NCBI GenBank assembly: GCA_026400835.1
Contig: JAPLOA010000033.1
Location: forward strand, 1 to 64,000
Direction of reading: 5' to 3'
DNA from: Planctomycetales bacterium
GTDB lineage: Bacteria; Planctomycetota; Planctomycetia; Planctomycetales; Planctomycetaceae
Length of the DNA stretch: 64,000 nucleotides
The translations under genes and the position numbers were made by a program. Under the pieces are notes generated by a model. It searched no databases, had not been told where the DNA came from, and saw only the letters and a list, made by a program, of their open reading frames with translations. Each line of letters starts with the position of its first letter. Position 1 is the first letter of the stretch. Shown one piece after another: positions 1 to 64,000 of the stretch.

Positions 1-195
1 AACATGCCGCAGACGTTTGATCTTGGATCAGTGACTGCCCAGGCGGCCCTGCATGAAATTATTCTGAAGTATGCCAAAGAGCGTGATCCGCTGGTGCTGA
101 TTGTGGACGAAAAAGCAAAGAAGCTGATCCTGAGCACGAAAGTGAAGGCTGAGGCTGATGGCCTGACGACGTTTGATACGGCTCCGAAGAAATAG
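1..195 (+). CDS. C-terminal end of an unidentified protein (5' truncated by window edge)
   Basis: The reading frame is open from the first base and ends at TAG 193-195, so only about the last 64 residues of a longer protein are visible. The fragment is a mixed alpha/beta sequence with an alternating hydrophobic segment (DPLVLIVDEKAKKLILS) and a lysine-rich end. I do not recognise the family. The ATG at position 4 is probably internal, because the frame continues upstream without a stop. The next gene starts about 70 bases later on the same strand, so the two may be co-transcribed. Confidence 0.55.
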   Translation, partial: NMPQTFDLGSVTAQAALHEIILKYAKERDPLVLIVDEKAKKLILSTKVKAEADGLTTFDTAPKK

Positions 196-263
196 CCTGG
201 CGGTTCCGGTGCTATCAGTGATGGAAAACGGATTTGAGTCAGTCACGGGAAACGGAATCAATA

Positions 264-3200
264 ATGGAATCCAGTGGACGCGTCTCATGTTTACTCCGGC
301 TGGTGAGTTTGTTGGCCGTTGTGGCAGGTTTCTCCTGGACGGAGGCGATCTCAAAGGCTCAGGCTCAGATGTTTCGGATTCCCGGCATGAACGGACCTGA
401 GGAATCGGAGGACGAAAGCGATGGTCTGCATACCGAGCGACGCGTTGAGGAGAAACTCAAGCAGATTGCAGCTGCGGCGAGAATGAAGAAAACCGCTGAC
501 GTTCTGGAACACCTGGAGTACCTGAGAGCGGCTGATCCGATGTTGATCGTTCGCGGATCGGATAAGGTCTTTGTTCCCTTGCATCGGGACCTGACGACTT
601 TGATTCAGGGGTTTAGTCCCGAAATCCGAGAGGCCATCGAAAAATCCGACCCAGGAGCGGAGGCCGCATTGCGACGCGCAATTGAGTCTGACGCACCTGT
701 TGCCTTACCCACGATGCTGCAGCAATTCGCGGGAACACGAGCCGCCGGGAAAGCTCATTTGCTGCTGGCTGCAAAACACGCGGATCGAGGCCACAATCTT
801 GCGGCTCGGTATTGGCTGGCCCCGCTGCTGAGCAAACAGGCCGATCCTGAATTGAAGGTCATCGCAGAAAAGATCAATGTTCGGCTGGTCCCTGCAACGG
901 AGCCAGCTCAGGCGGGCACTCAACCACCCGGCAATGACAATTCGTCCGCAATCGAATCCCGGAAATCGACCGAAGGAACGGCCGAAGATAGGGAATCTGC
1001 TCCAAAGAGCATTGGTGATACCAGTGCAGCCAGTCAGTCGCCGCAGGATTCAACTGCGGATGTCGCGGCGAATGGCGATCCATCGGTGGTGACCTCTGCA
1101 GAAGGCCAACAGGGATCTTCCACAAATGTGGATTCCGAATCAGCGGCAGAACAGAACGGCAACGGATCGGGAGAGTCAGTTATTCAGCATCGGCACTGGT
1201 TTAAATCTCTTCCGATTTCCAGCACAGCGCGAACGCGATCTCAGCAACTGTTGCAGGAATCCCCGGAGATCAAGGGGATTCCGTGGTCTGCGTGGCAACC
1301 AGAGCTGGATGCAGAGAACATCTATATTCGCATGCCGGGATTGATTTCTGCCTATCGGTTGAGTTCCGGGCAACACTTATGGTCGAGAACTCTAAGTCAT
1401 GAGCAGTCCCCAACGCGTTCTCTGGAGCCGGACTTGATCGGCGGGGCATTACTAAGAGGGGACGGAAATTCGCTGCAGGAAGCGATGAGCAGTCCGGAGA
1501 TCCTGCAATTGCATCGCAATGAGATGGTGGGACGGATGACGTCTGATGCTGAGCGACTGTATCTGGTGTCCCAGTTAAGCTCTGGCAATGGTCCTGTCGT
1601 TTCCCGTGGCATGGTGCGATTTCGAGGGGCTGTGGACCAGATGAAGGCCGGGCTGTGGGAACTTGTCGCCCTCGACAAGAAAACCGGCCGTCGACTGTGG
1701 ACGATGGGTGGCCCTCCAGTGGAGGAAAAGTTTGGCAATGAACTGGCAACCGGGTGGCTGGCAGGGCCGCCGGCTGTTGATCGCGGCAATTTGTATCAGG
1801 TGGTGGAAAAAGAGTCGGTGGTGCATCTGGTTTGTCTGGATGCGGCCACCGGTCGGCTGCGATGGCGGGTTCCATTGTCTTATCCGCAGAGCCGGATCGG
1901 GTTGGATGCAGCGCGGCAATTGCTGGCGGCTCAAACAAGCGTTCGAGACGGCCTTGTCTGCACGACTTCAACGACGGGCTGGGTGTTTGCTGTTGATACG
2001 ATGACACATTCGATAATTTGGGCTCGAAAACTCAACACGAGGTCAGCCGACGGTCGAGATGGGCGTACGTTTGACAATTCCGGAACGTTGATGGTTGATA
2101 TTGCGCCACTGAAACAGGCTTGGCGTTCTGAGCCGCCTGTTCTTCTTGGCGACAAGCTGCTGGTTCCAACCTCTGAGTCGGCAACCTTGCTTTGCATTGA
2201 TCCTGTCAGTGGCAGGACCCGCACCACATCGATTCCCGCTTCAGGAGTCACAGTCGTTCTGCATCATGATCCGCAATGGCTTATCCTCGCCTCCGCCGAA
2301 TCCATCATTGGCTTTTCGCTGCCACAACTCAAGAAGTCATGGACTTTGAAGTTGACGGACCCGGCAACTCCACCTGTGGGGCCGGCGTCGCGTCAGGAAG
2401 ATGATCTGTACGTTCCTCTGGCCGATGGCTCGGCCGCCGTCGTTTCGATCGGGAAAGGAACTCTCAAGCAGACTCTCAGGCGATTCCGGCCGGCCTGGAG
2501 TACCGGTGGTTTTTATTCCACACAAAACGGAATTCTGAGTCATGCGCCGGATCACTTGATGCTGATGTCGCGGGAGCCGCTCACCGGCCATGATGAGACC
2601 GATCCACTTCAACATGCGAGGTTCCTCTTTGAATCCGGATCTATTAAAGAGGCCTCGTTGGCAGCAGCGAAGATTACGGTCACGGCCTTGCATAGAGATA
2701 CGGTGCGGCGTTTGAGATTTCGGATTGCTGTAGCGATGTTGAAAGCTGAGGACGAGAATTCCAAGGGGTCCCCGAAAGATCTGATCGCAAAGGAAGCGGC
2801 CAAACTGGAAGATATCGCCGGTATGGCTCAGACGGCTCAGGAGAAGGCGCTGACAAATTTTCTCCGGCTGGATTTCCTGCTGCGAACGGCTCCTGAGAAT
2901 GTCGTTCCGGCATTGATCGATGCCCTGGCCCTGGATGAGTCTGTTCACATGGTCGATGTTCCTGTGACCGCGTCCATGAAGGAGCTGCTCGCTGATGCTT
3001 CGGGAAGTGATCCGCTCGTTCGAAACCCGCTGACAACCGCTCTCGATCAGCGATTCCTGACGTTCCGGGCGTGGGTGTTAATGCAACTGCGTGATCGGAT
3101 CGCGACGGCTGACGCGAAGGAGAGAAATGCCATCATTCTCGCATTGGCCGCTGTTCCGGATACTCTGATCGTGGAAATGCATTCGAAGGGTCTCGCGGAG

Positions 3201-4979
3201 GAATCGCTGCGGCGGGCCGAGATTCAGTTGCAGAATGGTGAATGTAATGAGCTCACATTGCAGCTTTTGATGTCGGCGGCCGACGCGCAGTTAGATGCTC
3301 CGGCAGACGAAAAGCAACCGGAGGACAACGAACAGAGGATCAAAGTCTCAGTTCGAATCGCTGACGGTTTCGCGAAGGCTCGCGAATTGCTGTTGAAGAA
3401 GTCGAATGTCGAATCGGCTCATCGGGAACTGGTCGATCGAATCCTTGCAGTGGCACAATACGAACTTCAGGGCAAACTGCCGGGCATGACCATTGCGTCC
3501 CCGGATGATAATCGAGAATTCATCGTCAATCGGGTTGCCGGCACTCCGGAACTTCCCTTAACCATGTTGCCGGTCAGTAATACGGGAAGGATGATGGGCC
3601 GAATGCCGGGGCGATCCGATGTCAATCTGAGCTCTTCATCGGATGCTTTTCTGGCTGCGTTTCGCTGGTCGGTGCGCACAATTCCCGGGGCAATTCAGGC
3701 AAAATCTGTTCGCGAGCCGTTTCATGCACCGTGGACGATTAGTCGCGAGGCCTCCGGGAACATTAATGACTTGCGAAATCACGAACTCTATCGGTTTGGC
3801 ACCGTACTCCTGCTGGCGGACAGTGATGGCTTGTCTGCATTTTCAGTCACTGAGCAGCGGTGGTTGTGGAGGAAAACCGCTGCCGAAGGATTCTCCAGTC
3901 GACGAACACGTCTGTCAGAAAAGACGTTCGGAAAGCTCGATACGGGCTTTGGCTCTCTGGCGATCTGGTTTGGAGGATCTGGCGTCGACGTTTGCGGTGG
4001 AAACGCTCGCTGGGTTTGCCTGAAGTCAAACGACAGCGTGGAAGTGATTGATGTGTACACTGGCAATCGTCTATGGGGGATCCCTCTTGAAGAAGCGTAT
4101 AGTTCCGTGCTGGCTTGTCGCTCAACGATTATTGGCCACAGAGGTTTCGCACATTTCGTGATGTTGAATCCTGTTGACGGCAGGGAACAAGTTTCTGCTG
4201 TTTTCAGTGCGGGCGAGCTATCGGCAATGGCCCTTCTTCGTGAGACGCCGGAGTCGATTCTAACTCTGAGGCATCCCTTCGAAGGTCCGCCAACGCTCTT
4301 GTGGATCAATCAGATGGATGGGCTTGTGAAACGACAGTTGGAATTGTCAGAGAAAATGCATACGACCATCATGGAAGAAGAGTTATTGGCAGTTTTGCAG
4401 GAGAACGGTGACCTGAAAGTCGTGGACCTGATGACAGGGGCTCAGCAGGACTTTGCCGGCTCAGGTGCGGAGATCGCAAAGTCGTTATCGATTGAGCCAA
4501 CGAAAATGGCATTCCATGCAGATGCTCTGAACTATTATGTCTACGAAATGGACGACAATGGACTCGGGTTGTTTGCTTTCGAAACGGCTCGACTGATACC
4601 GGTCAAGACAAGCGTTGTGGCCTTTAGTCGAAGTACCGGAAAGCTTGCCTGGGCACATCCTCTGAAAGCGACGGGCAGTCTTTACGTTGACGGACCGGAC
4701 GAATTAATTGTTGTGGCTGAGATCAACGAGAATGCTGCGGCCAACCCGGGCGGTGGGCGACCTCTCAATATACCGGGGCTGATGATTCAGATGGGCCAAA
4801 CTTACACGATCAAAGGCCTTTCGCGAGCGACCGGACTTTCGCGATTTAGCTACAAGGTCGCTGCTCAGCGCCCGTTCTCGGAAATCCGCCTGACAAGAAC
4901 AACGGCCAACCAACTGGATCTGGAGGCGTTTGGTCATCGAGTCAGATTCATCTCTTCCCCGGTTGCGACGACTCCCTGA
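264..4979 (+). CDS. very large secreted PQQ-like beta-propeller repeat protein
   Basis: The product is about 1571 residues. I chose ATG 264 over the in-frame TTG 234 because residues 5-33 then form a signal peptide (basic start, hydrophobic LLRLVSLLAVVAGF, cleavage near KAQA-Q). Residues about 200-290 are a low-complexity Ser/Gln/Glu linker. At least eight beta-propeller blades follow, with the PQQ-type pattern 'ALDKKTGRRLW', 'CLDAATGRLRW', 'VIDVYTGNRLW' and 'AFSRSTGKLAW'. They fall in two blocks (roughly 350-780 and 1170-1560) separated by a helical, possibly TPR-like stretch. Such propellers usually act as binding scaffolds; there is no sign that this copy binds PQQ. Similar giant exported propeller proteins are common in planctomycetes. 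Substrate and role are unknown. Confidence 0.85.
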   Translation: MESSGRVSCLLRLVSLLAVVAGFSWTEAISKAQAQMFRIPGMNGPEESEDESDGLHTERRVEEKLKQIAAAARMKKTADVLEHLEYLRAADPMLIVRGSDKVFVPLHRDLTTLIQGFSPEIREAIEKSDPGAEAALRRAIESDAPVALPTMLQQFAGTRAAGKAHLLLAAKHADRGHNLAARYWLAPLLSKQADPELKVIAEKINVRLVPATEPAQAGTQPPGNDNSSAIESRKSTEGTAEDRESAPKSIGDTSAASQSPQDSTADVAANGDPSVVTSAEGQQGSSTNVDSESAAEQNGNGSGESVIQHRHWFKSLPISSTARTRSQQLLQESPEIKGIPWSAWQPELDAENIYIRMPGLISAYRLSSGQHLWSRTLSHEQSPTRSLEPDLIGGALLRGDGNSLQEAMSSPEILQLHRNEMVGRMTSDAERLYLVSQLSSGNGPVVSRGMVRFRGAVDQMKAGLWELVALDKKTGRRLWTMGGPPVEEKFGNELATGWLAGPPAVDRGNLYQVVEKESVVHLVCLDAATGRLRWRVPLSYPQSRIGLDAARQLLAAQTSVRDGLVCTTSTTGWVFAVDTMTHSIIWARKLNTRSADGRDGRTFDNSGTLMVDIAPLKQAWRSEPPVLLGDKLLVPTSESATLLCIDPVSGRTRTTSIPASGVTVVLHHDPQWLILASAESIIGFSLPQLKKSWTLKLTDPATPPVGPASRQEDDLYVPLADGSAAVVSIGKGTLKQTLRRFRPAWSTGGFYSTQNGILSHAPDHLMLMSREPLTGHDETDPLQHARFLFESGSIKEASLAAAKITVTALHRDTVRRLRFRIAVAMLKAEDENSKGSPKDLIAKEAAKLEDIAGMAQTAQEKALTNFLRLDFLLRTAPENVVPALIDALALDESVHMVDVPVTASMKELLADASGSDPLVRNPLTTALDQRFLTFRAWVLMQLRDRIATADAKERNAIILALAAVPDTLIVEMHSKGLAEESLRRAEIQLQNGECNELTLQLLMSAADAQLDAPADEKQPEDNEQRIKVSVRIADGFAKARELLLKKSNVESAHRELVDRILAVAQYELQGKLPGMTIASPDDNREFIVNRVAGTPELPLTMLPVSNTGRMMGRMPGRSDVNLSSSSDAFLAAFRWSVRTIPGAIQAKSVREPFHAPWTISREASGNINDLRNHELYRFGTVLLLADSDGLSAFSVTEQRWLWRKTAAEGFSSRRTRLSEKTFGKLDTGFGSLAIWFGGSGVDVCGGNARWVCLKSNDSVEVIDVYTGNRLWGIPLEEAYSSVLACRSTIIGHRGFAHFVMLNPVDGREQVSAVFSAGELSAMALLRETPESILTLRHPFEGPPTLLWINQMDGLVKRQLELSEKMHTTIMEEELLAVLQENGDLKVVDLMTGAQQDFAGSGAEIAKSLSIEPTKMAFHADALNYYVYEMDDNGLGLFAFETARLIPVKTSVVAFSRSTGKLAWAHPLKATGSLYVDGPDELIVVAEINENAAANPGGGRPLNIPGLMIQMGQTYTIKGLSRATGLSRFSYKVAAQRPFSEIRLTRTTANQLDLEAFGHRVRFISSPVATTP

Positions 4980-5354
4980 AACGGCTGACGGCAGGTCCCG
5001 CGCTGGCGGGCAGGTGATTTAGCCGCGTCCTAAGCTTTTTCGTTTAACGGCAATCCGCAGGCGGAGGCAAAAGGCGACTACGACGGCTGCTACTTGCCGT
5101 TCAACAATTGAATCAACAGGCCGCAGGCAAAGGCCTGAGAGTTCCGGGCTGGCAATCTATTTTTGAACTGGCGTTTGTGATTCTCGTCAGGAAAGCTAAA
5201 AAGGGCGCTAGAGCGGTCAACGAAACCGGGATTGGCTCCCGTAGAGAGCCTGAAATAAAGTAAACATGCGACTGCCAGGGGTGCTGTCCCGGTTTTGTTG
5301 GTGGCTCTCAGTAACGGCTCACCATTTCACTTGTTTGTTCTGGAATTCGTATCA
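4980..5354. other. intergenic region, no gene seen
   Basis: About 375 bases without a convincing ORF. It contains imperfect GC-rich direct and inverted motifs (for example 'ggcaatccgcaggcgg' near 5050 and 'aggccgcaggcaaaggcc' near 5120) that resemble dispersed planctomycete spacer sequence. A related ACGGCAATCCGCA core recurs, inverted, near 45340. Confidence 0.4.
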
Positions 5355-5567
5355 ATGGCCAAGGGTAAAGTCAGCGGCAACATCTATCGAGATCATGAAA
5401 TCAAGGAAGATCATTCCTTTACTCAGGGATTTGGAGCCGGTACCGGCGTTCAAAAGCGATACTCGGCCAAGGTCGGCGGCAAGACCAAAAAGGGCAGCCT
5501 TGAACAAGTGAAGGCCGATATCGACTATTTCCTCGACAAGAAAAAGACTGAGGAAAAAGGCGAGTGA
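5355..5567 (+). CDS. small basic conserved-type hypothetical protein (70 aa)
   Basis: ATG 5355 gives a 70-residue, highly charged, lysine- and glycine-rich soluble protein with no signal peptide or membrane segment. An upstream in-frame start at 5295 would add a hydrophobic leader that does not resemble a signal peptide, so the internal ATG preceded by GGAA is preferred. The middle (HSFTQGFGAGTGVQKRYSAK) is aromatic/glycine-rich and the end is a lysine/glutamate helix. I do not recognise the family. Codon use matches the neighbouring genes, which supports a real gene. It could be a small nucleic-acid-binding or ribosome-associated protein, but that is only suggested by the charge. Confidence 0.6.
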   Translation: MAKGKVSGNIYRDHEIKEDHSFTQGFGAGTGVQKRYSAKVGGKTKKGSLEQVKADIDYFLDKKKTEEKGE

Positions 5568-5961
5568 TTGGCGTTCCTCGGGATTCTGATGCCCCGCATC
5601 AGTGTCGTAACATCGCCGCTGACGTGGTTCAGACGTTGTGGCAACTTGCTGCCTGGCTTCCAGGGGGAAGTTTCATGCCTTGTCCGGGTTTGCGTCCCCG
5701 TTTTGCCGCAGTGGCGTCATGGAAGTGGATTTTGGCGGCACATTGCGGGGTAATCGCGTGACGGAAATTCCCGGTTCTTCAGAGTTGGACGTTGAATACT
5801 GACTTTTCTTTGAGGAATCCGGGCAGAAAACATTCCTCCGTTGCTGACCGACTGCTGTCTTCATAAAATCTCGCCGCTGTTTGGGCGCGGGGCGAACGAG
5901 TACTGATGTGCTCAAAATTCGTACGGCCGCATTTTGAATCGCTGACTGACAAGAATTTCTC
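5568..5961. other. intergenic region upstream of the acetolactate synthase small subunit gene
   Basis: About 390 bases. Short ORFs here (for example 5568-5753) lack coding character and overlap each other in different frames. No clear promoter, attenuator or leader peptide rich in branched-chain residues was found. Confidence 0.4.
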
Positions 5962-6498
5962 ATGAAACACGTTCTTTCCGCTTTGGTGATGAATCAACCG
6001 GGGGTTCTCGCACATATTTCCGGCATGCTGGCTTCCCGAGCCTACAACATTGAGAGCCTTGCTGTGGGAGCCACGGAAAACCCTGAACTCTCACGGATCA
6101 CGTTCGTCGTCAACGAAGATGAAAAGAAGCTGGACCAGGTTCGTAAGCAACTTGAAAAGATCGTGACTGTCGTTCGTGTTCAGGACTTCTCAGGTGCGGA
6201 TTACGTGGAACGTGACCTGATGCTGATGAAGGTCAGCACAGAGAATGGCAGACGTGGTGAGATTCGTGAACTGGTAGATATTTTCCGAGGCCGCATCGTT
6301 GACGTCGGGGCCAGTCATGTGATGATCGAAATCTCCGGTCGTGAAAGTAAGATCGATGCCTTCATCGATCGCATGCGAGAGTTTGGAATTCTGGAAATGG
6401 TCCGCACCGGGCGAATCGCCATGATGCGAGACCGGACGATTACCGAGGAATCCGGGGTGGACACTTCATGTGATGCTGCGACGACCTCTAAGTCCTGA
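5962..6498 (+). CDS. ilvN: acetolactate synthase small (regulatory) subunit
   Basis: The 178-residue product is the regulatory subunit of acetohydroxyacid synthase, first step of valine, leucine and isoleucine synthesis in the cytoplasm. Residues 4-75 form an ACT domain with the family hallmark 'NQPGVLAHISGMLASRAYNI' followed by 'NPELSRITFVV'. The C-terminal half (about 85-160) matches the second conserved domain (DIFRGRIVDV, HVMIEISG). Length is slightly above the E. coli IlvH size. The large subunit and ilvC are not adjacent, so the gene is separated from the rest of its pathway here, although a branched-chain-type aminotransferase lies 6 kb downstream. Confidence 0.95.
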   Translation: MKHVLSALVMNQPGVLAHISGMLASRAYNIESLAVGATENPELSRITFVVNEDEKKLDQVRKQLEKIVTVVRVQDFSGADYVERDLMLMKVSTENGRRGEIRELVDIFRGRIVDVGASHVMIEISGRESKIDAFIDRMREFGILEMVRTGRIAMMRDRTITEESGVDTSCDAATTSKS

Positions 6499-6805
6499 GC
6501 ATTTGGGCTGTCAGGCGATCCAGCATCGGCATCCAGTGAATCTGCAGGCTCCAAAGCCTCATTCAGGAATTTCCGCATGCCATTGGAATGTCCGGGCGGC
6601 CTGCTGTTCCACGGCATTCAGTGCCTCACGTCGGAGTTTTCTGAGCCTGGACTTGTTGCTAAGGCACCACATCCTGACGCGACAACTGATCTTGCTTAGG
6701 CGTTTCACTGGCCTGTTCCTTTGCTCAATATTTCCGTTACCCGGGTGAAATTCAGCTTTTGGGTAACGACGACCTTTTGATTTATTTACGGGATAGATTT
6801 CGTCC
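6499..6805. other. intergenic region between ilvN and dapL
   Basis: About 305 bases with no coding signal on either strand. No clear terminator hairpin with a T-run was found. The region just before dapL is AT-rich (tttgatttatttacgggata), which could hold the promoter. Confidence 0.35.
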
Positions 6806-8038
6806 ATGGTCCAGATCAATGCAAATTATCTTAAACTGAAGGCTGGCTATCTTTTCCCTGAGATCGGTCGTCGCGTGACTGCGTTCTCTCAGGCCAACCC
6901 GCAGGCACGGATAATTCGGCTTGGAATTGGCGATGTGACAGAACCTCTGCCGTCGTCGATCACCAGGGCCATGCATTCGGCTGTCGATGACATGGCCAGT
7001 CGCGATTCGTTCAAGGGCTACGGCCCGGAGCAGGGTTACGCGTTTCTCCGTGAGCCAATCGCTCAGCACGATTTTCAGGCTCGTGGCGTTGATATCTCAG
7101 CCGATGAAATTTTCATCTCTGACGGTTCAAAGTGCGACACTGGCAATATTCTCGACATCATCGGCGACGGCAATAAGATCGCGATTACCGATCCGGTTTA
7201 TCCCGTCTATGTCGACACCAATGTTATGGCTGGCAACACCGGCGCGGCTGATACCGCAGGTCGCTTTGAAGGGCTGGTTTATCTTCCGGGGAATGAAGCG
7301 AACAACTTCGTCCCGGAACTTCCGTCCGAGAAAGTTGATCTGATCTATTTGTGCTATCCCAACAATCCCACCGGCACCGTGGCGACTCGCGAAACGCTGC
7401 AGAAGTGGGTCGATTATGCTCGAGCCAACAACTCACTGATTCTGTTCGACGCCGCGTACGAAGCATTCATTTCAGACCCGTCGATTCCACACAGCATTTT
7501 CGAAATCGAAGGTGCGAAGGATGTCGCGATTGAGTTCCGCAGCTTCAGCAAGAGCATCGGCTTCACCGGCGTTCGCTGTGCATTGACTGTCGTGCCAAAG
7601 CAGTTGATGGGCACGACACCAACCGGAGAAAAAGTTTCTCTGCATCAGCTCTGGAATCGCCGTCAATCCACCAAATTCAATGGCGCGTCTTACGTCGTTC
7701 AGAAGGGTGCGGCAGCAGCCTACACCGACGAAGGCAAGATTGAGATGCGGGGCCTGATTGACTTCTACATGACCAACGCGCGCCTGCTGCGTGAAGGTTT
7801 GACGAAGGTCGGCATTCGCGTTTTCGGCGGAGTGAATGCTCCTTACGTCTGGCTGAAGACTCCGAATCATCTGGGCAGTTGGGAGTTCTTCGACATGTTG
7901 CTGAATCAGGCTCATGTCGTCGGAACGCCCGGCAGCGGATTCGGTGCAGCAGGCGAAGGTTACTTCCGCCTGAGCGCATTCAATAGTCGCCAGAACGTCG
8001 AAGAGGCTCTCGAACGGATCCACAAGGTTCTGCAGTAA
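6806..8038 (+). CDS. dapL: LL-diaminopimelate aminotransferase
   Basis: The 410-residue PLP-dependent fold-type I enzyme converts tetrahydrodipicolinate directly to LL-diaminopimelate for lysine and peptidoglycan synthesis, bypassing the acyl intermediates of the dapD/dapC/dapE route. Diagnostic features are the N-terminus '[17 protein letters not shown]', the glycine-rich '[12 protein letters not shown]', 'CYPNNPTG' at 183-190 and the PLP lysine K249 in '[12 protein letters not shown]'. Length is typical of the family. DapL is the diaminopimelate route expected in planctomycetes and chlamydiae. It is followed after 37 bases by another aminotransferase gene on the same strand. Confidence 0.95.
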
Positions 8039-8075
8039 AGAGGATTCGTGCCTAAAACCTGGTCAGGAACATGCG

Positions 8076-8996
8076 ATGACGCAGTCCGCTGAACGAACAG
8101 TTTACATGTCTGGTCGTATGGTTCCGGAATCGTCAGCGACGATCTCCATCTTCGACAGCGCGGTTCTGCTGGGCGATTGCATTACAGAGTCGACTCGAAC
8201 ATTTCGCCATCAGCCCTTTCGGCTCGATGACCATATCAAACGGCTTTACAAGTCGCTGAAGGTCAGTCGAGTCAACCCGGGGCTGACTCCGGAAGAGATG
8301 ACTCGAGCGACACTGGAAGTGCTGGAAGCGAATCGCTGTCACATGGGCCCGAATGATGACTGCTGGATCGTACACAACATTTCACGAGGTCTCATGAAGC
8401 CCGGCCCCAGTCCGGCTCAGACCAACCCGGCGACGATTATGATCTTCACCAGTCCCATGGACCTGCGCGGCTGGGTGCGATACTACACCGAAGGCTGCCA
8501 TGCGGTGACATCGTTTAGTCGAGCGATCCCGGCTCAGTCACTGGATGCTCGCATCAAGAACCGCAGTCGTTTGTTTTACACCATGGCTGACACGGAAGCT
8601 CGGCTTGTCGACCCCGATGCACAAGTCATCATTCTGGATGTTGACGGAAACGTTTCCGAGAACAAGGGAGGAAATATCTTTCTGATTGCAGATGGTGTTT
8701 TAAAAACGCCTTCCACAGAAAACTGTCTCGATGGAATCAGCCGCCAGACTGTGATTGAGCTGGCTCAGAAACTGAATATCCCGGTTCAGGAAACTCGCCT
8801 GCAGATCTACGACTTCTACACAGCCGACGAAGTGTTCTTCACGAGCACTCCGTACTGCATTATGCCGGCGACAAAGTGCAATGGGCTGGTCGTGGGAAAC
8901 GGGCAGGTCGGACCAATGACTCAACGCCTGCTGGCAGCATGGAGTGACCTCGTCGGCATGGACATTGTCGAACAAGCTCAACAACAGATTCGTTGA
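8076..8996 (+). CDS. class IV PLP-dependent aminotransferase
   Basis: The 306-residue product is a fold-type IV aminotransferase of the branched-chain / D-amino acid / 4-amino-4-deoxychorismate lyase family. The probable PLP lysine is K161 in 'DARIKNRSRLFY', followed by the family motif 'SENKGGNIFLI'. The N-terminus (YMSGRMVPESSATISIFDSAV) matches the class IV start, but the usual 'GDG/GDGVFE' turn is 'GDCITESTR', so its substrate pocket differs from the second class IV enzyme at 12282. It lies 37 bases after dapL and may be co-transcribed with it. Substrate cannot be assigned from sequence; a branched-chain or D-amino acid is plausible. Confidence 0.85.
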   Translation: MTQSAERTVYMSGRMVPESSATISIFDSAVLLGDCITESTRTFRHQPFRLDDHIKRLYKSLKVSRVNPGLTPEEMTRATLEVLEANRCHMGPNDDCWIVHNISRGLMKPGPSPAQTNPATIMIFTSPMDLRGWVRYYTEGCHAVTSFSRAIPAQSLDARIKNRSRLFYTMADTEARLVDPDAQVIILDVDGNVSENKGGNIFLIADGVLKTPSTENCLDGISRQTVIELAQKLNIPVQETRLQIYDFYTADEVFFTSTPYCIMPATKCNGLVVGNGQVGPMTQRLLAAWSDLVGMDIVEQAQQQIR

Positions 8997-9029
8997 AGCG
9001 ACGCGATCGTCGCGCGTGCATTGCAAGAA

Positions 9030-9422
9030 TGAAAGGGGCAGGTCTCTTTCTTTGGTTTTCCTCTTTGACGAGTTGTGGTCTCGAGCCCAAGACGAATTGC
9101 ACTGCTTCTTGTCCAGTTTTCATCAAAAAACTGCATGCCGCGTGTGACACTGTGGCCGTCTCGCTCCGCCGAGACAAGTCCTTGCAGTCGGCCTGCGGCT
9201 GAGGAAACTCCCGATCGATCCTTAGAGCCACTCTATCAACGCTGTGTAGATTTGGTAGCCTGTTTTGGCGCCATAACGTGCATCGCAAAAGGCTCATCTC
9301 GGCGGAGCGAGATGGCTACGATAGTTGGCACAAGTTCGACAAGGAGAATAAAAGGGGTCAGGTCTCTTTTTTTGCTTCTTCGGCTCTGAGTGAAGATAAA
9401 AAGAGACCTGACTCCTTTTTTG
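9030..9422. repeat. cluster of inverted repeats (GGGTCAGGTCTCTTTTT family and TCTCGGCGGAGCGAGA family)
   Basis: Two repeat families are interleaved here. Family 1 has a half-site at 9031-9056 (GGGGCAGGTCTCTTTC) and a near-perfect hairpin at 9350-9422: AAAAGGGGTCAGGTCTCTTT pairs with its complement starting near 9399, with one mismatch and a loop of about 26 bases. Family 2 has two copies, 9158-9175 (GTCTCGCTCCGCCGAGAC) and 9295-9312 (ATCTCGGCGGAGCGAGAT), in opposite orientation and each itself palindromic. There is no transposase ORF. This resembles REP/MITE-like non-autonomous sequence. Confidence 0.7.
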
Positions 9423-9634
9423 GCCCCTCGAAGACTATGGGATCACAAGGCGTTTCATGAAAAGATCTGGCCAAAGATCAGACCGGCAGGCATGACCTGC
9501 AGAAGTGCGTGACTACAACCGGGCTCGTTGCCGGGCGAGCAGTGCGATTCTCTTTTTCTCTGGTTGTGTTAGTCTGTGAAGTCGTTGCCACCTGCTTGGC
9601 GCCGAGACTGACCAGCATTACTAAAGGCCGCATC

Positions 9635-10429
9635 ATGACTGAGCCAACGATTCAGAATCTGTTTGATCTTACGGGGCGAGTTGCTCTGATCACCGGCGGT
9701 TCGGGATTTCTTGGGAACTCCCTGTCACGAGCACTCGCGGAAGCCGGGGCCAGTGTTGTCGTTGCCAGTCGTGAATTGCCCCGTGCTCGGGCGGTGGCTG
9801 ATGCTCTGCCAGTGGTCGGCAATGCTGGTCATCATGCGGTTGTTCTCGATCAGATGGACGAAGCTTCTCTGAACAGCGGATTTGATGCGGCAGTTGCTGC
9901 TGCGGGCAGGATTGACATCGTGATCAACAACGGACAGCAGGGACATCCGGTTGATCTGACCACGATTACCGGGGAACAATTTAATCGGGATCTGCAGAAC
10001 GCTACGGGATATTTTTTGCTTGCGCGACGATTGCGTGATCATGTGGTTGGTCGAGCGGCCAAGGGATCGATCGTCATGATTGGTTCAATGTATGGCGTGG
10101 TTGGATCGTATCCGGATGCTTATGAAAACATCTGCGTGGCCAGCCCGGTTCAATATCACGCCCTGAAAGGCGGGATTGTGCATATGACGCGGCATCTGGC
10201 CGTGTACTGGGCCAAAGATAGCGTCCGCGTGAACTGCCTGAGTCCTGGACCGTTCCCGTCCGAGAAGGCTCCGGCTGAAATGGTGGAGCGACTAAAGACG
10301 AAAAGCCCGATGAAGCGCATGGGCGTTCCTCATGAATTGAAGGGTCCGCTGCTGATGCTTGTCAGCGATGCCGGCAGTTATATCACAGGCCAAAACCTGC
10401 TCGTCGACGGTGGCTGGACCGCTTGGTAA
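9635..10429 (+). CDS. SDR-family NAD(P)-dependent oxidoreductase
   Basis: The 264-residue product is a short-chain dehydrogenase/reductase. The cofactor motif is 'TGGSGFLG' near residue 20, the NNAG position is 'NNGQ', and the catalytic residues are Ser in 'MIGSMYG', Tyr and Lys in 'YHALK'. The C-terminal 'TGQNLLVDGGWTAW' is typical of classical SDRs related to gluconate 5-dehydrogenase and 3-oxoacyl-ACP reductase. ATG 9635 is preferred over the longer frame from 9509 because it has an upstream AAAGG and begins at the expected distance from the Rossmann motif. Substrate unknown. The gene stands alone between two repeat clusters. Confidence 0.85.
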   Translation: MTEPTIQNLFDLTGRVALITGGSGFLGNSLSRALAEAGASVVVASRELPRARAVADALPVVGNAGHHAVVLDQMDEASLNSGFDAAVAAAGRIDIVINNGQQGHPVDLTTITGEQFNRDLQNATGYFLLARRLRDHVVGRAAKGSIVMIGSMYGVVGSYPDAYENICVASPVQYHALKGGIVHMTRHLAVYWAKDSVRVNCLSPGPFPSEKAPAEMVERLKTKSPMKRMGVPHELKGPLLMLVSDAGSYITGQNLLVDGGWTAW

Positions 10430-10610
10430 TGTCTGGCAACTGACGGCTGACCGCTTCTTATTGGTCACTACTCCGCCAACTCATGAATGCTCAAAAACTT
10501 CGCGGAGAGCAGAAAACGCAAGCACTCTTCGGAAGAGCGCAGCCGGAATCTTGTGAGGCGTTGAGGAACAGTCCCGAAACCACATGCTGTTTTTTGCTGC
10601 GGCGAGAAAG

Positions 10611-10857
10611 CACAACCCGAAACGTCAGTGGGCGATTTCTCTGGAATGCACAGATCCGTCGCTTGCGAGTTTTGAAGTTGCGAGTTTCGGCGTTGAGGTT
10701 GTTCACTCGCCCAGAAACACTGGGATTTATCATAACCCGAAGCGTCAGCGAGGGATTCCCGGCCACCCTGCGTAAACCGCGAAACGCAATCCCTCGCTTA
10801 CGCGTCGGGTTGGGATCGTCGCAAACTCGCAACTTCAAAACATACGCGTCGGGTTGG
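10611..10857. repeat. cluster of AACCCGA(C/A)GCGT-AGCGAGGGATT repeats
   Basis: Four copies, direct and inverted: 10611-10640 (divergent), 10731-10758 (CATAACCCGAAGCGTCAGCG then AGGGATT), 10787-10812 (inverted, AATCCCTCGCTTACGCGTCG then GGTT) and 10844-10857 (inverted end only, preceded by AACTTCAAAA). The second and third copies can form a large hairpin. The same family recurs at 15273-15537 and 56395-56421. No ORF in the cluster looks real. Confidence 0.8.
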
Positions 10858-10902
10858 AATTTTGGGACTGGTCCTAAGTATCGGTGCGGGAACCGCAGGG
10901 GA

Positions 10903-11751
10903 TCAATCTTCGCCGCCGGTCAGAGCTGCAGTGCCGGCAATAGGGTGCCCGGGCTGCATCTTCAGGACATGAGTCTGCATGCCATTGAAGTAGCTGGGGA
11001 CGGCCGCTTCAAGAACTGGCATTAGTCGCTTGGGTGTCTTTGTTGAACGCAGAACCGTCAGATAGTCCAACAACACCTTGGCCGACTCCTCAGAATCGTT
11101 CAGCATGAAATGGACCCACGCCCAACTCTCCGCGTAGTCGCGTGTCGTGAGATCGCGAAAGTCGGTCAGCATTTCGAGGCGATAGAGATTCGGATTCCAC
11201 TTTTCCGACTCGGCCATTCGCAGTTCACGCAAATGGGAAGCGTGAGCCGCCCCGGGAGTCGACGCATCGACCTCAAAATATTCCGCCAGCCCTTCATCAA
11301 GCCATAATGGGACAGACTGCAAAGTCGCGTGCAGCAGTCCATGAGTGAACTCGTGCCGCAAGTCTTCTTTGACCTGAGGACTGATGAACGAGTACACCGC
11401 CAGCTCGCGAGCCGTCCCGACGAAGTAAGCTCGGCGAGGAGGCAGATCCTTCCACGTCGTATGCATATAAAAACGATAGGACGCTTCGTCACTGAAAAGG
11501 TACACATGAACCGGATCGCGTTGCTCTGGCAATTGCAATGTGTCATACACCTGGTCGTGCAATTCTTCCAGTTCTTTCACCAGCACATTGTCCTGATCCA
11601 GACGCACGTCACTGTTGATGACGAAGTGTCCGGTGGACACGCTGTGCAGAGACGGACGATCTGTAGAAAACGTGGTCTTGGGAGTGCTCTGGCAGCCAGC
11701 CGCGATCAGCGTCACCGCCAGCAGGAATGCAGCGATAATCGGCGAGCCCAT
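10903..11751 (-). CDS. lipoprotein with gluzincin-type metalloprotease motif (DUF1570-like)
   Basis: The product from ATG 11751 is 282 residues. An in-frame start at 11808 would add 19 residues before the signal sequence and is less likely. Residues 1-20 form a lipoprotein signal (LAVTLIAAGC with the lipobox Cys at 20), so it should be membrane-tethered outside the cytoplasmic membrane. Residues 133-157 carry HEFTH and, about 16 residues on, LDEGLAEYF, which together match the HExxH + E zinc site of gluzincin peptidases as in DUF1570 proteins. The fold after the site is helical. Target protein unknown. It is transcribed toward the SDR gene, with a repeat cluster at its 3' end. Confidence 0.75.
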   Translation of the reverse strand: MGSPIIAAFLLAVTLIAAGCQSTPKTTFSTDRPSLHSVSTGHFVINSDVRLDQDNVLVKELEELHDQVYDTLQLPEQRDPVHVYLFSDEASYRFYMHTTWKDLPPRRAYFVGTARELAVYSFISPQVKEDLRHEFTHGLLHATLQSVPLWLDEGLAEYFEVDASTPGAAHASHLRELRMAESEKWNPNLYRLEMLTDFRDLTTRDYAESWAWVHFMLNDSEESAKVLLDYLTVLRSTKTPKRLMPVLEAAVPSYFNGMQTHVLKMQPGHPIAGTAALTGGED

Positions 11752-12281
11752 AAAATGCCCGCGCGAAGTCTTCTTTTGGAAAACGTTGTCTTGCACGGAC
11801 GTTTGCAACCAGTCGGAAAGAGACGATGAATCAGTTAAGCGACCTCTGGCCTGTGATCATTCAGATCCAGAGACGTCGGACAAAACCGCAGGGATGTTGA
11901 CAGAAGCCGTGAAAACCAGCAAGCCAGATGCGTTGCCGTTGACCAGCCCTGAGGCCGCCGGAAACCGCCCAGCTCCCCAGCTTCCACAGCCAGACTACGT
12001 TTTTGCCGCAACTGGCATTTTTTGCCACCCGGCCAGAGCAGCAAATCTGAGCCGTACCGCTGACGACGGTGGTACGCTACACTCCGGTGCGTGGGGGCGC
12101 GGTTGGAGATGCTTTGTCAGACCCAGGAACGTAGGTTGGACAATTTTGTCCGACAAACCCGCGACGGGCAAGAATGCCCATCCTGCCCAAAACTGAAGAC
12201 TTGACGAAAACAGTTGTCGATAGTTGGAAGGTTCATAGTCGAAGTCATCCTGGTACTTTTTTCATCCTGAACAGGTTCTTT
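11752..12281. other. intergenic region containing a dispersed repeat
   Basis: About 530 bases between divergent genes. The overlapping ORFs here are not protein-like. The region should contain the promoters of the lipoprotein gene (minus) and of the aminotransferase gene (plus), and it holds the GTAGGTTGGACA repeat at 12116-12190. No convincing sigma-70 promoter pair was identified. Confidence 0.4.
12116..12190. repeat. dispersed repeat, GTAGGTTGGACA-N-TGTCCGAC family, long copy
   Basis: A stretch of about 75 bases beginning GTCAGACC, with core GTAGGTTGGACAATTTTGTC followed by CGACAAACC and ending GAATGCCCATCCTGCCC. The core contains an inverted repeat (GGACA/TGTCC). A second long copy with the same flanks is at 31121-31194, and a shorter one is at 13994-14030. 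Confidence 0.75.
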
Positions 12282-13142
12282 ATGTCTCGCAAAGTTTATG
12301 TGGCTGGAAAGCTGGTTCCTGCTGAACAGGCGACTGTCAGCGTCTTCGATCATGGTCTGCTCTACGGTGACGGAATTTTCGAAGGAATTCGAGTCTACGG
12401 CGGGCGAGTCTTTTTGCTGAAAGAGCATATCGATCGACTTTACGAGAGCGCTCTGGCGATTCGCCTGCAGATTCCGATCAGCCACAGCGAGATGACTCAG
12501 GCTGTGGAAGACACGGTTAAGGCCAATGAGATTGCCGACGGATATGTGCGTCTCGTGGTGACTCGCGGATCCGGTTCATTGGGCCTCGACATTCGCCGCA
12601 CCAGCAATCCTCAGGTGATCGTCATTGCTGACACGATTTCACTTTATCCGCCGGAGCTTTATCAGACCGGTATGCGACTCGTGACCGCGGCGACCATTCG
12701 CAATCATCCAGGAGCACTCAGCCCGCGTATCAAGTCGCTGAACTACCTGAACAACATCATGGCGAAGATCGAAGGCACGGATGCGGGCACTGTGGAAGCT
12801 CTGATGCTGAACCACAACGGCGAAGTGGCCGAATGCACCGGCGACAATATTTTCATCGTCAAGCGAGGCGTCCTGAAGACTCCTCAGCCGGACGCTGGAA
12901 TTCTGGAAGGGATCACTCGCAACGCAGTCATGAAACTGGCTGTTGAAGCCGGCATTACGGTTCAGGAATGCGTGATGACTCGTCACGACATTTTCACCGC
13001 TGATGAATGTTTCCTGACCGGCACGGCTGCCGAAGTCATCGCAGTGACCAGCCTCGATGGTCGTCAAATTGGAACCGGCAAACCGGGGCCTGTGACAAAT
13101 AATCTGCTGGAACGATTCCGCAAGCTGACTCGCGGTGAGTAG
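12282..13142 (+). CDS. ilvE: branched-chain-type class IV aminotransferase
   Basis: The 286-residue product is a fold-type IV transaminase closest to branched-chain amino acid aminotransferases: 'VFDHGLLYGDGIFEGIRVYG' at 21-40, arginine-rich 'TRGSG', PLP lysine K151 in 'SPRIKSLNYLNNI', and 'ECTGDNIFIVK'. It transfers the amino group between glutamate and branched-chain 2-oxoacids. ATG 12282 was chosen because the family begins immediately before 'VYVAGKLVP'; the frame is open further upstream but without homology. Its stop is 2 bases from the following hydrolase start, indicating an operon. The IlvE assignment over D-amino acid aminotransferase is likely but not certain. Confidence 0.85.
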   Translation: MSRKVYVAGKLVPAEQATVSVFDHGLLYGDGIFEGIRVYGGRVFLLKEHIDRLYESALAIRLQIPISHSEMTQAVEDTVKANEIADGYVRLVVTRGSGSLGLDIRRTSNPQVIVIADTISLYPPELYQTGMRLVTAATIRNHPGALSPRIKSLNYLNNIMAKIEGTDAGTVEALMLNHNGEVAECTGDNIFIVKRGVLKTPQPDAGILEGITRNAVMKLAVEAGITVQECVMTRHDIFTADECFLTGTAAEVIAVTSLDGRQIGTGKPGPVTNNLLERFRKLTRGE

Positions 13143-13144
13143 CC

Positions 13145-13987
13145 ATGAGAATTGGACACTGTCAGCTTGATTCGCAACTTGGAGACTTCAAAGGCAATCT
13201 GGGCAAAGTCCTCGAAGGCCTGAAGAAGGCTGATGCGGATCGCGTTGACATCGCGTGCTTCCCGGAATGCTTCCTCACCGGATATCCGGATGATGGCGAC
13301 ATTGCTCGACGAGATGCGTTTTCGATCGATTCGCCGCAGATCATGCAGTTGCTTGATCAAACCGCGAAGTTTGAAGTAGCCTTCATTGTGGGCTTCAACG
13401 AACTGCGCGGGAGTGATCTGTACAACACGGCTGTTGTGGTTCACAAAGGTCATCTGCTGGGACACTACAGCAAGTGTACGGCCTACATGAAGTTTCATCG
13501 GCAGGGCCGCGAGTTTCCTGTGTTTGAACACAAGGGCCTGAAGTTCGGTGTGGTGATTTGTTCAGACGGTGGCTATATCGAGCCCTCTCGCCTGCTGGCT
13601 TTGCAGGGGGCAAAAGTGATTTTCGCCCCGCATTTCAACTACATTTCTCAGCAGGGACTCATTGGCCACTTTATGCACGTCCGTGCAGACCATACAGCCC
13701 GCGCGGTTGAAAACATGGTCTACTTTGTAAGAGGAAACAACGTTTCGATGGGCAAAGAGGAGTGCATCAACGGTTACGATGGTGTCGGCTACGGAGACAG
13801 CTACATCATTGACCCGTGGGGCGAAATCATGGTGCGAAGTCGTCGCCAGCAGGAAGATTTCATCTTTGCGGATATTGATACGAACGTTGTTGATCGTGGA
13901 TGGAGTATAGGAAGGTCGATGTGGAGTGCTCGCGAATTCGGTGAGCACCTGCGAACGATTGTGGAGAAATCGACGAAGCCAGAGTAA
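13145..13987 (+). CDS. carbon-nitrogen hydrolase (nitrilase superfamily)
   Basis: The 280-residue product has the nitrilase-superfamily Glu-Lys-Cys triad: E41 in 'CFPECFLTGY', K110 in 'GHYSKCTAYMKF' and C139 in 'GVVICSDGGYIEP'. These cytoplasmic enzymes hydrolyse amides or nitriles; the closest types by eye are N-carbamoyl-amino-acid or omega-amidase-like branches. It starts 2 bases after the aminotransferase stop, so the two are probably translated from one transcript. An omega-amidase acting on the 2-oxo-acid amide left by transamination would fit such a pairing, but this is inference from neighbourhood only. Confidence 0.85.
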   Translation: MRIGHCQLDSQLGDFKGNLGKVLEGLKKADADRVDIACFPECFLTGYPDDGDIARRDAFSIDSPQIMQLLDQTAKFEVAFIVGFNELRGSDLYNTAVVVHKGHLLGHYSKCTAYMKFHRQGREFPVFEHKGLKFGVVICSDGGYIEPSRLLALQGAKVIFAPHFNYISQQGLIGHFMHVRADHTARAVENMVYFVRGNNVSMGKEECINGYDGVGYGDSYIIDPWGEIMVRSRRQQEDFIFADIDTNVVDRGWSIGRSMWSAREFGEHLRTIVEKSTKPE

Positions 13988-13993
13988 TGCATT

Positions 13994-14030
13994 GTCAAAC
14001 CTTAGAATGTAGGTTGGACATTCGTGTCCG
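13994..14030. repeat. dispersed repeat, GTAGGTTGGACA-N-TGTCCGAC family, short copy
   Basis: GTCAAACC followed by a spacer and TGTAGGTTGGACATTCGTGT then CCGAC. It matches the first half of the 75-base copies at 12116 and 31121, and lies only 6 bases after the hydrolase stop codon. Confidence 0.7.
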
Positions 14031-14103
14031 ACTGGGTTCCCCCAGCCGGAACGTGTCAGTGTTTGGTTCAATGGTTAAGTAGAGACGTTGTTGTTTCGGA
14101 GAA

Positions 14104-15159
14104 GTGAGTAAGACGCCAATGGCCAGATCGCGTGACCTGTTTGACGATACCACGATGACATTCGGAGAGCACCTGGAAGTGCTCCGCGTTCACGTGTTCC
14201 GCGCACTGCTGGGGCTCGTTCTGGCTGTGGCTGTCACGCTGTTCTTCGGGGACAAGATCTTTATGTGGTTAAGGAATCCGATCGAGACGGCTCTGCGTGA
14301 GCGAGGCATCGACAGGGATCAGATCAAGTTCGATGCTCCGAAAGAGAGCTTCTATTCCTATCTCATGGGAATGTTCTCTTCAAAGAAGAAGGAAGCCCCG
14401 ACGCCTCTACCGGAAGAACTAAAGAAAGATCAACTGCGAGTTCGCATCGAGAAGGACGAGCTTCGCAAGGCACTCGGAGAAGTCCCGGAGGTCGTGTCGC
14501 AGAAGACTACGGGTTCGGAGACTGTCGAGATCATTCTGACTGCTCCGGAGTTTGCTCAATTGCAGCGCGTGATTGAAGACACCAGTCGCATCACAACGCT
14601 GAAAGTTGAAGAAGGCTTCATGGCGTATATGAAAGTCTGCTTCTTCGCGGGTTTGTTATTGGCTTCGCCGTGGGTCTTTTATCAGCTCTGGCTGTTTGTC
14701 GCGGCCGGGCTTTATCCTCACGAGCGAAAATACATTCATGTCTATCTGCCAATGAGCGTATTCTTGTTCCTCGCAGGAGCTATGGCTGGATATTTCTATG
14801 CGTTCCCGCTGATGCTGGATTTTCTGATCAGCTTCAACGAGTGGCTGGGAATTGGCCTCGAACCACGACTGTCCGAATACATCAGCCTCGCCATGTTAAT
14901 GCCGCTGATGTTCGGTGTCAGCTTTCAATTGCCGCTGGTTATGGTGTTCCTCGAACGCATTGGCATCTGCACGGTCGACACTTACAAGGACAATTGGCGT
15001 ATCGCCGTCCTTGTGATTTCCGTCGCGTCGATGGTTCTGACGACATCGCCAGACCCATGGAGCATGATGCTGATGATGTTCCCGTTGCTGTTCCTGTATG
15101 TGCTGGGAATCTTTATGTGTCAGTTCCGTATCGGTGCCCCAGCGAGCGCGATCAGATAG
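14104..15159 (+). CDS. tatC: Sec-independent protein translocase TatC, with enlarged first periplasmic loop
   Basis: TatC is the multi-spanning receptor of the twin-arginine translocase, which exports folded proteins across the cytoplasmic membrane. The 351-residue product (GTG 14104; ATG 14119 is an alternative) begins with 'MTFGEHLEVLRVHVFRALLG'. It keeps the hallmark 'LYPHERKY' (Glu 207, equivalent to the twin-arginine-recognition glutamate) and 'FGVSFQLP', and has about six membrane segments. Usual TatC length is near 250. The extra residues lie between TM1 (about 33-53) and TM2 (about 175-195), in a charged loop with a KKKEAPTPLPEELKKD stretch. No tatA or tatB is nearby. Confidence 0.93.
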   Translation: MSKTPMARSRDLFDDTTMTFGEHLEVLRVHVFRALLGLVLAVAVTLFFGDKIFMWLRNPIETALRERGIDRDQIKFDAPKESFYSYLMGMFSSKKKEAPTPLPEELKKDQLRVRIEKDELRKALGEVPEVVSQKTTGSETVEIILTAPEFAQLQRVIEDTSRITTLKVEEGFMAYMKVCFFAGLLLASPWVFYQLWLFVAAGLYPHERKYIHVYLPMSVFLFLAGAMAGYFYAFPLMLDFLISFNEWLGIGLEPRLSEYISLAMLMPLMFGVSFQLPLVMVFLERIGICTVDTYKDNWRIAVLVISVASMVLTTSPDPWSMMLMMFPLLFLYVLGIFMCQFRIGAPASAIR

Positions 15160-15272
15160 GGCGAGTCACGTTTCTTGTTGGTGCTTTCTCAGTCTTAAGC
15201 TGAGGGACCCTGTTTCTGAGGGAGATCTTGTTCCTTCGGCCGGACCGATCGCCAGTGGGTTGTTGATTTAAT

Positions 15273-15537
15273 CACAACCCGACGCGTGAGTTTTGAAGTT
15301 GCGCTGTTCAAGGCTGGGGCGGATCCACGGCGCGAAAACTCCGGGGATTATCATAACCCGACGCGTGAGCGAGGGATTTTTCCAAACACTGCGTCAAACG
15401 CAAAAGCTCAATCCCTTGCTGACGCAGCGGGTTGGTATAGTCGCACACGCGCAACTTCAAAAAGCGTGAGCGAGGGATTCCGGGGGAAGCACTGTTCGAA
15501 CGGATCGCAATCCCTCACTGACGATTTGGGTTGTGGA
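15273..15537. repeat. second cluster of AACCCGACGCGT-GAGCGAGGGATT repeats
   Basis: Five copies fill the gap between tatC and the convergent propeller gene: 15273-15302 (with the GTTTTGAAGTTG arm), 15351-15380 (direct, GAGCGAGGGATT arm), 15409-15435 (inverted), 15461-15482 (half copy) and 15507-15536 (inverted, divergent). Two kinds of unit share the same ACGCGTGAG core but have different right arms (TTTTGAAGTTG or CGAGGGATT). Confidence 0.8.
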
Positions 15538-15691
15538 AACCCATGAAATCGATCCGCCAGCGAGTTCCGGCAATTCAGCGTCCCTCGAATACGTCGCAAC
15601 TTGCTCTGCCAGTTGCAGCCTGCATCCACTGGATCATTGTTGACAGAGAACCACGTTCCCTCAACAAGGTGGACATGTCCGTTCGACCGCT

Positions 15692-16903
15692 CTACTTTGG
15701 GTTTGCCAGTTTGATCAGGTGCTGATCGCTGCGAACATAGAGACCACCGTTGGAGGCACCCGGACTGCACAGAATCGTCTCGGCCAGATCCAACTCAGAG
15801 ATGACAACTCCCTTATCGGCTTCCGGCTTCACGACGAACGCTGTTCCCGATTCGTTGAACGCATAGATGTAGCCACCGGCGGCAATCGGAGTACTGCTAA
15901 AGCTGCCCTTCAGCCGTAACTGCCAGACTCGTTCTCCGGTTGATGTATTGCCCGCAGAAAGAACTCCCGCATTGTTCATCACATAGGCCATGCCATCGAT
16001 CACCACCGGACTTGGAGTGGCTGGACTTAGTCCCGCAGAATTCCAGAGTTCTTCGAATTTCCCCCCTGACGGTCGAATAGCCGTGAGACCGTTCGCAGGG
16101 ATCACAATCGCCCCGTCGCTGACTGTCGCCGAGGGAATCGTCGACGCTCCTTTTTCGAAGTTCCACACGATCTTTCCTGTCTCGGGATCGACCGCTGTCA
16201 AACCCTTCGACGACTGCAGCAACGCCAATGCTGGCTGGTCATTGGTCGCAGGCAGAACAGACGGTGACGTCCAGTTGGCTGCGCGAGGTCGTTCGATTTG
16301 CCATTTTGTTTCACCGGAAACAGTATCGACGCCGCACGCGAAGGCTTCAGCATCGCTCTCGACCTGCACGACAACCGTGCTGCCGATCACAACTGGCGAC
16401 GATGACATGCCAAGACTGTTGCTGGCATTCGGGAATTCGCTGCCGAGTCCTCGAAACCACTGCAGTTTGCCCTGCATGTCGAGACAAATCAGGTCATTGC
16501 TGGAGAAGAATGCATAGACTCGTTCCCCGTCACTGGCCATCGTCGGTGTGGCATTGCACATTTTGTCGTGAGTCATCGTGCGCCCGGTCGCATCGAACTG
16601 GCGCTGCCAGACCTGCTCGCCGGAATCCGCATTCACACACACCACATGCAGCCGATCCTGTCCGTAGCCTGAGCTTGAGGAAACAAAGACCTTGTCGCCG
16701 ACAATGATTGGCCCCGAAAGGCCTCGACCTGGAAGCGGAGTTTTCCAGGCAATCGTTTCGCCGCTCAATTCGGTCGGCAAGGATTCATCAACCGCAACGG
16801 AGTTCGCTGCGTTGCCGCGAAACTGTCGCCAGTCGGCCGCGAAGGATGAATCACAGGCTGCGAAAGCCGCCAATACAGATATCCCCAGGATAACACGTTT
16901 CAT
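15692..16903 (-). CDS. secreted PQQ-like beta-propeller protein
   Basis: The 403-residue product has a signal peptide (residues 1-22, LGISVLAAFAACDSSFA-A) and then a compact propeller with blades marked by 'CVNADSGEQVW', 'CLDMQGKLQW', 'GVDTVSGETKW', 'AVDPETGKIVW' and 'NTSTGERVW'. The start 'DWRQFRGN' is the usual opening of planctomycete PQQ-repeat proteins. These probably act as exported binding or assembly domains; enzymatic activity is not indicated. Its start codon overlaps the upstream gene's stop by four bases (ATGA), so translation is probably coupled to the HEAT/jelly-roll protein. Confidence 0.88.
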   Translation of the reverse strand: MKRVILGISVLAAFAACDSSFAADWRQFRGNAANSVAVDESLPTELSGETIAWKTPLPGRGLSGPIIVGDKVFVSSSSGYGQDRLHVVCVNADSGEQVWQRQFDATGRTMTHDKMCNATPTMASDGERVYAFFSSNDLICLDMQGKLQWFRGLGSEFPNASNSLGMSSSPVVIGSTVVVQVESDAEAFACGVDTVSGETKWQIERPRAANWTSPSVLPATNDQPALALLQSSKGLTAVDPETGKIVWNFEKGASTIPSATVSDGAIVIPANGLTAIRPSGGKFEELWNSAGLSPATPSPVVIDGMAYVMNNAGVLSAGNTSTGERVWQLRLKGSFSSTPIAAGGYIYAFNESGTAFVVKPEADKGVVISELDLAETILCSPGASNGGLYVRSDQHLIKLANPK

Positions 16904-18075
16904 CGATTTTCTCCTGAAGTGACATCATTCTTTGCAGTAGTGGAAACAGGAAGAACGGCCGAACCTGTGCTGTCGCAGATACGCAACTGAAACTGGTACT
17001 TCTGAGCCCAATCCTGAGTTTGCTCGTTCTGGCAAACCTTCAGCAGCAGAATATTCTCGCCAGCCTTCAGAGAAACAGGAACCTTGTACTGATCCATCGC
17101 CGAGCTGCGATGATACTCTTCGCGTTCGAAGACAAGCTTTCCGTTGACCCACAGTTTCCATGCATTCGGAGTTCCAAGGCGGACTTCCACGTTCTGTTCT
17201 CGATCACTTTTCCAGGACGTTGAGGCATACATCAACGAACCTTTGTAGTTCTGAATCTGCCTGGCAATATCCAAAACACCATAATCATCTTCCGTGACCA
17301 CCGCCTGCCATTTCACCTTGCCCAACTGGCCGTCATATTCTGCGGCGGGATCGAGCGGCTTGCCCTCGGCCGCCGTCGTCTCTGGCGTGTAAGCCACGGC
17401 AAATCCTTTTTCTTCTTTGTTGTCGAATGGACCAATCACCATCCATTGTGACAGGAAGCCGAAGTGTTTTTGTATATTGACCGTCTCGCCATTCTTGCGT
17501 AACGCTTCAGCAATCTGTTTGACCTGATCTTCGTGCACAGCACCTGACATCGCTTTCTGGTAGATCGGAGTCGCAGCAGCAGCCTCAGCGGCAGACGCTT
17601 CACTGATCAATTTCGCGACAGCATCACGTCGAAACTCCGGGCTGGGATCCAGCAACATATCCGGAATCAGTTCAGCTTCGATTGCCGCGTCCTGATCTCG
17701 CAATGTTTCGTAGGCGAGGCGTCGGGCGATCGGGGACTCAGAGCGGTCCGCAATAAAACCTTTCAACTCCTCCACAGGCAACGGTTTTGACGCTGCTTTT
17801 TCTGCCGTCACAATCTCTTCAAACGCGTTTCTTAGCCAGTTGACAGCCAGAGGAGAAGAACCTCTAAAACCCTTCAGCACGGACAACACGGCCCCGGACG
17901 TCGCGAGGGAATCCACAGCTTTGCGAGCAACCCCGGTGCCTTTTCCCCCGGGTTCAATCGACTGCAGAAGTTTAATAGAGTCGGCAACATCGTCTGCACG
18001 ACTACGTTCTGACGTAAACGTGAAAACCACAATGGCTGAGAGTAACATACGACGATAAACGCAGTCCGCACGCAT
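16900..18075 (-). CDS. secreted HEAT-repeat plus galactose-binding-like domain protein
   Basis: The product from ATG 18075 is 391 residues; the frame is open to 18162 but the signal peptide (RMLLSAIVVFTFTSERSRA-D) begins here. Residues about 30-210 are helical repeats of HEAT type (APIARRLAYETLRDQDAAIE, PSPEFRRDAVAKLI). Residues about 225-370 form a jelly-roll domain recognisable by 'WMVIGPFDNKEEKGF' and the strand pair 'AWKLWVNGKLVFEREEYH' and 'LKAGENILLLKVCQN', as in carbohydrate-binding accessory domains. It is the first gene of a two-gene unit with the PQQ-propeller gene (four-base overlap). Ligand unknown. Confidence 0.75.
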   Translation of the reverse strand: MRADCVYRRMLLSAIVVFTFTSERSRADDVADSIKLLQSIEPGGKGTGVARKAVDSLATSGAVLSVLKGFRGSSPLAVNWLRNAFEEIVTAEKAASKPLPVEELKGFIADRSESPIARRLAYETLRDQDAAIEAELIPDMLLDPSPEFRRDAVAKLISEASAAEAAAATPIYQKAMSGAVHEDQVKQIAEALRKNGETVNIQKHFGFLSQWMVIGPFDNKEEKGFAVAYTPETTAAEGKPLDPAAEYDGQLGKVKWQAVVTEDDYGVLDIARQIQNYKGSLMYASTSWKSDREQNVEVRLGTPNAWKLWVNGKLVFEREEYHRSSAMDQYKVPVSLKAGENILLLKVCQNEQTQDWAQKYQFQLRICDSTGSAVLPVSTTAKNDVTSGENR

Positions 18076-18394
18076 TACGGCATCTCCGACAAGAACAACG
18101 ACTGCTGCCACGACATTGCAAGAATCGTGAGTGACAGACTTCTGAAAAATGCGTTCTAGCAATCCGTGAGAAAAAACTCCAGCAGCCGGAATCGCTTAAC
18201 AGGAAATCAGCACGGAGCGCGTCATCGTCTTTAGGTGAATCTGTACGGAATACGCGTGGGTGATAACCTGAGAATCTGTTCATTCTGCGAACCTCGAGTT
18301 GTTATCGATTTGAATTCTGCGAAAATTCGCCCGATGGCTGAGGATTCCCTACTCCCTCACTGTCGCCCCTGACACCAGATTGAGAGCCCTGCTA
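18076..18394. other. divergent intergenic region
   Basis: About 320 bases separating divergent transcription units, so it should carry promoters on both strands. AT-rich stretches occur near 18300-18330. No repeat family seen elsewhere in the window is present and no ORF is convincing. Confidence 0.35.
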
Positions 18395-19438
18395 ATGCTG
18401 TTAATACTTCTTCGAGTTGCTTACCTGCTGATCTCGGCAGGGGCAATTCTTGCCTACATTACCACTGAAACGGTTGCTGGTCAGCCAGCGATGCTCCCGC
18501 GAATTATTGAGAATAACAAGGCAATTGCTTTTTTCGCCCTGCTGTTTATCTCGCAGATCGTGACGATTGCCGACGTTCTGGTTCGGAAGAAACGCATTGA
18601 GGTCATTTCGGCCATCTATTTCGGAATCCTGATCGGGGTCTTGTTGGCTTACCTGATGATCCAGGCATTGACGCCGGTCGTCCCCATCTCAAATCCTTAT
18701 CACACCGCTGTGGTCCTGATGACCCTGCTGATCCTGCCGTATATCTGCGTTGCTCTGCTGTTGCAGACAAAAGATGACTTCCGCTTCGTCATCCCCTATG
18801 TGGAATTCCAACGGGATCTGAAAAGTGGCCGCCCACTTGTTGTTGACAGCAGTTCACTCATTGACGGCCGAATAGCAGATGTCGTTGAGACTCAGATTAT
18901 TGAATCGCAATTGATCGTGCCCGATTTTGTGTTGTCAGAAGTTCAGGATGTGGCCGATTCCAGCGACAAGAACCGTCGTATTCGCGGTCGTCGTGGCCTC
19001 GAAGTGCTGGCCAAACTTCAACAGAGCACCGTCGTTGACGTGAAGGTCATGGAGACATCTCGAACCGACTTCAAGATGATGACCGTGGACCAAAAAGTCG
19101 TCGCGCTGGCCAAGCAGATTCGCGGCGGAGTTATCACGAACGACTTCAACCTGAACAAAGTAGCCAGCGTTCAGGGCATTCCAGTCATCAACCTGAATGA
19201 CGTCTCAAACGCCCTGAAGCCGCGATACATCCCCGGTGAACGGCTGGTGATGAAGGTTATCAAGGAAGGCGAAGGTCCTGGCCAGGGTGTTGGATACCTT
19301 GATGACGGGACTATGGTTGTCTGTGAGAATGCAGCCAATATGCTTGGCAAAGAAATCAACGTGATTGTGGCCAGTGTTCTGCAGAGCAGCGCCGGGCGCA
19401 TGATTTTTGTAAAGATGGTTTTTAAGGCAGGTGAATAA
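18395..19438 (+). CDS. membrane-anchored PIN-TRAM domain protein (YacL-like)
   Basis: The product has about 347 residues from ATG 18395 (TTG 18380 is an alternative start). Residues 1-135 contain about four membrane segments. A PIN nuclease-type domain follows, with acidic motifs 'VVDSSSLIDGRIAD' (near 150), a central 'DSSDKNRRIRGRRGLE' and 'TNDFNLNK'. A TRAM RNA-binding domain ends the protein (GEGPGQGVGYLDDGTMVVCE). This order matches B. subtilis YacL. The likely role is RNA binding or cleavage at the membrane, but the substrate is unknown. The stop codon overlaps the start of the next gene by one base (TAATG), indicating coupled translation with the Rid-family protein. Confidence 0.85.
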   Translation: MLLILLRVAYLLISAGAILAYITTETVAGQPAMLPRIIENNKAIAFFALLFISQIVTIADVLVRKKRIEVISAIYFGILIGVLLAYLMIQALTPVVPISNPYHTAVVLMTLLILPYICVALLLQTKDDFRFVIPYVEFQRDLKSGRPLVVDSSSLIDGRIADVVETQIIESQLIVPDFVLSEVQDVADSSDKNRRIRGRRGLEVLAKLQQSTVVDVKVMETSRTDFKMMTVDQKVVALAKQIRGGVITNDFNLNKVASVQGIPVINLNDVSNALKPRYIPGERLVMKVIKEGEGPGQGVGYLDDGTMVVCENAANMLGKEINVIVASVLQSSAGRMIFVKMVFKAGE

Positions 19439-20634
19439 TGCGAACCGGCTTTGCCCTTCTGTGCGTCGCGATGACAAGTATCTTCATGGGGACCAATCTG
19501 ATGGCCAATGATTCGATTCAACGCATCGACCAGGAAAAGCAGCCAGGGAGTTCCACTGCTGTCGTTGTCCAAAGCGAACGATTGATCCATACAGGTCAGA
19601 TCTTTCCGCTTGCTTTGGCTGACGAGACAAAAGGCTCGGTCGTCGATCAACTCGCCAGTGTTATGAATCAAGCCAAAATGTCGCTGGCGGCAGTTAATGC
19701 GGGGGCGGTTGTCAAGCTGAACCTGTATGTGACGTCGGAATCAGTCGCGGCTGAAGCACTGAAAGCCTTGCCGCAATATTTCCCGGAGAACCAGCCGGCC
19801 GTTTCGCTGGTCGTGACAAAATTGCCATCACCGACAGTCGATGTCGGGGCGGACTTTGTTTCCGTAGTCGCTGATCAGGATCAGCCCGTGGTGGCGCGTT
19901 CATCACGAATGGGCGAACTCCCGAGCGGTTCCAGGATCTACGTGTCCGGTCAGGCAGAGCAGGATATGTCTCTGGCCGTTGCGACCCGCGAAACTCTGGA
20001 GAGTCTTCGCAAAACCCTGATCTTCCTCGGCCGCAGCGATGCCGACATCGTGCAGTTGAAGGCGTTTATCCAGCCCATGCAGGATTGGAAGATTGTTCAG
20101 GCGGAAGTCGATGCCTTCTATGCCGGGCAGCCTGAGGTGCCGTTGATCCTGGTCGAATGGAAGTCGGGCGCGACAGTGCCGATTGAAATTGAGTTGATCG
20201 CAGCAGGAGGTAAGCCTCCTGCTGACGCACCATCGATGGAGTACCTGACGCCTCCAGGAATGACAACGCCGACGATTTATTGTCGAGTGTGCCGGATCAA
20301 TCATCCGGGAACTATCTACGTCTCCGGTCTGTACTCAGAACATGATCGTAAAAAGTTTCCCGACACAGCCGCGAATGGTGATCTGGAAGTTGAAAGCGTG
20401 TTCGCTCAACTGAAAGATGTGCTGGCGAAGGCGAACAGTGACTTCGAACATCTCGCGAAGGCGACGTACTATGTGTCTTCCGATGCCGCCAGTGCCAGCC
20501 TGAATAAGCTGCGCCCCGGCTACTACAACCCACAACGCCCTCCAGCCGCCTCGAAAGCTGCGGTCGATTCCGTCGGCGTCCACGGCCTTGGGTTGACGAT
20601 GGACATGATCGCAGTGCCCAATACGAAACCTTAG
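19438..20634 (+). CDS. exported protein with three tandem Rid (YjgF/UK114-like) domains
   Basis: The 398-residue product begins with a signal peptide (GFALLCVAMTSIFMGTNLMA-N). Three consecutive segments each resemble the RidA/YjgF fold: about 41-150 (ERLIHTGQIFPL, VVKLNLYVTS), 155-260 (GSRIYVSGQAEQ, IVQLKAFIQP) and 283-398 (TIYVSGLYSEH, LAKATYYVSS). RidA proteins normally are single-domain cytoplasmic trimers that deaminate reactive enamine/imine intermediates. A three-in-one exported version would make a pseudo-trimer outside the cytoplasm. The conserved catalytic arginine of RidA is not obvious in any copy, so a binding role is possible. It is translationally coupled to the PIN-TRAM gene. 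Confidence 0.75.
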   Translation: MRTGFALLCVAMTSIFMGTNLMANDSIQRIDQEKQPGSSTAVVVQSERLIHTGQIFPLALADETKGSVVDQLASVMNQAKMSLAAVNAGAVVKLNLYVTSESVAAEALKALPQYFPENQPAVSLVVTKLPSPTVDVGADFVSVVADQDQPVVARSSRMGELPSGSRIYVSGQAEQDMSLAVATRETLESLRKTLIFLGRSDADIVQLKAFIQPMQDWKIVQAEVDAFYAGQPEVPLILVEWKSGATVPIEIELIAAGGKPPADAPSMEYLTPPGMTTPTIYCRVCRINHPGTIYVSGLYSEHDRKKFPDTAANGDLEVESVFAQLKDVLAKANSDFEHLAKATYYVSSDAASASLNKLRPGYYNPQRPPAASKAAVDSVGVHGLGLTMDMIAVPNTKP

Positions 20635-20811
20635 GATCCGCTTCGAATTAACGTCCGTGAATGATGTGCCTGAGTTCGCCGTACCGAACTTGTTACAACG
20701 TACAAACTGCCGCATTCTTCCGTAGAGTCAAACGCGATTGTGTGATCTCCGGGATAGCCAGTCCCCGCTTGTTGGCCGTTCTTTATTCGCTGCGAATATT
20801 CAGGATCAGCC

Positions 20812-22188
20812 GTGAGTATTGAAGATAGTTCTAATCAGACGCATCGCAGGACCATGCTGGCGGCGGCTTTTCTGGCGTGGATGTTTGCAGGGCTGGAAAA
20901 CTCCCTGTTCATTCTGATTCACCGTCAGATGATGCTGGAGTTATTGGGGCCGGAAACGCCCGAGAAACTCATTACAGAATGGTTCGCGTGGTTTCAGTCG
21001 GCGTTTCTCTTCGGAGCTGCTGCCGGTGGCTGGGTTTTTGGCGCACTCGGAGACCGGTTCGGAAGAACTCGCGCGATGGCCCTGAGCGTTGCCTGTTACT
21101 CAACGCTGACACTCAGTTGTTATTTCGTCCGCGATGTTCGGCTGATGTGGGCGATGAGATTTATCGCGTGCCTTGGGTTTGGCGGCGCATGGCCGAACGC
21201 CGTAGCATTAGTTTCTGAAGCGTGGCCTTCTGCATCCCGTCCTTTAATGGCCGGTGTCATGGGGACTGCGGCCAATGTCGGCTTCGTTCTCCTGGGAGTC
21301 ATCGGCTACACATTTGCCATCACCAGCGACAATTGGCGATGGACTTTGCTGGTCGGCGGGTCGCCGGTGGTGCTGGCTGTCTGGATCTTCATCGCAGTTC
21401 CGGAATCGTCGCGCTGGCTGACGGCTCGATCTGCGGTCCGCGAATCGAAAGCAAAAGCTCCTGTGATCGAAGTCTTCCAGCCGCCGTTGTTGTATCGAAC
21501 GTTGCTGGGGATCAGCCTGGGAGCGATCCCTGTGATCGGGACAGCCGCAAATGCCAATTGGGTTGTTCCATGGACCGACCAGTACGAAGCCGATGCTGCG
21601 AAGAAGAGTGAATTGACGGCCACCAAATCGATTTTGGAAACACAGGGCGTCAACGTCAGGTCCACGAACAAGGTCGCGGAGGAAACGCCAGCAGCAAAAC
21701 CAAAGAAGGCAGACCCACGCAAGAAGGCGTTGACTCAGATCCAGAGATCGTCCGGTGCGATCGTTGGGAGTTTGCTGGGAGGAGTAATCGCCAGTCTTGT
21801 CGGTCGACGTTTATCTTATTTTCTGATCAGTCTGGCCACATTTGCAGTGAGTACATTTCTCTTCACACAGCTCAATCCTCATCACGTATTGTTTCCTTAT
21901 GTGACGTTCATGCTGGGGCTGTTCGGGGTTACCTATTTCGGCTGGTTGCCGCTCTTTCTTCCGGAACTGTTTCCGACTCATGTCCGTTCAACGGGTACTG
22001 GAATCTCCTTCAATACGGGTCGTGTCATTGCGGCCTGCGTTGTGTTGTTGACGGCTTTTCGCATGGATCTGTTTGAAGGCGACTATGCTCAGGTTGGCAT
22101 GTGGAGCGGACTCATTTACGTAGTCGGTATGATCATCATTTGGTTCGCTCCACGAAGAACCGAATTGACAGCGGAGACAGTTCGATGA
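20812..22188 (+). CDS. MFS transporter
   Basis: The 458-residue polytopic membrane protein has the major facilitator motif A 'GALGDRFGRTRAM' after TM2 and about twelve hydrophobic segments. A long charged loop between the halves (about 255-310) contains a Lys/Ala-rich stretch (AKPKKADPRKKALTQ). 'RFIACLGFGGAWPNAVALVSE' and 'PELFPTHVRSTGTGISFNTG' resemble sugar/metabolite:H+ symporters of the SP/AAHS type. GTG 20812 is the start. Its stop overlaps the next gene (ATGA at 22185-22188). Since the downstream gene is a beta-hydroxyacid dehydrogenase, uptake of a hydroxy or sugar acid is a reasonable guess. Confidence 0.85.
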   Translation: MSIEDSSNQTHRRTMLAAAFLAWMFAGLENSLFILIHRQMMLELLGPETPEKLITEWFAWFQSAFLFGAAAGGWVFGALGDRFGRTRAMALSVACYSTLTLSCYFVRDVRLMWAMRFIACLGFGGAWPNAVALVSEAWPSASRPLMAGVMGTAANVGFVLLGVIGYTFAITSDNWRWTLLVGGSPVVLAVWIFIAVPESSRWLTARSAVRESKAKAPVIEVFQPPLLYRTLLGISLGAIPVIGTAANANWVVPWTDQYEADAAKKSELTATKSILETQGVNVRSTNKVAEETPAAKPKKADPRKKALTQIQRSSGAIVGSLLGGVIASLVGRRLSYFLISLATFAVSTFLFTQLNPHHVLFPYVTFMLGLFGVTYFGWLPLFLPELFPTHVRSTGTGISFNTGRVIAACVVLLTAFRMDLFEGDYAQVGMWSGLIYVVGMIIIWFAPRRTELTAETVR

Positions 22189-23045
22189 AGCGGCTTGGTC
22201 TGATCGGACTTGGCCTGCTGGGCAGCGCGATGAGTGAGCGATTCATGGCGGCTGGCTACTCTGTCCATGGATTCGACTCCAATGCGGAGCGGCGAGAGCA
22301 GTTCAGAACTGCGGGCGGAGTTCTCTGTGATTCCGCAAGAACGGTCTTTCAGAATTGCGAGACGGTTGTCCTGAGCCTGCCGAACAGCGGAATTGTCGCA
22401 GAAGTCATCTCGGGATGTCTCGATCGTATTCAGCAGCATCTGATTGTGGATACAACAACGGGATCTCCGGAGGATGCCAGACAGCTTGCGGCTCAGTTGG
22501 AAGCGCTGCGTGCCTGCTATCTCGATGCAACGGTTGTCGGGTCCAGTGAGCAGACTCGACAGGGCGACGTCGTGACGCTGGTGGGTGGGACGACCGAGGG
22601 ATTTGCAGGCGCGAAGTCGCTGCTGGAATGCTTTTCAGCTCAGCAGTTTCATACCGGGTCCTCCGGAACAGGAGCCACGGCCAAACTGATCGTGAATCTT
22701 GTGCTGGGACTCAACCGCGCGGTGCTTGCGGAAGCACTGAATCTGGCCAAAGCGTGTCGAATGGATCAGGTCAGCATTCTGGAGATCCTTCGCAGCGGTG
22801 CGGCGTATTCGCGAGTCATGGATATCAAAGGTGATAAGATGATCTCCGGGGATTTTGCCCCGCAGGCCCGTCTCGATCAGCATTGGAAAGACGTTGGACT
22901 TATTCTCGAACTCAGCCGAAGTGCAAATGCAGCAGTACCGCTCAGTGAGCTGCACTCACAACTTCTGGAACGTGCTTCAACCCTGGGGTTCGGCCAGCAG
23001 GATAACAGTGCCATCATCAAGGCATTTGAGCATCCTGCAGAGTGA
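22185..23045 (+). CDS. NAD(P)-dependent beta-hydroxyacid dehydrogenase (3-hydroxyisobutyrate dehydrogenase family)
   Basis: The 286-residue cytoplasmic enzyme has the N-terminal dinucleotide motif 'LIGLGLLGSAMSERF', a mid-domain 'LDATVVGS' (substrate loop) and the catalytic lysine in 'SGTGATAKLIVNLVLG'. This pattern matches 3-hydroxyisobutyrate, tartronate semialdehyde and glyoxylate reductases. Which substrate is used cannot be told. ATG 22185 overlaps the MFS stop by four bases, so the frame open further upstream (22101) is discarded. The coupled transporter suggests a small uptake-and-oxidation unit. Confidence 0.9.
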   Translation: MKRLGLIGLGLLGSAMSERFMAAGYSVHGFDSNAERREQFRTAGGVLCDSARTVFQNCETVVLSLPNSGIVAEVISGCLDRIQQHLIVDTTTGSPEDARQLAAQLEALRACYLDATVVGSSEQTRQGDVVTLVGGTTEGFAGAKSLLECFSAQQFHTGSSGTGATAKLIVNLVLGLNRAVLAEALNLAKACRMDQVSILEILRSGAAYSRVMDIKGDKMISGDFAPQARLDQHWKDVGLILELSRSANAAVPLSELHSQLLERASTLGFGQQDNSAIIKAFEHPAE

Positions 23046-23111
23046 CGACGTGGTCCTCAACGGGCTCAACTTGCCTCGCAGTAGTGGCGGTTGTCACGGA
23101 ACCAATCGCGT

Positions 23112-24581
23112 TTACGGTGCGGGTGGCGTCCATGCAAAAGAGTCGGCCGCAAGTGCTGAGTACTGCGTCCGAAGCAAAGCGATCAGCTCCTGTTCGTTCG
23201 GGAGATCTCTGCCAGCAAGATTCAAGGTCTCCCCGGGATCCTGCTCGAGGTTATAGATTTCGAAGTCGGTAAGTTCCGCGGCTTGAGCTTTCTTCAGGTT
23301 CTCCGGAGTCAGATTTTCCAGACAGGGGAACGCTCCGCCATTGAGTCGTGCGAGGACTTTCCATGGTCCATGTCTCATGGCTACGCGAGCATCATTGATC
23401 GCGTTGTAATAAGCCCACAGCAGAGGCTGAGTTCTCTGCGGGACTTCGCCGGTTTTGAGCAGCGAGACAAGACTGATACCGTCCAGTTTTCGATCTGCGG
23501 GGACTGCGGCGTGAGCCAGTTCAGTAAACGTCGGCAGTAGGTCGAGCGATGAGACGGCCGAAGCAACAACGCGAGCTTCCCTGATTCCGGCTGGCCAGTT
23601 CATGATTCCGGCCACATGAAACCCGGCATCATGAGTGTGCAACTTCATGCCTCGCAGAATCCCCGTTCGCCCCCAGGAGCGACTTCCCGCTTTGTAGCGT
23701 TTGAGGGTCTCCGGGGTATTATCAGACGAAAACGCAATGATCGTGTTTTCGCGAAGCTGCATTCTTTCCAATGACTCAATCAATCGCCCGACCGCCAGAT
23801 CGACGTTATGCACATTGGCAAAGTACTGGGCCTGATCTTCCGTGAATGCGACATCGCGATACAACGCGACCAGCTCCTGCGGAGATGCGACAGGTTCATG
23901 AGGTTCATGAAACGGCAGGTAGAGAAAGAAAGGATCATCCGGATGATTTGTCTTCTGTTTCTCCAACCAGCCTAAGGCTTCATCGACGGCAATCTGACAG
24001 CTGAATCCCTCCATTGGGCCGACTTGCTGACCATTGCGAACATAGTTCGCTGGGTTCTCGTGCGATGGCCCCGCGTTATTCTGAGTCGCCAACCAGTGAT
24101 CAAATCCAGCATCATCAGGCTGAGGCTGCTCAGGGCTGTTGAAGCGACTATTGCAATGCCACTTGCCGGCCATAAATGTGGCGTATCCAGCTTGTTTCAG
24201 AAGTTGGGGAAGAGTCAGTTCGTGTTGCTGCATGTGAACTCGTTCTCGAGCATCAGACTTTGGTTCCCCGGATTCTGGTATCCAGTCGTAAATACCGGCG
24301 CGATTTGGAGATCGACCTGTCATCAGGCCAACTCGAGACGGCGAACAAACCGGTGCCGCGGAATAGAAATTTGTGAAGCGAATCCCGGTCGCCGCCAGCT
24401 TATCGAGGTTCGGCGTCCGGATATGAGGATGCCCATTGACTCCCAGATCACCGAATCCAAGATCATCGCATAGAATGATGACCATGTTGGGCCGTGATTC
24501 CTCAGCCTGCAACACACCTGAAACAGGTCTGCTGAGAACGACCAGAAGCGTCAGTAACAGAGTCGATAGTCTTCCACGCAT
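23112..24581 (-). CDS. sulfatase (arylsulfatase family), exported
   Basis: The 489-residue product carries a signal peptide (TLLLTLLVVLSRPVSGVLQA), the metal-binding start 'PNMVIILCDDLGFGDLG' and the active-site motif C79-S-P-S-R, whose cysteine is converted to formylglycine by a sulfatase-maturating enzyme. Further family motifs are 'GYATFMAGKWHCN' and 'SDNTPETLKRYK'. It hydrolyses sulfate esters, probably from marine polysaccharide, in the periplasm or outside the cell. Planctomycetes are known for many such genes. No maturase is in the window. It is convergent with the dehydrogenase gene and divergent from the methyltransferase. Confidence 0.93.
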   Translation of the reverse strand: MRGRLSTLLLTLLVVLSRPVSGVLQAEESRPNMVIILCDDLGFGDLGVNGHPHIRTPNLDKLAATGIRFTNFYSAAPVCSPSRVGLMTGRSPNRAGIYDWIPESGEPKSDARERVHMQQHELTLPQLLKQAGYATFMAGKWHCNSRFNSPEQPQPDDAGFDHWLATQNNAGPSHENPANYVRNGQQVGPMEGFSCQIAVDEALGWLEKQKTNHPDDPFFLYLPFHEPHEPVASPQELVALYRDVAFTEDQAQYFANVHNVDLAVGRLIESLERMQLRENTIIAFSSDNTPETLKRYKAGSRSWGRTGILRGMKLHTHDAGFHVAGIMNWPAGIREARVVASAVSSLDLLPTFTELAHAAVPADRKLDGISLVSLLKTGEVPQRTQPLLWAYYNAINDARVAMRHGPWKVLARLNGGAFPCLENLTPENLKKAQAAELTDFEIYNLEQDPGETLNLAGRDLPNEQELIALLRTQYSALAADSFAWTPPAP

Positions 24582-24732
24582 CTTCTGATTCCTCTTGTTC
24601 GTAATACCGATTCTGGCTTACGCTTGCGGGTTTATTCGATGCCGCGATACTACCTGATTGGTTGGTGGAAGTACATCGGATTGATTGCTTGTGATGTCCT
24701 TCGGATACACTTGTCCTTTCGACTGATCATCA

Positions 24733-25413
24733 ATGGAACCGTGCAGCTCCATGAATTTGAAAGTGACGACACAGTCGATCGAGATTCTTGGTCGACAGAT
24801 TGTTTTCGATCTTCCTGCCGATCAGGAAGAGATGCTGGCACTTGCGCTAAACGGTGAAGCGTCCGGTACTTCCGAATGGGATCCCTATTGGGGATTGCTT
24901 TGGGCGGCGGCTCCGGTAACCGCCGAATTGCTTTTGTCGCAGCGGTGGGAACGCGGCCTCAGATCTCTGGAGATCGGCTGCGGAGTTGGGCTGACCGGCA
25001 TCGCCGGACTCATGGCCGGGCTTGGCGTCACGTTCACCGATCATGCCCCTGAAGCTGTCCGGATGGCTCAGGAGAACGCTGCTCGCAACGGATTTGTTGA
25101 CGCGGAAGGGCTGATCTTCGACTGGCGTCAACCGTTAAGTCGGCAATTTGATTTCATCTTCGGCAGTGACATCCTTTACGATCTGGCCGTACACGAACCA
25201 TTGCTCACCACTTTGCGCGCGATGTTGGCACCAACGGGGCAGGTCTGGATTGGGGATGCTGGCCGAACAAACGCCCCCAGGTTCGTCGAACGAGCGAAGG
25301 CCGCTGGCTGGCGCGTCGAACTCCGCAGTAGCCAGAACAAACCTAACACTGCGCCTAAGCATCTTGAGTTCCGTTTGATCGTGTTGACTCGTGAGTCCAC
25401 CGTAGCGAGTTGA
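24733..25413 (+). CDS. class I SAM-dependent methyltransferase
   Basis: The 226-residue product (ATG 24733; 24751 is an alternative) has the SAM-binding motif I 'SLEIGCGVGLTGIAGLMAG', motif II around 'VTFTDHAPEAVRMAQENAA' and a post-II 'FDFIFGSDILYD'. This order and the 'D-I-L-Y' sequence match the METTL16-family/Methyltransf_16-like group of protein (lysine) N-methyltransferases such as those acting on elongation factors or ETF. The methyl acceptor cannot be read from sequence. It is a single gene, divergent from the sulfatase. Confidence 0.8.
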   Translation: MEPCSSMNLKVTTQSIEILGRQIVFDLPADQEEMLALALNGEASGTSEWDPYWGLLWAAAPVTAELLLSQRWERGLRSLEIGCGVGLTGIAGLMAGLGVTFTDHAPEAVRMAQENAARNGFVDAEGLIFDWRQPLSRQFDFIFGSDILYDLAVHEPLLTTLRAMLAPTGQVWIGDAGRTNAPRFVERAKAAGWRVELRSSQNKPNTAPKHLEFRLIVLTRESTVAS

Positions 25414-25642
25414 GAATCAGTTGATTGAAGCTTTCAGGAGCTGCGGATTAGTACTTGTCCGAGGTGTCGGCTTGCACTCAGAGAAATCTCTTATGCAACA
25501 TGCACGAATGACCGTTGCTGTAACTTGGTAGCCCGCGTGCAGGCTGTTCTTGCGGGCGACGTGGTCCGCGAAATCCGCGGCTGTAGCGTTTGCCAGGAAC
25601 GTGTCGTTCAGCATTCGATACGTTCTCCTGGCGAGCGTGGAC

Positions 25643-26233
25643 CTACTTGCGATGCCTGCAGTAGCTTTTTGATTCTTCTACGGAGGCTTTATGATCCAGA
25701 TCGAGGTCATTTGAGCTGTGCGTGTTGCCCCAGCCGAAGATCTTCTCAAACAGAGGCAGCAGTCGATTATTCTGGAGGCCCTTCTGAAAATAGACTTCGT
25801 GCTCCTTCTCCTTGATGCCCATTTCGTAGAGGACATCATCGTGGCGGGTGATGCCGAGTTCATTGAAGTATCGCATCATAATGAAGTACTCGCAGACATT
25901 TCCGCTTTCCAGTCTGCCCGCAAAATAGTAGGGCATAAACCAGCCAATCAGATAGCAGCTGGCAGAGATCAGTCGACCGAGAAGGTGATACTTGAATTCG
26001 AAGTAACGTGAGATGGGGATATTGTACTGCTGCATGATGGAGAGCACGGTTTCACGGTGCTGCCATTCATCAAGTTCGATCTGCCGGATTGCTTTTTTTT
26101 CATCAGGATTCCTGACCGAACCAGCATGCCCGATATAGGCAAACGCTGCGGCTTTCTCGGCGGAGTAAGCCAGTTGAAGCAACCTGATGAGCTTTGGATG
26201 CTGGAGGTTCAATGCAGAGACGTCCCTATTCAT
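25643..26233 (-). CDS. ferritin-like di-iron protein (COQ7/demethoxyubiquinone hydroxylase-like)
   Basis: The 196-residue, mainly helical product contains spaced carboxylate-histidine motifs typical of the ferritin-like four-helix bundle: 'AYSAEKAAAFAYIGH', 'ELDEWQHRETV' (ExxH) and 'IKEKEHEVYF' (ExxH). A hydrophobic helix pair in the middle (ISASCYLIGWFMPYYFAG) suggests membrane association, as in COQ7-type hydroxylases. Demethoxyubiquinone hydroxylation or another di-iron oxidation is possible. Because planctomycetes generally use menaquinone, I would not transfer the ubiquinone function. The tail is basic and histidine-containing. Confidence 0.7.
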   Translation of the reverse strand: MNRDVSALNLQHPKLIRLLQLAYSAEKAAAFAYIGHAGSVRNPDEKKAIRQIELDEWQHRETVLSIMQQYNIPISRYFEFKYHLLGRLISASCYLIGWFMPYYFAGRLESGNVCEYFIMMRYFNELGITRHDDVLYEMGIKEKEHEVYFQKGLQNNRLLPLFEKIFGWGNTHSSNDLDLDHKASVEESKSYCRHRK

Positions 26234-26871
26234 GACCAGCGATGTGATGACCAGCAGCCACTATAGCAGCCTCGCGACGAATGAGAATCTGACCGACAAG
26301 AACACGAGGTATCGTTGCCCGACTAACATTCATGCAAATTGAAGAAGCGTCTGCAGAGGGTCAGATTACCTCGTTGTCTCTGCCGTCAGTCTCAAAACAC
26401 CGAGTTATTGTTTGAGACCGTCCGCGGGACGATAGCTTAACGAGTTTCTAAATGCTCAGCAGCCTGAAATTTCAGACTGGCAGAAATCGTGGGAAGTACT
26501 CGTTGTGGACTCGGCGTTGTCCTCGTGGATGCGTGGCGAGGAATAATACTCACGCAAAGACGCAAAGACGCAAAGACGCGAAGACGCGAAGTCGCGAAGA
26601 GTTGAAGAAATGACGAAGGGGCTGCTCGTGCCAAGACGCTTAACGCGGTCGAGGGCAAAGAGCGTCCCCCTCGACCTTGGCTATTGTTGACGACCAATGG
26701 CGCTGGCTCTAAAGTGAGTTCCTGGAGATCGTTGTCAGGATATTTACGGAACGGCACGCAGTCTTCGTCAGGTTGTGCAGACTCTTTTCGGCGGAACTAC
26801 GTTGTGCTCATAATACGATTGAAACCGCAGATGATCGAACTGAGAACGGCAGCCCAAGATTTGACAGCCTC
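26234..26871. other. intergenic region with an octamer tandem repeat
   Basis: About 640 bases between divergent genes. It contains the CGCAAAGA tandem array at 26553-26600. The ORFs crossing it have no protein-like character. No tRNA-like structure or clear promoter was identified. Confidence 0.4.
26553..26600. repeat. tandem octamer repeat (CGCAAAGA / CGCGAAGA), six units
   Basis: Six consecutive 8-base units: three CGCAAAGA, then CGCGAAGA, CGCGAAGT and CGCGAAGA, followed by a decayed unit GTTGAAGA. Such short arrays are likely to be length-variable by slippage. It lies outside coding sequence. Confidence 0.85.
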
Positions 26872-27600
26872 ATGAGAATTCTCTTCCTTCATGGTTGGCG
26901 CTCCGTTCCGGGTGGAGTGAAACCGACGTATCTCAGAAGACATGGTCATGATGTGATCAATCCGCAGCTTGATGATTTTGATTTTGACGCTGCAGTGAAG
27001 GTTGCTCAATCAGCTTACGATCAGCTCCGTCCGGACATCGTTGTCGGCTCCTCCCGCGGCGGCGCAGTTGCGATCAATATGGATTCAGCAGATACTCCGC
27101 TCGTTCTACTGTGCCCGGCGTGGAAGAACTGGGGATCGGTCAGCAAGCTTAAATCCAACAGCGTAATTCTGCATAGTCGCGCGGATGATGTGATTTCGTT
27201 TGGCGATTCTGAAGAACTGCTGAGCGGCAGCAAACTGCCTCAGGGCACATTAATTGAAATAGGCCATGACCATCGACTGGCCGATGAACAATCGCTGGAA
27301 GTCATGCTTTGGGCTTGCACCGTTCTTACTTCGGGGGCATCGCTGCCGTGGTTGGAGCTTGATTCGGAAAGCTCCATGGAGTCGCCTGGTCACTCCAACG
27401 CGACCTCGCAGGAAGAGGCCAGCTACGTCTGCGATGCCTGCGGAGAGGAGATTGTGATTCCGCTGGATCTTACTGAAGGGACAAGTCAGGCGTACGTTGA
27501 AGACTGTCCAGTCTGCTGCCGAGCGAACACGATTCACGTTCAGTTTAATGACGAAGGGATGGCTCAGGTCTGGGCCGAACCGGAACAGGATTACGATTGA
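26872..27600 (+). CDS. alpha/beta hydrolase-like protein fused to a CPXCG cysteine-rich zinc-binding tail
   Basis: The 242-residue product starts at ATG 26872 with 'MRILFLHGWRSVPGG', the oxyanion-hole region of esterases. It has a nucleophile elbow 'GSSRGGAVA' and a late 'IGHDHRLAD' histidine, giving a plausible Ser-Asp-His triad in a small (about 175-residue) hydrolase. After a linker rich in Ser/Glu (175-190), the last ~55 residues contain 'CDACGEEIVIP' and 'DCPVCCRANTIHV', matching the stand-alone CPXCG (Cys_rich_CPXG) family of about 60 residues. The longer frame from 26773 lacks homology. The two parts are usually separate proteins; the fusion links hydrolase and zinc ribbon. Substrate unknown. 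Confidence 0.8.
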   Translation: MRILFLHGWRSVPGGVKPTYLRRHGHDVINPQLDDFDFDAAVKVAQSAYDQLRPDIVVGSSRGGAVAINMDSADTPLVLLCPAWKNWGSVSKLKSNSVILHSRADDVISFGDSEELLSGSKLPQGTLIEIGHDHRLADEQSLEVMLWACTVLTSGASLPWLELDSESSMESPGHSNATSQEEASYVCDACGEEIVIPLDLTEGTSQAYVEDCPVCCRANTIHVQFNDEGMAQVWAEPEQDYD

Positions 27601-27704
27601 CTGTCCGGTGTGTCACTCATAGGTGCGTTGCCGCTGAGTCTCGACAGCATGCCGGCACTGGATCAGTATCGACGCCCGTGTTTCCAGGAATTCTGTGATC
27701 GAAG

Positions 27705-27851
27705 ATGCCACACAAGAAGCTCAACCTGCCCGCTAAGATATGCCTGGCCTGTAACCGCCCTTTTTCGTGGCGGAAGAAATGGGAGAAGGTCTGGGATCAG
27801 GTTAAGTATTGTTCCGACGCGTGCAGAAAGAGGCGAGAGGCGGCACAATGA
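27705..27851 (+). CDS. DUF2256 small zinc-binding-type protein (48 aa)
   Basis: ATG 27705 to TGA 27849-27851 encodes 48 residues beginning [20 protein letters not shown], with '[20 protein letters not shown]' and a short basic tail. This matches the DUF2256 family almost position for position, including four cysteines in two pairs (CxxC and CxxxC) likely to bind zinc, and the WRKKW core. Function of the family is unknown. It is too short for typical ORF thresholds. The gene follows the hydrolase-CPXCG gene by about 100 bases, so two small cysteine-pair modules are neighbours here. Confidence 0.88.
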
Positions 27852-27992
27852 AACCCGCATGCTTCGCAGTCCTGTGCTCATTGCTCCTCAGCGTTGAACA
27901 AGATCGAATTAACTCCGGAGTCCATTCGTCAGACAGAACTGCTGCCATTCTGAATCCGACAACAAACAACTATTGCCCCGTTTGAGGATCTT

Positions 27993-28655
27993 ATGAGCGT
28001 TAGCCTTCCGATTTACGTTCCCTGTCGTCGCATCTTTGGGTCGTTTGCTGTGATGCTGGCCGCGATAGCATCACTGAACGCCAGCTATGCCGATGATTCA
28101 TCCGCATCACCAGCGTCACCAGAGATGAAGCTTGTCAGCAGGGTTATCGCGGCTGCCGGTGGCGACGATAAGCTGCTGACGCTGTTTCGCATGGAAGAGC
28201 GTTACAACGCAGGAAAAGAGGCAGTCACACCCGGAACTCCGCGAGTCTCTGTGGTTGAGCCACCGAAGTCGTGGTGGATTGGAACGAAAGAGCGAGGAAC
28301 AGAACCAGCAAAAACTGCAGCGTGGGCATGGACGCTGGGAGTGCTCAAAGATCACAGGTCAAAGCTGGAACTCCTGCCCGACATGACAGACAACGAAAAG
28401 TCTTTGTCCGGACTCCGTATCACGGAAAGCGTTGACCCGGCCCTCGACATGTATTTCGACAAGGAAAACTATGAATTGGTCCGAGTCGACTGGCGAAACG
28501 ACATTTATCGATTCAGCGACTGGAAAGACTTCGATGGCACAAAGTATCCCGCAAAGTGTGCGATGTTTCGCCGCAACTCAGGCGAGCCGTGGTTCTTCCA
28601 TGAAATCCTCACCATCGAACGTTTGCAGGAACTTCCTGAAGGCCTGCAGCGATGA
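27993..28655 (+). CDS. exported protein of unknown function
   Basis: The 220-residue product has a signal peptide (RRIFGSFAVMLAAIASLNASYA-D) and a mature part rich in beta strands: 'EERYNAGKE', 'SWWIGTKERG', 'LDMYFDKENYELVRVDWRN', 'YRFSDWKDFDGTKYPAK'. The alternation of strands and the final 'ILTIERLQELPEGL' resemble LolA/outer-membrane lipoprotein carrier-like folds common in planctomycete secreted proteins. No catalytic residues are recognised. It precedes the phosphatase gene by 57 bases on the same strand. Confidence 0.65.
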   Translation: MSVSLPIYVPCRRIFGSFAVMLAAIASLNASYADDSSASPASPEMKLVSRVIAAAGGDDKLLTLFRMEERYNAGKEAVTPGTPRVSVVEPPKSWWIGTKERGTEPAKTAAWAWTLGVLKDHRSKLELLPDMTDNEKSLSGLRITESVDPALDMYFDKENYELVRVDWRNDIYRFSDWKDFDGTKYPAKCAMFRRNSGEPWFFHEILTIERLQELPEGLQR

Positions 28656-28712
28656 TCTTCATCGTCGTGTGATGTTCGTGAAAACTTAGAAATTGCCTTC
28701 GGTGATCAATCC

Positions 28713-29150
28713 ATGAAGACAGTTCTTTTTCTCTGCACGGGTAACTATTACCGAAGTCGTTACGCTGAGATCCTGTTCAATGCGCGGGCTCAGGAGATGG
28801 GGTTGGCGTGGAACGCTGTCTCTCGAGGGCTCGCGCCTGATCCTCGCAATCCCGGCCCGATGTCACGAGACACAATCGCGGCCTTGCGAAAGCAGGGTAT
28901 CTCCGTCGAGGAATACCTGCGACTGCCGATCAAAGTCGCGGACAACGACTTCGAATCCAATCATCACGTCGTTGCTGTGAAGGAAGCAGAGCACCGGTCG
29001 ATGATCCAGCGAGACTACCCCGATCGGCTCGAGAACGTTGAATTCTGGCATGTTCATGATTTGGACTGTTGTGGGCCAAAGGAAGCGATTCAACATCTGG
29101 AACAGGAAGTGACAGGCCTTCTGCTGAGGCTCAGCTATTCCGCTTCGTGA
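28713..29150 (+). CDS. low-molecular-weight protein tyrosine phosphatase-like / arsenate reductase-like protein
   Basis: The 145-residue cytoplasmic protein starts with the phosphate-binding loop 'VLFLCTGNYYRSRYAEILF' (C-x5-R-S), the signature of low-molecular-weight protein tyrosine phosphatases and the related thioredoxin-coupled arsenate reductases. The usual C-terminal DP motif carrying the general acid is represented by 'HVHDLDCCGP'. A Cys pair is present there, which could point to redox regulation. Phosphatase activity on phosphotyrosine or small esters is the best guess. Confidence 0.8.
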   Translation: MKTVLFLCTGNYYRSRYAEILFNARAQEMGLAWNAVSRGLAPDPRNPGPMSRDTIAALRKQGISVEEYLRLPIKVADNDFESNHHVVAVKEAEHRSMIQRDYPDRLENVEFWHVHDLDCCGPKEAIQHLEQEVTGLLLRLSYSAS

Positions 29151-29241
29151 ATCGTCGGCATGATCCAGATGTCTGAACAAGGAACCTGCCGGTGCATCAA
29201 TACCGGGGATCCGACTCCACAACTTTCAGGTACGACAAGTG

Positions 29242-29607
29242 ATGATCACTCCCGACGAATTCCATGATGTTGAATTGGCTATGATCAGCGGCTCAATTTC
29301 CGCATTCCATTCCAACAAGGGCCTGGCAGACAAAGCCATCTCCCAACTTTCAGACGACAAACTGCATGTCGCCCTTGACGCAAATACCAACAGCATTGCC
29401 CTGATCATGAAGCATGTGGCCGGGAACCTGATTTCCCAAATACTGGAGGGCGACCATTGGAACACCATTACGATTCATCGCAGTGGTTCTTCAAACTTCA
29501 ATCAGCGAATCCGGGGGCCGGGCATTACCAGACACCGCCACCTGCAGAAAAATAATGGTGGCCATGACGTCGATCCAAATGCAATGCGGGATCACGGCCT
29601 GTTTTAA
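29242..29607 (+). pseudogene. DUF1572/DinB-like gene with apparent internal deletion
   Basis: The first 55 residues (FHDVELAMISGSISAFHSNK, then 'ALDANTNSIALIMKHVAGNL') match the start of DUF1572 proteins, small DinB-like helical bundles. The following 'LEGDHWNTITIHRSGSSNFN' matches the family's C-terminus, which normally comes after a central 'HVGQIVYLAKHL' region. About 60-70 central residues expected between the two, including metal-ligand histidines, are missing. The last ~30 residues are unlike the family. The frame is still open, so a shortened protein may be made, but the active fold is probably lost. This rests on family knowledge from memory. Confidence 0.6.
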
Positions 29608-29616
29608 AAAACAAAT

Positions 29617-29646
29617 GGCCCTCGCCGAGAAAACACGACGAGGGCC
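29617..29646 (-). terminator. strong intrinsic terminator hairpin (bidirectional, best on minus strand)
   Basis: GGCCCTCGCCG (29617-29627) and CGACGAGGGCC (29636-29646) form an 11-base-pair stem (one G-T pair on the minus-strand RNA) with an 8-base loop. On the minus strand it is followed by ATTTGTTTTTTAAAAC, a canonical U-tract. On the plus strand a weaker T-run (TGTTTTTA) follows. It can end the DUF1572 remnant transcript and any minus-strand transcript coming from 29960 or from larB. Confidence 0.75.
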
Positions 29647-29908
29647 TGAAATGTTTTTACCGTAAGCGGCAAGGATTGAGCTACTGATCTCACGGTTGAA
29701 TCCCGCGAAAAACCGCTCTCAATCAGTGCCATCCGAACAACACTTGGACAAGACTGCCTGAGACCCGATGTTGACGGTGGCTCGAAAAGGCTGAGCCCAT
29801 GCCGGGCGAATCTCGCATCAACCTCGCGGCGTTATAGCTGCGTGATGAAGAGTGAAGACACCTGCCGAACGAAGCCTGAATCGACAAAACCGGAGTCACA
29901 AAATCGTC

Positions 29909-29956
29909 TCAACAGAAACCGGAGACAACTTCACCAGCAGTGATCATTTCTTCCAT
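29909..29956 (-). other. candidate 15-codon leader/small peptide with strong Shine-Dalgarno
   Basis: On the minus strand, CTGGAGGACGCCT precedes an ATG at 29956, one of the best ribosome-binding sites in the window. The ORF encodes only MEEMITAGEVVSGFC before TGA at 29909-29911. About 260 bases further along the same strand lies a strong intrinsic terminator. The arrangement looks like a short transcript with a leader peptide or a small RNA, but no downstream structural gene is present. Confidence 0.3.
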
Positions 29957-30230
29957 AGGCGTCCTCCAGGTCAAGGAAAAACACGGCAACGGAATAGCGA
30001 CGTCACTTGAAGTGTTGCCGCGGAACCGGTGTCCGTCAACCACAATTCCTGATTTTATGCTGGAGCTGAATTTTGCTGTTCACAGCCGCGAATGAGGTAA
30101 TGCTCTGAATGATGTACGCCACGCTCCTCGGCCTCAATTCAGGCTGTCCACGGCATACTTTACGTTTTGTTACCCGACGTGATCTGTCGTTTGAGACTGG
30201 AAAGCCTTGAGACGATACCGCGGAGTCAAG

Positions 30231-31040
30231 CTACTGCCGAGCCACGCGGCTCGCAATCAGGCCGGCTACGTATCCCCCCTTGAACCCAGCGTCGATATTC
30301 ACGCAGGAGACATTCGAAGCGCAGCAGGTCAGCATCGAGAGCATGGCTGTGATTCCCTGCAGCGAGGCTCCGTAGCCGACGGACGTGGGAACTCCGATGA
30401 CCGGGCAGGGCACATAGCCGCCAACAACGGACGGCAGAGCGGCTTCCATTCCTGCGACGCACACGATCGCCACGGCCTTTTGTAATCGCGCAACGTGGCG
30501 CTGAAGTCGATGAGGGCCCGCGACGCCGACATCAATGATCAATTCGGAGCGAACTCGCATCCAGTGCAGTGTCTCAAGAGCTTCCTCCGCGACAGCCCGG
30601 TCGCTGCTGCCAGCAGCCACAACGAAGACCCGAATGTCGTTGATTGAGCTCTCCGAGCCGATTGCAGCATCGAAAGTCACGTGTCGTCGCAACGTGCGAG
30701 CTGTCTCGTTGTAGATCGCGTCTGGAAAAGCACGGAGCAGCTCCCCCGCCTGATCAGAGCGAACTCTTGTCACCAGACTATCCTGCCCGACCTCGCGTTG
30801 CTTCTGCAGGATGCTGACAATCATCGCCACGGTTTTTCCCTCCCCGAAAACCACTTCAGGAAAACCGCAACGCTCCCGTCGCTGGAGATCAAGGTCAACA
30901 CCGTCGATAGCATCCACTACTGGCACAGAGCTCGTATTAAGCAGCGCATGGATCGCGGATTCAAGAGCCGCAGGGCTTTCGTATAGATGGGCCAGCGTGG
31001 CTCGTAAAGTTGCCGCGTCCGGAATCGTACAAGAATTCAT
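30231..31040 (-). CDS. larB: LarB: pyridinium-3,5-biscarboxylic acid mononucleotide synthase
   Basis: LarB carboxylates and hydrolyses nicotinic acid adenine dinucleotide as the first step toward the nickel-pincer cofactor of lactate racemase-type enzymes. The 269-residue product has the LarB pattern 'GFPEVVFGEGKT', a PurE-like C-terminal half with 'VVGGYVPCPVIGVPTSVGYG' and 'LTCCASNVSCVNIDAGFKGG'. ATG 31040 is preferred; the frame continues to 31118 but that start lies within a dispersed repeat and lacks a ribosome site. larC, larE and larA are not in the window, so either they are elsewhere or this copy serves another pathway. Confidence 0.88.
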   Translation of the reverse strand: MNSCTIPDAATLRATLAHLYESPAALESAIHALLNTSSVPVVDAIDGVDLDLQRRERCGFPEVVFGEGKTVAMIVSILQKQREVGQDSLVTRVRSDQAGELLRAFPDAIYNETARTLRRHVTFDAAIGSESSINDIRVFVVAAGSSDRAVAEEALETLHWMRVRSELIIDVGVAGPHRLQRHVARLQKAVAIVCVAGMEAALPSVVGGYVPCPVIGVPTSVGYGASLQGITAMLSMLTCCASNVSCVNIDAGFKGGYVAGLIASRVARQ

Positions 31041-31120
31041 ATCAGACCAGATTTCCGCTGAGGCACCGAAGTGCAGTAGTGACACTAATTCTGCGTCATT
31101 CCAGGGCTGACAATGCATTA

Positions 31121-31194
31121 GTCAGACCGAAAAACGTACGTTGGACATTCCTGTCCGACAAACCTGCTACGGCCAGTAATGCCCATCGTACCCT
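31121..31194. repeat. dispersed repeat, GTAGGTTGGACA-N-TGTCCGAC family, long copy
   Basis: GTCAGACC, then ACGTACGTTGGACATTCCTG followed by TCCGACAAACC and a final part resembling GTAATGCCCATCGTACCCTG. This is the same 75-base element as at 12116-12190, in the same orientation, 19 kb away. It sits at the 5' end of larB, between larB and the decayed chemotaxis operon. Confidence 0.75.
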
Positions 31195-31447
31195 GTAATT
31201 GAGACTAGTCGAAACACCAGTATCGCGTGGTCGTAGCCAACAGGAAATGAAGTCGTCATTTTCTTCAGTTAGCTCCCTGAGTCTATCATGCGCCAACTGG
31301 ACAGCTCAACTGATTCCGTCTGAAATGCATGGCGGCGCGTGAGTTCAAAATGGGACAGGCTGGAGCGTGTGACACGCAACTCGCGGGCATACCAATCGGC
31401 TGCGACATGGTGTGACCGCTCTCCGCTTGTCACACCTTACAAAACAC

Positions 31448-31870
31448 TCAGCTTTCAAAAGGTGCATTGCCGTGCATGAAACGCAGGTTCAGGGATGCTC
31501 CCGGTCCGCAGGGCTGAAGAACTTTAAACGTCAGTGAATCCGGAGCATTCTCCGTGAATAGTCTGACGCACATATTCAGAACTTCTCCGAGGTTCCCCGC
31601 GATGTTCTCTTCAACGAGACCGGCGTTGGTCGAATCATTCGCCATGCCAGCCGGAATCATCACCATCGCAGCTCCCATGCAGTTCTCGAGCCTGAAGTTG
31701 CACAGGAGTACTTGCTGCACAATGTGAGCATCATTCACGTCGCTGGCGACCACGTGGGGCATATTCAGGTCCGGACCGCGTGCCGAATTTCATAACACGA
31801 CCTGGTTACCAGGCAGGCACTGCACCAGTTTCTCGGCAGTACTCAAAGTTGGCCGTGGGTTGCTGCCCAT
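31448..31870 (-). pseudogene. chemotaxis-operon accessory protein (CheC/CheX-like) interrupted by in-frame TGA
   Basis: Translation should begin at ATG 31870, which has a strong GAGGTGA site and follows the preceding CheY-like gene by 16 bases. The frame reads MGSNPRPTLSTAEKLVQCLP and continues to a TGA at 31790-31792 after 26 codons. The same frame continues open for a further 114 codons ('HIVQQVLLCNFRLENCMGAA', 'GNLGEVLNMCVRLF') to the stop at 31448. The second part resembles CheC/CheX-type phosphatase-related proteins found at the end of planctomycete chemotaxis operons. Either it is a recent nonsense mutation (CGA to TGA is one transition) or the second part is re-initiated at ATG 31762, which lacks a clear ribosome site. 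Confidence 0.65.
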
Positions 31871-31886
31871 GAGTCACCTCGTGGAA

Positions 31887-32219
31887 TCAATGGCCCGAAA
31901 CGGGAGTAAGAGCAGCTGCGAACGCATCAGGAGTCAATGGCTTCGCAATAAAGAACGCAGCACCGGCGTCTTCGGCCTCTTTCTTCACTTCAGCGCTGCG
32001 CTCTGATGTTACAAGACCAAACAGAACTTCGTTTCCATCATCACGGAGTTTGCAGAGCAAGTCGAAACCCTCTGCTGCAGGCATATGCCAGTCACAGCAG
32101 ATCGCGTGAGGTTTGTGTTTGGCCACCATCGCCAGTCCTTCAAGGTGATTGTTGGCTTCGACGGTAGTAACGTTGGCGGTCCTCGACGGCTTCAGAGTCC
32201 GGCTCACGAACTTTCTCAT
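31887..32219 (-). pseudogene. CheY-like response regulator, N-terminally degraded
   Basis: The 110-residue frame begins at MRKFVSRTLK, which corresponds to the first helix of a CheY receiver. The first beta strand and the double-aspartate acidic pocket that should precede it are absent. The upstream in-frame codons read 'HALLISHTPKAMRKF', where a CheY would have 'ALLVDDS-AMRKF', and there is a TGA with no start codon. The phospho-acceptor Asp ('CCDWHMPAAEGFDLL'), the Thr ('LVTSERSAE') and the Lys ('IAKPLTPD') remain. Without the acidic pocket, Mg2+ binding and phosphorylation should fail. It looks like a decayed gene. Confidence 0.65.
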
Positions 32220-32535
32220 CGCTTTTGGGGTGTGCGAGATAAGCAGTGCGTGCTGACGATGGTGTGTAAAATTTACTGCAGTTCATCCACGCAGCCACAG
32301 TCGCTGTCGAGACTGACAGGCTCGAACACAATAGCCTGGGGCAAGAGAATCCACAGACGTGGATGAACGCCGGCCGAGGTCAGAATCCCGTCCTCGAGTT
32401 AAGCCTGAATTGGTTGCACAAAACTGTTTTTTTCGCCCTTTCAGGGCCATTTTTGGTGCGGGCGATGCAACTGAGGCGACCAGCAGGAAAAATTCGAGCT
32501 CATCGCGAGGTTCCCGAAGAAACCTGCGTGATTCA
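32220..32535. other. gap between the cheX-like gene and the degraded cheY remnant
   Basis: About 315 bases on the chemotaxis operon's minus strand. The last codons before the CheY-like frame can be read as a degraded first strand of CheY; the rest has no recognisable coding content on either strand. Confidence 0.35.
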
Positions 32536-32985
32536 TCATGTCTGATCAGTGCGATCGAGAACTCGCACGATCAGCGGATCACCCTGGCAGCGATTAGAGA
32601 CTGCCAGGCCTTTAAAGCTGCTGTCGAAAGGAGCCGCGCCGACGTATTCTCCGACACAAGGCAGAGACAAAGCTGAGTCGCCCTCGACGAACCCCTTGAG
32701 GTTTCCGCCAACAATACTGGCGATTTCCCCGACGGCATCGCGAATTTCGGCCTCTGAAAGCTCTTCTTCGCTCATCGCAAACATAGTGGATGCAATGGCG
32801 ACGGCTGTTTTCCGAGGCGTCAGCACCTGAACCAGGGAATCCCAGCTACCCGAGACACGAATAACTGCGGACAGTGCGTCCGATTCATCGCACCCGGAAT
32901 GCTCGGAAGGTTCAAGCTTCAGTCCCAGCATACCAGAGCAGACATCGGACACGACCTGCTGCAGTGTCTGTTCATCAATCGTCAT
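32536..32985 (-). CDS. CheX-like chemotaxis phosphatase
   Basis: The 149-residue product from ATG 32985 (AGGA site 10 bases upstream; frame open to 33018) matches the CheX family, which dephosphorylates CheY-P. The key helix 'AEIRDAVGEIASIVGGNLKG' holds the E-x-x-N phosphatase signature pattern (E then N seven residues on), and the flanking strands (SAVIRVSGSW, LSLPCVG) fit the alpha/beta fold. Its start lies 11 bases after the end of the cheR remnant. It appears intact among damaged neighbours. Confidence 0.7.
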   Translation of the reverse strand: MTIDEQTLQQVVSDVCSGMLGLKLEPSEHSGCDESDALSAVIRVSGSWDSLVQVLTPRKTAVAIASTMFAMSEEELSEAEIRDAVGEIASIVGGNLKGFVEGDSALSLPCVGEYVGAAPFDSSFKGLAVSNRCQGDPLIVRVLDRTDQT

Positions 32986-32996
32986 GGAATCAAGTC

Positions 32997-33408
32997 CTAT
33001 ACTGCGACCGTTCTGCAACAGACAGCTCTGCCAAGGGTTTCTCGGGTGAACGCAACATTCATAGTGATCAGCGTCTCCCCGCCTCCAGGAAACAACTGAC
33101 CGTCGGGACGCATCGCCTTATTCATTCACTTCAGGATCTGTTCCCTCGTTGGCTGATCAAAGTTGATCATGACGTTTCGGAGAAACACTATGTCATGCTG
33201 CGTCGTTGTAGGCCACGGACCTGTTAACTTATGCGACGAGCATCAATCATATTCGCAACTCAGGTCATGCGTGCCGTGAGTTACCAGATCACTCAAACTG
33301 TTTCAGCAGCATTTTTGCGGGTAATCCTTGATTCGACGATACAATATGTCCGGACAGTTGAGCGATCAGCTGCTTCGGGAAACCGATCTCCAAAGTGGCC
33401 GGAGGCAT
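32997..33408 (-). pseudogene. cheR: cheR (chemotaxis receptor methyltransferase) remnant with frameshift and two stops
   Basis: Reading the minus strand between cheB and cheX gives three CheR-like pieces. First, from 33408: 'SSNQGLPAKMLLKQFE', which corresponds to the CheR 'EVNRGLPA-LLLKYFE' region. Second, after a frame change and a TGA at 33243-33245: 'HKLTGPWPTTTQHDIVFLRN' continuing 'VMINFDQPTREQILK', the CheR 'NLL-PWP..FDIIFCRNVLIYFD' signature. Third, after a TGA at 33126-33128: 'MNKAMRPDGQLFPGGGETL', the CheR C-terminus. The N-terminal half of the gene is missing. The order and spacing match CheR, and cheB is the immediate neighbour. Confidence 0.75.
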
Positions 33409-33519
33409 TGTTATCAATCCCGAGGGAGCCAGCAGAAGCGTGGTTCGAATGTGCGAGGAGTGTAGTCAGGATGGTGGATCTGGCCGGACCATCAATAACA
33501 GGATTCTCGCAACGGACGG

Positions 33520-34719
33520 TCAGCCTGCGGCGGTCAGGGATGGTGATTTGTTTGAGCCACGAATTCGAGTTGTGATCGCTGCGGCCATGTCTTTCAGATT
33601 CAGAACGGCGTCCGCAAGTCCGGCTTCATTGACGGCACGCGGCATGCCCCAAACGACGGAAGACGCTTCGTCCTGAGCCAGAATGGTGGCTCCGGTTTTG
33701 GCCAGCACCTGCGCGCCCGCTGTTCCATCGCGTCCCATTCCCGTCAGGATACAAGCCAGAGTGCTGGCTCCGTAGACGTCGGCGATTGAGCGGAACATCA
33801 CATCGACTGCCGGACGGCAGGAATTTTCCGGGGAATTCTTGTTAACACGCAGAATGGTATCAGTCCCTTCGCGAGTAACGATCATGTGGAAGTCACCCGG
33901 AGCCAACCACGCTTCACCCGGTCGAACGACTGCTCCGTCGAAGGCTTCCTGGACTTTTATCTCTGAGCCGCGATCAAGTCGTTCGGCCAGCAACTTAGTC
34001 AGCATCGGCGGCATATGTTGAGTAATCAGCACAGGGACTCCGAGATCACCAGGCAGAAGTCCAAAGAGTTCTGCCAAAGCGATCGAACCACCGGTTGAAG
34101 ATCCGATAGCCAGCACTCCAATCGGAACATTTTTGCGTCCTCGAGCGGGATGAGTCGGAGTGACCGCGGATTTTGCTGCTGTCATAATAAACGATGAACT
34201 TCCTCGAGCATCCTTGTTTGGAGCCAAGGCCGTGTAACTCACCATGCAATTCGCTTTTTGTGGAGCAGCCGAGTTGGCCTGAGTTGCTTTCTGCTGCCGT
34301 GACTTAAAACGAGCTCCCCACATGCGAACCTTGGGGACCAGTTCCTGACGCAGATAGTCCATGGTTTTGTTCAGATGTCCCACGCTGGTTGGTTTGGGTA
34401 CATAGTCCGTTGCTCCGCATGACAGAGCATCCAGAGTGGTCTCGCATCCTTTAACCGTCAGGGTACTGAACATGATGACGGGAACAGAGTCGGCTATTTT
34501 CCGAATCGCCTTTAACGCTTCAATTCCATTCAACGTTGGCATATCCTGGTCGAGAAGTACCAGATCAGGCTTTTGCGACTTGAAGAAAGAGATCGCCTCT
34601 TCGCCGTCCTGTGCTGATCCCACAAGTTCCATGTCAGGCTCTCGTGAGATGACCTCGGAAACGATTCGGCGAGTCACGGAAGAATCATCTGCGATCACGA
34701 CGCGTATAATATTGCTCAT
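33520..34719 (-). CDS. cheB: chemotaxis response regulator protein-glutamate methylesterase CheB
   Basis: CheB demethylates (and deamidates) chemoreceptor glutamates and is activated by phosphorylation from CheA. The 399-residue product has an N-terminal receiver (D11, D12, phospho-acceptor D57 in 'LLDQDMPTLNG', Lys in 'YVPKP'), a Ser-rich linker (140-195) and a C-terminal esterase domain with the Ser-His-Asp triad: 'IGSSTGGS' (Ser 208), 'ITQHMPPMLT' (His 235) and 'TGMGRDGTAG'. All key residues are present and length is normal, so it looks functional although cheR, its partner, is broken. Confidence 0.92.
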   Translation of the reverse strand: MSNIIRVVIADDSSVTRRIVSEVISREPDMELVGSAQDGEEAISFFKSQKPDLVLLDQDMPTLNGIEALKAIRKIADSVPVIMFSTLTVKGCETTLDALSCGATDYVPKPTSVGHLNKTMDYLRQELVPKVRMWGARFKSRQQKATQANSAAPQKANCMVSYTALAPNKDARGSSSFIMTAAKSAVTPTHPARGRKNVPIGVLAIGSSTGGSIALAELFGLLPGDLGVPVLITQHMPPMLTKLLAERLDRGSEIKVQEAFDGAVVRPGEAWLAPGDFHMIVTREGTDTILRVNKNSPENSCRPAVDVMFRSIADVYGASTLACILTGMGRDGTAGAQVLAKTGATILAQDEASSVVWGMPRAVNEAGLADAVLNLKDMAAAITTRIRGSNKSPSLTAAG

Positions 34720-34781
34720 AATTGAAGCTCAAATCCTGATGAAGGCGTGTCCGGGAAAGTGAGTGCGAGTGTTGTCCGTCA

Positions 34782-35681
34782 TCAAACGGACCACATCTTC
34801 TGCACATCCTTTTTGGCCGAAGTCATCATTTCTCTGCAGACGTCGGCTAACCGAGTTGCGACATTGGTCTGACCACAGCTTTCCAGAACATAGACCGCTT
34901 CGTTTTCTCCAAGGTTGTATTCATTGCCATTGTCAAATCTCTGCAGGTAGTTGGCCATGTGGTCTGCGATCGCGACCAATGCCACCAGCCGGTGATATTT
35001 CGTACATGCTGCGGGGTTATGGTGATACCGAATGACTTCTACGAACTCGGATGGGAGTTTGCTGAGTTCCGCGTACCACGTACCCACTTCACAGTGGTCG
35101 GTGCCGAGAATTCGGCGTTCCGTCGTGAGTATTTCCGGTGACTCATCGAAGTGCAGCGGATCCGCGGCGCAGAATTTGTCCTGAGCGACGACTGCCAGCA
35201 GCAGACGTCCAAAGTCGTGGACAAGACCAGCGGCAAATTCTTCGCCCTGAAATCCTGTCCCTACTATCTTGTTCACATTGATTGCCAGCATTCCGGTCAG
35301 GAAGCTGTGTCGGCACAGAACGTCCCGCACCCATTCCTGCTCGAGGCTGACGTTCTTCATCAACGAGGCCATACTGGTACCGAGAATCAGATTGCGACAT
35401 TGTCGAAAACCCAGACGCACGATGGCCTGCTGCAGACTGAGCGCAGCGGGCCTGCCGGCGGAGAACATCACTGAGTTCGACATGGCCAGAATGTCGGCGG
35501 CCAGTTTGGTGTCGCGTTCGACGACGGCGACAAAATCACGAATGGTGCATTCCGGATCGCGAGCGATCTCCAGTGCCTGGACAGCGACACCCGGCAGCAT
35601 CTGCAGGGCCTGAGCCTTTTGGCGATATTCTGCCTGCAGTTTCGGGTCCAACTCGGTGATGGGCATAGTTGCGGTTGACAT
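34782..35681 (-). CDS. HDOD domain protein (signalling)
   Basis: The 299-residue all-helical product has the HDOD pattern: 'LPGVAVQALEIARDPECTIR', 'VERDTKLAADILAMSNS', 'QAIVRLGFRQCRNLILG' and 'AAGLVHDFGRLLL', then 'DHCEVGTWYAELSKLP' and 'VIRYHHNP'. HDOD proteins act as protein-interaction or regulatory modules in bacterial signalling, often beside chemotaxis genes. Unlike HD-GYP proteins it lacks the complete metal-binding HD set, so nuclease or phosphodiesterase activity is not predicted. It sits 62 bases upstream of cheB on the same strand. Confidence 0.85.
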   Translation of the reverse strand: MSTATMPITELDPKLQAEYRQKAQALQMLPGVAVQALEIARDPECTIRDFVAVVERDTKLAADILAMSNSVMFSAGRPAALSLQQAIVRLGFRQCRNLILGTSMASLMKNVSLEQEWVRDVLCRHSFLTGMLAINVNKIVGTGFQGEEFAAGLVHDFGRLLLAVVAQDKFCAADPLHFDESPEILTTERRILGTDHCEVGTWYAELSKLPSEFVEVIRYHHNPAACTKYHRLVALVAIADHMANYLQRFDNGNEYNLGENEAVYVLESCGQTNVATRLADVCREMMTSAKKDVQKMWSV

Positions 35682-35814
35682 GCTTTACAATCTTCGGACA
35701 AATTTTGTTTGGACTGTCTGAGCGTTCCGATCAACAGCGTCCCACTGCTGGCGGCACCCAGTCCGTGTCATCAGTTTTCCAGAACCTGTGCAGGAAGTCT
35801 CTGCTCTGTACAGA

Positions 35815-36246
35815 TCACACCCGATGACTGAAATCAGGCTGAACCTGACAAGTCATAGACTGATCAAACGACGTTTGGACACTGCACCCCATCAATCGAA
35901 GCTTCTCCACCAGAATTTCTGACGTGAAAGGCTTCATAACGTACTCGTCCACACCGGCCATCAAAGCCCGTGCCATCTGAGCTGGCTCCGTCTCAGTCGT
36001 AACCATGGCAATTTTCATCTGCTGATACTGGTTGTCTGCACGTACAGTCTTGACGAACTCCAGCCCATTCATCACTGGCATGTTCCAGTCGACCAGAGTC
36101 AGCTCGACATCGGGATAATGCTGGTCCAGCTGGTCCAGTCCCTCCTTGCCATCACCCGCTTCCAGAATCCTGAAACCCAGTGGCTCCACAATCTGTCGCA
36201 GAATACGTCGCATGGCTCGAGAGTCGTCGATAATCAGAGCGTACAT
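35815..36246 (-). CDS. cheY: CheY-like single-domain response regulator
   Basis: The 143-residue product is a complete receiver: acidic pocket D7-D8 ('ALIIDDSRAMRRIL'), phospho-acceptor D53 ('LVDWNMPVMNG'), switch Thr ('AMVTTETEP') and Lys ('YVMKPFTSEIL'). About 20 extra residues at the end have no known role. CheY-P normally controls the flagellar motor or another output; no motor genes are here. It is the second gene of the minus-strand chemotaxis unit, 214 bases after the truncated cheA. Confidence 0.88.
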   Translation of the reverse strand: MYALIIDDSRAMRRILRQIVEPLGFRILEAGDGKEGLDQLDQHYPDVELTLVDWNMPVMNGLEFVKTVRADNQYQQMKIAMVTTETEPAQMARALMAGVDEYVMKPFTSEILVEKLRLMGCSVQTSFDQSMTCQVQPDFSHRV

Positions 36247-36460
36247 GAAAATTCCTTAAGACATTAATTTGTGCCCCCTGATCCTGCGCTTACGTTTGAG
36301 TTCTTGATTTGCTGTGCTGAAGTCAGGGTGTATTAATCGGGGGTGTGGGGACGTCGAGTTGCCCAAGGCGCTCTCATACTCTTCATATCGCTTATACCTC
36401 TCATGTGAGTTGAAGACTCCTGCACAGCAGGTGAGTACATTGGGAGTGGCTGTTTTTTGT
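36247..36460. other. junction downstream of truncated cheA
   Basis: About 214 bases. No CheA kinase, CheW or receptor sequence is recognisable in any minus-strand frame. The sequence is AT-richer than its surroundings. This is where the missing part of the operon would have been removed. Confidence 0.35.
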
Positions 36461-37111
36461 TTACACAGACTGAGTTGTTCCTCGCAGAGTGCTGTCATTT
36501 GTGTGTCGGGCATTGTCAGCCATGAGTTGCCCGAAAGTCGCTCTCGGAACTGCCTCGGACGAGACGGCCTTAGTCTTTGATTTGCTGCTCTTCGATGTCT
36601 TGCTCTTTGTTGTCGACTCAGCGACAGCCGCTGCAACATCGTTGCTGAACTCTCGAATGACTTGTTCGACTTCAATCTCAGCCTGTTCGGACGCTGATGT
36701 CGGAGCCACTCGCGGCGCTGCCGACGCACCGTTCTTCAGTCGTCCCAATGTGGCAACCAGAGCTTCGCAGGCTTTTTCACATTCCGAATCGCTGCTGTCG
36801 ATCTCTCCCGGAAAACTGCAAACAGCATCCGTCATGGACAGCGGCCCCGAGATCATTTCTGCGTTCAAATGCAACGCAACGTCGTGCAACCACACCGTGC
36901 GGTTTTCACCGCCGTGCGTATTGTGCTTGAGATTCGGGAAGGCAAAGAACCCTGACGTGCCCTTGATGGCGTGAATCGTGCGAAAGATACTGAACAGCCG
37001 ACTGTGATCATCCGGAGCAGACTCCAGCGCCATCAAGTCCTTGTCCAATTGATCAAGGTTCTCATAACGCTTGACCAAAAACTCTGTGACCAGATCTTTG
37101 AGCATTTCCAC
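36461..37111 (-). pseudogene. CheA remnant: Hpt domain and linker only, kinase domains missing
   Basis: The frame from GTG 37111 (GAGAGG upstream) gives 216 residues. Residues 1-110 are a CheA-type histidine phosphotransfer domain, with the phospho-accepting His 47 in 'SIFRTIHAIKGTSGFF' and a recognisable but eroded 'NTHGGENRTVWLHD' (normally 'THVGENLLSKLRD'). Residues 130-185 are a Lys/Ser-rich linker. The sequence then turns into unrelated residues and stops, whereas CheA should continue with dimerisation, ATPase and CheW-like domains (another 450 or more residues). The following 214 bases contain none of them. It could survive as a free Hpt protein, but deletion of the rest of cheA is the simpler reading. 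Confidence 0.7.
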
Positions 37112-37481
37112 GGGCGTCTACCTCTCGCTTCGCGCTGTTTCACGCGTCAGAGAAATGTTGAATGACAAACCGCCCAGGGGCGACCGTCGCGTTCCCGTGA
37201 TCGTTTACCTGCGTTGCTTTCTTGCTACGCAATCTTTGCGCATGTTGCCTGTTTTCAGCACGCTGTTGCAGTTGTGCCGACTTTACCGTCCTGATTCGCG
37301 TTAACCCTGCCCTGCCGACTAAGTAGGCTCATGTTTGGGTTCGATGGGGTTTTTACGATTTGTCGCGTTACCGTAGCACGGGATTCATCCCTGCACCGCC
37401 GCCCGAATCGAAGATCTCAAATGTGATATCTCAGTTCTCAAATCGGCGTTTGCTGTTTATTGGCCCGTAGCCGCCAGTTCC
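37112..37481. other. intergenic region between the CehA-like gene and the chemotaxis unit
   Basis: About 370 bases lying downstream of the CehA-like gene and upstream of the truncated cheA, both on the minus strand. The promoter of the chemotaxis unit should be here, but no clear sigma-70 or sigma-28 pattern was identified. Confidence 0.35.
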
Positions 37482-40037
37482 TTATTTCTCGGCCACGAAC
37501 TTCACCGGCAATGGAATGTCCAGAGTATCCTTGTTCGCTGTAAAGCCGTCTCCGGCGATATCGACGAACACCGGATTACTCAACGCCGTCGGATGCTGAG
37601 TTCCCCACATCGGGCCCATGATGTCGCCCAGAACCTGAGTTCGATGCCCGGTCAGAACAACAAGATGCGCATCCTCAGTAAGTTCCACATCGACCGTGTG
37701 ATCAAACTTCACGACATCCTTGCCAAACATGTCCGGATGTGTGTCTCGGGAGAATGTCAGCTTGTTACTGCGACGCCCGTTGACGAGTACAATCACCGTG
37801 TCAACGTCCAGCCAGTTCGGACACTGAACTCGAATCTTCGCACTGACCTTCTTCGACTTGGCGACCAGATCCTGCCCGGAGATGACCGGTGCCTGATTTG
37901 TCCCCGATTCTGTGAAGGTCGCTTCAAGATAAGGACCGTTCGACATAATCAAATGGCCCTCGCGCGACGCATCTCGCATCTCTTCGGAATTAATGTTCGC
38001 CGGATCATCGGTTGAAGACTTGATCCACAACTTCAACCCGCCCGAACCGTGGAAGTTGTAGTGCGAGTCAGTATTGACGACGCCGTAGATTCGAAATCCC
38101 TGATTCAGAAGCTGAAGCCAATTCAGTGCAGTCTGGTTGCCAATCGTCTTGCCATCTCGCACTTCGAATTGCGAAGGTTTCAACAGCGGATCAATCGGAT
38201 GAATCTCCATCACGTTCATTAAACCAAACGATCGCGAGTAGCCTTCATCCGGAGTTTTGTTGCCGTCGCGATCATAAAACAACCAGCCAATATCCGGATG
38301 ATTCTGCTGAATCAGTTTTACGCTGTTGTTGTCCCACGCCGCAATTCGTTCCATCTGCGTTTCCGGACTGGCATCCGTCACCGGAGCGCCGCCGTCCTGT
38401 GTTCGAGGCTTAAAGATCAGCGGAAACACATTCTGATGATTCAGAGGCAGCGGTGTCCCGGTCAGCTCCATTCCGGACACAGTCGCCATAAAAGCCTTCG
38501 CGCGGAGCTCCGTCAAGTGATGCTCATAAGTGCTGATGCGGTTATGCTCGGTGCACGGAGCAAACTCGATGTGTTCTCCAATCAGATTCAATACGCGTCC
38601 AAGCTGACTGGAGGTGTTATCGCCTGAAGGAGAACTATGGCTATGGAAATCAGCACTGACCCAACCTGGTGTTTCCACAGCGCGGACTAACTTGACAGAG
38701 ACCGTTGTTGTGTTGCCATCTTCAATCTTCAATGTGCGATAATCCGCGTGATATTCCGAACCGCGACTCACGGTCAGTTCATATTCCCCAGCCTCCAGAG
38801 AGACTTCCATCGCGCCGTTGGCTGTATAAGCCAGATTCTTCACGAGATGTTCGCCGGTCTCCGGTGCCCAATTCGGCGTTGGCGTTTCTCCTTTGCCTTT
38901 AAACTGCAGCTTGGCTGGAATGTCACGGCCTTCAGCGTCAGTGATCGTGATGACCGCATAGCCCAACGGCAAGTCGTCCACGTGTATCGGCTCAACGCCT
39001 GTCTCTGATACTGTGTAAGTCTGAGCCTTCAGTTCCCGTCCCGCGACGCTGACTGTTGCTTTGTATTCTCCTTGTGGCAGCCGAACCACAGCAAGGCCCA
39101 CGTCTCTTGTCACAAGAGTTCCCCGACTGACATCGCCCAGGCTCAGAGCCACTCGAGCGTTAGGGATGAGACGCCCTTTCGCATAGACCGGCAAATCCAT
39201 CAATCGAAGAGATTCGCCTTTTCCGATCGACTCGTCGTAATCCGCCATCACGTTCGGAAGATCCCGATCTACAAAGATGTGTCGCACCAGTTCGTAGTTC
39301 TCGCCCGGCTTCAATACCACCGGCTTGCCATCAATCGGCTCATAAACCAGTACCGATTCACGAGCGTTCCCGTTGACTCGAATGCGATACCCGGGAGCAT
39401 GGATGCCATAAGCCTGCCGCCAGAAAATATCATGCACCCAGAACAGATCGTGAGTTCCTGCCGGAGACTTCACCATATCTTCCTTACCGCCATCGGCTCG
39501 CACATCATCTTCAAGTGCGACAGTCAGGTCGGCTTTCGTCGTGTTCGTCCACACAGACTTCGCCGTCAGGAAATTGGCACCCCAGGGCAGACTCCATGTC
39601 ACCGAATACGCCGCTTTGCTGTCCGAACCTTCAGCACTGACGGTGACACTTCCATCACCAGTCTTCAGATCCGAGAACGCATAGGCTCGCCGTCCCGGAT
39701 AGAACGCACTCAGCTGATCGCTTTCAGCATCTTTGTGTACGAGATCAATCAGGCAGCCGCCAATGTTGCGAACTGTCATATTCGCATTTCGAGTCGCCAC
39801 CGGCTGAGCAATCACGGCCTTGACATACTGATTCTGCAGCGTAGTGTCGCCATAGATCGCATCCACTTCCTTGCCCTGTGGAACCAATGCATTCCAGTTT
39901 TCAGCACTTAGCTCCCGAACAACCGTCGCCTCCTGCGCCATCAGAGAATGCGTATGCAACAGAACTGAAGCAACTACGGCCGCCGACAGGAGAGTTGCTA
40001 CCCGGGAGGAGACACGGAAAGGATTGTTCATGAGCAT
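37482..40037 (-). CDS. CehA/McbA-type metallohydrolase with PHP domain, exported
   Basis: The 851-residue product has a signal peptide (RVATLLSAAVVASVLLHTHS, cleavage near LMA-Q). Beta-rich modules of carboxypeptidase-regulatory type follow (about 280-450). Then comes a PHP metal-dependent hydrolase domain with 'VSADFHSHSSPSGD' near 463, 'CTEHNR' near 494 and 'GVVNTDSHYNF' near 655, the histidine/aspartate ligands for two or three metal ions. Related proteins hydrolyse phosphoesters or carbamates. It is exported, so the substrate should be extracellular. ATG 40031 is an equally good start. It is a single gene with no obvious partners. Confidence 0.82.
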   Translation of the reverse strand: MLMNNPFRVSSRVATLLSAAVVASVLLHTHSLMAQEATVVRELSAENWNALVPQGKEVDAIYGDTTLQNQYVKAVIAQPVATRNANMTVRNIGGCLIDLVHKDAESDQLSAFYPGRRAYAFSDLKTGDGSVTVSAEGSDSKAAYSVTWSLPWGANFLTAKSVWTNTTKADLTVALEDDVRADGGKEDMVKSPAGTHDLFWVHDIFWRQAYGIHAPGYRIRVNGNARESVLVYEPIDGKPVVLKPGENYELVRHIFVDRDLPNVMADYDESIGKGESLRLMDLPVYAKGRLIPNARVALSLGDVSRGTLVTRDVGLAVVRLPQGEYKATVSVAGRELKAQTYTVSETGVEPIHVDDLPLGYAVITITDAEGRDIPAKLQFKGKGETPTPNWAPETGEHLVKNLAYTANGAMEVSLEAGEYELTVSRGSEYHADYRTLKIEDGNTTTVSVKLVRAVETPGWVSADFHSHSSPSGDNTSSQLGRVLNLIGEHIEFAPCTEHNRISTYEHHLTELRAKAFMATVSGMELTGTPLPLNHQNVFPLIFKPRTQDGGAPVTDASPETQMERIAAWDNNSVKLIQQNHPDIGWLFYDRDGNKTPDEGYSRSFGLMNVMEIHPIDPLLKPSQFEVRDGKTIGNQTALNWLQLLNQGFRIYGVVNTDSHYNFHGSGGLKLWIKSSTDDPANINSEEMRDASREGHLIMSNGPYLEATFTESGTNQAPVISGQDLVAKSKKVSAKIRVQCPNWLDVDTVIVLVNGRRSNKLTFSRDTHPDMFGKDVVKFDHTVDVELTEDAHLVVLTGHRTQVLGDIMGPMWGTQHPTALSNPVFVDIAGDGFTANKDTLDIPLPVKFVAEK

Positions 40038-40762
40038 TCGCCGAACTCAGGGATTAAAGATGGGCCCTCATCTGAGTCCGCATCTTTTCCGTTGTTCTCG
40101 ATATTCGCAAGCCAATCGATGTTAAGTTTCGAAACGCACTGCTAACCAACTCCCCTTGGCCATCCTGCATTGTTGTCACCGCTATCTCGCCGCGATCTCG
40201 GCGCGATCTCGCCCTTATCGTTGTCGCTCTGCGGCCCTGGCTGTGGCCGGTCTTCACGGAGACACCCGTCACGACCTGCTGCTGATCCAGTCACCGTTCA
40301 GGCTGTCCAGCTGCCTATCGTCAACATTCGATTGGGAATCTGATCAACAGTGCTGCCTCAAGTTCGCAATACCGACTGAATCAACGCTCCGCGACCGCAG
40401 GTCCCCGGTCACCACTGCAGTTGACCAATGACAAATCAGTGAGATAGTTTGCATCCATGTCCGCAAGTGAACAAGATGCACATCAATGCACCGTTTCCCG
40501 AGAAATAACCTCGCGATAATTGTACCTCACGGGTGCTTGGCGACGTGCGGACTTCGAAAACCTCCCGTAGACTTCTGAAAATCATATGCGTGCAGACGAT
40601 TTGTGTTCACGGTGCGATCTGCGAAGTCCGGTTAAAGGACATTGCAGAACTCGACCGGTACGTGAGTTCGTTTGTACATACAATTAAAGACAAGAGGACT
40701 CGTGCTTCGTTGATCGAAAGACTCGATCGGTGAACTCCGCGTCTGATGATGATGAATGACCG
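40038..40762. other. long intergenic region, no gene seen
   Basis: About 725 bases between divergent genes. A 66-codon frame at 40533-40733 and others lack ribosome sites and protein-like composition. A short run of CGCGATCTCG-type near-repeats lies at 40190-40215 (ATCTCGCCGCGATCTCGGCG then CGATCTCGCC). The promoters of both flanking genes should lie here. Confidence 0.4.
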
Positions 40763-41974
40763 ATGGACACGCCTCAGTTCAAAGCGCCCGTTGCGGCCAA
40801 GCCTGTTGAAAACCTGGAAGTCAAGGACGCTCAGGTCATCTTCACCAACGTCTGGAATACGTTGGAAGGAGAGTTCGGACATGAGAATCTTCGCTTTTCC
40901 AAAGAGCTGATTCTTCTGGGAGGGGCGCCGGGATCGGGGAAAGGTACCAACACCGAATTCATCATGAAGGCCCGCGATTTAACCTGCGAGCCAATCATTG
41001 TCAGTTCTTTGCTGACCACGCCGCAGGCTGAACGCATCAAGCAGGCGGGCGGAATGGTCGGTGACCGTGAAGTCGTTGAGCTGGTGTTTCGCAAACTCCT
41101 CGAACCCGAGTACCGTGACGGATGTGTGCTCGACGGGTTTCCCAGAACTCGTGTGCAGGTGGAATGCCTGAACATGCTGGTTATGAAAATGAACCAGCTT
41201 TATCTCGAGTACCGAGAAACTCCGCTGGCGATCAATTTCCGCAAACCCACGATTCACGCAATGGTCTTGTTCGTCGATGAGACCACCAGCATCGAACGTC
41301 AGCTGAGTCGCGGGCGTGAAGTGCTGGAGTGGAACAAGAAAGCTCTGGCCGAAGGAAAGCCACTGAAGGAAGTCCGAGTCACGGACTTCGACCCGGAGGC
41401 CGCCAAGCGTCGCTATCGAGTCTTCAAAGATGAAACGTGGGAAGCTCTGCAGTCTCTGAAGGAGATTTATCACTATCACTTCGTCAATGCTCAGGGCTCC
41501 GTCGAAAGTGTCGAACGGAATATCCGTGAAGAGCTGGACTACCAGTCATCACTGGAACTTGATCCGGAAACTTACGACGCCGTTCGTCAGTTGCCCATCG
41601 CCAGCGACTTGATTACTCACGCGCGGCAGGAACTGGTGCGACGCATGGACAGCTATCAGCTGGAACAACGAACGCTGTTCCATAAAGTGATCAAGCTGAT
41701 TGAGGATCGATTTATCCCGATCGTCATTCGCCATGCGATTCCCGGGCTGGCGATTGTGAACTCAGAGGACCCCGTGTTCGATGATCCTGTGGCCCTGGCT
41801 ATGGTGATCGATATCTTCGCAGAACGTGGTTATCGAGCCATCGTAAACGTGAACCGTGCAGAGATTCCGGAGAGCGTCAATCTGCAGACCGGTCGCATCA
41901 CGTGTTCAACAAAACGCATTTACCGTTTTCAGATTCGCTTTCAGGGATCGGAGATTCGTCGCGGCGGAAGATAA
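40763..41974 (+). CDS. adenylate kinase-like nucleoside monophosphate kinase with C-terminal extension
   Basis: The 403-residue cytoplasmic product contains an adenylate-kinase core: Walker A 'LLGGAPGSGKGTNTEFI' (53-61), 'RDGCVLDGFPRT' (NMP-binding) near 120, 'VLFVDETTSIERQLSRGRE' and 'FDPEAAKRRYRVFKDE'. The LID part is unusual (an insertion of about 50 residues rich in charged residues). After about residue 265 the sequence continues for 140 residues beyond a normal adenylate kinase, ending in an alpha/beta stretch with 'GLAIVNSEDPVFDDPVALAM'. This architecture differs from canonical Adk (about 215 aa), so it is better called adenylate kinase-like; the extension's function is unknown. Confidence 0.75.
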   Translation: MDTPQFKAPVAAKPVENLEVKDAQVIFTNVWNTLEGEFGHENLRFSKELILLGGAPGSGKGTNTEFIMKARDLTCEPIIVSSLLTTPQAERIKQAGGMVGDREVVELVFRKLLEPEYRDGCVLDGFPRTRVQVECLNMLVMKMNQLYLEYRETPLAINFRKPTIHAMVLFVDETTSIERQLSRGREVLEWNKKALAEGKPLKEVRVTDFDPEAAKRRYRVFKDETWEALQSLKEIYHYHFVNAQGSVESVERNIREELDYQSSLELDPETYDAVRQLPIASDLITHARQELVRRMDSYQLEQRTLFHKVIKLIEDRFIPIVIRHAIPGLAIVNSEDPVFDDPVALAMVIDIFAERGYRAIVNVNRAEIPESVNLQTGRITCSTKRIYRFQIRFQGSEIRRGGR

Positions 41975-42171
41975 GGCAAGAGCAGACAATTCGAAAAGTA
42001 GCAAACATTCTCCGGGTGCCGCTGCCTTGCGAAGGGATCGTTAGTGCGGACGGCGCTCGATTATGCCTCTGACTTTGACGGAATTTGACTCCCATGGGCG
42101 TTCGGCCGGCAGTTTTTTACATCAACAGTGAATGCTTAATAATCCCCGGCACAGCAACGGAGATCTTAAGG

Positions 42172-45100
42172 ATGCGGACCGCGAGCGACTCTTTAGAAAT
42201 GATTCCTCTGCAAGGGGCAGTCAAACGGCTCTTCATCCTGGCGGTGGTCGTCATCCTGATGCTCGTCGCAGGGACAACATCTGCTCAGATACTCACCGCC
42301 GACGAGCGCCCCGCGCTGCCTCGCAGCCAGCCAGTTGAGCCCGAGAACACTGGTGCGACCTTTGCGCTGAAGGACGGCTTCACGATGCAACTGGTCGCTG
42401 CGGAACCGCTGGTGACCGACCCCGTAGCCGGAGCTTTCGACGAAGATGGACGACTCTATGTTGTCGAAATGAACGACTACCCTTACACCGACAAATCCAC
42501 CGACAAGCCAAATGTGGAGCGAACCGGTGACCTGCCGATCGGTAAGGTGCGACTTCTCGAAGACACAGACAACGACGGCGTCTTCGATAAAAGCCAGATC
42601 TTTGCTCATGACTTTTCGTGGCCCACCGGCATCGCTGTCTATCGTGGCGGCATCTTTGTCGCAGCAACTCCCGACGTGTGGTATTTGAAAGACGAAGACG
42701 GCGACGGTCAGGCCGATACTCGCACAAAGATCTTCTCCGGCTTTCGCAAACTTAATGTTCAGGCGGTCGCCAATAATCTTATCTGGGGACTTGATCACAG
42801 GATTTACGGAGCTGGTGGCACAAACGGCGGCAAGATCATCAATGGCCTCAACGAGTCGGTGCCAGCCGTTACAATTTCTCGCAACGACTTCTGCTTTGAC
42901 CCGACGAATCCCGCCTTTGAATTGCTTTCAGGAGGTGCCCGCTTTGGCAACACGTTCGATGACTGGGGCAATCGTTTCATCTGCAATATTCGCAATCCGA
43001 TTCAGCATATTGTTTTGCCTCAGGAGGCCGTGGTTCGCAACCCGGCTTTAAACGTCGGCAGCCCAATGAATGATGTGGCTGTGGCCGGCGACCAGATTCC
43101 GGTATTCCGCAGCAGCCCGCCGGAACCGTGGCGAGTTGTCAATGCCGCACGACTGTCGAATCAGGGCGATCCTCGCATGCCGCGCAGTGAGAAAAATGCG
43201 CAGGGATTCATGACGTCAGCATGCGGAGTCACGATTTATCGCGGCGATGCATATCCGGCAGAATTTCGTCAGCAGGTGTTTCTGGCGGAGGTTGCCGGCA
43301 ACCTGATTCATCGTCAGCGAATGAAAGCTACGGGAGCCACGTTTACATCTCAGCGCATGGATGACAGGTCCGAGTTTATGACTTCGACGGACAATTGGTT
43401 TCGCCCGGTCAACTTTCTGCATGCACCGGATGGAACGCTTTACGTGCTGGATATGTACCGGGAGACGATTGAGCATCCGTGGTCGATGCCCGACGATCTT
43501 AAAGCGTTGCTGGATCTGGAGAATGGGCGAGATCGAGGCCGTATCTATCGGCTGACGCCGCCGTCCTTTGAAAGACGCGCCAGTGCTAAACTTTCCTCGG
43601 CGACAACCGCAGAACTTGTGGCCCTGTTGCAGCATCCCAATGCATGGCACCGCGAGACTGCTCATCGTCTCTTGTTCGAAAGGCAGGACAAGTCTGCGTT
43701 GCCCTTGCTGCAGGCGATGTTCAATGAGACCACGACTCCGCTGGGGAAGGTTCATGCCCTGTGGACTCTGGAAGGGATGTCACAACTGGATGAGACTCTG
43801 CTCATTTCGGCCCTTCGCGAGAGCGCGGCCGAAGTTCGCGAACAGGCTGTTATTCTGGCAACTTCCAAGCGCACAGCAGATGAGAACAACAAGGCCGCGC
43901 CGTACTCAAGCGTTGTCCATGCGGAATTACTGCGTTTGGCAACTGACGAATCCCCTCGAGTTCGTTTTCAGGTCGCTTTGGCTCTGGCTGATCATTCCGA
44001 TGCGGCCAGCGTGAAGGCTCTGATGGCCATCGCTCGACGAGATGCCGCAGATCCGTGGATCGTGATTGCGGCAATAAGTTCTTCCAGTGAATTGGCTGCT
44101 CGTCTGCTGGATCAGGTGCTGCAGGAGCCAGATTTTCTGGCAGATGCTCAGAACCTCCCGTTGCTGAAACAATTGGCCACGGTCACCGGAGTGCAGAAGA
44201 ATGCACAGCAGATGAATCGTATCGGTGATCGATTGCAAAAGCTGCCCGCTGAGCTTCATTCAGCGCCAGTTATGGAAGAACTTCTGCTGGCATTGGAAGA
44301 AGGGCTGCGTCGCGGCGGCAGTCGACTGTCGACCGTCTGGGCGCAGACTCCGGCCGAGTCACTGCTGAGTGAGCGTATCAGTCTGGCGGCCATCTGCGTT
44401 AACGATGCGGCGAAGTCGGTGCCTGAACGCTTGATGGCATTAAGAGTTCTCTCGTTCGGGGACTCTGCGATCATCAAGGAATCGACAGCAGAGCTGTTGA
44501 CGACTCAGCAATCTGCAGAGATTCAGGTCGCCGTTGTAAAGGCGATTTCCGCCTACCAGGATGAGTCAACAGCCACGACTCTCCTGTCAGCGTTTCCCGG
44601 TTCTACTCCGGCAGTTCAGTACGAGATCATTGAAGCTCTGGCCGGACACAATCAGCGTCTGCCGGTTTTGTTCGATGCCATCGCGGACGGACGTATCGCT
44701 GCGGCTCAGATGACTCCCATTCGTCGCACGTTGTTGCTGAATCATGCCGACGAGAAACTCCGTGAGCGAGCAAAGACCTTGCTGGCTCTGGATCGTCAGA
44801 CACCTCGCCAGGAAATCATCGCAGCGAATGCTGACGCCGCAAAGCTGCCCGGCGATATGCTTAAAGGCAAGCAACTTTTCGTGCGAGACTGTGCTGCCTG
44901 TCATCGGATTGGCGAGACGGGAATTCAGGTTGGGCCAAGCCTGATCACGGTGCGGCATCGGACCGCGTCTGAGTTGCTGACACAGATTCTCGACCCCAAT
45001 CGCGAGGTCGGTCCCAACTATATGCAGTTTGCTGTGGCGTTGAATGATGGACAGGTTCTGGCTGGCATGATTGCCGAAGAGTCACCTGTCAGCCTGACTT

Positions 45101-45252
45101 TGAAACAGGCCGAGAACAAACAGCAGATCATTCAGCGAGAACAGATCGCCGAGATTAAAGCCACGGGCTTAAGTTTGATGCCGGAGGGTTTTGAAAAGAA
45201 ATTATCCCCGCAGGACTTCGCGGACCTCATCGCCTTCCTCCGCGGCGGCTAG
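42172..45252 (+). CDS. PVC-type exported dehydrogenase-like protein with HEAT repeats and CxxCH haem domain
   Basis: The 1026-residue product (ATG 42172; ACGGAG upstream; the frame is open from 42085) has a signal sequence (RLFILAVVVILMLVAGTTSA-Q). Residues about 45-470 form a glucose/sorbosone-dehydrogenase-like propeller ('FDEDGRLYVVEMNDYPY', 'GGIFVAATPDVWYLKDEDGD', 'GTLYVLDMYRETIEHPW'). HEAT repeats cover about 490-880, and the C-terminus carries one haem-binding 'CAACHRIG' motif near 906 in a cytochrome-c-like domain (GKQLFVRD..GPSL..). This is the planctomycete membrane-bound dehydrogenase architecture. It probably oxidises a periplasmic sugar-type substrate and passes electrons to haem; the substrate is not known. 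Confidence 0.85.
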   Translation: MRTASDSLEMIPLQGAVKRLFILAVVVILMLVAGTTSAQILTADERPALPRSQPVEPENTGATFALKDGFTMQLVAAEPLVTDPVAGAFDEDGRLYVVEMNDYPYTDKSTDKPNVERTGDLPIGKVRLLEDTDNDGVFDKSQIFAHDFSWPTGIAVYRGGIFVAATPDVWYLKDEDGDGQADTRTKIFSGFRKLNVQAVANNLIWGLDHRIYGAGGTNGGKIINGLNESVPAVTISRNDFCFDPTNPAFELLSGGARFGNTFDDWGNRFICNIRNPIQHIVLPQEAVVRNPALNVGSPMNDVAVAGDQIPVFRSSPPEPWRVVNAARLSNQGDPRMPRSEKNAQGFMTSACGVTIYRGDAYPAEFRQQVFLAEVAGNLIHRQRMKATGATFTSQRMDDRSEFMTSTDNWFRPVNFLHAPDGTLYVLDMYRETIEHPWSMPDDLKALLDLENGRDRGRIYRLTPPSFERRASAKLSSATTAELVALLQHPNAWHRETAHRLLFERQDKSALPLLQAMFNETTTPLGKVHALWTLEGMSQLDETLLISALRESAAEVREQAVILATSKRTADENNKAAPYSSVVHAELLRLATDESPRVRFQVALALADHSDAASVKALMAIARRDAADPWIVIAAISSSSELAARLLDQVLQEPDFLADAQNLPLLKQLATVTGVQKNAQQMNRIGDRLQKLPAELHSAPVMEELLLALEEGLRRGGSRLSTVWAQTPAESLLSERISLAAICVNDAAKSVPERLMALRVLSFGDSAIIKESTAELLTTQQSAEIQVAVVKAISAYQDESTATTLLSAFPGSTPAVQYEIIEALAGHNQRLPVLFDAIADGRIAAAQMTPIRRTLLLNHADEKLRERAKTLLALDRQTPRQEIIAANADAAKLPGDMLKGKQLFVRDCAACHRIGETGIQVGPSLITVRHRTASELLTQILDPNREVGPNYMQFAVALNDGQVLAGMIAEESPVSLTLKQAENKQQIIQREQIAEIKATGLSLMPEGFEKKLSPQDFADLIAFLRGG

Positions 45253-45859
45253 TAGTCTGTTGGTTAAGCCGCGCACTCCGCGTTTCAGCTTACCGGTGAG
45301 ACGCATTCGGAGGCGAAACATAGGCGCCGACAATGCATGCGGATTGCCGTGAGACTATTAAATCAACACTGCACACAGAGCTTTGGCGGAACGAAAACTT
45401 CTACAGCGACGCGGTACATACTTGCACCAAATCCGGTGGCCGCCGAATCCAAGGTGGACAAATACTCGCTGGATCGGATTACCGTCCCCGGGATATTTTC
45501 TGACGAATTCGGCAACCAACAAAGAAAACTGAACCATTTCTTAATGCCTGGTCATCCGCGAAAATCTCGCTTTTTGCAGTGTTTCACCGTGATTTTGCGA
45601 CGTCACGGCACACCAGATTTCAACGAGAAATGCCTCTATGCCGTTGTCAACCGCAAAATCGGGCGTCTCGGACTATCAATGCACGGAGTCAAATGTTTGT
45701 CCATTCAATGCTTGACTCCTGCCGCAGGAAAAATAGGCTGCACTCATATACCGACCGTTTGAAGTGCCCGGAATCCTCTTCCGAACCTGTACTTCGGACT
45801 CAACTAACCATTGATATGACAAGACGTCATTCAACAACCTGCCTCAAGGAGTAACCTGC
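45253..45859. other. long intergenic region upstream of the DUF1549/1553 gene
   Basis: About 600 bases without a credible ORF. A degenerate copy of the GCGGATTGCCGT-type spacer motif is at 45340-45355 (inverted relative to 5050). A possible sigma-70-like pair is TTGACT (45713) with TAGGCT 16 bases on (45735), about 120 bases before the start codon of the next gene. The ribosome site of that gene (AAGGAG) is at 45847-45852. Confidence 0.35.
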
Positions 45860-48328
45860 ATGTCGATTGCTCGGTTGTTCGCTCCCACGCTGAAACTCTT
45901 CGCTGCTGCGATGCTTGTGGGGTCATCCGCAAGTGGCGAAGTTGTGAAGCTGGAGCTTAGTCCCGTTGGTGAAGGTGATTTGATTACCATTCGCAGTCGG
46001 GATGCTCGACAGCAATTAATCGCCACGGCCGTGCACGCGGATGGCACTCTGACCGATGTGACTCGCGATGTCACATGGACCATTTCTGATCCGAAGGTGT
46101 TGGCGATTGATTCCACCGGGATGGCGGTTCCAACGGCCGACGGAGAAATCGCCGTCACTGCGGCTCTGGCTGATAAGTCGGTCGTGGCTAAAGTCGCGGT
46201 CAGCGGATTTGCCCACCCACTGCCGATCAACTTCCGCAATCAGATCGTGCCGATCTTTACAAAGCTTGGTTGCAACGGCGGTGGTTGCCACGGTAAGTCG
46301 GGCGGCCAAAACGGATTCAAGCTGTCGCTGCTGGGGTTCGTTGCGGAAGACGACTATGAGTTCCTTCGCAAAGAATCTCGCGGACGCAGAATTTTCCCGG
46401 CGATCCCCGGTGAGAGCCTTCTGATCAAGAAAGCGATTGGCCGCAGTCCTCACGGCGGTGGCAAGCGAATGGATCAGGGCAGCTATGAATACAATCTGAT
46501 GGTTCAGTGGATTGAACAGGGGATGCCCTATGGAGCTGACAGTGACCCTTACGTGGTCGGTATTAAATGCATTCCTGAAACACGTGTCATGCAGCGGAAG
46601 TCTCAGCAGCAGATTTCTGTGATTGCAACTTACAGTGACGGGACGACTGAAGACGTAACTCGCATGGCGTTGTTTGAACCGAATGAGCCGGAGATGGCAG
46701 AATCTTCGACGAAGGGACTCGTGACAACACTGGACCTCAGCGGTGAAGTGGCGATTATGGCTCGCTATCAGGGCCAGGTTGCAACCTTCCGAGCCACGGT
46801 TCCACTGGGAGCTGACACTTCAAAGATGCCGGAGCCAATCAATCTTGTTGACGCAGCTGTGTTCGGAAAGCTGAAGCAACTGGGGATTCCGGCGTCAGAT
46901 GTTTGTGACGATGCAACTTTTCTTCGTCGTGTGTCTCTGGATATCTCCGGAACGCTTCCTTCAGAAGAAGAAGTTCGTTTGTTCCTGGCTGATGCATCTG
47001 CGGATAAGCGAGATCGTTTAATCGATCGACTGCTGGATGGAACGGCCTACGCGGATCATTTCGCGAACAAGTGGAACTTCGTTCTTCGTAACAAGAAGGA
47101 AGGTGCCGACGATGCTCCAGGTACCATGTTGTTCCACCAATGGTTGTGGAATCGCATGTACGACAACACGCCATACGATCAGTTCGTCCGTGAAATTGTA
47201 ACAGCGTCCGGGGATCCTCAGATGAATCCTGCGGTGGTCTGGTATCGCGATGTGGACAGCACCGAAGAACAGGTTGAAGACACAGCTCAGCTGTTTCTTG
47301 GCTTGCGTATTCAGTGTGCCCGCTGCCACCATCATCCGTTCGAAAAATGGAGCCAGGACGACTACTACGGCATGGCTGCGTTTTATGGGCGTGTTGGGAA
47401 GAAGGCGATTCCAAACGTTGCCGGAACAATGCGTGATAAGCGTGTCTTCCACAATGAAGGTGTGGCTACAGCGAGTAATCCCCGCACAGGCAAAGCTCTG
47501 AAGCCGACCGGATTGGGCACGCCGGCCTACGAGATCGCTGCCGACAGCGATCCACGAGTCAAGCTTGCTGACTGGATGTCTGACCCAAAGAATCCATTCT
47601 TTGCGAAGTCATTGGTAAATCGTTACTGGAAGCATTTCTTCAGCCGTGGCATTGTTGAGCCTGAAGACGACATGCGGGAAACCAACCCTCCTGCGAATCC
47701 TGAACTTCTGAATGCTCTGTCAGATCATTTCATTAAGTCCGGTTTCGATATGAAGGAATTGATTCGCACCATTTGTCGGTCGCGAACCTATCAGCTTAGT
47801 GCTCTTCCAAACGAGCACAACGCCAGCGACAAGCAGAACTTCTCACGCTATTACCCTCGTCGGCTCAGCGCGGAAGTTCTTTACGATGCATTCCATGTGG
47901 TGACGGAAACCTCCGAGAACTTCGGTGGCATGCCGGCCGGGACGAAGGCAATGCAGTTGGTGGATTCTTCAAGTGCGACTTACTTCCTGCAGGTGTTTGG
48001 TCAGCCCAAGGGTGACACCGCTTGCGAATGTGAACGCAGCATGGATGCAAATCTGGCTCAGAGCCTGCACCTGCTGAACGGTCGCGAGATTCAGGACAAG
48101 ATTGCTCGCGACGGTGCTCGCACCGCGAAACTGGCTGCCGACACCGCGCGGCCGGATGAAGAGCGAGTTAAAGAATTGTATCGCTGGGTTTTCGCTCGCG
48201 AACCCAACGCAGAAGAGCTTGAAGTAGCCATCGCCTATATTAAGAAGCATTCTGATAATGTTCGCCGAGGCTATGAAGATGTTGTCTGGGCTTTGATCAA
48301 CACCAAAGAGTTCCAGTTCAATCATTGA
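45860..48328 (+). CDS. exported DUF1549/DUF1553 protein with Ig-like and cytochrome-type domains
   Basis: The 822-residue product has an AAGGAG ribosome site and a signal peptide (LFAAAMLVGSSASG-E). An N-terminal Ig-like domain (about 28-120) is followed by a haem-type 'LGCNGGGCHGKSGG' segment, a second Ig-like stretch (about 235-310), DUF1549 (about 320-530, with 'CARCHHHPFEKWSQDDYYG') and DUF1553 (about 560-820, with 'NRYWKHFFSRGIVEPEDDMR' and 'RRLSAEVLYDAFH'). This is the characteristic planctomycete secreted cytochrome-like family. Its biochemical function is not known; a role in polysaccharide or sulfated-substrate breakdown is often assumed. It heads a three-gene unit and is followed by a hairpin. 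Confidence 0.9.
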   Translation: MSIARLFAPTLKLFAAAMLVGSSASGEVVKLELSPVGEGDLITIRSRDARQQLIATAVHADGTLTDVTRDVTWTISDPKVLAIDSTGMAVPTADGEIAVTAALADKSVVAKVAVSGFAHPLPINFRNQIVPIFTKLGCNGGGCHGKSGGQNGFKLSLLGFVAEDDYEFLRKESRGRRIFPAIPGESLLIKKAIGRSPHGGGKRMDQGSYEYNLMVQWIEQGMPYGADSDPYVVGIKCIPETRVMQRKSQQQISVIATYSDGTTEDVTRMALFEPNEPEMAESSTKGLVTTLDLSGEVAIMARYQGQVATFRATVPLGADTSKMPEPINLVDAAVFGKLKQLGIPASDVCDDATFLRRVSLDISGTLPSEEEVRLFLADASADKRDRLIDRLLDGTAYADHFANKWNFVLRNKKEGADDAPGTMLFHQWLWNRMYDNTPYDQFVREIVTASGDPQMNPAVVWYRDVDSTEEQVEDTAQLFLGLRIQCARCHHHPFEKWSQDDYYGMAAFYGRVGKKAIPNVAGTMRDKRVFHNEGVATASNPRTGKALKPTGLGTPAYEIAADSDPRVKLADWMSDPKNPFFAKSLVNRYWKHFFSRGIVEPEDDMRETNPPANPELLNALSDHFIKSGFDMKELIRTICRSRTYQLSALPNEHNASDKQNFSRYYPRRLSAEVLYDAFHVVTETSENFGGMPAGTKAMQLVDSSSATYFLQVFGQPKGDTACECERSMDANLAQSLHLLNGREIQDKIARDGARTAKLAADTARPDEERVKELYRWVFAREPNAEELEVAIAYIKKHSDNVRRGYEDVVWALINTKEFQFNH

Positions 48329-48336
48329 TCTGATTG

Positions 48337-48363
48337 CAGGGCGAGACCTCAGGTCTCGCCCTG
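48337..48363 (+). terminator. 13-bp perfect inverted repeat after the DUF1549/1553 gene
   Basis: CAGGGCGAGACCT and AGGTCTCGCCCTG pair perfectly around a single central base (effective loop about 5), followed by TTAATTT. It starts 8 bases after the TGA codon. It may act as a terminator or attenuator lowering expression of the two downstream genes, or protect the mRNA 3' end. The U-run is weak. Confidence 0.6.
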
Positions 48364-48507
48364 TTAATTTCCCACCTGATTTTTTCCTTCCTTCATTCCT
48401 GATCCACTCGACAACGTGGCTGACATGGAACTCCTGTAACGGGGCTCTGACGTCACGGTCCGCCGGATCCGGCTTCTCTGTTTTAAAGCTTCCCCAGGGT
48501 CTGCATT

Positions 48508-51500
48508 ATGACTGGGATTAGATTCCTATTGGCTTCGGCCATCTTATTTCTCGGGGCATCCACGGCGACCGCTCAGTTGCCGCAGACGCGAATTACTTCG
48601 GTATTCCCTCCCGGGGGGCAACAAGGCGTGGCTGTCGACGTTGCTGTCGGCGGTGGCACTGACCTTGATGAACTGGATCAAATGGTCTTCAGTCATCCGG
48701 GGATTGTTGCAGTTCAGAAGAAGGACGCGAACGGAAATCCCGTGGCGAACACCTTCACTGTGACAGTCGCTGGAGACGTGGCGCCTGGGTTGTACGACGT
48801 GCGTGTGAAGGGTCTTTTTGGAGTCAGCAATCCGAGAGTTTTTCGAGTCGACAGCAGCCCCGAGATGGTCGAAGTTGAGCCGAATAATCTTGTGGCTCAA
48901 GCGACACCGGTGACGTTCGGTTCCGTCGTCAATGCTCGGGCCAATGGCGGTACAGATGTTGACTTCTTCAAGGTTACCGTCGCAGCCGGCCAGACTTTGG
49001 TCATTCGCTCGGAAGCTTCAGTACTCGGTTCGCCGATGCAGCCGATGCTGCAACTGTTCAACGCGGCCGGTCGTCGCGTCGCGGAGTCTCGTCGAATTTC
49101 TCTGCAGGAAGCGAGTATTGTTTACACAGCCACGCAGGCCGAAGAGATGATGCTGCGAGTTCAGGATGTTGTTTACGGCGGTGGCGATCAGTTTGTCTAT
49201 CGGGTTGCTTTCGATTCTCGACCGATGGTGGACTGGATTAGTCCATCGTTTGTCGTCGCGGGAACTCCTACAACTGTGACTGTCTTTGGTCGCCATCTTG
49301 CGGAGGCAGAAAAAACCGACAAGGTGCTTGGCGGGCACCCTGTCTTCAAGAAACAGATGACCATCACGCCGGCGGCTGCGACGCCTGTGGGAGCTGGTGC
49401 GACTGCCGCTTTTGCTGATTCGTTCTGGTGGAATGCCATTGAGGGCAATCTGGTGCGCGTTGGCCAGAGTCCGCTGCCTTCAATTTCGGAAGCCGTTGAG
49501 ACTCCCGATCAGGCGACCGCGTTGCCGTTTGAAGCCGCTGGTTCGTTTGGCGAGAAATCGGACGAAGACATTTATCGATTCGACGCAAAGAAGGGGGAAT
49601 CGTGGGTCATTGAGATTTTCGCTCAACGATTAGGCTCGATCGCTGATCCGTTGCTGTTGGTGGAAAGAATAGTTACGGCCGCTGATGGGACCGTGACTTA
49701 TCCACGCCTCGCGACAGAGGATGACGACAAGCAGAATCCGGGTGGAGTTGATCTGCCGACGATCGGCGATGATCCCTCTTTTCGACTCGATGTTCCGGAA
49801 GACGGTTCTTATCGGATTCGACTGAAGGATCGCTACGCGGATACTCGCGGCGATACTCGTCTGACATACCGCTTGTCTGTTCGTAAGCCAACGCCGGACT
49901 ACAGTCTGGTTGTTTTGGATGCCTTTCCGTCAGCCGATGGGAAAGCTCCCGTCACCAGCGGTGCGGCAAGCCTTCGCAAGGGAGGCAGTTATGAGATGAC
50001 CGTCTACGCTTATCGACGTGATGGTCATAACGATGCTATTCAATTGAGCGGTGAGAACCTGCCGGCAGGAATTGTCTGTCGACCAACCGTGATCGGGCCC
50101 GGACAGGTTTCTGCAAAGCTGGTTCTGACGGCAGCCCCTGATGCGGCCGAACAGTTGTCTCCGATTCGCATCGTCGGCAAAAGCGGCGCGGCGGAGGCTC
50201 AGCTTGCCAGAGATGCCAAGGTGGCCACACTCGTCCATGATGCCATCAATGGTCTTCCAAGAACGGCTCGTCTCTCCGAATCGCTGGTGGCTGGTGTGAT
50301 GAAAGACGAACAGCCATTTTCGATTGTGGTAGATCCTGTAACGGTCGACTTCAGTCAGGATCAGCAGTTGTTGATCCCGATCAAACTTGTGAAACGCGGC
50401 GGATTCGATGCTAAGGTTGACCTGAGCTTCTACGGCATCCCGGGTGAGGTTGACGCCCCGCCAGTGGCCATTGAACCGGGCAAGGACAGTATCGTCGCTC
50501 GAATCTACGTTAAAGAAAAGGCCCCTGTTTCAGCGAGCACGATTCTGGTGCAGGGAACCTCCGCCGTGCCGTACCGACGAAACCCATGGCTGGCAGAACG
50601 AGCCAAAGTCAAGGTGACCGAAGCTGAGAGAACCGTGACCGCTCGACAGGCCACTGTGACTCAGAACGATGTCACTTTGAAGGCGGCTCAGCAACTGGTC
50701 GTGACCGTGACGGAACAGGTTAAAAAGATAGGCGAAGAGCTGGCCGCTTATGCGACGCAGCAACAAAAATTGCGAGACGATTTCTCTAAAGCTGTGGCGG
50801 AGCAAAAGACATCCATCGAAGCGTTGGCAAAAGTTCAGGCTCAACTGGCGACGGTAAAAACCGAAGCGGCCAGTACGCCGGACCAGTTCAATGCGGCGAT
50901 TCAGTCCGTCAAAGAAGCAGCAACGGCCGCGGACGAATCTGCAAAGAAATTGACAGCGCTTGTGAACTCTGCCGCGGACCTTGCCAAACAGGTGGCAGCA
51001 ACCAAAGAGATGGAAGCAACCAAGCTGAAAGAGAAAACGACCGCCGAAGAAGACGTCGTCAAACGAACCAAGGAAGTCGAGGTCGCTCAGGCGGCATTGA
51101 CGGCTGCCCAGAAAGAAGTGGAAACGGCGACCGCCGCGAAAACAGCCGCAGACGCTGCTCTGAAGGCGGCCGAAGACGCGACAAAACCAAATCCTGTCAA
51201 TGTGCGAGCTATTTCGGAGCCTCTGGTTTTGACCATTCATGCGGGACCCGCGAAGCTTGCTGCCGCTGTTCCGGACGGTTCAATCAAGCGAGGAGCAGCA
51301 GTGCCTGTGAAGGTTACTGTCACTCGGAAGAACAACTTTGCAGGAGTGATGAAGTTGAGTCTTGTGCTGCCGGATGGCGTCACGGGCTTAACGGCTGATC
51401 CAGTTGATGTGGCCACAGATCAGGCGGAAGGAACTCTGACGATCACCGCGGCCGCCGATGCCCCTGTGGGCGATCTGGCCAACGTTGTGATCCGCGCGAC

Positions 51501-51564
51501 GGGTGATTTCAACGGACGGGCTGCATCTACCGATGTACCAGTGGCAGTAAAAATTGTGGAGTAA
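48508..51564 (+). CDS. exported PPC-domain protein with long alanine-rich coiled coil
   Basis: The 1018-residue product has a signal peptide (RFLLASAILFLGASTATA-Q). Residues about 25-330 contain beta-sandwich segments of Ig/PPC type ('ITSVFPPGGQQGVAVDVAVG', 'VEVEPNNLVAQATPV', 'GTDVDFFKVTVAAGQTLVIR'); a second PPC region spans about 320-460. Residues about 695-890 form an Ala/Lys/Glu/Thr-rich coiled coil ('TAEEDVVKRTKEVEVAQAAL'), and the last 120 residues return to a beta sandwich. No protease domain is present. It probably serves as an extended exported binding scaffold for the neighbouring cytochrome-type proteins. Confidence 0.82.
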   Translation: MTGIRFLLASAILFLGASTATAQLPQTRITSVFPPGGQQGVAVDVAVGGGTDLDELDQMVFSHPGIVAVQKKDANGNPVANTFTVTVAGDVAPGLYDVRVKGLFGVSNPRVFRVDSSPEMVEVEPNNLVAQATPVTFGSVVNARANGGTDVDFFKVTVAAGQTLVIRSEASVLGSPMQPMLQLFNAAGRRVAESRRISLQEASIVYTATQAEEMMLRVQDVVYGGGDQFVYRVAFDSRPMVDWISPSFVVAGTPTTVTVFGRHLAEAEKTDKVLGGHPVFKKQMTITPAAATPVGAGATAAFADSFWWNAIEGNLVRVGQSPLPSISEAVETPDQATALPFEAAGSFGEKSDEDIYRFDAKKGESWVIEIFAQRLGSIADPLLLVERIVTAADGTVTYPRLATEDDDKQNPGGVDLPTIGDDPSFRLDVPEDGSYRIRLKDRYADTRGDTRLTYRLSVRKPTPDYSLVVLDAFPSADGKAPVTSGAASLRKGGSYEMTVYAYRRDGHNDAIQLSGENLPAGIVCRPTVIGPGQVSAKLVLTAAPDAAEQLSPIRIVGKSGAAEAQLARDAKVATLVHDAINGLPRTARLSESLVAGVMKDEQPFSIVVDPVTVDFSQDQQLLIPIKLVKRGGFDAKVDLSFYGIPGEVDAPPVAIEPGKDSIVARIYVKEKAPVSASTILVQGTSAVPYRRNPWLAERAKVKVTEAERTVTARQATVTQNDVTLKAAQQLVVTVTEQVKKIGEELAAYATQQQKLRDDFSKAVAEQKTSIEALAKVQAQLATVKTEAASTPDQFNAAIQSVKEAATAADESAKKLTALVNSAADLAKQVAATKEMEATKLKEKTTAEEDVVKRTKEVEVAQAALTAAQKEVETATAAKTAADAALKAAEDATKPNPVNVRAISEPLVLTIHAGPAKLAAAVPDGSIKRGAAVPVKVTVTRKNNFAGVMKLSLVLPDGVTGLTADPVDVATDQAEGTLTITAAADAPVGDLANVVIRATGDFNGRAASTDVPVAVKIVE

Positions 51565-51744
51565 TGATGCTCAATCAATAGTCTGCTTGACAAAACGGGA
51601 CTGCCTCGAGGAGACCGCAGAACACTTCAACAAGAAGCATTCAGAGCGCAGTGTTCGGTTTTGTTGGATCTCCCTTACTCTGTTTCGTTTGATCGCCGCA
51701 GACATTAGTGAATGCTCGGTAATTCAACATAGGTGAAAGTCGTT

Positions 51745-54546
51745 ATGAAATCGATCATCAAATCTCTGCTGGCGTTCAGCGTCACAGGTTTAATGTTTGC
51801 GTCTGCTTCTCTGGCCGACGAACTAAAGCCAATTGTTCATGAGGAACCAGCCCTCGGGCGGCCGGTTGAGTTTGAGCGAGATGTTTATCCGATTCTGGAA
51901 GCCAACTGCATCGCCTGTCACAATGTGACGGTCTCAGAAGGTGATCTGATTCTGGAAAACCTCGAAGCCATTCTCAAAGGGGGCAGCACTGGTCCGGCCG
52001 TTGTGGCGGAGAAGCCTGATGAAAGTTTGATGTATAAACTGTCTCGGCGGGGCGATGAACCAGTCATGCCACCGTTGCCGAATGATCGTCAGGCGAAGCA
52101 ACTCGATCCAAAGCAACTCGGTATTCTCCGTCAGTGGATTGTCGAAGGGGCGAAAGCTGGTCCCGCGACGGCGAAGGCGATGAACTGGCAGCCGATCAAC
52201 TCAAAACTGCACGGCGTCTATTCGCTGGATCTCGACGCACCAGGGCGGTTCGTCGCGGCGGGACGTGGTAACCATGTCAGCATCTATGATATGGCTCGCA
52301 AGGACGCGGTCTCTTCTTTGATTGATCCGCAGATCCTGTTGCCGGACGGTTCAGCTCCTGCCGGAGTTGCTCATCTCGACTATGTCCATGCGATCGCGTT
52401 TCATCCGACGGAATCTGTGATTGCGACATCCGGTTACCGCAATGTGAAACTCTGGAAACGCGATGGCGAAAGCATTTCTGCGGCATTTGCAGTTCCTGCC
52501 GACGCACAGTCATTGGCCGTGTCGCCCGATGGATCTGAAGTGATTCTGGGCGTGGCCTCACGAGGCGTCGTGGTGGCCAATGCGGCATCCGGTGCAGAAC
52601 GTGGAACAGTAGCAGTGGACGGACAGGCCGTTGCGGCGATCACTGCCTTCGCTAGTGAACCGAAATGGATTCTGGCGGCAACTGCGGATGCCCGCATCGT
52701 TGTCATCAAGGGGGCCGATCTCACCATTGCACACAAGACCGAACCGATGCCGGCAGCTGTGACGTCACTCAGTGATGAGCTTGCCGGGAATCGCGTGGCA
52801 GCGTTGCTGGCTGATGGCAGCGTGAAATTGCTGACAGTGGCTGCAGACACTGGCGTTGTGGCTGTTGCCGCAGAGATCAAGTCTGATGCCGGTCCGATTC
52901 AGAAGCTTTCCGGTGCAGGAACTTCCCTGCTGACAGTGGCCGCTGATAAGACGGTTCAGAACTGGAAGACAGATGATGCCGCTCAAATCAATCGCTTCGA
53001 CCTGCCTGGAGCCGTGGTCAGCTTTGATGTCGATGCTGCAACGGATCGAGCTATCTTCGTCCTGGCGGACGGACAGGCACTACTATGGTCACCGAAAGAG
53101 GCGAAGCAGATTGCAGCGTTGACAGCCGACCTGATGGCTCAGCGAAAACTGAAGAAGGCAGAACAGTCCAAAACCGTTCTCGACTCACGCGTCGCTGTCA
53201 TCAAGGCTCAGATTGACGAGGCAGAAAAGGAAGTCGTAGCTCAGAAGGAAGCGGAAACAAAAGCCAAAGCGGAACTCGACAAGCAGACTCCGCTTCAGGC
53301 CGATGCCAAAACGAAATATGACGCTGCTGTTGCGGCGACGGCTGCGGCGAAAGCAGCGTCGGAAGGCAAGCCTGACGATGCCGCACTTAAGACAGCGTTC
53401 ACTGAAGCCGAAAAGGCGGAAGCCGCAGCCAAGGAAGTCTTCAGCAAGGCTGATTCTGAACTCAACATCGCAAAGAAGTCGTTGGATTTCGCAACCGCCG
53501 CGATTGGTCGAGCAGAAACTCGAGTCGGCGAACGAAAGCAGCAGCACGAAGCGGCAACTGTCGAAGCTACAGCATCGGCAGCGATCGTTGAAGAACGCAA
53601 GGCTCCGGCAGCCGCTGCGATTCCAGCCGCATTCGCGGGCCTGGCTGTCGATGGGCGTTATGTTCTGACATCAGATGCAGCCGGAACACTCCGCGTGTGG
53701 AATTCAGTGGACGGAGTTGCGATTGACGTGCTGCCCGGGACCAAAGTTGCTGCCAATATCTCAGCCATGAAAGTCGTCGGAGCAACAGCTCTGTTGCAGA
53801 CGGCCGATGCTCGCCTGGTTTCCCGTTCCGCGTTTCCAGCGTGGCAGTTGTCAGCCTCTCTGGGTGGCCTGGAGAGCGGTGGAGAATCCGTGTTCGTGGA
53901 CCGAGTTCTCTCTTTGGCATTCTCACCAGATGGTATATTGCTGGCTGCGGGTGGCGGCGAAGCATCGCGTTCTGGTCAGCTGACACTCTGGAGCACTGTC
54001 GACAATTCACTGGTTCATCAGTTCGTGGATGCTCATAGCGATACCGTCTATGGAATCGACTTCTCTGCTGACGGTAAGCAGATCGCCTCCGCAGCGGCTG
54101 ACAAGTTTGTGAAAGTGTTTGACGTCGCGACAAGGCAGTTCATTCGATCATTCGAAGGCCATACTCACCACGTGATGGACGTCTCCTGGAAATCAGATCG
54201 CACAACCCTCGCAAGTGCCGGTGCTGATAATGCGATCAAAGTCTGGAACGCGGAGACCGGCGAGCAGGCTCGAACAATTGCGACTTATACTCGTCAGGTG
54301 ACTTCTTTGGCCTACGTTGGTCAGCAGGATATCATTGTGAGCAGTAGTGGTGATAAACGCGTGTTCTTCCACACGGCCAGCAACGGTGCTCCGGCCCGTG
54401 AATTTAAAGGCAACTCAGACTACGTTTACCGCACGGCAACGAACACCGACGGAACAATCGTCGTCTCCGGCGGAGAAGACGGCATCGTGCGTGTCTGGAA
54501 CGCCGCCGACGCGGTAGAGCTGGCCAAGTTCGATCCCGCACAATAA
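51745..54546 (+). CDS. exported cytochrome-domain WD40 protein with internal coiled coil
   Basis: The 933-residue product (ATG 51745 after AGGTGA; the frame opens at GTG 51733) has a signal peptide (LLAFSVTGLMFASASLA-D). A planctomycete-type cytochrome c domain with a single haem motif, 'LEANCIACHNVTVSEGD', lies near 55. WD40-like blades cover about 150-455, then an alanine/lysine/glutamate-rich coiled coil (about 458-625), then at least six further WD40 blades ('YGIDFSADGKQIASAAADKF', 'WNAETG', 'GGEDGIVRVWNAADA'). The coiled coil interrupts the propeller. It follows the PPC protein, which has a comparable coiled coil, so the two may pair. Probably acts in the periplasm or at the cell surface. 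Confidence 0.85.
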   Translation: MKSIIKSLLAFSVTGLMFASASLADELKPIVHEEPALGRPVEFERDVYPILEANCIACHNVTVSEGDLILENLEAILKGGSTGPAVVAEKPDESLMYKLSRRGDEPVMPPLPNDRQAKQLDPKQLGILRQWIVEGAKAGPATAKAMNWQPINSKLHGVYSLDLDAPGRFVAAGRGNHVSIYDMARKDAVSSLIDPQILLPDGSAPAGVAHLDYVHAIAFHPTESVIATSGYRNVKLWKRDGESISAAFAVPADAQSLAVSPDGSEVILGVASRGVVVANAASGAERGTVAVDGQAVAAITAFASEPKWILAATADARIVVIKGADLTIAHKTEPMPAAVTSLSDELAGNRVAALLADGSVKLLTVAADTGVVAVAAEIKSDAGPIQKLSGAGTSLLTVAADKTVQNWKTDDAAQINRFDLPGAVVSFDVDAATDRAIFVLADGQALLWSPKEAKQIAALTADLMAQRKLKKAEQSKTVLDSRVAVIKAQIDEAEKEVVAQKEAETKAKAELDKQTPLQADAKTKYDAAVAATAAAKAASEGKPDDAALKTAFTEAEKAEAAAKEVFSKADSELNIAKKSLDFATAAIGRAETRVGERKQQHEAATVEATASAAIVEERKAPAAAAIPAAFAGLAVDGRYVLTSDAAGTLRVWNSVDGVAIDVLPGTKVAANISAMKVVGATALLQTADARLVSRSAFPAWQLSASLGGLESGGESVFVDRVLSLAFSPDGILLAAGGGEASRSGQLTLWSTVDNSLVHQFVDAHSDTVYGIDFSADGKQIASAAADKFVKVFDVATRQFIRSFEGHTHHVMDVSWKSDRTTLASAGADNAIKVWNAETGEQARTIATYTRQVTSLAYVGQQDIIVSSSGDKRVFFHTASNGAPAREFKGNSDYVYRTATNTDGTIVVSGGEDGIVRVWNAADAVELAKFDPAQ

Positions 54547-54583
54547 TTCGAGCGATTGGCTTATTGTGGAACCGTAATATTGA

Positions 54584-54612
54584 GACGCCTCCTGGCTCAA
54601 CCAGGGGGCGTC
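54584..54612 (+). terminator. 12-bp hairpin downstream of the cytochrome-WD40 gene
   Basis: GACGCCTCCTGG and CCAGGGGGCGTC form a 12-pair stem (one T-G pair) with a CTCAA loop, 38 bases after the stop codon. No good T-run follows (GTCGTT), so it could be a rho-dependent or mRNA-stabilising hairpin. Confidence 0.55.
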
Positions 54613-54896
54613 GTCGTTGACGGCCAATGCGGGAGTCGACGGCCCGAAAAAGAAGAACTTCACCGCCGCCTCAGCGCAGAAAGAGACTGCGAAAGCGAAA
54701 AGCAACCCGCGCAAACGTGGCTCGCAGAGCTGCTTTTCGCTGGAGGTCGGCAAGGTGCGTTTCCACATGCCCGAAAAAATACGGGGAGTGAACGCGTTCG
54801 GAGATTGACGGGCGGGTGACTGTTACAATCTCGCTGCACGCGAGTCTGACTTCTTCGTGCATTCTCAGTCAAAAAACGTCGCCAGAGGTTCCGCTT

Positions 54897-56327
54897 GTGT
54901 CCCACGAGATTTACGAAAACCCGCTGATTACCCGATACGCCTCCAGGGAAATGGCGACCATCTGGTCGGCTCAGACGAAGCATTCCACCTGGCGGCGACT
55001 CTGGATTGCACTGGCTGAATGTCAGCAGGAATTGGGGCTGAATATCACCGACATTCAGCTTGAAGAAATGCGAGCCTCGGTTGATGACATCGACTTTGTT
55101 GCAGCCGATCGTTATGAGCGTAAGCTCAGGCACGATGTCATGGCTCATGTTCACGCGTGGGGAGACCAGTGCCCAACGGCTCGTCCTATCGTTCATCTGG
55201 GAGCGACCAGTTGCTTTGTCACGGATAACTCGGAACTGATTCAGATCCGAGACAGTCTGCAGCTTGTGCGGCGGCGTCTGGTCCAGGTCATCGATCAGAT
55301 CGCTCGCTTTGCTGCAACGTACAGAGATCTCCCGTGTCTCGGGTTTACTCATCTCCAGCCAGCACAGCCGACCACGGTGGGCAAACGAGCGACGTTGTGG
55401 TGCTGGGACCTCCTTCTGGATCTCGAAGAGATCGAACATCGTATCTCAACGCTGCGATTTCGAGGCGTCAAAGGCACGACGGGAACTCAGGCCACGTTCC
55501 TGTCACTGTTCAAAGGCGATCATGCCAAAGTTGAACTGCTCGACAAAATGGTGACCGAGCGGATGGGTTTTGAAGAATACCACCCAGTGACCGGCCAGAC
55601 GTATTCTCGCAAGGTCGACGCGCAGGTGATGGCGACTTTGAACGGGATCGCCCAGACCTGTCACAAAGCAGGAACCGATGTGCGGATTCTTCAGCATCGT
55701 AAGGAAGTGGAAGAACCGTTTGGCAAGGAACAAATCGGTTCGTCCGCGATGGCCTACAAACGCAACCCGATGCGCAGCGAACGTATGTGTGCACTGGCTC
55801 GCTTTGCGATGAGTCTTCAGTCCGGCATCGACAACACGATGGCCACGCAGTGGATGGAGAGAACTCTGGACGACAGTGCGATCCGTCGTTTGTCGATGCC
55901 ACAGGCGTTTCTGTCGATCGACGCGTGCCTGATTCTGTATCGCAACATTTCCGACGGGATGGTGGTGTATCCGAAAGTCATCGAACGCAATCTGAATTCA
56001 GAACTGCCTTTCATGGCGACGGAAGAAATCCTGATGGCCGGCGTGCAGGCTGGTGGAGATCGTCAGGAACTGCATGAAGTGATTCGAGTTCACAGCCAGA
56101 AAGCCGCCGACCAGGTCAAGACTCAGGGGGGAGCTAACGACCTGATCGAACGACTCCGCACTGAGCCAGGATTTGCGGCCGTTGATCTCGACAGCACACT
56201 CGATGCAAAGCTCTACATCGGCCGTGCTCCGCAGCAGGTCGATTCCTTCATCGCGGGCTATGTCGAGCCTGTGAGGAAGTGTTACGCATCAGACCTTTCT
56301 GTTGGTACAGAAGATCTGCGAGTTTGA
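54897..56327 (+). CDS. purB: adenylosuccinate lyase
   Basis: PurB cleaves adenylosuccinate and SAICAR in purine synthesis (cytoplasmic, homotetramer). The 476-residue product has the family signature '[17 protein letters not shown]' with the catalytic loop, plus '[16 protein letters not shown]', '[17 protein letters not shown]' and '[16 protein letters not shown]'. GTG 54897 is chosen as the start because GAGGT lies 8 bases upstream and '[15 protein letters not shown]' is the expected N-terminus; the frame open to 54816 has no homology. Length is typical. It is convergent with the dehydrogenase gene, with a repeat and a long hairpin between them. Confidence 0.95.
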
Positions 56328-56394
56328 TCGCCGCTGGATAGTTCTCCATCGAAGAAATATGCGCCAGCAGCCCTAACAGACGGTGGATCTAAAC

Positions 56395-56480
56395 ACAACC
56401 CGAAGCGTGAGTTTTGAAGTTGACTTTTTCAGGCCTCGGAGGGCCGACACAAGGGCGGATGTGTCGGCCCTTCAGGCCTG
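56395..56480. repeat. dispersed repeat copy and long hairpin between convergent genes
   Basis: 56395-56421 is a copy of the AACCCGAAGCGTGAG-TTTTGAAGTTG repeat seen at 10611 and 15273. At 56430-56480 a two-part hairpin follows: CAGGCCT..AGGGCCGACAC (56430-56450) pairs with GTGTCGGCCCT..AGGCCTG (56461-56480), 18 base pairs with small internal bulges and a 10-base loop. It lies between the converging purB and dehydrogenase genes, where it could terminate both transcripts. Confidence 0.65.
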
Positions 56481-56532
56481 GAGCAAAGTGTCTTTTGCAG
56501 TCGTGTTTGCGGAGACTAAGCGACTGGCCGTA

Positions 56533-57594
56533 TCAGCCCTGCAGTGGTTCTTTGCCGATGACACGCTTCCATTTGGCAAGGAACTCCGGGTTGGATTTCA
56601 ACTCGGGATTGAGCACTCCGTGGGGCCATTGGCCGAGGGACAGATCCAGCATACTCTGACAGGCCGTACGGCCGATGTCGCGAAACATCTCGTGCGTCCA
56701 TGCAATCGAGTGCGGCGCCAGCAGGACGTTGTCCAGATCTCCGAAGCGATGCGGAGTGATGACTGGCTCCACCGCGAAGCAGTCAAGGGCCGCTCCGGCA
56801 ATGCGACGAGACTTCAGCAGGTCGTAAAGAGGATCTTCATCGACGATTCCGCCACGAGCGGTATTCAGCAAATAAGCATCGCTCTTCATCCAGTGCAGCT
56901 CTTTGGCGCCGATCAGTCCTCGAGTCTTATCGTTCAGTGGACAGTGAACGGAGACGAAATCCGATGTTCGCATCAGCTCTTCAAGGCTGACAGAACGCAC
57001 GCCAATTGATTCGAACGCTGAAGCCGGCAGGACAGGATCGAAGGCAATCGGTTGTTTCATTCCAAAGCCGTCAAGTAGTTTGACCAGACAGCGACCGATG
57101 CCACCCAACCCAATCACACCCAGCGTTCGATCACGGAGCTCGCAGCCCATGTAATTTGTGCGAGCATCCCATTCACCAGTTCGAACCAGTCGATCCTTCG
57201 CCACCAGTTGGTGAGTCAGCGCGAGCATCCAGGTGATTGTGGCTTCTGCCACGGGGCGATCCACAGCACCGGCCGTGATCATGGCGAGAACGAGGTTTCG
57301 AGTACACGCGGCGACATCAACACTGTCGTAGCCCACTCCAAATCGACCGATCGCCAGAAAATCCTGACTGTCCGCCAGGCTGGCCTCAGTCACGCGGGGA
57401 GTCAACACAATGGAACCCTGCTGGCCATGCAACTGATCCGGCGAGATCTCAGGCCGATGCTGATCAAACTTCGACACGTTCACATGACTGTGACCGTCAA
57501 AGATACTGAATCCCAGGTCTGCAAATCGTGGGTGTCCGGCAGCATCGTAAAAGTCACCAGTGAGTGCGACGTGAAAAGCAGAACGGTTAGACAT
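56533..57594 (-). CDS. D-2-hydroxyacid dehydrogenase (NAD-dependent)
   Basis: The 353-residue cytoplasmic enzyme matches the D-isomer-specific 2-hydroxyacid dehydrogenase family: cofactor motif 'TLGVIGLGGIGRCLVKLL', catalytic Arg in 'LLNTARGGIVDED', Glu in 'LDCFAVEPV' and His in 'LLAPHSIAWTHEM'. Family substrates include phosphoglycerate, glycerate, glyoxylate and lactate. The extended N-terminal substrate-binding half does not indicate which. Length is normal for a two-domain member; it lacks the ACT regulatory tail of SerA. Confidence 0.88.
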   Translation of the reverse strand: MSNRSAFHVALTGDFYDAAGHPRFADLGFSIFDGHSHVNVSKFDQHRPEISPDQLHGQQGSIVLTPRVTEASLADSQDFLAIGRFGVGYDSVDVAACTRNLVLAMITAGAVDRPVAEATITWMLALTHQLVAKDRLVRTGEWDARTNYMGCELRDRTLGVIGLGGIGRCLVKLLDGFGMKQPIAFDPVLPASAFESIGVRSVSLEELMRTSDFVSVHCPLNDKTRGLIGAKELHWMKSDAYLLNTARGGIVDEDPLYDLLKSRRIAGAALDCFAVEPVITPHRFGDLDNVLLAPHSIAWTHEMFRDIGRTACQSMLDLSLGQWPHGVLNPELKSNPEFLAKWKRVIGKEPLQG

Positions 57595-57727
57595 TTCGTA
57601 GCTCTGTAGACGGGGCAGTTTCGGAGGCTCAATGAAGCGGGAACCTTAACTGCGAAAAATCCAGATCACAACCGAGCGATCGATCCGCACAATCTGAATC
57701 TCACCGCCACCGGCAGAAAACATCGTG

Positions 57728-59206
57728 TTACTTCTGTGATGTCTGAGTTCCATGTTCTTCACGATTCATATCGCGCAATTGCATTTCACGATCTCGTTGG
57801 TCTAACTCCGTCTTTTGCATGCGACTCATGAACAGAATGATCGTTCCAATCACAATAGCGAGCATCGCAATCCCCAGAATGAGCAGAGATTGTCGACTCA
57901 ACTTGATTCCGAAGACTTTTTCACCAAGGATCAGGTCATCGGCAGAGTTTGCAGCGGAAGACGACGAGCCTGCGAATCCGAATTCACTGGGATCTGTGGG
58001 CGGAATCGTCGAGATCGTGGCCAGGTTCTTTGCGATTCGTAGTCGAGTTTGGCATTTCACACAACGGCCCGTTTTTCCAGCATGTTTCTCCGATAGTCGG
58101 AACTCTTTACCACAATTTGGACAGTTAATGGCTCCGTTCTTTTTGACCCGGGAAACTTTGCCCGTCGGAAGCGCCTCACCAATGGATCGCAGCGGAACGG
58201 ACTTTGGTTTTCGTTTTCTGAAACTGGTGGCATCACTCGCAGCTCGTGCGGTGGAGTCATTCGCGGCATTTGCAGGTGGAGGAGCAATGGTTCGCGAGGA
58301 GATCAGCGACATATCAGATTCGGGTTCGGAACTCAGTCCCGCGATGACAGCGTCTGCAAATTCGCCGCACGTGGCGAAGCGTTCTTCGGGCTTCTTCAGC
58401 AGAGCCCTTGCGACGGCCGCAGCCACGGCAGCAGGCACTGCTTTTCTCACCTCGTTCAAAAGTGGCAACACTCTGCGTGTCTGATTGACCATTGTCGCCG
58501 AAGGGCTTTTCCCCAGCATCGGCGGAGTTCCAATCAGTGCGTTGTACACAGTGATTGCCAGAGAGTACTGATCGGCTCTGCCATCGTAGTCTCGTCCCAG
58601 CACGATTTCGGGGGCCACAAAATTGGGCGTCCCGACAACGAGACCGGCTCCCGTAGCGTCTGCATCACCTTCGTCCGCCTCCCCGTACATCATTTTGGTC
58701 AGACCGAAATCACTCAGAAATGCATTGCCGTGTTCGTCGAACAGGATATTGGCCGGCTTAACATCGCGATGCACGACCTGCATCTGATGCGCAAAATCCA
58801 GCGCCTTCGCGACGGACGGCAACCATGTGCGAAGCGAATCGATTCGCATCGCCGCCGGCTTGCCTTCTTTGGTTTGCATGCGATCCAGCAGGCATCCGCC
58901 GGAGAGGTACTGCATGACAACATAAGGAACAGAGCCGTGAACTCCAATATCCATAATCCTCACAATGTGGGGATGCTGTAACTGAACAAGCAGACGGCTT
59001 TCTCGTTGAAAACGTTCTTTCAGCGATGGATCCAGCAACTTCTCTTTTCGTGGAACCTTGATGACGACTTCTGTTTCCAGACGATGATCAAAAGCGCGAT
59101 AGACCAGGGCCATACTGCCCGCACCGATGCGCGCCATGACTCGAAAACGTTTGTCTGCCAGAGAAACGCCGACAAATCGATCGGGTTGAGTGGAATCAGA
59201 AGTCAT
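57728..59206 (-). CDS. Ser/Thr protein kinase with zinc-ribbon and C-terminal membrane segment
   Basis: The 492-residue product has a Hanks-type kinase domain at its N-terminus: glycine-rich 'RIGAGSMALVYRAF', invariant Lys 50 in 'VVIKVPR', catalytic 'HRDVKPANILFD' (146-157) and 'SDFGLTKMM' (166-168). After about residue 290 a Ser/Ala/Lys-rich linker contains a zinc-ribbon-type motif 'CPNCGKEFRLSEKHAG' with a second 'CVKCQ' pair. A hydrophobic segment (about 436-458, 'LLILGIAMLAIVIGTIILF') and a short charged tail end the protein. The kinase is therefore cytoplasmic and anchored from its C-terminus. It is the last gene of a three-gene minus-strand unit with another kinase and a WD40 protein. 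Confidence 0.92.
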   Translation of the reverse strand: MTSDSTQPDRFVGVSLADKRFRVMARIGAGSMALVYRAFDHRLETEVVIKVPRKEKLLDPSLKERFQRESRLLVQLQHPHIVRIMDIGVHGSVPYVVMQYLSGGCLLDRMQTKEGKPAAMRIDSLRTWLPSVAKALDFAHQMQVVHRDVKPANILFDEHGNAFLSDFGLTKMMYGEADEGDADATGAGLVVGTPNFVAPEIVLGRDYDGRADQYSLAITVYNALIGTPPMLGKSPSATMVNQTRRVLPLLNEVRKAVPAAVAAAVARALLKKPEERFATCGEFADAVIAGLSSEPESDMSLISSRTIAPPPANAANDSTARAASDATSFRKRKPKSVPLRSIGEALPTGKVSRVKKNGAINCPNCGKEFRLSEKHAGKTGRCVKCQTRLRIAKNLATISTIPPTDPSEFGFAGSSSSAANSADDLILGEKVFGIKLSRQSLLILGIAMLAIVIGTIILFMSRMQKTELDQRDREMQLRDMNREEHGTQTSQK

Positions 59207-59289
59207 TGGAAATTTGTTGAGATCAGAATCTGATTAGGGGGGCATTTGTGGGGAGAGCCGCTGTCATGGCGGCTCGTTAGTCGAACAGA

Positions 59290-60879
59290 CTACGGCGGCG
59301 TATCGAGGTCATCGAGAGAGAACGTGGATTTTCCCGCGGCGGCGTCCTTCTTATCTGCCCCAGTTGACTCTTCCTTTTCTGCCCCCGCTGGCTTTTTGGG
59401 TTGGATCAGGTTTGTTTTGCCTTTTTGTATTGACGGATCTGCGTCGCTGCCTTCTTCAAAATTCCTGATGGGAGTTTCCGGATCAGGATCCCTGCCATTG
59501 AGAAACAGAAGTATCGCCAGTGACAACGCTGTCAACGATCCCGCGATGATCCAGATGCGCGATCCCCTGTGCGATGTCGGAGCGGTTTCTATTGGAGCTT
59601 TCGCAGCCTTCTTCTTCTTTTCCTTGTGTGATACGGTCTGCCAATCGATTTCGGCCGCGCGATCCAGTACCGAACGCACAGTCGGATCTGTCGCAGGCTG
59701 CGTTTCCGCGACTGACGATGTTTCAGCCGGTTTTTTCCCTCTGCGTTTTCGCGGTCGTGCGTCACCGTCGCCGCTTTCCGATGCCGAGAATCCGGAATCG
59801 TCAGGATGTACGGCCGCCGTGTCTGTGGGCACCTGTTCGTCCGCCCAACGCCCAACCAGTCCATCAGCAGACTGATTTCGAGAAATTGATCCGGGGGCCG
59901 AGCGAGCCACGGAACCGCTGGCCCCGGACGACGTCCTCGTCAGGAATTGCGTGAGTTCAGCATGGCATTCTCCCATTGTCTGAAATCGTTTTTGAGGCGA
60001 TGTCGCCATCATCTTCAGGCACAGCCCTGACAACTCGGCAGGGACCTCGCCGTTGATTGCATCAGGAGCCTCGCAATTTCCCTGAAGGATTCCGAAAAGC
60101 ACCTGAGTCATCGTCCCGCGATAGGGACGCTTCCCGGTCAGGGCTTCATAGAAGATGACACCCAGACTAAAAATGTCTGAACGGTGGTCGACGCCTCGAC
60201 CATTCACCTGCTCCGGAGACATATAGGCCGGGCTGCCCAGAATTTGTCCCTGATGCGTGATCCCCGAGTCCTTCTCATCTCGCAACATCGCCAGACCGAA
60301 ATCCAGCAGTACCGGAAGTCCATCGGAGTCGAGCATGATGTTGGCTGACTTGAGATCACGATGCACAACCTGATGGTCGTGTGCATGCTGCATTGCGAGG
60401 CAGATTTTCTGGATCAGTCTCGCTGCTTCACGTGGCCGAAGAAAGCGTCCCTTCCCTACAGCGCTGTCGAGGGTTGAACCTTTGACAAAGCCCATCGCAA
60501 TAAACACTTTCCCGTCGATCTCCCCAACGTCATAGATTGGACAAATCGAAGGGTGGTTGAGCCGCGCGACCGCACGTGCCTCTCGATAAAACCGTTGAAG
60601 CATCTGAGTTCGAGCGTCTGCGTTCTCCAGCTTCGGCACTTTGATGGCCACATCCCGGTCCAGAACTTTATCCCGGCCTCGATAAACTGTCCCCATCGCA
60701 CCAGCCCCCAACTCCGCCACGACCTCGTATCGGCCCAGCATGAAGGGCATGCTCCGGGCTGAATCATGACCGTCCGCGGAGTCCGAAACTGAGTTCGACT
60801 TGAGCTCGTTGTCAGGCACGCGACGTTGCCGCGGCTCCATGTCACGGCCATCATTCTGATCAGGATCGGATGACGTCAT
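59290..60879 (-). CDS. Ser/Thr protein kinase with C-terminal membrane segment
   Basis: The 529-residue product from ATG 60879 (the frame opens at 60897) has a Hanks-type kinase domain: 'VVAELGAGAMGTVYRG', 'VAIKVPKLEN', catalytic 'HRDLKSANIMLD' and 'LLDFGLAML', followed by the activation-segment 'GSPAYMSPEQV'. The C-terminal half is a basic, low-complexity linker (RPRKRRGKKPA, HKEKKKKAAK), a transmembrane segment (RIWIIAGSLTALSLAILLFL) and a charged acidic tail. It is transcribed with the downstream kinase (83 bases) and the upstream WD40 protein, and may transmit signals sensed by the WD40 partner. Confidence 0.9.
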   Translation of the reverse strand: MTSSDPDQNDGRDMEPRQRRVPDNELKSNSVSDSADGHDSARSMPFMLGRYEVVAELGAGAMGTVYRGRDKVLDRDVAIKVPKLENADARTQMLQRFYREARAVARLNHPSICPIYDVGEIDGKVFIAMGFVKGSTLDSAVGKGRFLRPREAARLIQKICLAMQHAHDHQVVHRDLKSANIMLDSDGLPVLLDFGLAMLRDEKDSGITHQGQILGSPAYMSPEQVNGRGVDHRSDIFSLGVIFYEALTGKRPYRGTMTQVLFGILQGNCEAPDAINGEVPAELSGLCLKMMATSPQKRFQTMGECHAELTQFLTRTSSGASGSVARSAPGSISRNQSADGLVGRWADEQVPTDTAAVHPDDSGFSASESGDGDARPRKRRGKKPAETSSVAETQPATDPTVRSVLDRAAEIDWQTVSHKEKKKKAAKAPIETAPTSHRGSRIWIIAGSLTALSLAILLFLNGRDPDPETPIRNFEEGSDADPSIQKGKTNLIQPKKPAGAEKEESTGADKKDAAAGKSTFSLDDLDTPP

Positions 60880-60912
60880 CGTCGCCCTCAACATCAAATA
60901 AGGAATGCGGAA

Positions 60913-63900
60913 TCATCGAATTTTCCGAACCCGTACGAATTGTTCCTGAATGTCGATCAGTGACCAGATCTTCAGCCGATTCTCGCGGCCGAAGCTTGCC
61001 AGATAAGTCGGATTCTTTGTTCCCGGCAGCGGCCTCGAAAAACTCAGACCAATCACGGGACCATCATGGGCGGTGTCTCCTTCGGCCGGCACCGGGACAG
61101 AGAGCGTGGGATTTGCCGAGCTTAAGTCATGGATGGAAATCGTTCCGTTCAATTTTCCGATAGCGAGCCAACGGCCATCCTCTGAAAGATTCACTGTTTG
61201 AATAATTTCGCTGTTCAGGGGAATCCCCCAGACAGAATCGCCTCGTCGCTTATTGCCGGCATTCAGATCGCCCACAAAAATCCCCACAGACGTCCGAATA
61301 ATCACACGAGGCATTTGCCCCACAAAACTCAAGGTGATTCGATCCGCAATTCCCGCAAAGCCTTCCTTCGGGAGCGGCATGGATGCGATCAAGCCCCATT
61401 GACCATTCTTCAGGCCATACAATCTCACACTAAAGCCTTCCGTCCCGTCGCTCGAATGAGCGACAGCCACGAGGGTCTGGTCATCGGGGGAGAACGCAAG
61501 TGCCGGAAATCCAACCCCGCCGTTCGATTTTTCAAAAGAACTGCCGTTGATCGCGTCCATAGGGATAAGAACTTCAAATCGCGACAGATCTTCCGTTCTG
61601 CAGACGAAGAGTTTGTGATCTTCTCCGCGTTCCGAGATTGCAATGGCCAGTTTGTCGTCCGTGTTACCAAACGCAATGGCTCTGGCGATTGTGTTGAATC
61701 CTTCCGGCAAGGAAATCGGCACATTGTCAAAGGATTTCGCATCATACAGGGAGAGCAATTGTTCCTGCGAATCCACTCGCACCTGACGGGTCACGGCAAG
61801 CAGTGCATTCTCCGGAGCACGCTGCCATGCGATTGTTGAGCCGTGAGTCAGGTAACGAGGAGGAACATTATCAAACAATCGATACACCGACACAGACGGC
61901 ATCGTCAACAAACGATCTTCGACCGCTGAAAGATGCATTTCCTGAGTGCTCTCGGTGGTTTCAAACTGCTTCAGGGGAATCCCGGAGAGCATGTCCCAAA
62001 CATTCAGAGAACCTTTAGATTCCTCCTCTTGCAGCGGAGGGAAGGCGGCCGCCACTGTGCCGCCATCATTGGAGATCAGCAAAGGGATTCGAATACCGCC
62101 GCCCTCATCCTTTGATCGTGGGAATCTGTAGTTCGTTGCGATTGTCTGAATCGCTCTGCTATCCGACATCTGTTCCAATCTCCGGCGAAACGACTCAATG
62201 GTCTGTGGATCAAGAGATGATTCGGAGCCGTTCTCCAACAATCCGTTAAAGGCACTGCCCGAAAGCTGCCGCACGAAAGACCGCTGAGTCGTCACAAGCT
62301 TCCGTACCAGACCGTTGACAGAGTTGTCCTGCGCCGAGGAAGTCCTGACAGGCTCTGAATTTTCAGAATTGCTCGACGCTGCAGCAGCGATTTCCGCGGG
62401 CAGCGATTTCACCGACTGAAAGTCCGTCACCAGCCCGGGGGGAGGTGTCCATTTTTGGTCTTTGCCGGACGGGAATCGTTGCCCCGGACTTTGTCCCTCC
62501 GAAAACTGTTCCTCATACACACCCTCGTACTGAGCGCTCCGCGCGGACATCATGCGTTCGACGATGTTCTCGTGAAGTCGACTCTCTTTCTGCGGGGCAC
62601 CAAAGCCGGTCTGATCGCCTGATCGCAGTTCCTGAAGATCACGACGAACGCCGTCTTCCTGTCGCAGTCGTCGACTTCTGGAATCATTTCCGCTTCTTTC
62701 ACTGTCGGACAATGAAACGGACAACTCTTCCAGCAACCCGGAGGACTGACGCTCCATGACCTCGGCCGCGATGCTTAGACGCAACTTTTCAAGGTTAGGA
62801 AGGGGATTAACAGACACAGTGCCGGAGGCATCAAGTGACACAAGATTGTCAGACGCATTCGAGAATGCCAGCGCAGTGATACGTTGATCGTTCCCCGTGA
62901 TGCTCAGAATCTTCCTGCCTGCACTACTGCGGTTTGCAAGATCCCACACCAGAACTTCATTCGCGGAGTTGACCGTTGCCAGCAATTCCTGCTTCTCGTC
63001 AAGCCGAAACAGCGTTGGAATACCCGGGTGTGCGAACGACATTGATTGCGAAGAGGCCGATCCTCCGGAGTTGAGCACCCAGATCGATACCGTCGCAAGA
63101 TCAGTGCGTGCCACCAACAGCGAACCACGAACGATGATCTGTCGGACCGGACTCTCGGTGGTGAACTCATGCAGTTTCTTCAACTCAGAAGATCCTCGAT
63201 CCCAGACCGTGACGAGCCCTTCCGACGTTCCTGTGGCAAGGCGTTCGCCTGTCTCGTCGAAGGCGACTGCAGTCGCCTGGCCCTCAGTGAGCTGAATCGT
63301 TCCGAGTTCACCTGTGCCAACAACCTTCAGGCCTCCCGCATTGTCCACGAACAACAACGAATTCGATGTCACGAACAGACAATCTTTAGCCTGAATGTTG
63401 ACCACCTGGGTGACCAATCCTGTTTCAATGCTTCGAACTTCGACGGATTTTTCAAGAATCAGCAGCAGGCTCCTGCCATCCGGAGAAAGCTGTATATCGG
63501 TGCAGGCTGGGGGAATCTCAATTTGCTTCACAAGCCCCGTCTTCTGGTCGTAAAGGGAAGCATGACGTTTTCCATTGGCTCCCGTCAGCAGCAGGACACG
63601 ACTTCCATCTGTGCTGCACGACGACTTGAGAAGATCCGGAGTCGGTTCGTCGCTCTTCCAGTACACTTTTCCATCCGCGCTTTCCGAGCTGACCAACCCC
63701 TTCTCATCAGCAAAAAATGCGCCAGAACCTTGCGGAAGCAAACGACTGTTCTTGACGACTGAGGCCGGTCGACTGGAGAACATCTGCTGCCGTGGCCATG
63801 TTCGCAACTCGCCGTTCTTCAAGGAGGTGATCAGGAACGGTGCTCCTTCCACAAAGAACGCATTGTCCACGCCAGTCGCTGTGAGCCTTCGCATGCGGGT

Positions 63901-64000
63901 CCCGCTGACACTCCATTCTTCGGCCGAGTCGATTCCGTACAGCAGAACGGTTTCCCCGGTCAATCCTACCGCGATTTTGTTAGCCGCAAGTCCCGGCCGG
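60913..64000 (-). CDS. very large WD40 repeat protein (5' truncated by window edge)
   Basis: The minus-strand frame is open from the window edge, with no start codon needed; the first visible in-frame start (63961-63963, TTG) is internal, because upstream codons ('LAANKIAVGL') already read as blade sequence. At least 1029 residues are visible, with WD40-like blades marked by 'AVAFDETGERLATGTSEGLV', 'ITALAFSNASDNLVSLDASG', 'FPALAFSPDDQTLVAVAHSS' and 'QTVNLSEDGRWLAIGKLNGT', and a Ser/Arg-rich insertion near 460-540 ('SDSERSGNDSRSRRLRQEDG'). It ends 33 bases before the kinase start, so the three genes look like one operon. Its localisation cannot be judged without the N-terminus. Confidence 0.8.
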   Translation of the reverse strand, partial: RPGLAANKIAVGLTGETVLLYGIDSAEEWSVSGTRMRRLTATGVDNAFFVEGAPFLITSLKNGELRTWPRQQMFSSRPASVVKNSRLLPQGSGAFFADEKGLVSSESADGKVYWKSDEPTPDLLKSSCSTDGSRVLLLTGANGKRHASLYDQKTGLVKQIEIPPACTDIQLSPDGRSLLLILEKSVEVRSIETGLVTQVVNIQAKDCLFVTSNSLLFVDNAGGLKVVGTGELGTIQLTEGQATAVAFDETGERLATGTSEGLVTVWDRGSSELKKLHEFTTESPVRQIIVRGSLLVARTDLATVSIWVLNSGGSASSQSMSFAHPGIPTLFRLDEKQELLATVNSANEVLVWDLANRSSAGRKILSITGNDQRITALAFSNASDNLVSLDASGTVSVNPLPNLEKLRLSIAAEVMERQSSGLLEELSVSLSDSERSGNDSRSRRLRQEDGVRRDLQELRSGDQTGFGAPQKESRLHENIVERMMSARSAQYEGVYEEQFSEGQSPGQRFPSGKDQKWTPPPGLVTDFQSVKSLPAEIAAAASSNSENSEPVRTSSAQDNSVNGLVRKLVTTQRSFVRQLSGSAFNGLLENGSESSLDPQTIESFRRRLEQMSDSRAIQTIATNYRFPRSKDEGGGIRIPLLISNDGGTVAAAFPPLQEEESKGSLNVWDMLSGIPLKQFETTESTQEMHLSAVEDRLLTMPSVSVYRLFDNVPPRYLTHGSTIAWQRAPENALLAVTRQVRVDSQEQLLSLYDAKSFDNVPISLPEGFNTIARAIAFGNTDDKLAIAISERGEDHKLFVCRTEDLSRFEVLIPMDAINGSSFEKSNGGVGFPALAFSPDDQTLVAVAHSSDGTEGFSVRLYGLKNGQWGLIASMPLPKEGFAGIADRITLSFVGQMPRVIIRTSVGIFVGDLNAGNKRRGDSVWGIPLNSEIIQTVNLSEDGRWLAIGKLNGTISIHDLSSANPTLSVPVPAEGDTAHDGPVIGLSFSRPLPGTKNPTYLASFGRENRLKIWSLIDIQEQFVRVRKIR

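Follow-up and report, generated by a model that had tools for sequence, protein, structure and literature searches.

A three-gene set of exported planctomycete proteins with helical hairpins of variable length in two of its members

Three exported proteins encoded in a row

The window analysed here is a 64,000-nucleotide stretch of a Planctomycetales contig (JAPLOA010000033.1). Three genes follow one another on its plus strand, to which all feature coordinates below refer, with gaps of 179 and 168 bp between them. The first (45860..48328) encodes an 822-aa DUF1549/DUF1553 protein, which matches the Pfam families PSCyt2 (PF07583, DUF1549; E 9.5e-49) and PSD1 (PF07587, DUF1553; E 2.1e-48) with 166.6 bits (cut-off 29.8) and 165.3 bits (cut-off 28.5). 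The second (48508..51564) encodes a 1018-aa protein with Ig-like domains and a PPC domain at residues 352-439 (Pfam E 1.6e-8), hereafter the PPC protein. The third (51733..54546) encodes a 937-aa protein, hereafter the WD protein, which joins a PSCyt1 cytochrome domain (PF07635; residues 59-114; E 9e-12, 45.9 bits against a cut-off of 22) to WD40 repeats; its start is more likely the ATG at 51745 than the GTG at 51733. PSCyt1, PSCyt2 and PSD1 are planctomycete-specific families, and two of the three proteins match them. Judged by eye from the sequence, all three proteins have an N-terminus resembling a signal peptide.

Haem motifs were found by motif scan in two of the three proteins. The DUF1549 protein carries the CX4CH haem-type motif CNGGGCH (residues 138-144; 46271..46291) and, in its DUF1549 region, the CXXCH motif CARCH (residues 486-490; 47315..47329). 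C-x4-CHG is conserved in 71/74 and CXXCH in 74/74 of its orthologues. The WD protein has the CXXCH motif CIACH (residues 59-63; 51907..51921), present in 74/74 orthologues, and the PPC protein has no haem motif. The sequence CNGGGCHG (46271-46291) of the DUF1549 protein falls outside every Pfam match, and this N-terminal CX4CH is possibly a non-canonical haem site.

A DUF7133 cytochrome gene upstream was considered as a further member of the set and set aside, as among the compared loci it occupies the same place only in one of the same genus (L018); a COILS-type scan found no coil in its product. On the minus strand, the neighbouring genes at 57728-59206 and 59290-60897 read like serine/threonine protein kinases.

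Retention of the gene set across Planctomycetia

Gene order was surveyed at 80 loci of the family, one paralogous trio (L141) included. The WD gene lies directly downstream of the PPC gene in 75 of the 76 loci with room on the contig, and the DUF1549 gene directly upstream of it in 71/80. In six genomes (G005, G008, G058, G090, G091 and G166) the DUF1549 gene is unlinked and an orthologue is present elsewhere in the genome; in G091 all three genes lie apart yet are present. Across the order, 147 of 170 genomes have a PPC orthologue (E <= 1e-60). All three genes are jointly absent from eight genomes of at least 93% completeness (G003, G004, G070, G082, G092, G093, G095 and G149), absence being scored at E <= 1e-200 for DUF1549, 1e-50 for WD and 1e-60 for PPC. 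The other three PPC-less genomes tested (G080, G102 and G160) are fragmented assemblies in which the DUF1549 gene is present. Other families of the class show this order at most loci and, where it is broken, the genomes checked hold all three genes.

The earlier note on this DNA had proposed co-occurrence of the three genes as a check, and here its expectation was borne out: the order is near-constant, the genes are absent together, and they are kept even when unlinked. Taken together, the results strongly support a functionally linked set of three genes, retained across the class Planctomycetia and usually adjacent. Gene neighbourhood and joint loss are evidence of functional linkage, not of contact between the proteins. 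The DUF1549/DUF1553 proteins count among the families that planctomycetes have multiplied most; one member is now singled out, kept class-wide with two fixed partners.

Related genes are found elsewhere. The window's genome holds three paralogous modules (L041, L044 and L046) in the order PPC, DUF1549, WD; among them only the WD protein of L046 has a coil, its PPC protein and both proteins of L041 and L044 having none. A second paralogous set in the window's genome (G000) is scattered over three contigs (C74:40197-43214, L038; C83:38192-43030, L052; C68:78184-80592, L057), with a coil in the PPC protein, a coil in a 1649-aa WD protein and a DUF1549 protein 51% identical; its counterpart in G088 is clustered (L141). 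A 1008-aa open reading frame at L047:8155-11181 appears to be a PSCyt1-WD40-PPC fusion, as it matches both the WD protein and a portion of the PPC protein. The window's 7.6-Mb genome has 95 matches to DUF1549 (PSCyt2), 93 of them above the cut-off.

Helical hairpins in the PPC and WD proteins

A COILS-type scan with an approximate scoring table found coils in the window trio only at residues 724-893 of the PPC protein and 467-600 of the WD protein; the DUF1549 protein has none. Over the coil ranges given in the earlier note, the composition is 24-26% Ala, 12-14% Lys and 11% Glu. Within the window's family no full-length copy lacks either coil, and the coils are therefore not there by chance.

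Single-chain AlphaFold2 models were built on alignments of 15-17 orthologues. The WD model (pLDDT 79.8, pTM 0.71) contains two series of 28 strands, grouped in fours, which form two seven-bladed propellers at about residues 160-465 (52210..53127) and at residues 634-933 (53632..54531); the second is the more conserved in orthologues (mean identity 70% vs 55%). Foldseek matches this model to tandem WD40 propellers, 2ymu and 1nr0 among them. Two helices, 467-545 and 550-627 (53131..53613), stand precisely between blades 7 and 8 of the model and are joined by a turn at residues 546-549 (53368..53379; motif KPDDAALK), a position that agrees with the mid-coil turn of the orthologues. The PPC model (pLDDT 74.7, pTM only 0.45) is an all-beta chain with one helical insert (50584..51180), in which helices 693-784 and 791-891 are joined by a turn at residues 785-790 (50860..50877). 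This insert, at what we call site B, lies within an Ig-like domain, in the loop that links beta strands 676-689 and 895-902.

Each insert is thus modelled as two near-equal helices with a short turn, not as one continuous coiled coil, and because its ends return to neighbouring strands the helices must run antiparallel, that is, as helical hairpins. On the models, with helix packing read from connectivity, each coil is a self-contained intramolecular antiparallel hairpin. The WD helices taken alone have no significant heptad signal against shuffles (p 0.52 and 0.11). The earlier note had described adjacent exported PPC and WD proteins with Ala/Lys/Glu-rich coils behind a DUF1549/1553 gene, and open reading frames, Pfam, the COILS-type scan and AlphaFold2 all agree with that, its coil ranges being right to within a few residues of the modelled helices. 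Its description of each insert as a long coiled coil holds as regards an insertion into a beta scaffold; the single continuous coil is replaced by a hairpin with a central turn.

The position of the turn was then located in the coils of 74 orthologous trios. Counting D/N/P/G residues proved too noisy a way of finding turns; the weight matrix used instead was made from the turn sequences of these same coils, position information excluded. Many orthologues from other genera carry a further PPC hairpin (site A), which sits one Ig-like domain earlier, in a loop equivalent by sequence context to that of site B. A significant motif, resembling KPDDxxLKK, was found in 109 coils, and in 100 of these it lies within 0.42-0.58 of the coil, a central 16% in which about 17 would be expected under random placement (WD 61/65, median 0.500; PPC-B 18/21; PPC-A 21/23). 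Arm pairs include 82/82, 103/103, 148/149 and 173/173 for WD, 78/84, 99/105, 120/126 and 141/147 for PPC-B, and 48/62, 90/104, 111/125 and 153/167 for PPC-A. At site A both arms lengthen together (Spearman 0.81); the arm rank correlations of PPC-B and WD, which have few length classes and include false turn calls, are not positive and significant.

Hairpin length varies widely. Over the family, coil spans range from 128 to 340 residues for PPC-B, from 201 to 386 for WD and from none to 348 for PPC-A, the longest PPC arms being those of the L123 set; among the closest relatives they are near-constant (PPC 242-243, WD 201-204); a WD span of 201-204 is found in 55/74 orthologues. Frequent length classes lie 42 residues apart (A 138, 222, 264, 348; B 214, 256, 298, 340). 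These classes suggest a strict lattice of 21 residues per arm, but we do not claim one, as no period reached significance when each length was counted once (A p 0.14, B p 0.31, W p 0.25). After phylogenetic correction the lengths of the PPC and WD coils do not covary significantly (contrasts: B-W r -0.15, p 0.42; A-W r 0.28, p 0.18; A+B-W r 0.17, p 0.49), and one genus combines a very short PPC hairpin with a very long WD hairpin. Length gains of PPC-A and WD are weakly associated (3 shared branches, p 0.024, uncorrected), which leaves room for some functional coupling of the arms.

One of the two hairpins can be lost. In three genera of one other family (L153, L163 and L164) a short loop replaces the PPC hairpin, while the WD coil of 260-290 residues is kept; L163 and L164 have their DUF1549 gene at an unlinked position. 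Since the gene set is kept in these genera, the PPC hairpin is dispensable for it. Short PPC hairpins of about 60-80 residues occur in L154, L156 and L158. No full-length copy seen lacks the WD hairpin, and these copies come from several families of the class. The two hairpins also differ in sequence conservation: at 65% identity and with many invariant residues, the WD hairpin comes close to its scaffold (propellers 55% and 70%), and the PPC hairpin falls below its own (54% vs 68%). These levels point to the WD arm as the more important of the two.

Hairpin segments have also moved between genes. Within single trios of several genomes, hairpin DNA is shared, being 86% identical over 416 nt between PPC-A and PPC-B (L127), 77% over 464 nt between PPC-A and WD (L105) and 77% over 476 nt between PPC-B and WD (L086). 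In blastn comparisons 13 hairpin pairs from the same genome exceed 100 bits (5/37, 3/37 and 5/74). Of about 10,800 pairs taken from different genomes only 13 do so, and almost all of these come from related genomes. Codon usage or the heptad pattern does not account for this likeness, as shuffles preserving both never exceeded 76 bits. The same-genome matches and the shuffle controls therefore indicate that segments were copied between PPC and WD genes, as well as from one PPC site to the other, and here partner genes are clearly seen to exchange parts of their structure. Such copying explains some of the matching between PPC and WD coils. Between the window's own two hairpins no recent copying was seen; their likeness is one of composition and shape.

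A proposed role for the hairpin arms

We consider it probable that the trio of the class Planctomycetia consists of cooperating exported proteins, in which the hairpins would be stiff arms, acting as spacers or in docking, and not an intermolecular zipper. The set would bring together two haem-motif proteins and an all-beta scaffold in what is probably an electron-transfer or haem-protein assembly of the periplasm or cell surface, with its beta domains as the joints. Computation shows that the set is retained, that the inserts have hairpin geometry (by models and turn position), that their lengths are independent, that the PPC hairpin can be lost and that segments are copied; the physical complex, its haem loading, its location and the spacer or docking role are inferred. 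The hairpins would be anchored at surface positions, namely the junction of the two WD40 propellers and the loops at the ends of PPC Ig-like domains, at site B in the window and at site A as well in other genomes. From there the arms may project by about 12 nm in the WD protein (78 residues x 0.15 nm) and 14-15 nm in the PPC protein, and further in other genomes. Arm length evolves by extension and shortening, separately in each of the two proteins and with the turn kept near the middle, and segments are sometimes copied between neighbouring genes or between the two PPC sites. The arms are thus probably spacers or docking arms rather than the glue of the complex. More tentatively, the trio might be an undescribed class-wide haem-protein complex whose length-tunable arms, spread by copying between partner genes, let each lineage adjust its geometry, for example the span to an outer layer or to a neighbouring complex. 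Because the trio is fixed its function becomes testable, and species without the PPC arm are natural controls.

A different arrangement would have the PPC and WD hairpins lie side by side as a four-helix bundle, an optional contact that strengthens a complex held by its beta domains. Segment copying between the two genes, the three branches shared by PPC-A and WD length gains and the near-scaffold conservation of the WD hairpin are all consistent with such a bundle. However, PPC-B and WD lengths are uncorrelated, the PPC hairpin is less conserved than the rest of its protein, and in one genus the PPC hairpin is very short although the WD hairpin is very long. We regard this arrangement as unlikely. 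That the hairpins are near-neutral Ala-rich repeat expansions at surface loops, without a role and alike through recombination between repetitive segments of neighbouring genes, fits their low-complexity sequence, the large variation in length, the copying itself and the loss of the PPC hairpin in one family. We find it improbable, given a WD hairpin that is present in every full-length trio gene seen across several families, that keeps a span of 201-204 in most orthologues and that has many invariant residues, and given turns that stay mid-coil.

The reading put forward in the earlier note, that a three-part complex is held together by pairing of the PPC coil with the WD coil, and of both with the DUF1549 protein, gains something from tight gene linkage, from both coils occurring in every full-length family trio and from segment exchange, which would keep the coils compatible, but it is very improbable: the hairpins close on themselves (models and turn position), the DUF1549 protein has no coil, the coils vary independently in length, a paralogous module has a coil in the WD protein only and two others in neither, and it is largely refuted by the three genera in which the genes and the WD coil persist without the PPC hairpin.

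PSCyt and PSD proteins, of unknown function, are frequent in planctomycetes and Verrucomicrobia (PMC5615132), and redox or carbohydrate roles have been suggested for these families (PMC5615132, PMC2754498), a redox role among them for a stress-induced DUF1549/DUF1553 gene of Rhodopirellula (PMC2754498). In Verrucomicrobia, PSCyt2 genes usually adjoin a family of unknown genes (PMC5615132). With these neighbours, and with further PPC/DUF1549/PSCyt1-WD40 modules in the genome, the earlier statement that DUF1549/1553 proteins have no known partners was too strong. Unlike the PSCyt/PSD families as described, the trio has a PPC/Ig-like partner in a three-gene set and a helical-hairpin insert. A literature search, as a weak negative with subscription papers mostly outside its coverage, found no description of the trio, of its hairpins or of Ala-rich planctomycete coiled coils.

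Other systems offer partial likenesses to the stiff arms that we propose. MCP chemoreceptors have antiparallel cytoplasmic hairpins, in which Alexander and Zhulin reportedly described, in 2007, symmetric heptad insertions and deletions. The trio's hairpins resemble them in having two arms that change length together; unlike them, they are exported, set in beta scaffolds and alanine-rich, and no fixed length step was demonstrated for them. The adaptors of tripartite efflux pumps (HlyD/AcrA type) have a long periplasmic helical hairpin projecting from beta domains, as the trio's hairpins do, but the scaffolds differ, and no adaptor family is among the Pfam/NCBIfam hits at E 0.1 (for the WD protein, among the best 25 of 50 Pfam families). 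The propeller followed by an alpha-solenoid of PVC membrane-coat-like proteins is also not what the WD model has, which is a two-helix hairpin between propellers and no solenoid.

In its tandem propellers the WD model is like AIP1 (PDB 1nr0) and 2ymu; unlike these, the WD protein includes a cytochrome domain, and its propellers are separated by an arm of about 160 residues. Its orthologues vary in size ahead of the arm. In one genus (g47; L111, L112 and L113) they are shorter, at 813-895 aa, and the coil starts about 150-180 residues earlier, which suggests a reduced or altered first propeller. Those of L092, L093, L101, L102, L126, L141 and L164 reach 1400-1660 aa, and their several hundred extra residues before the coil are perhaps additional propellers.
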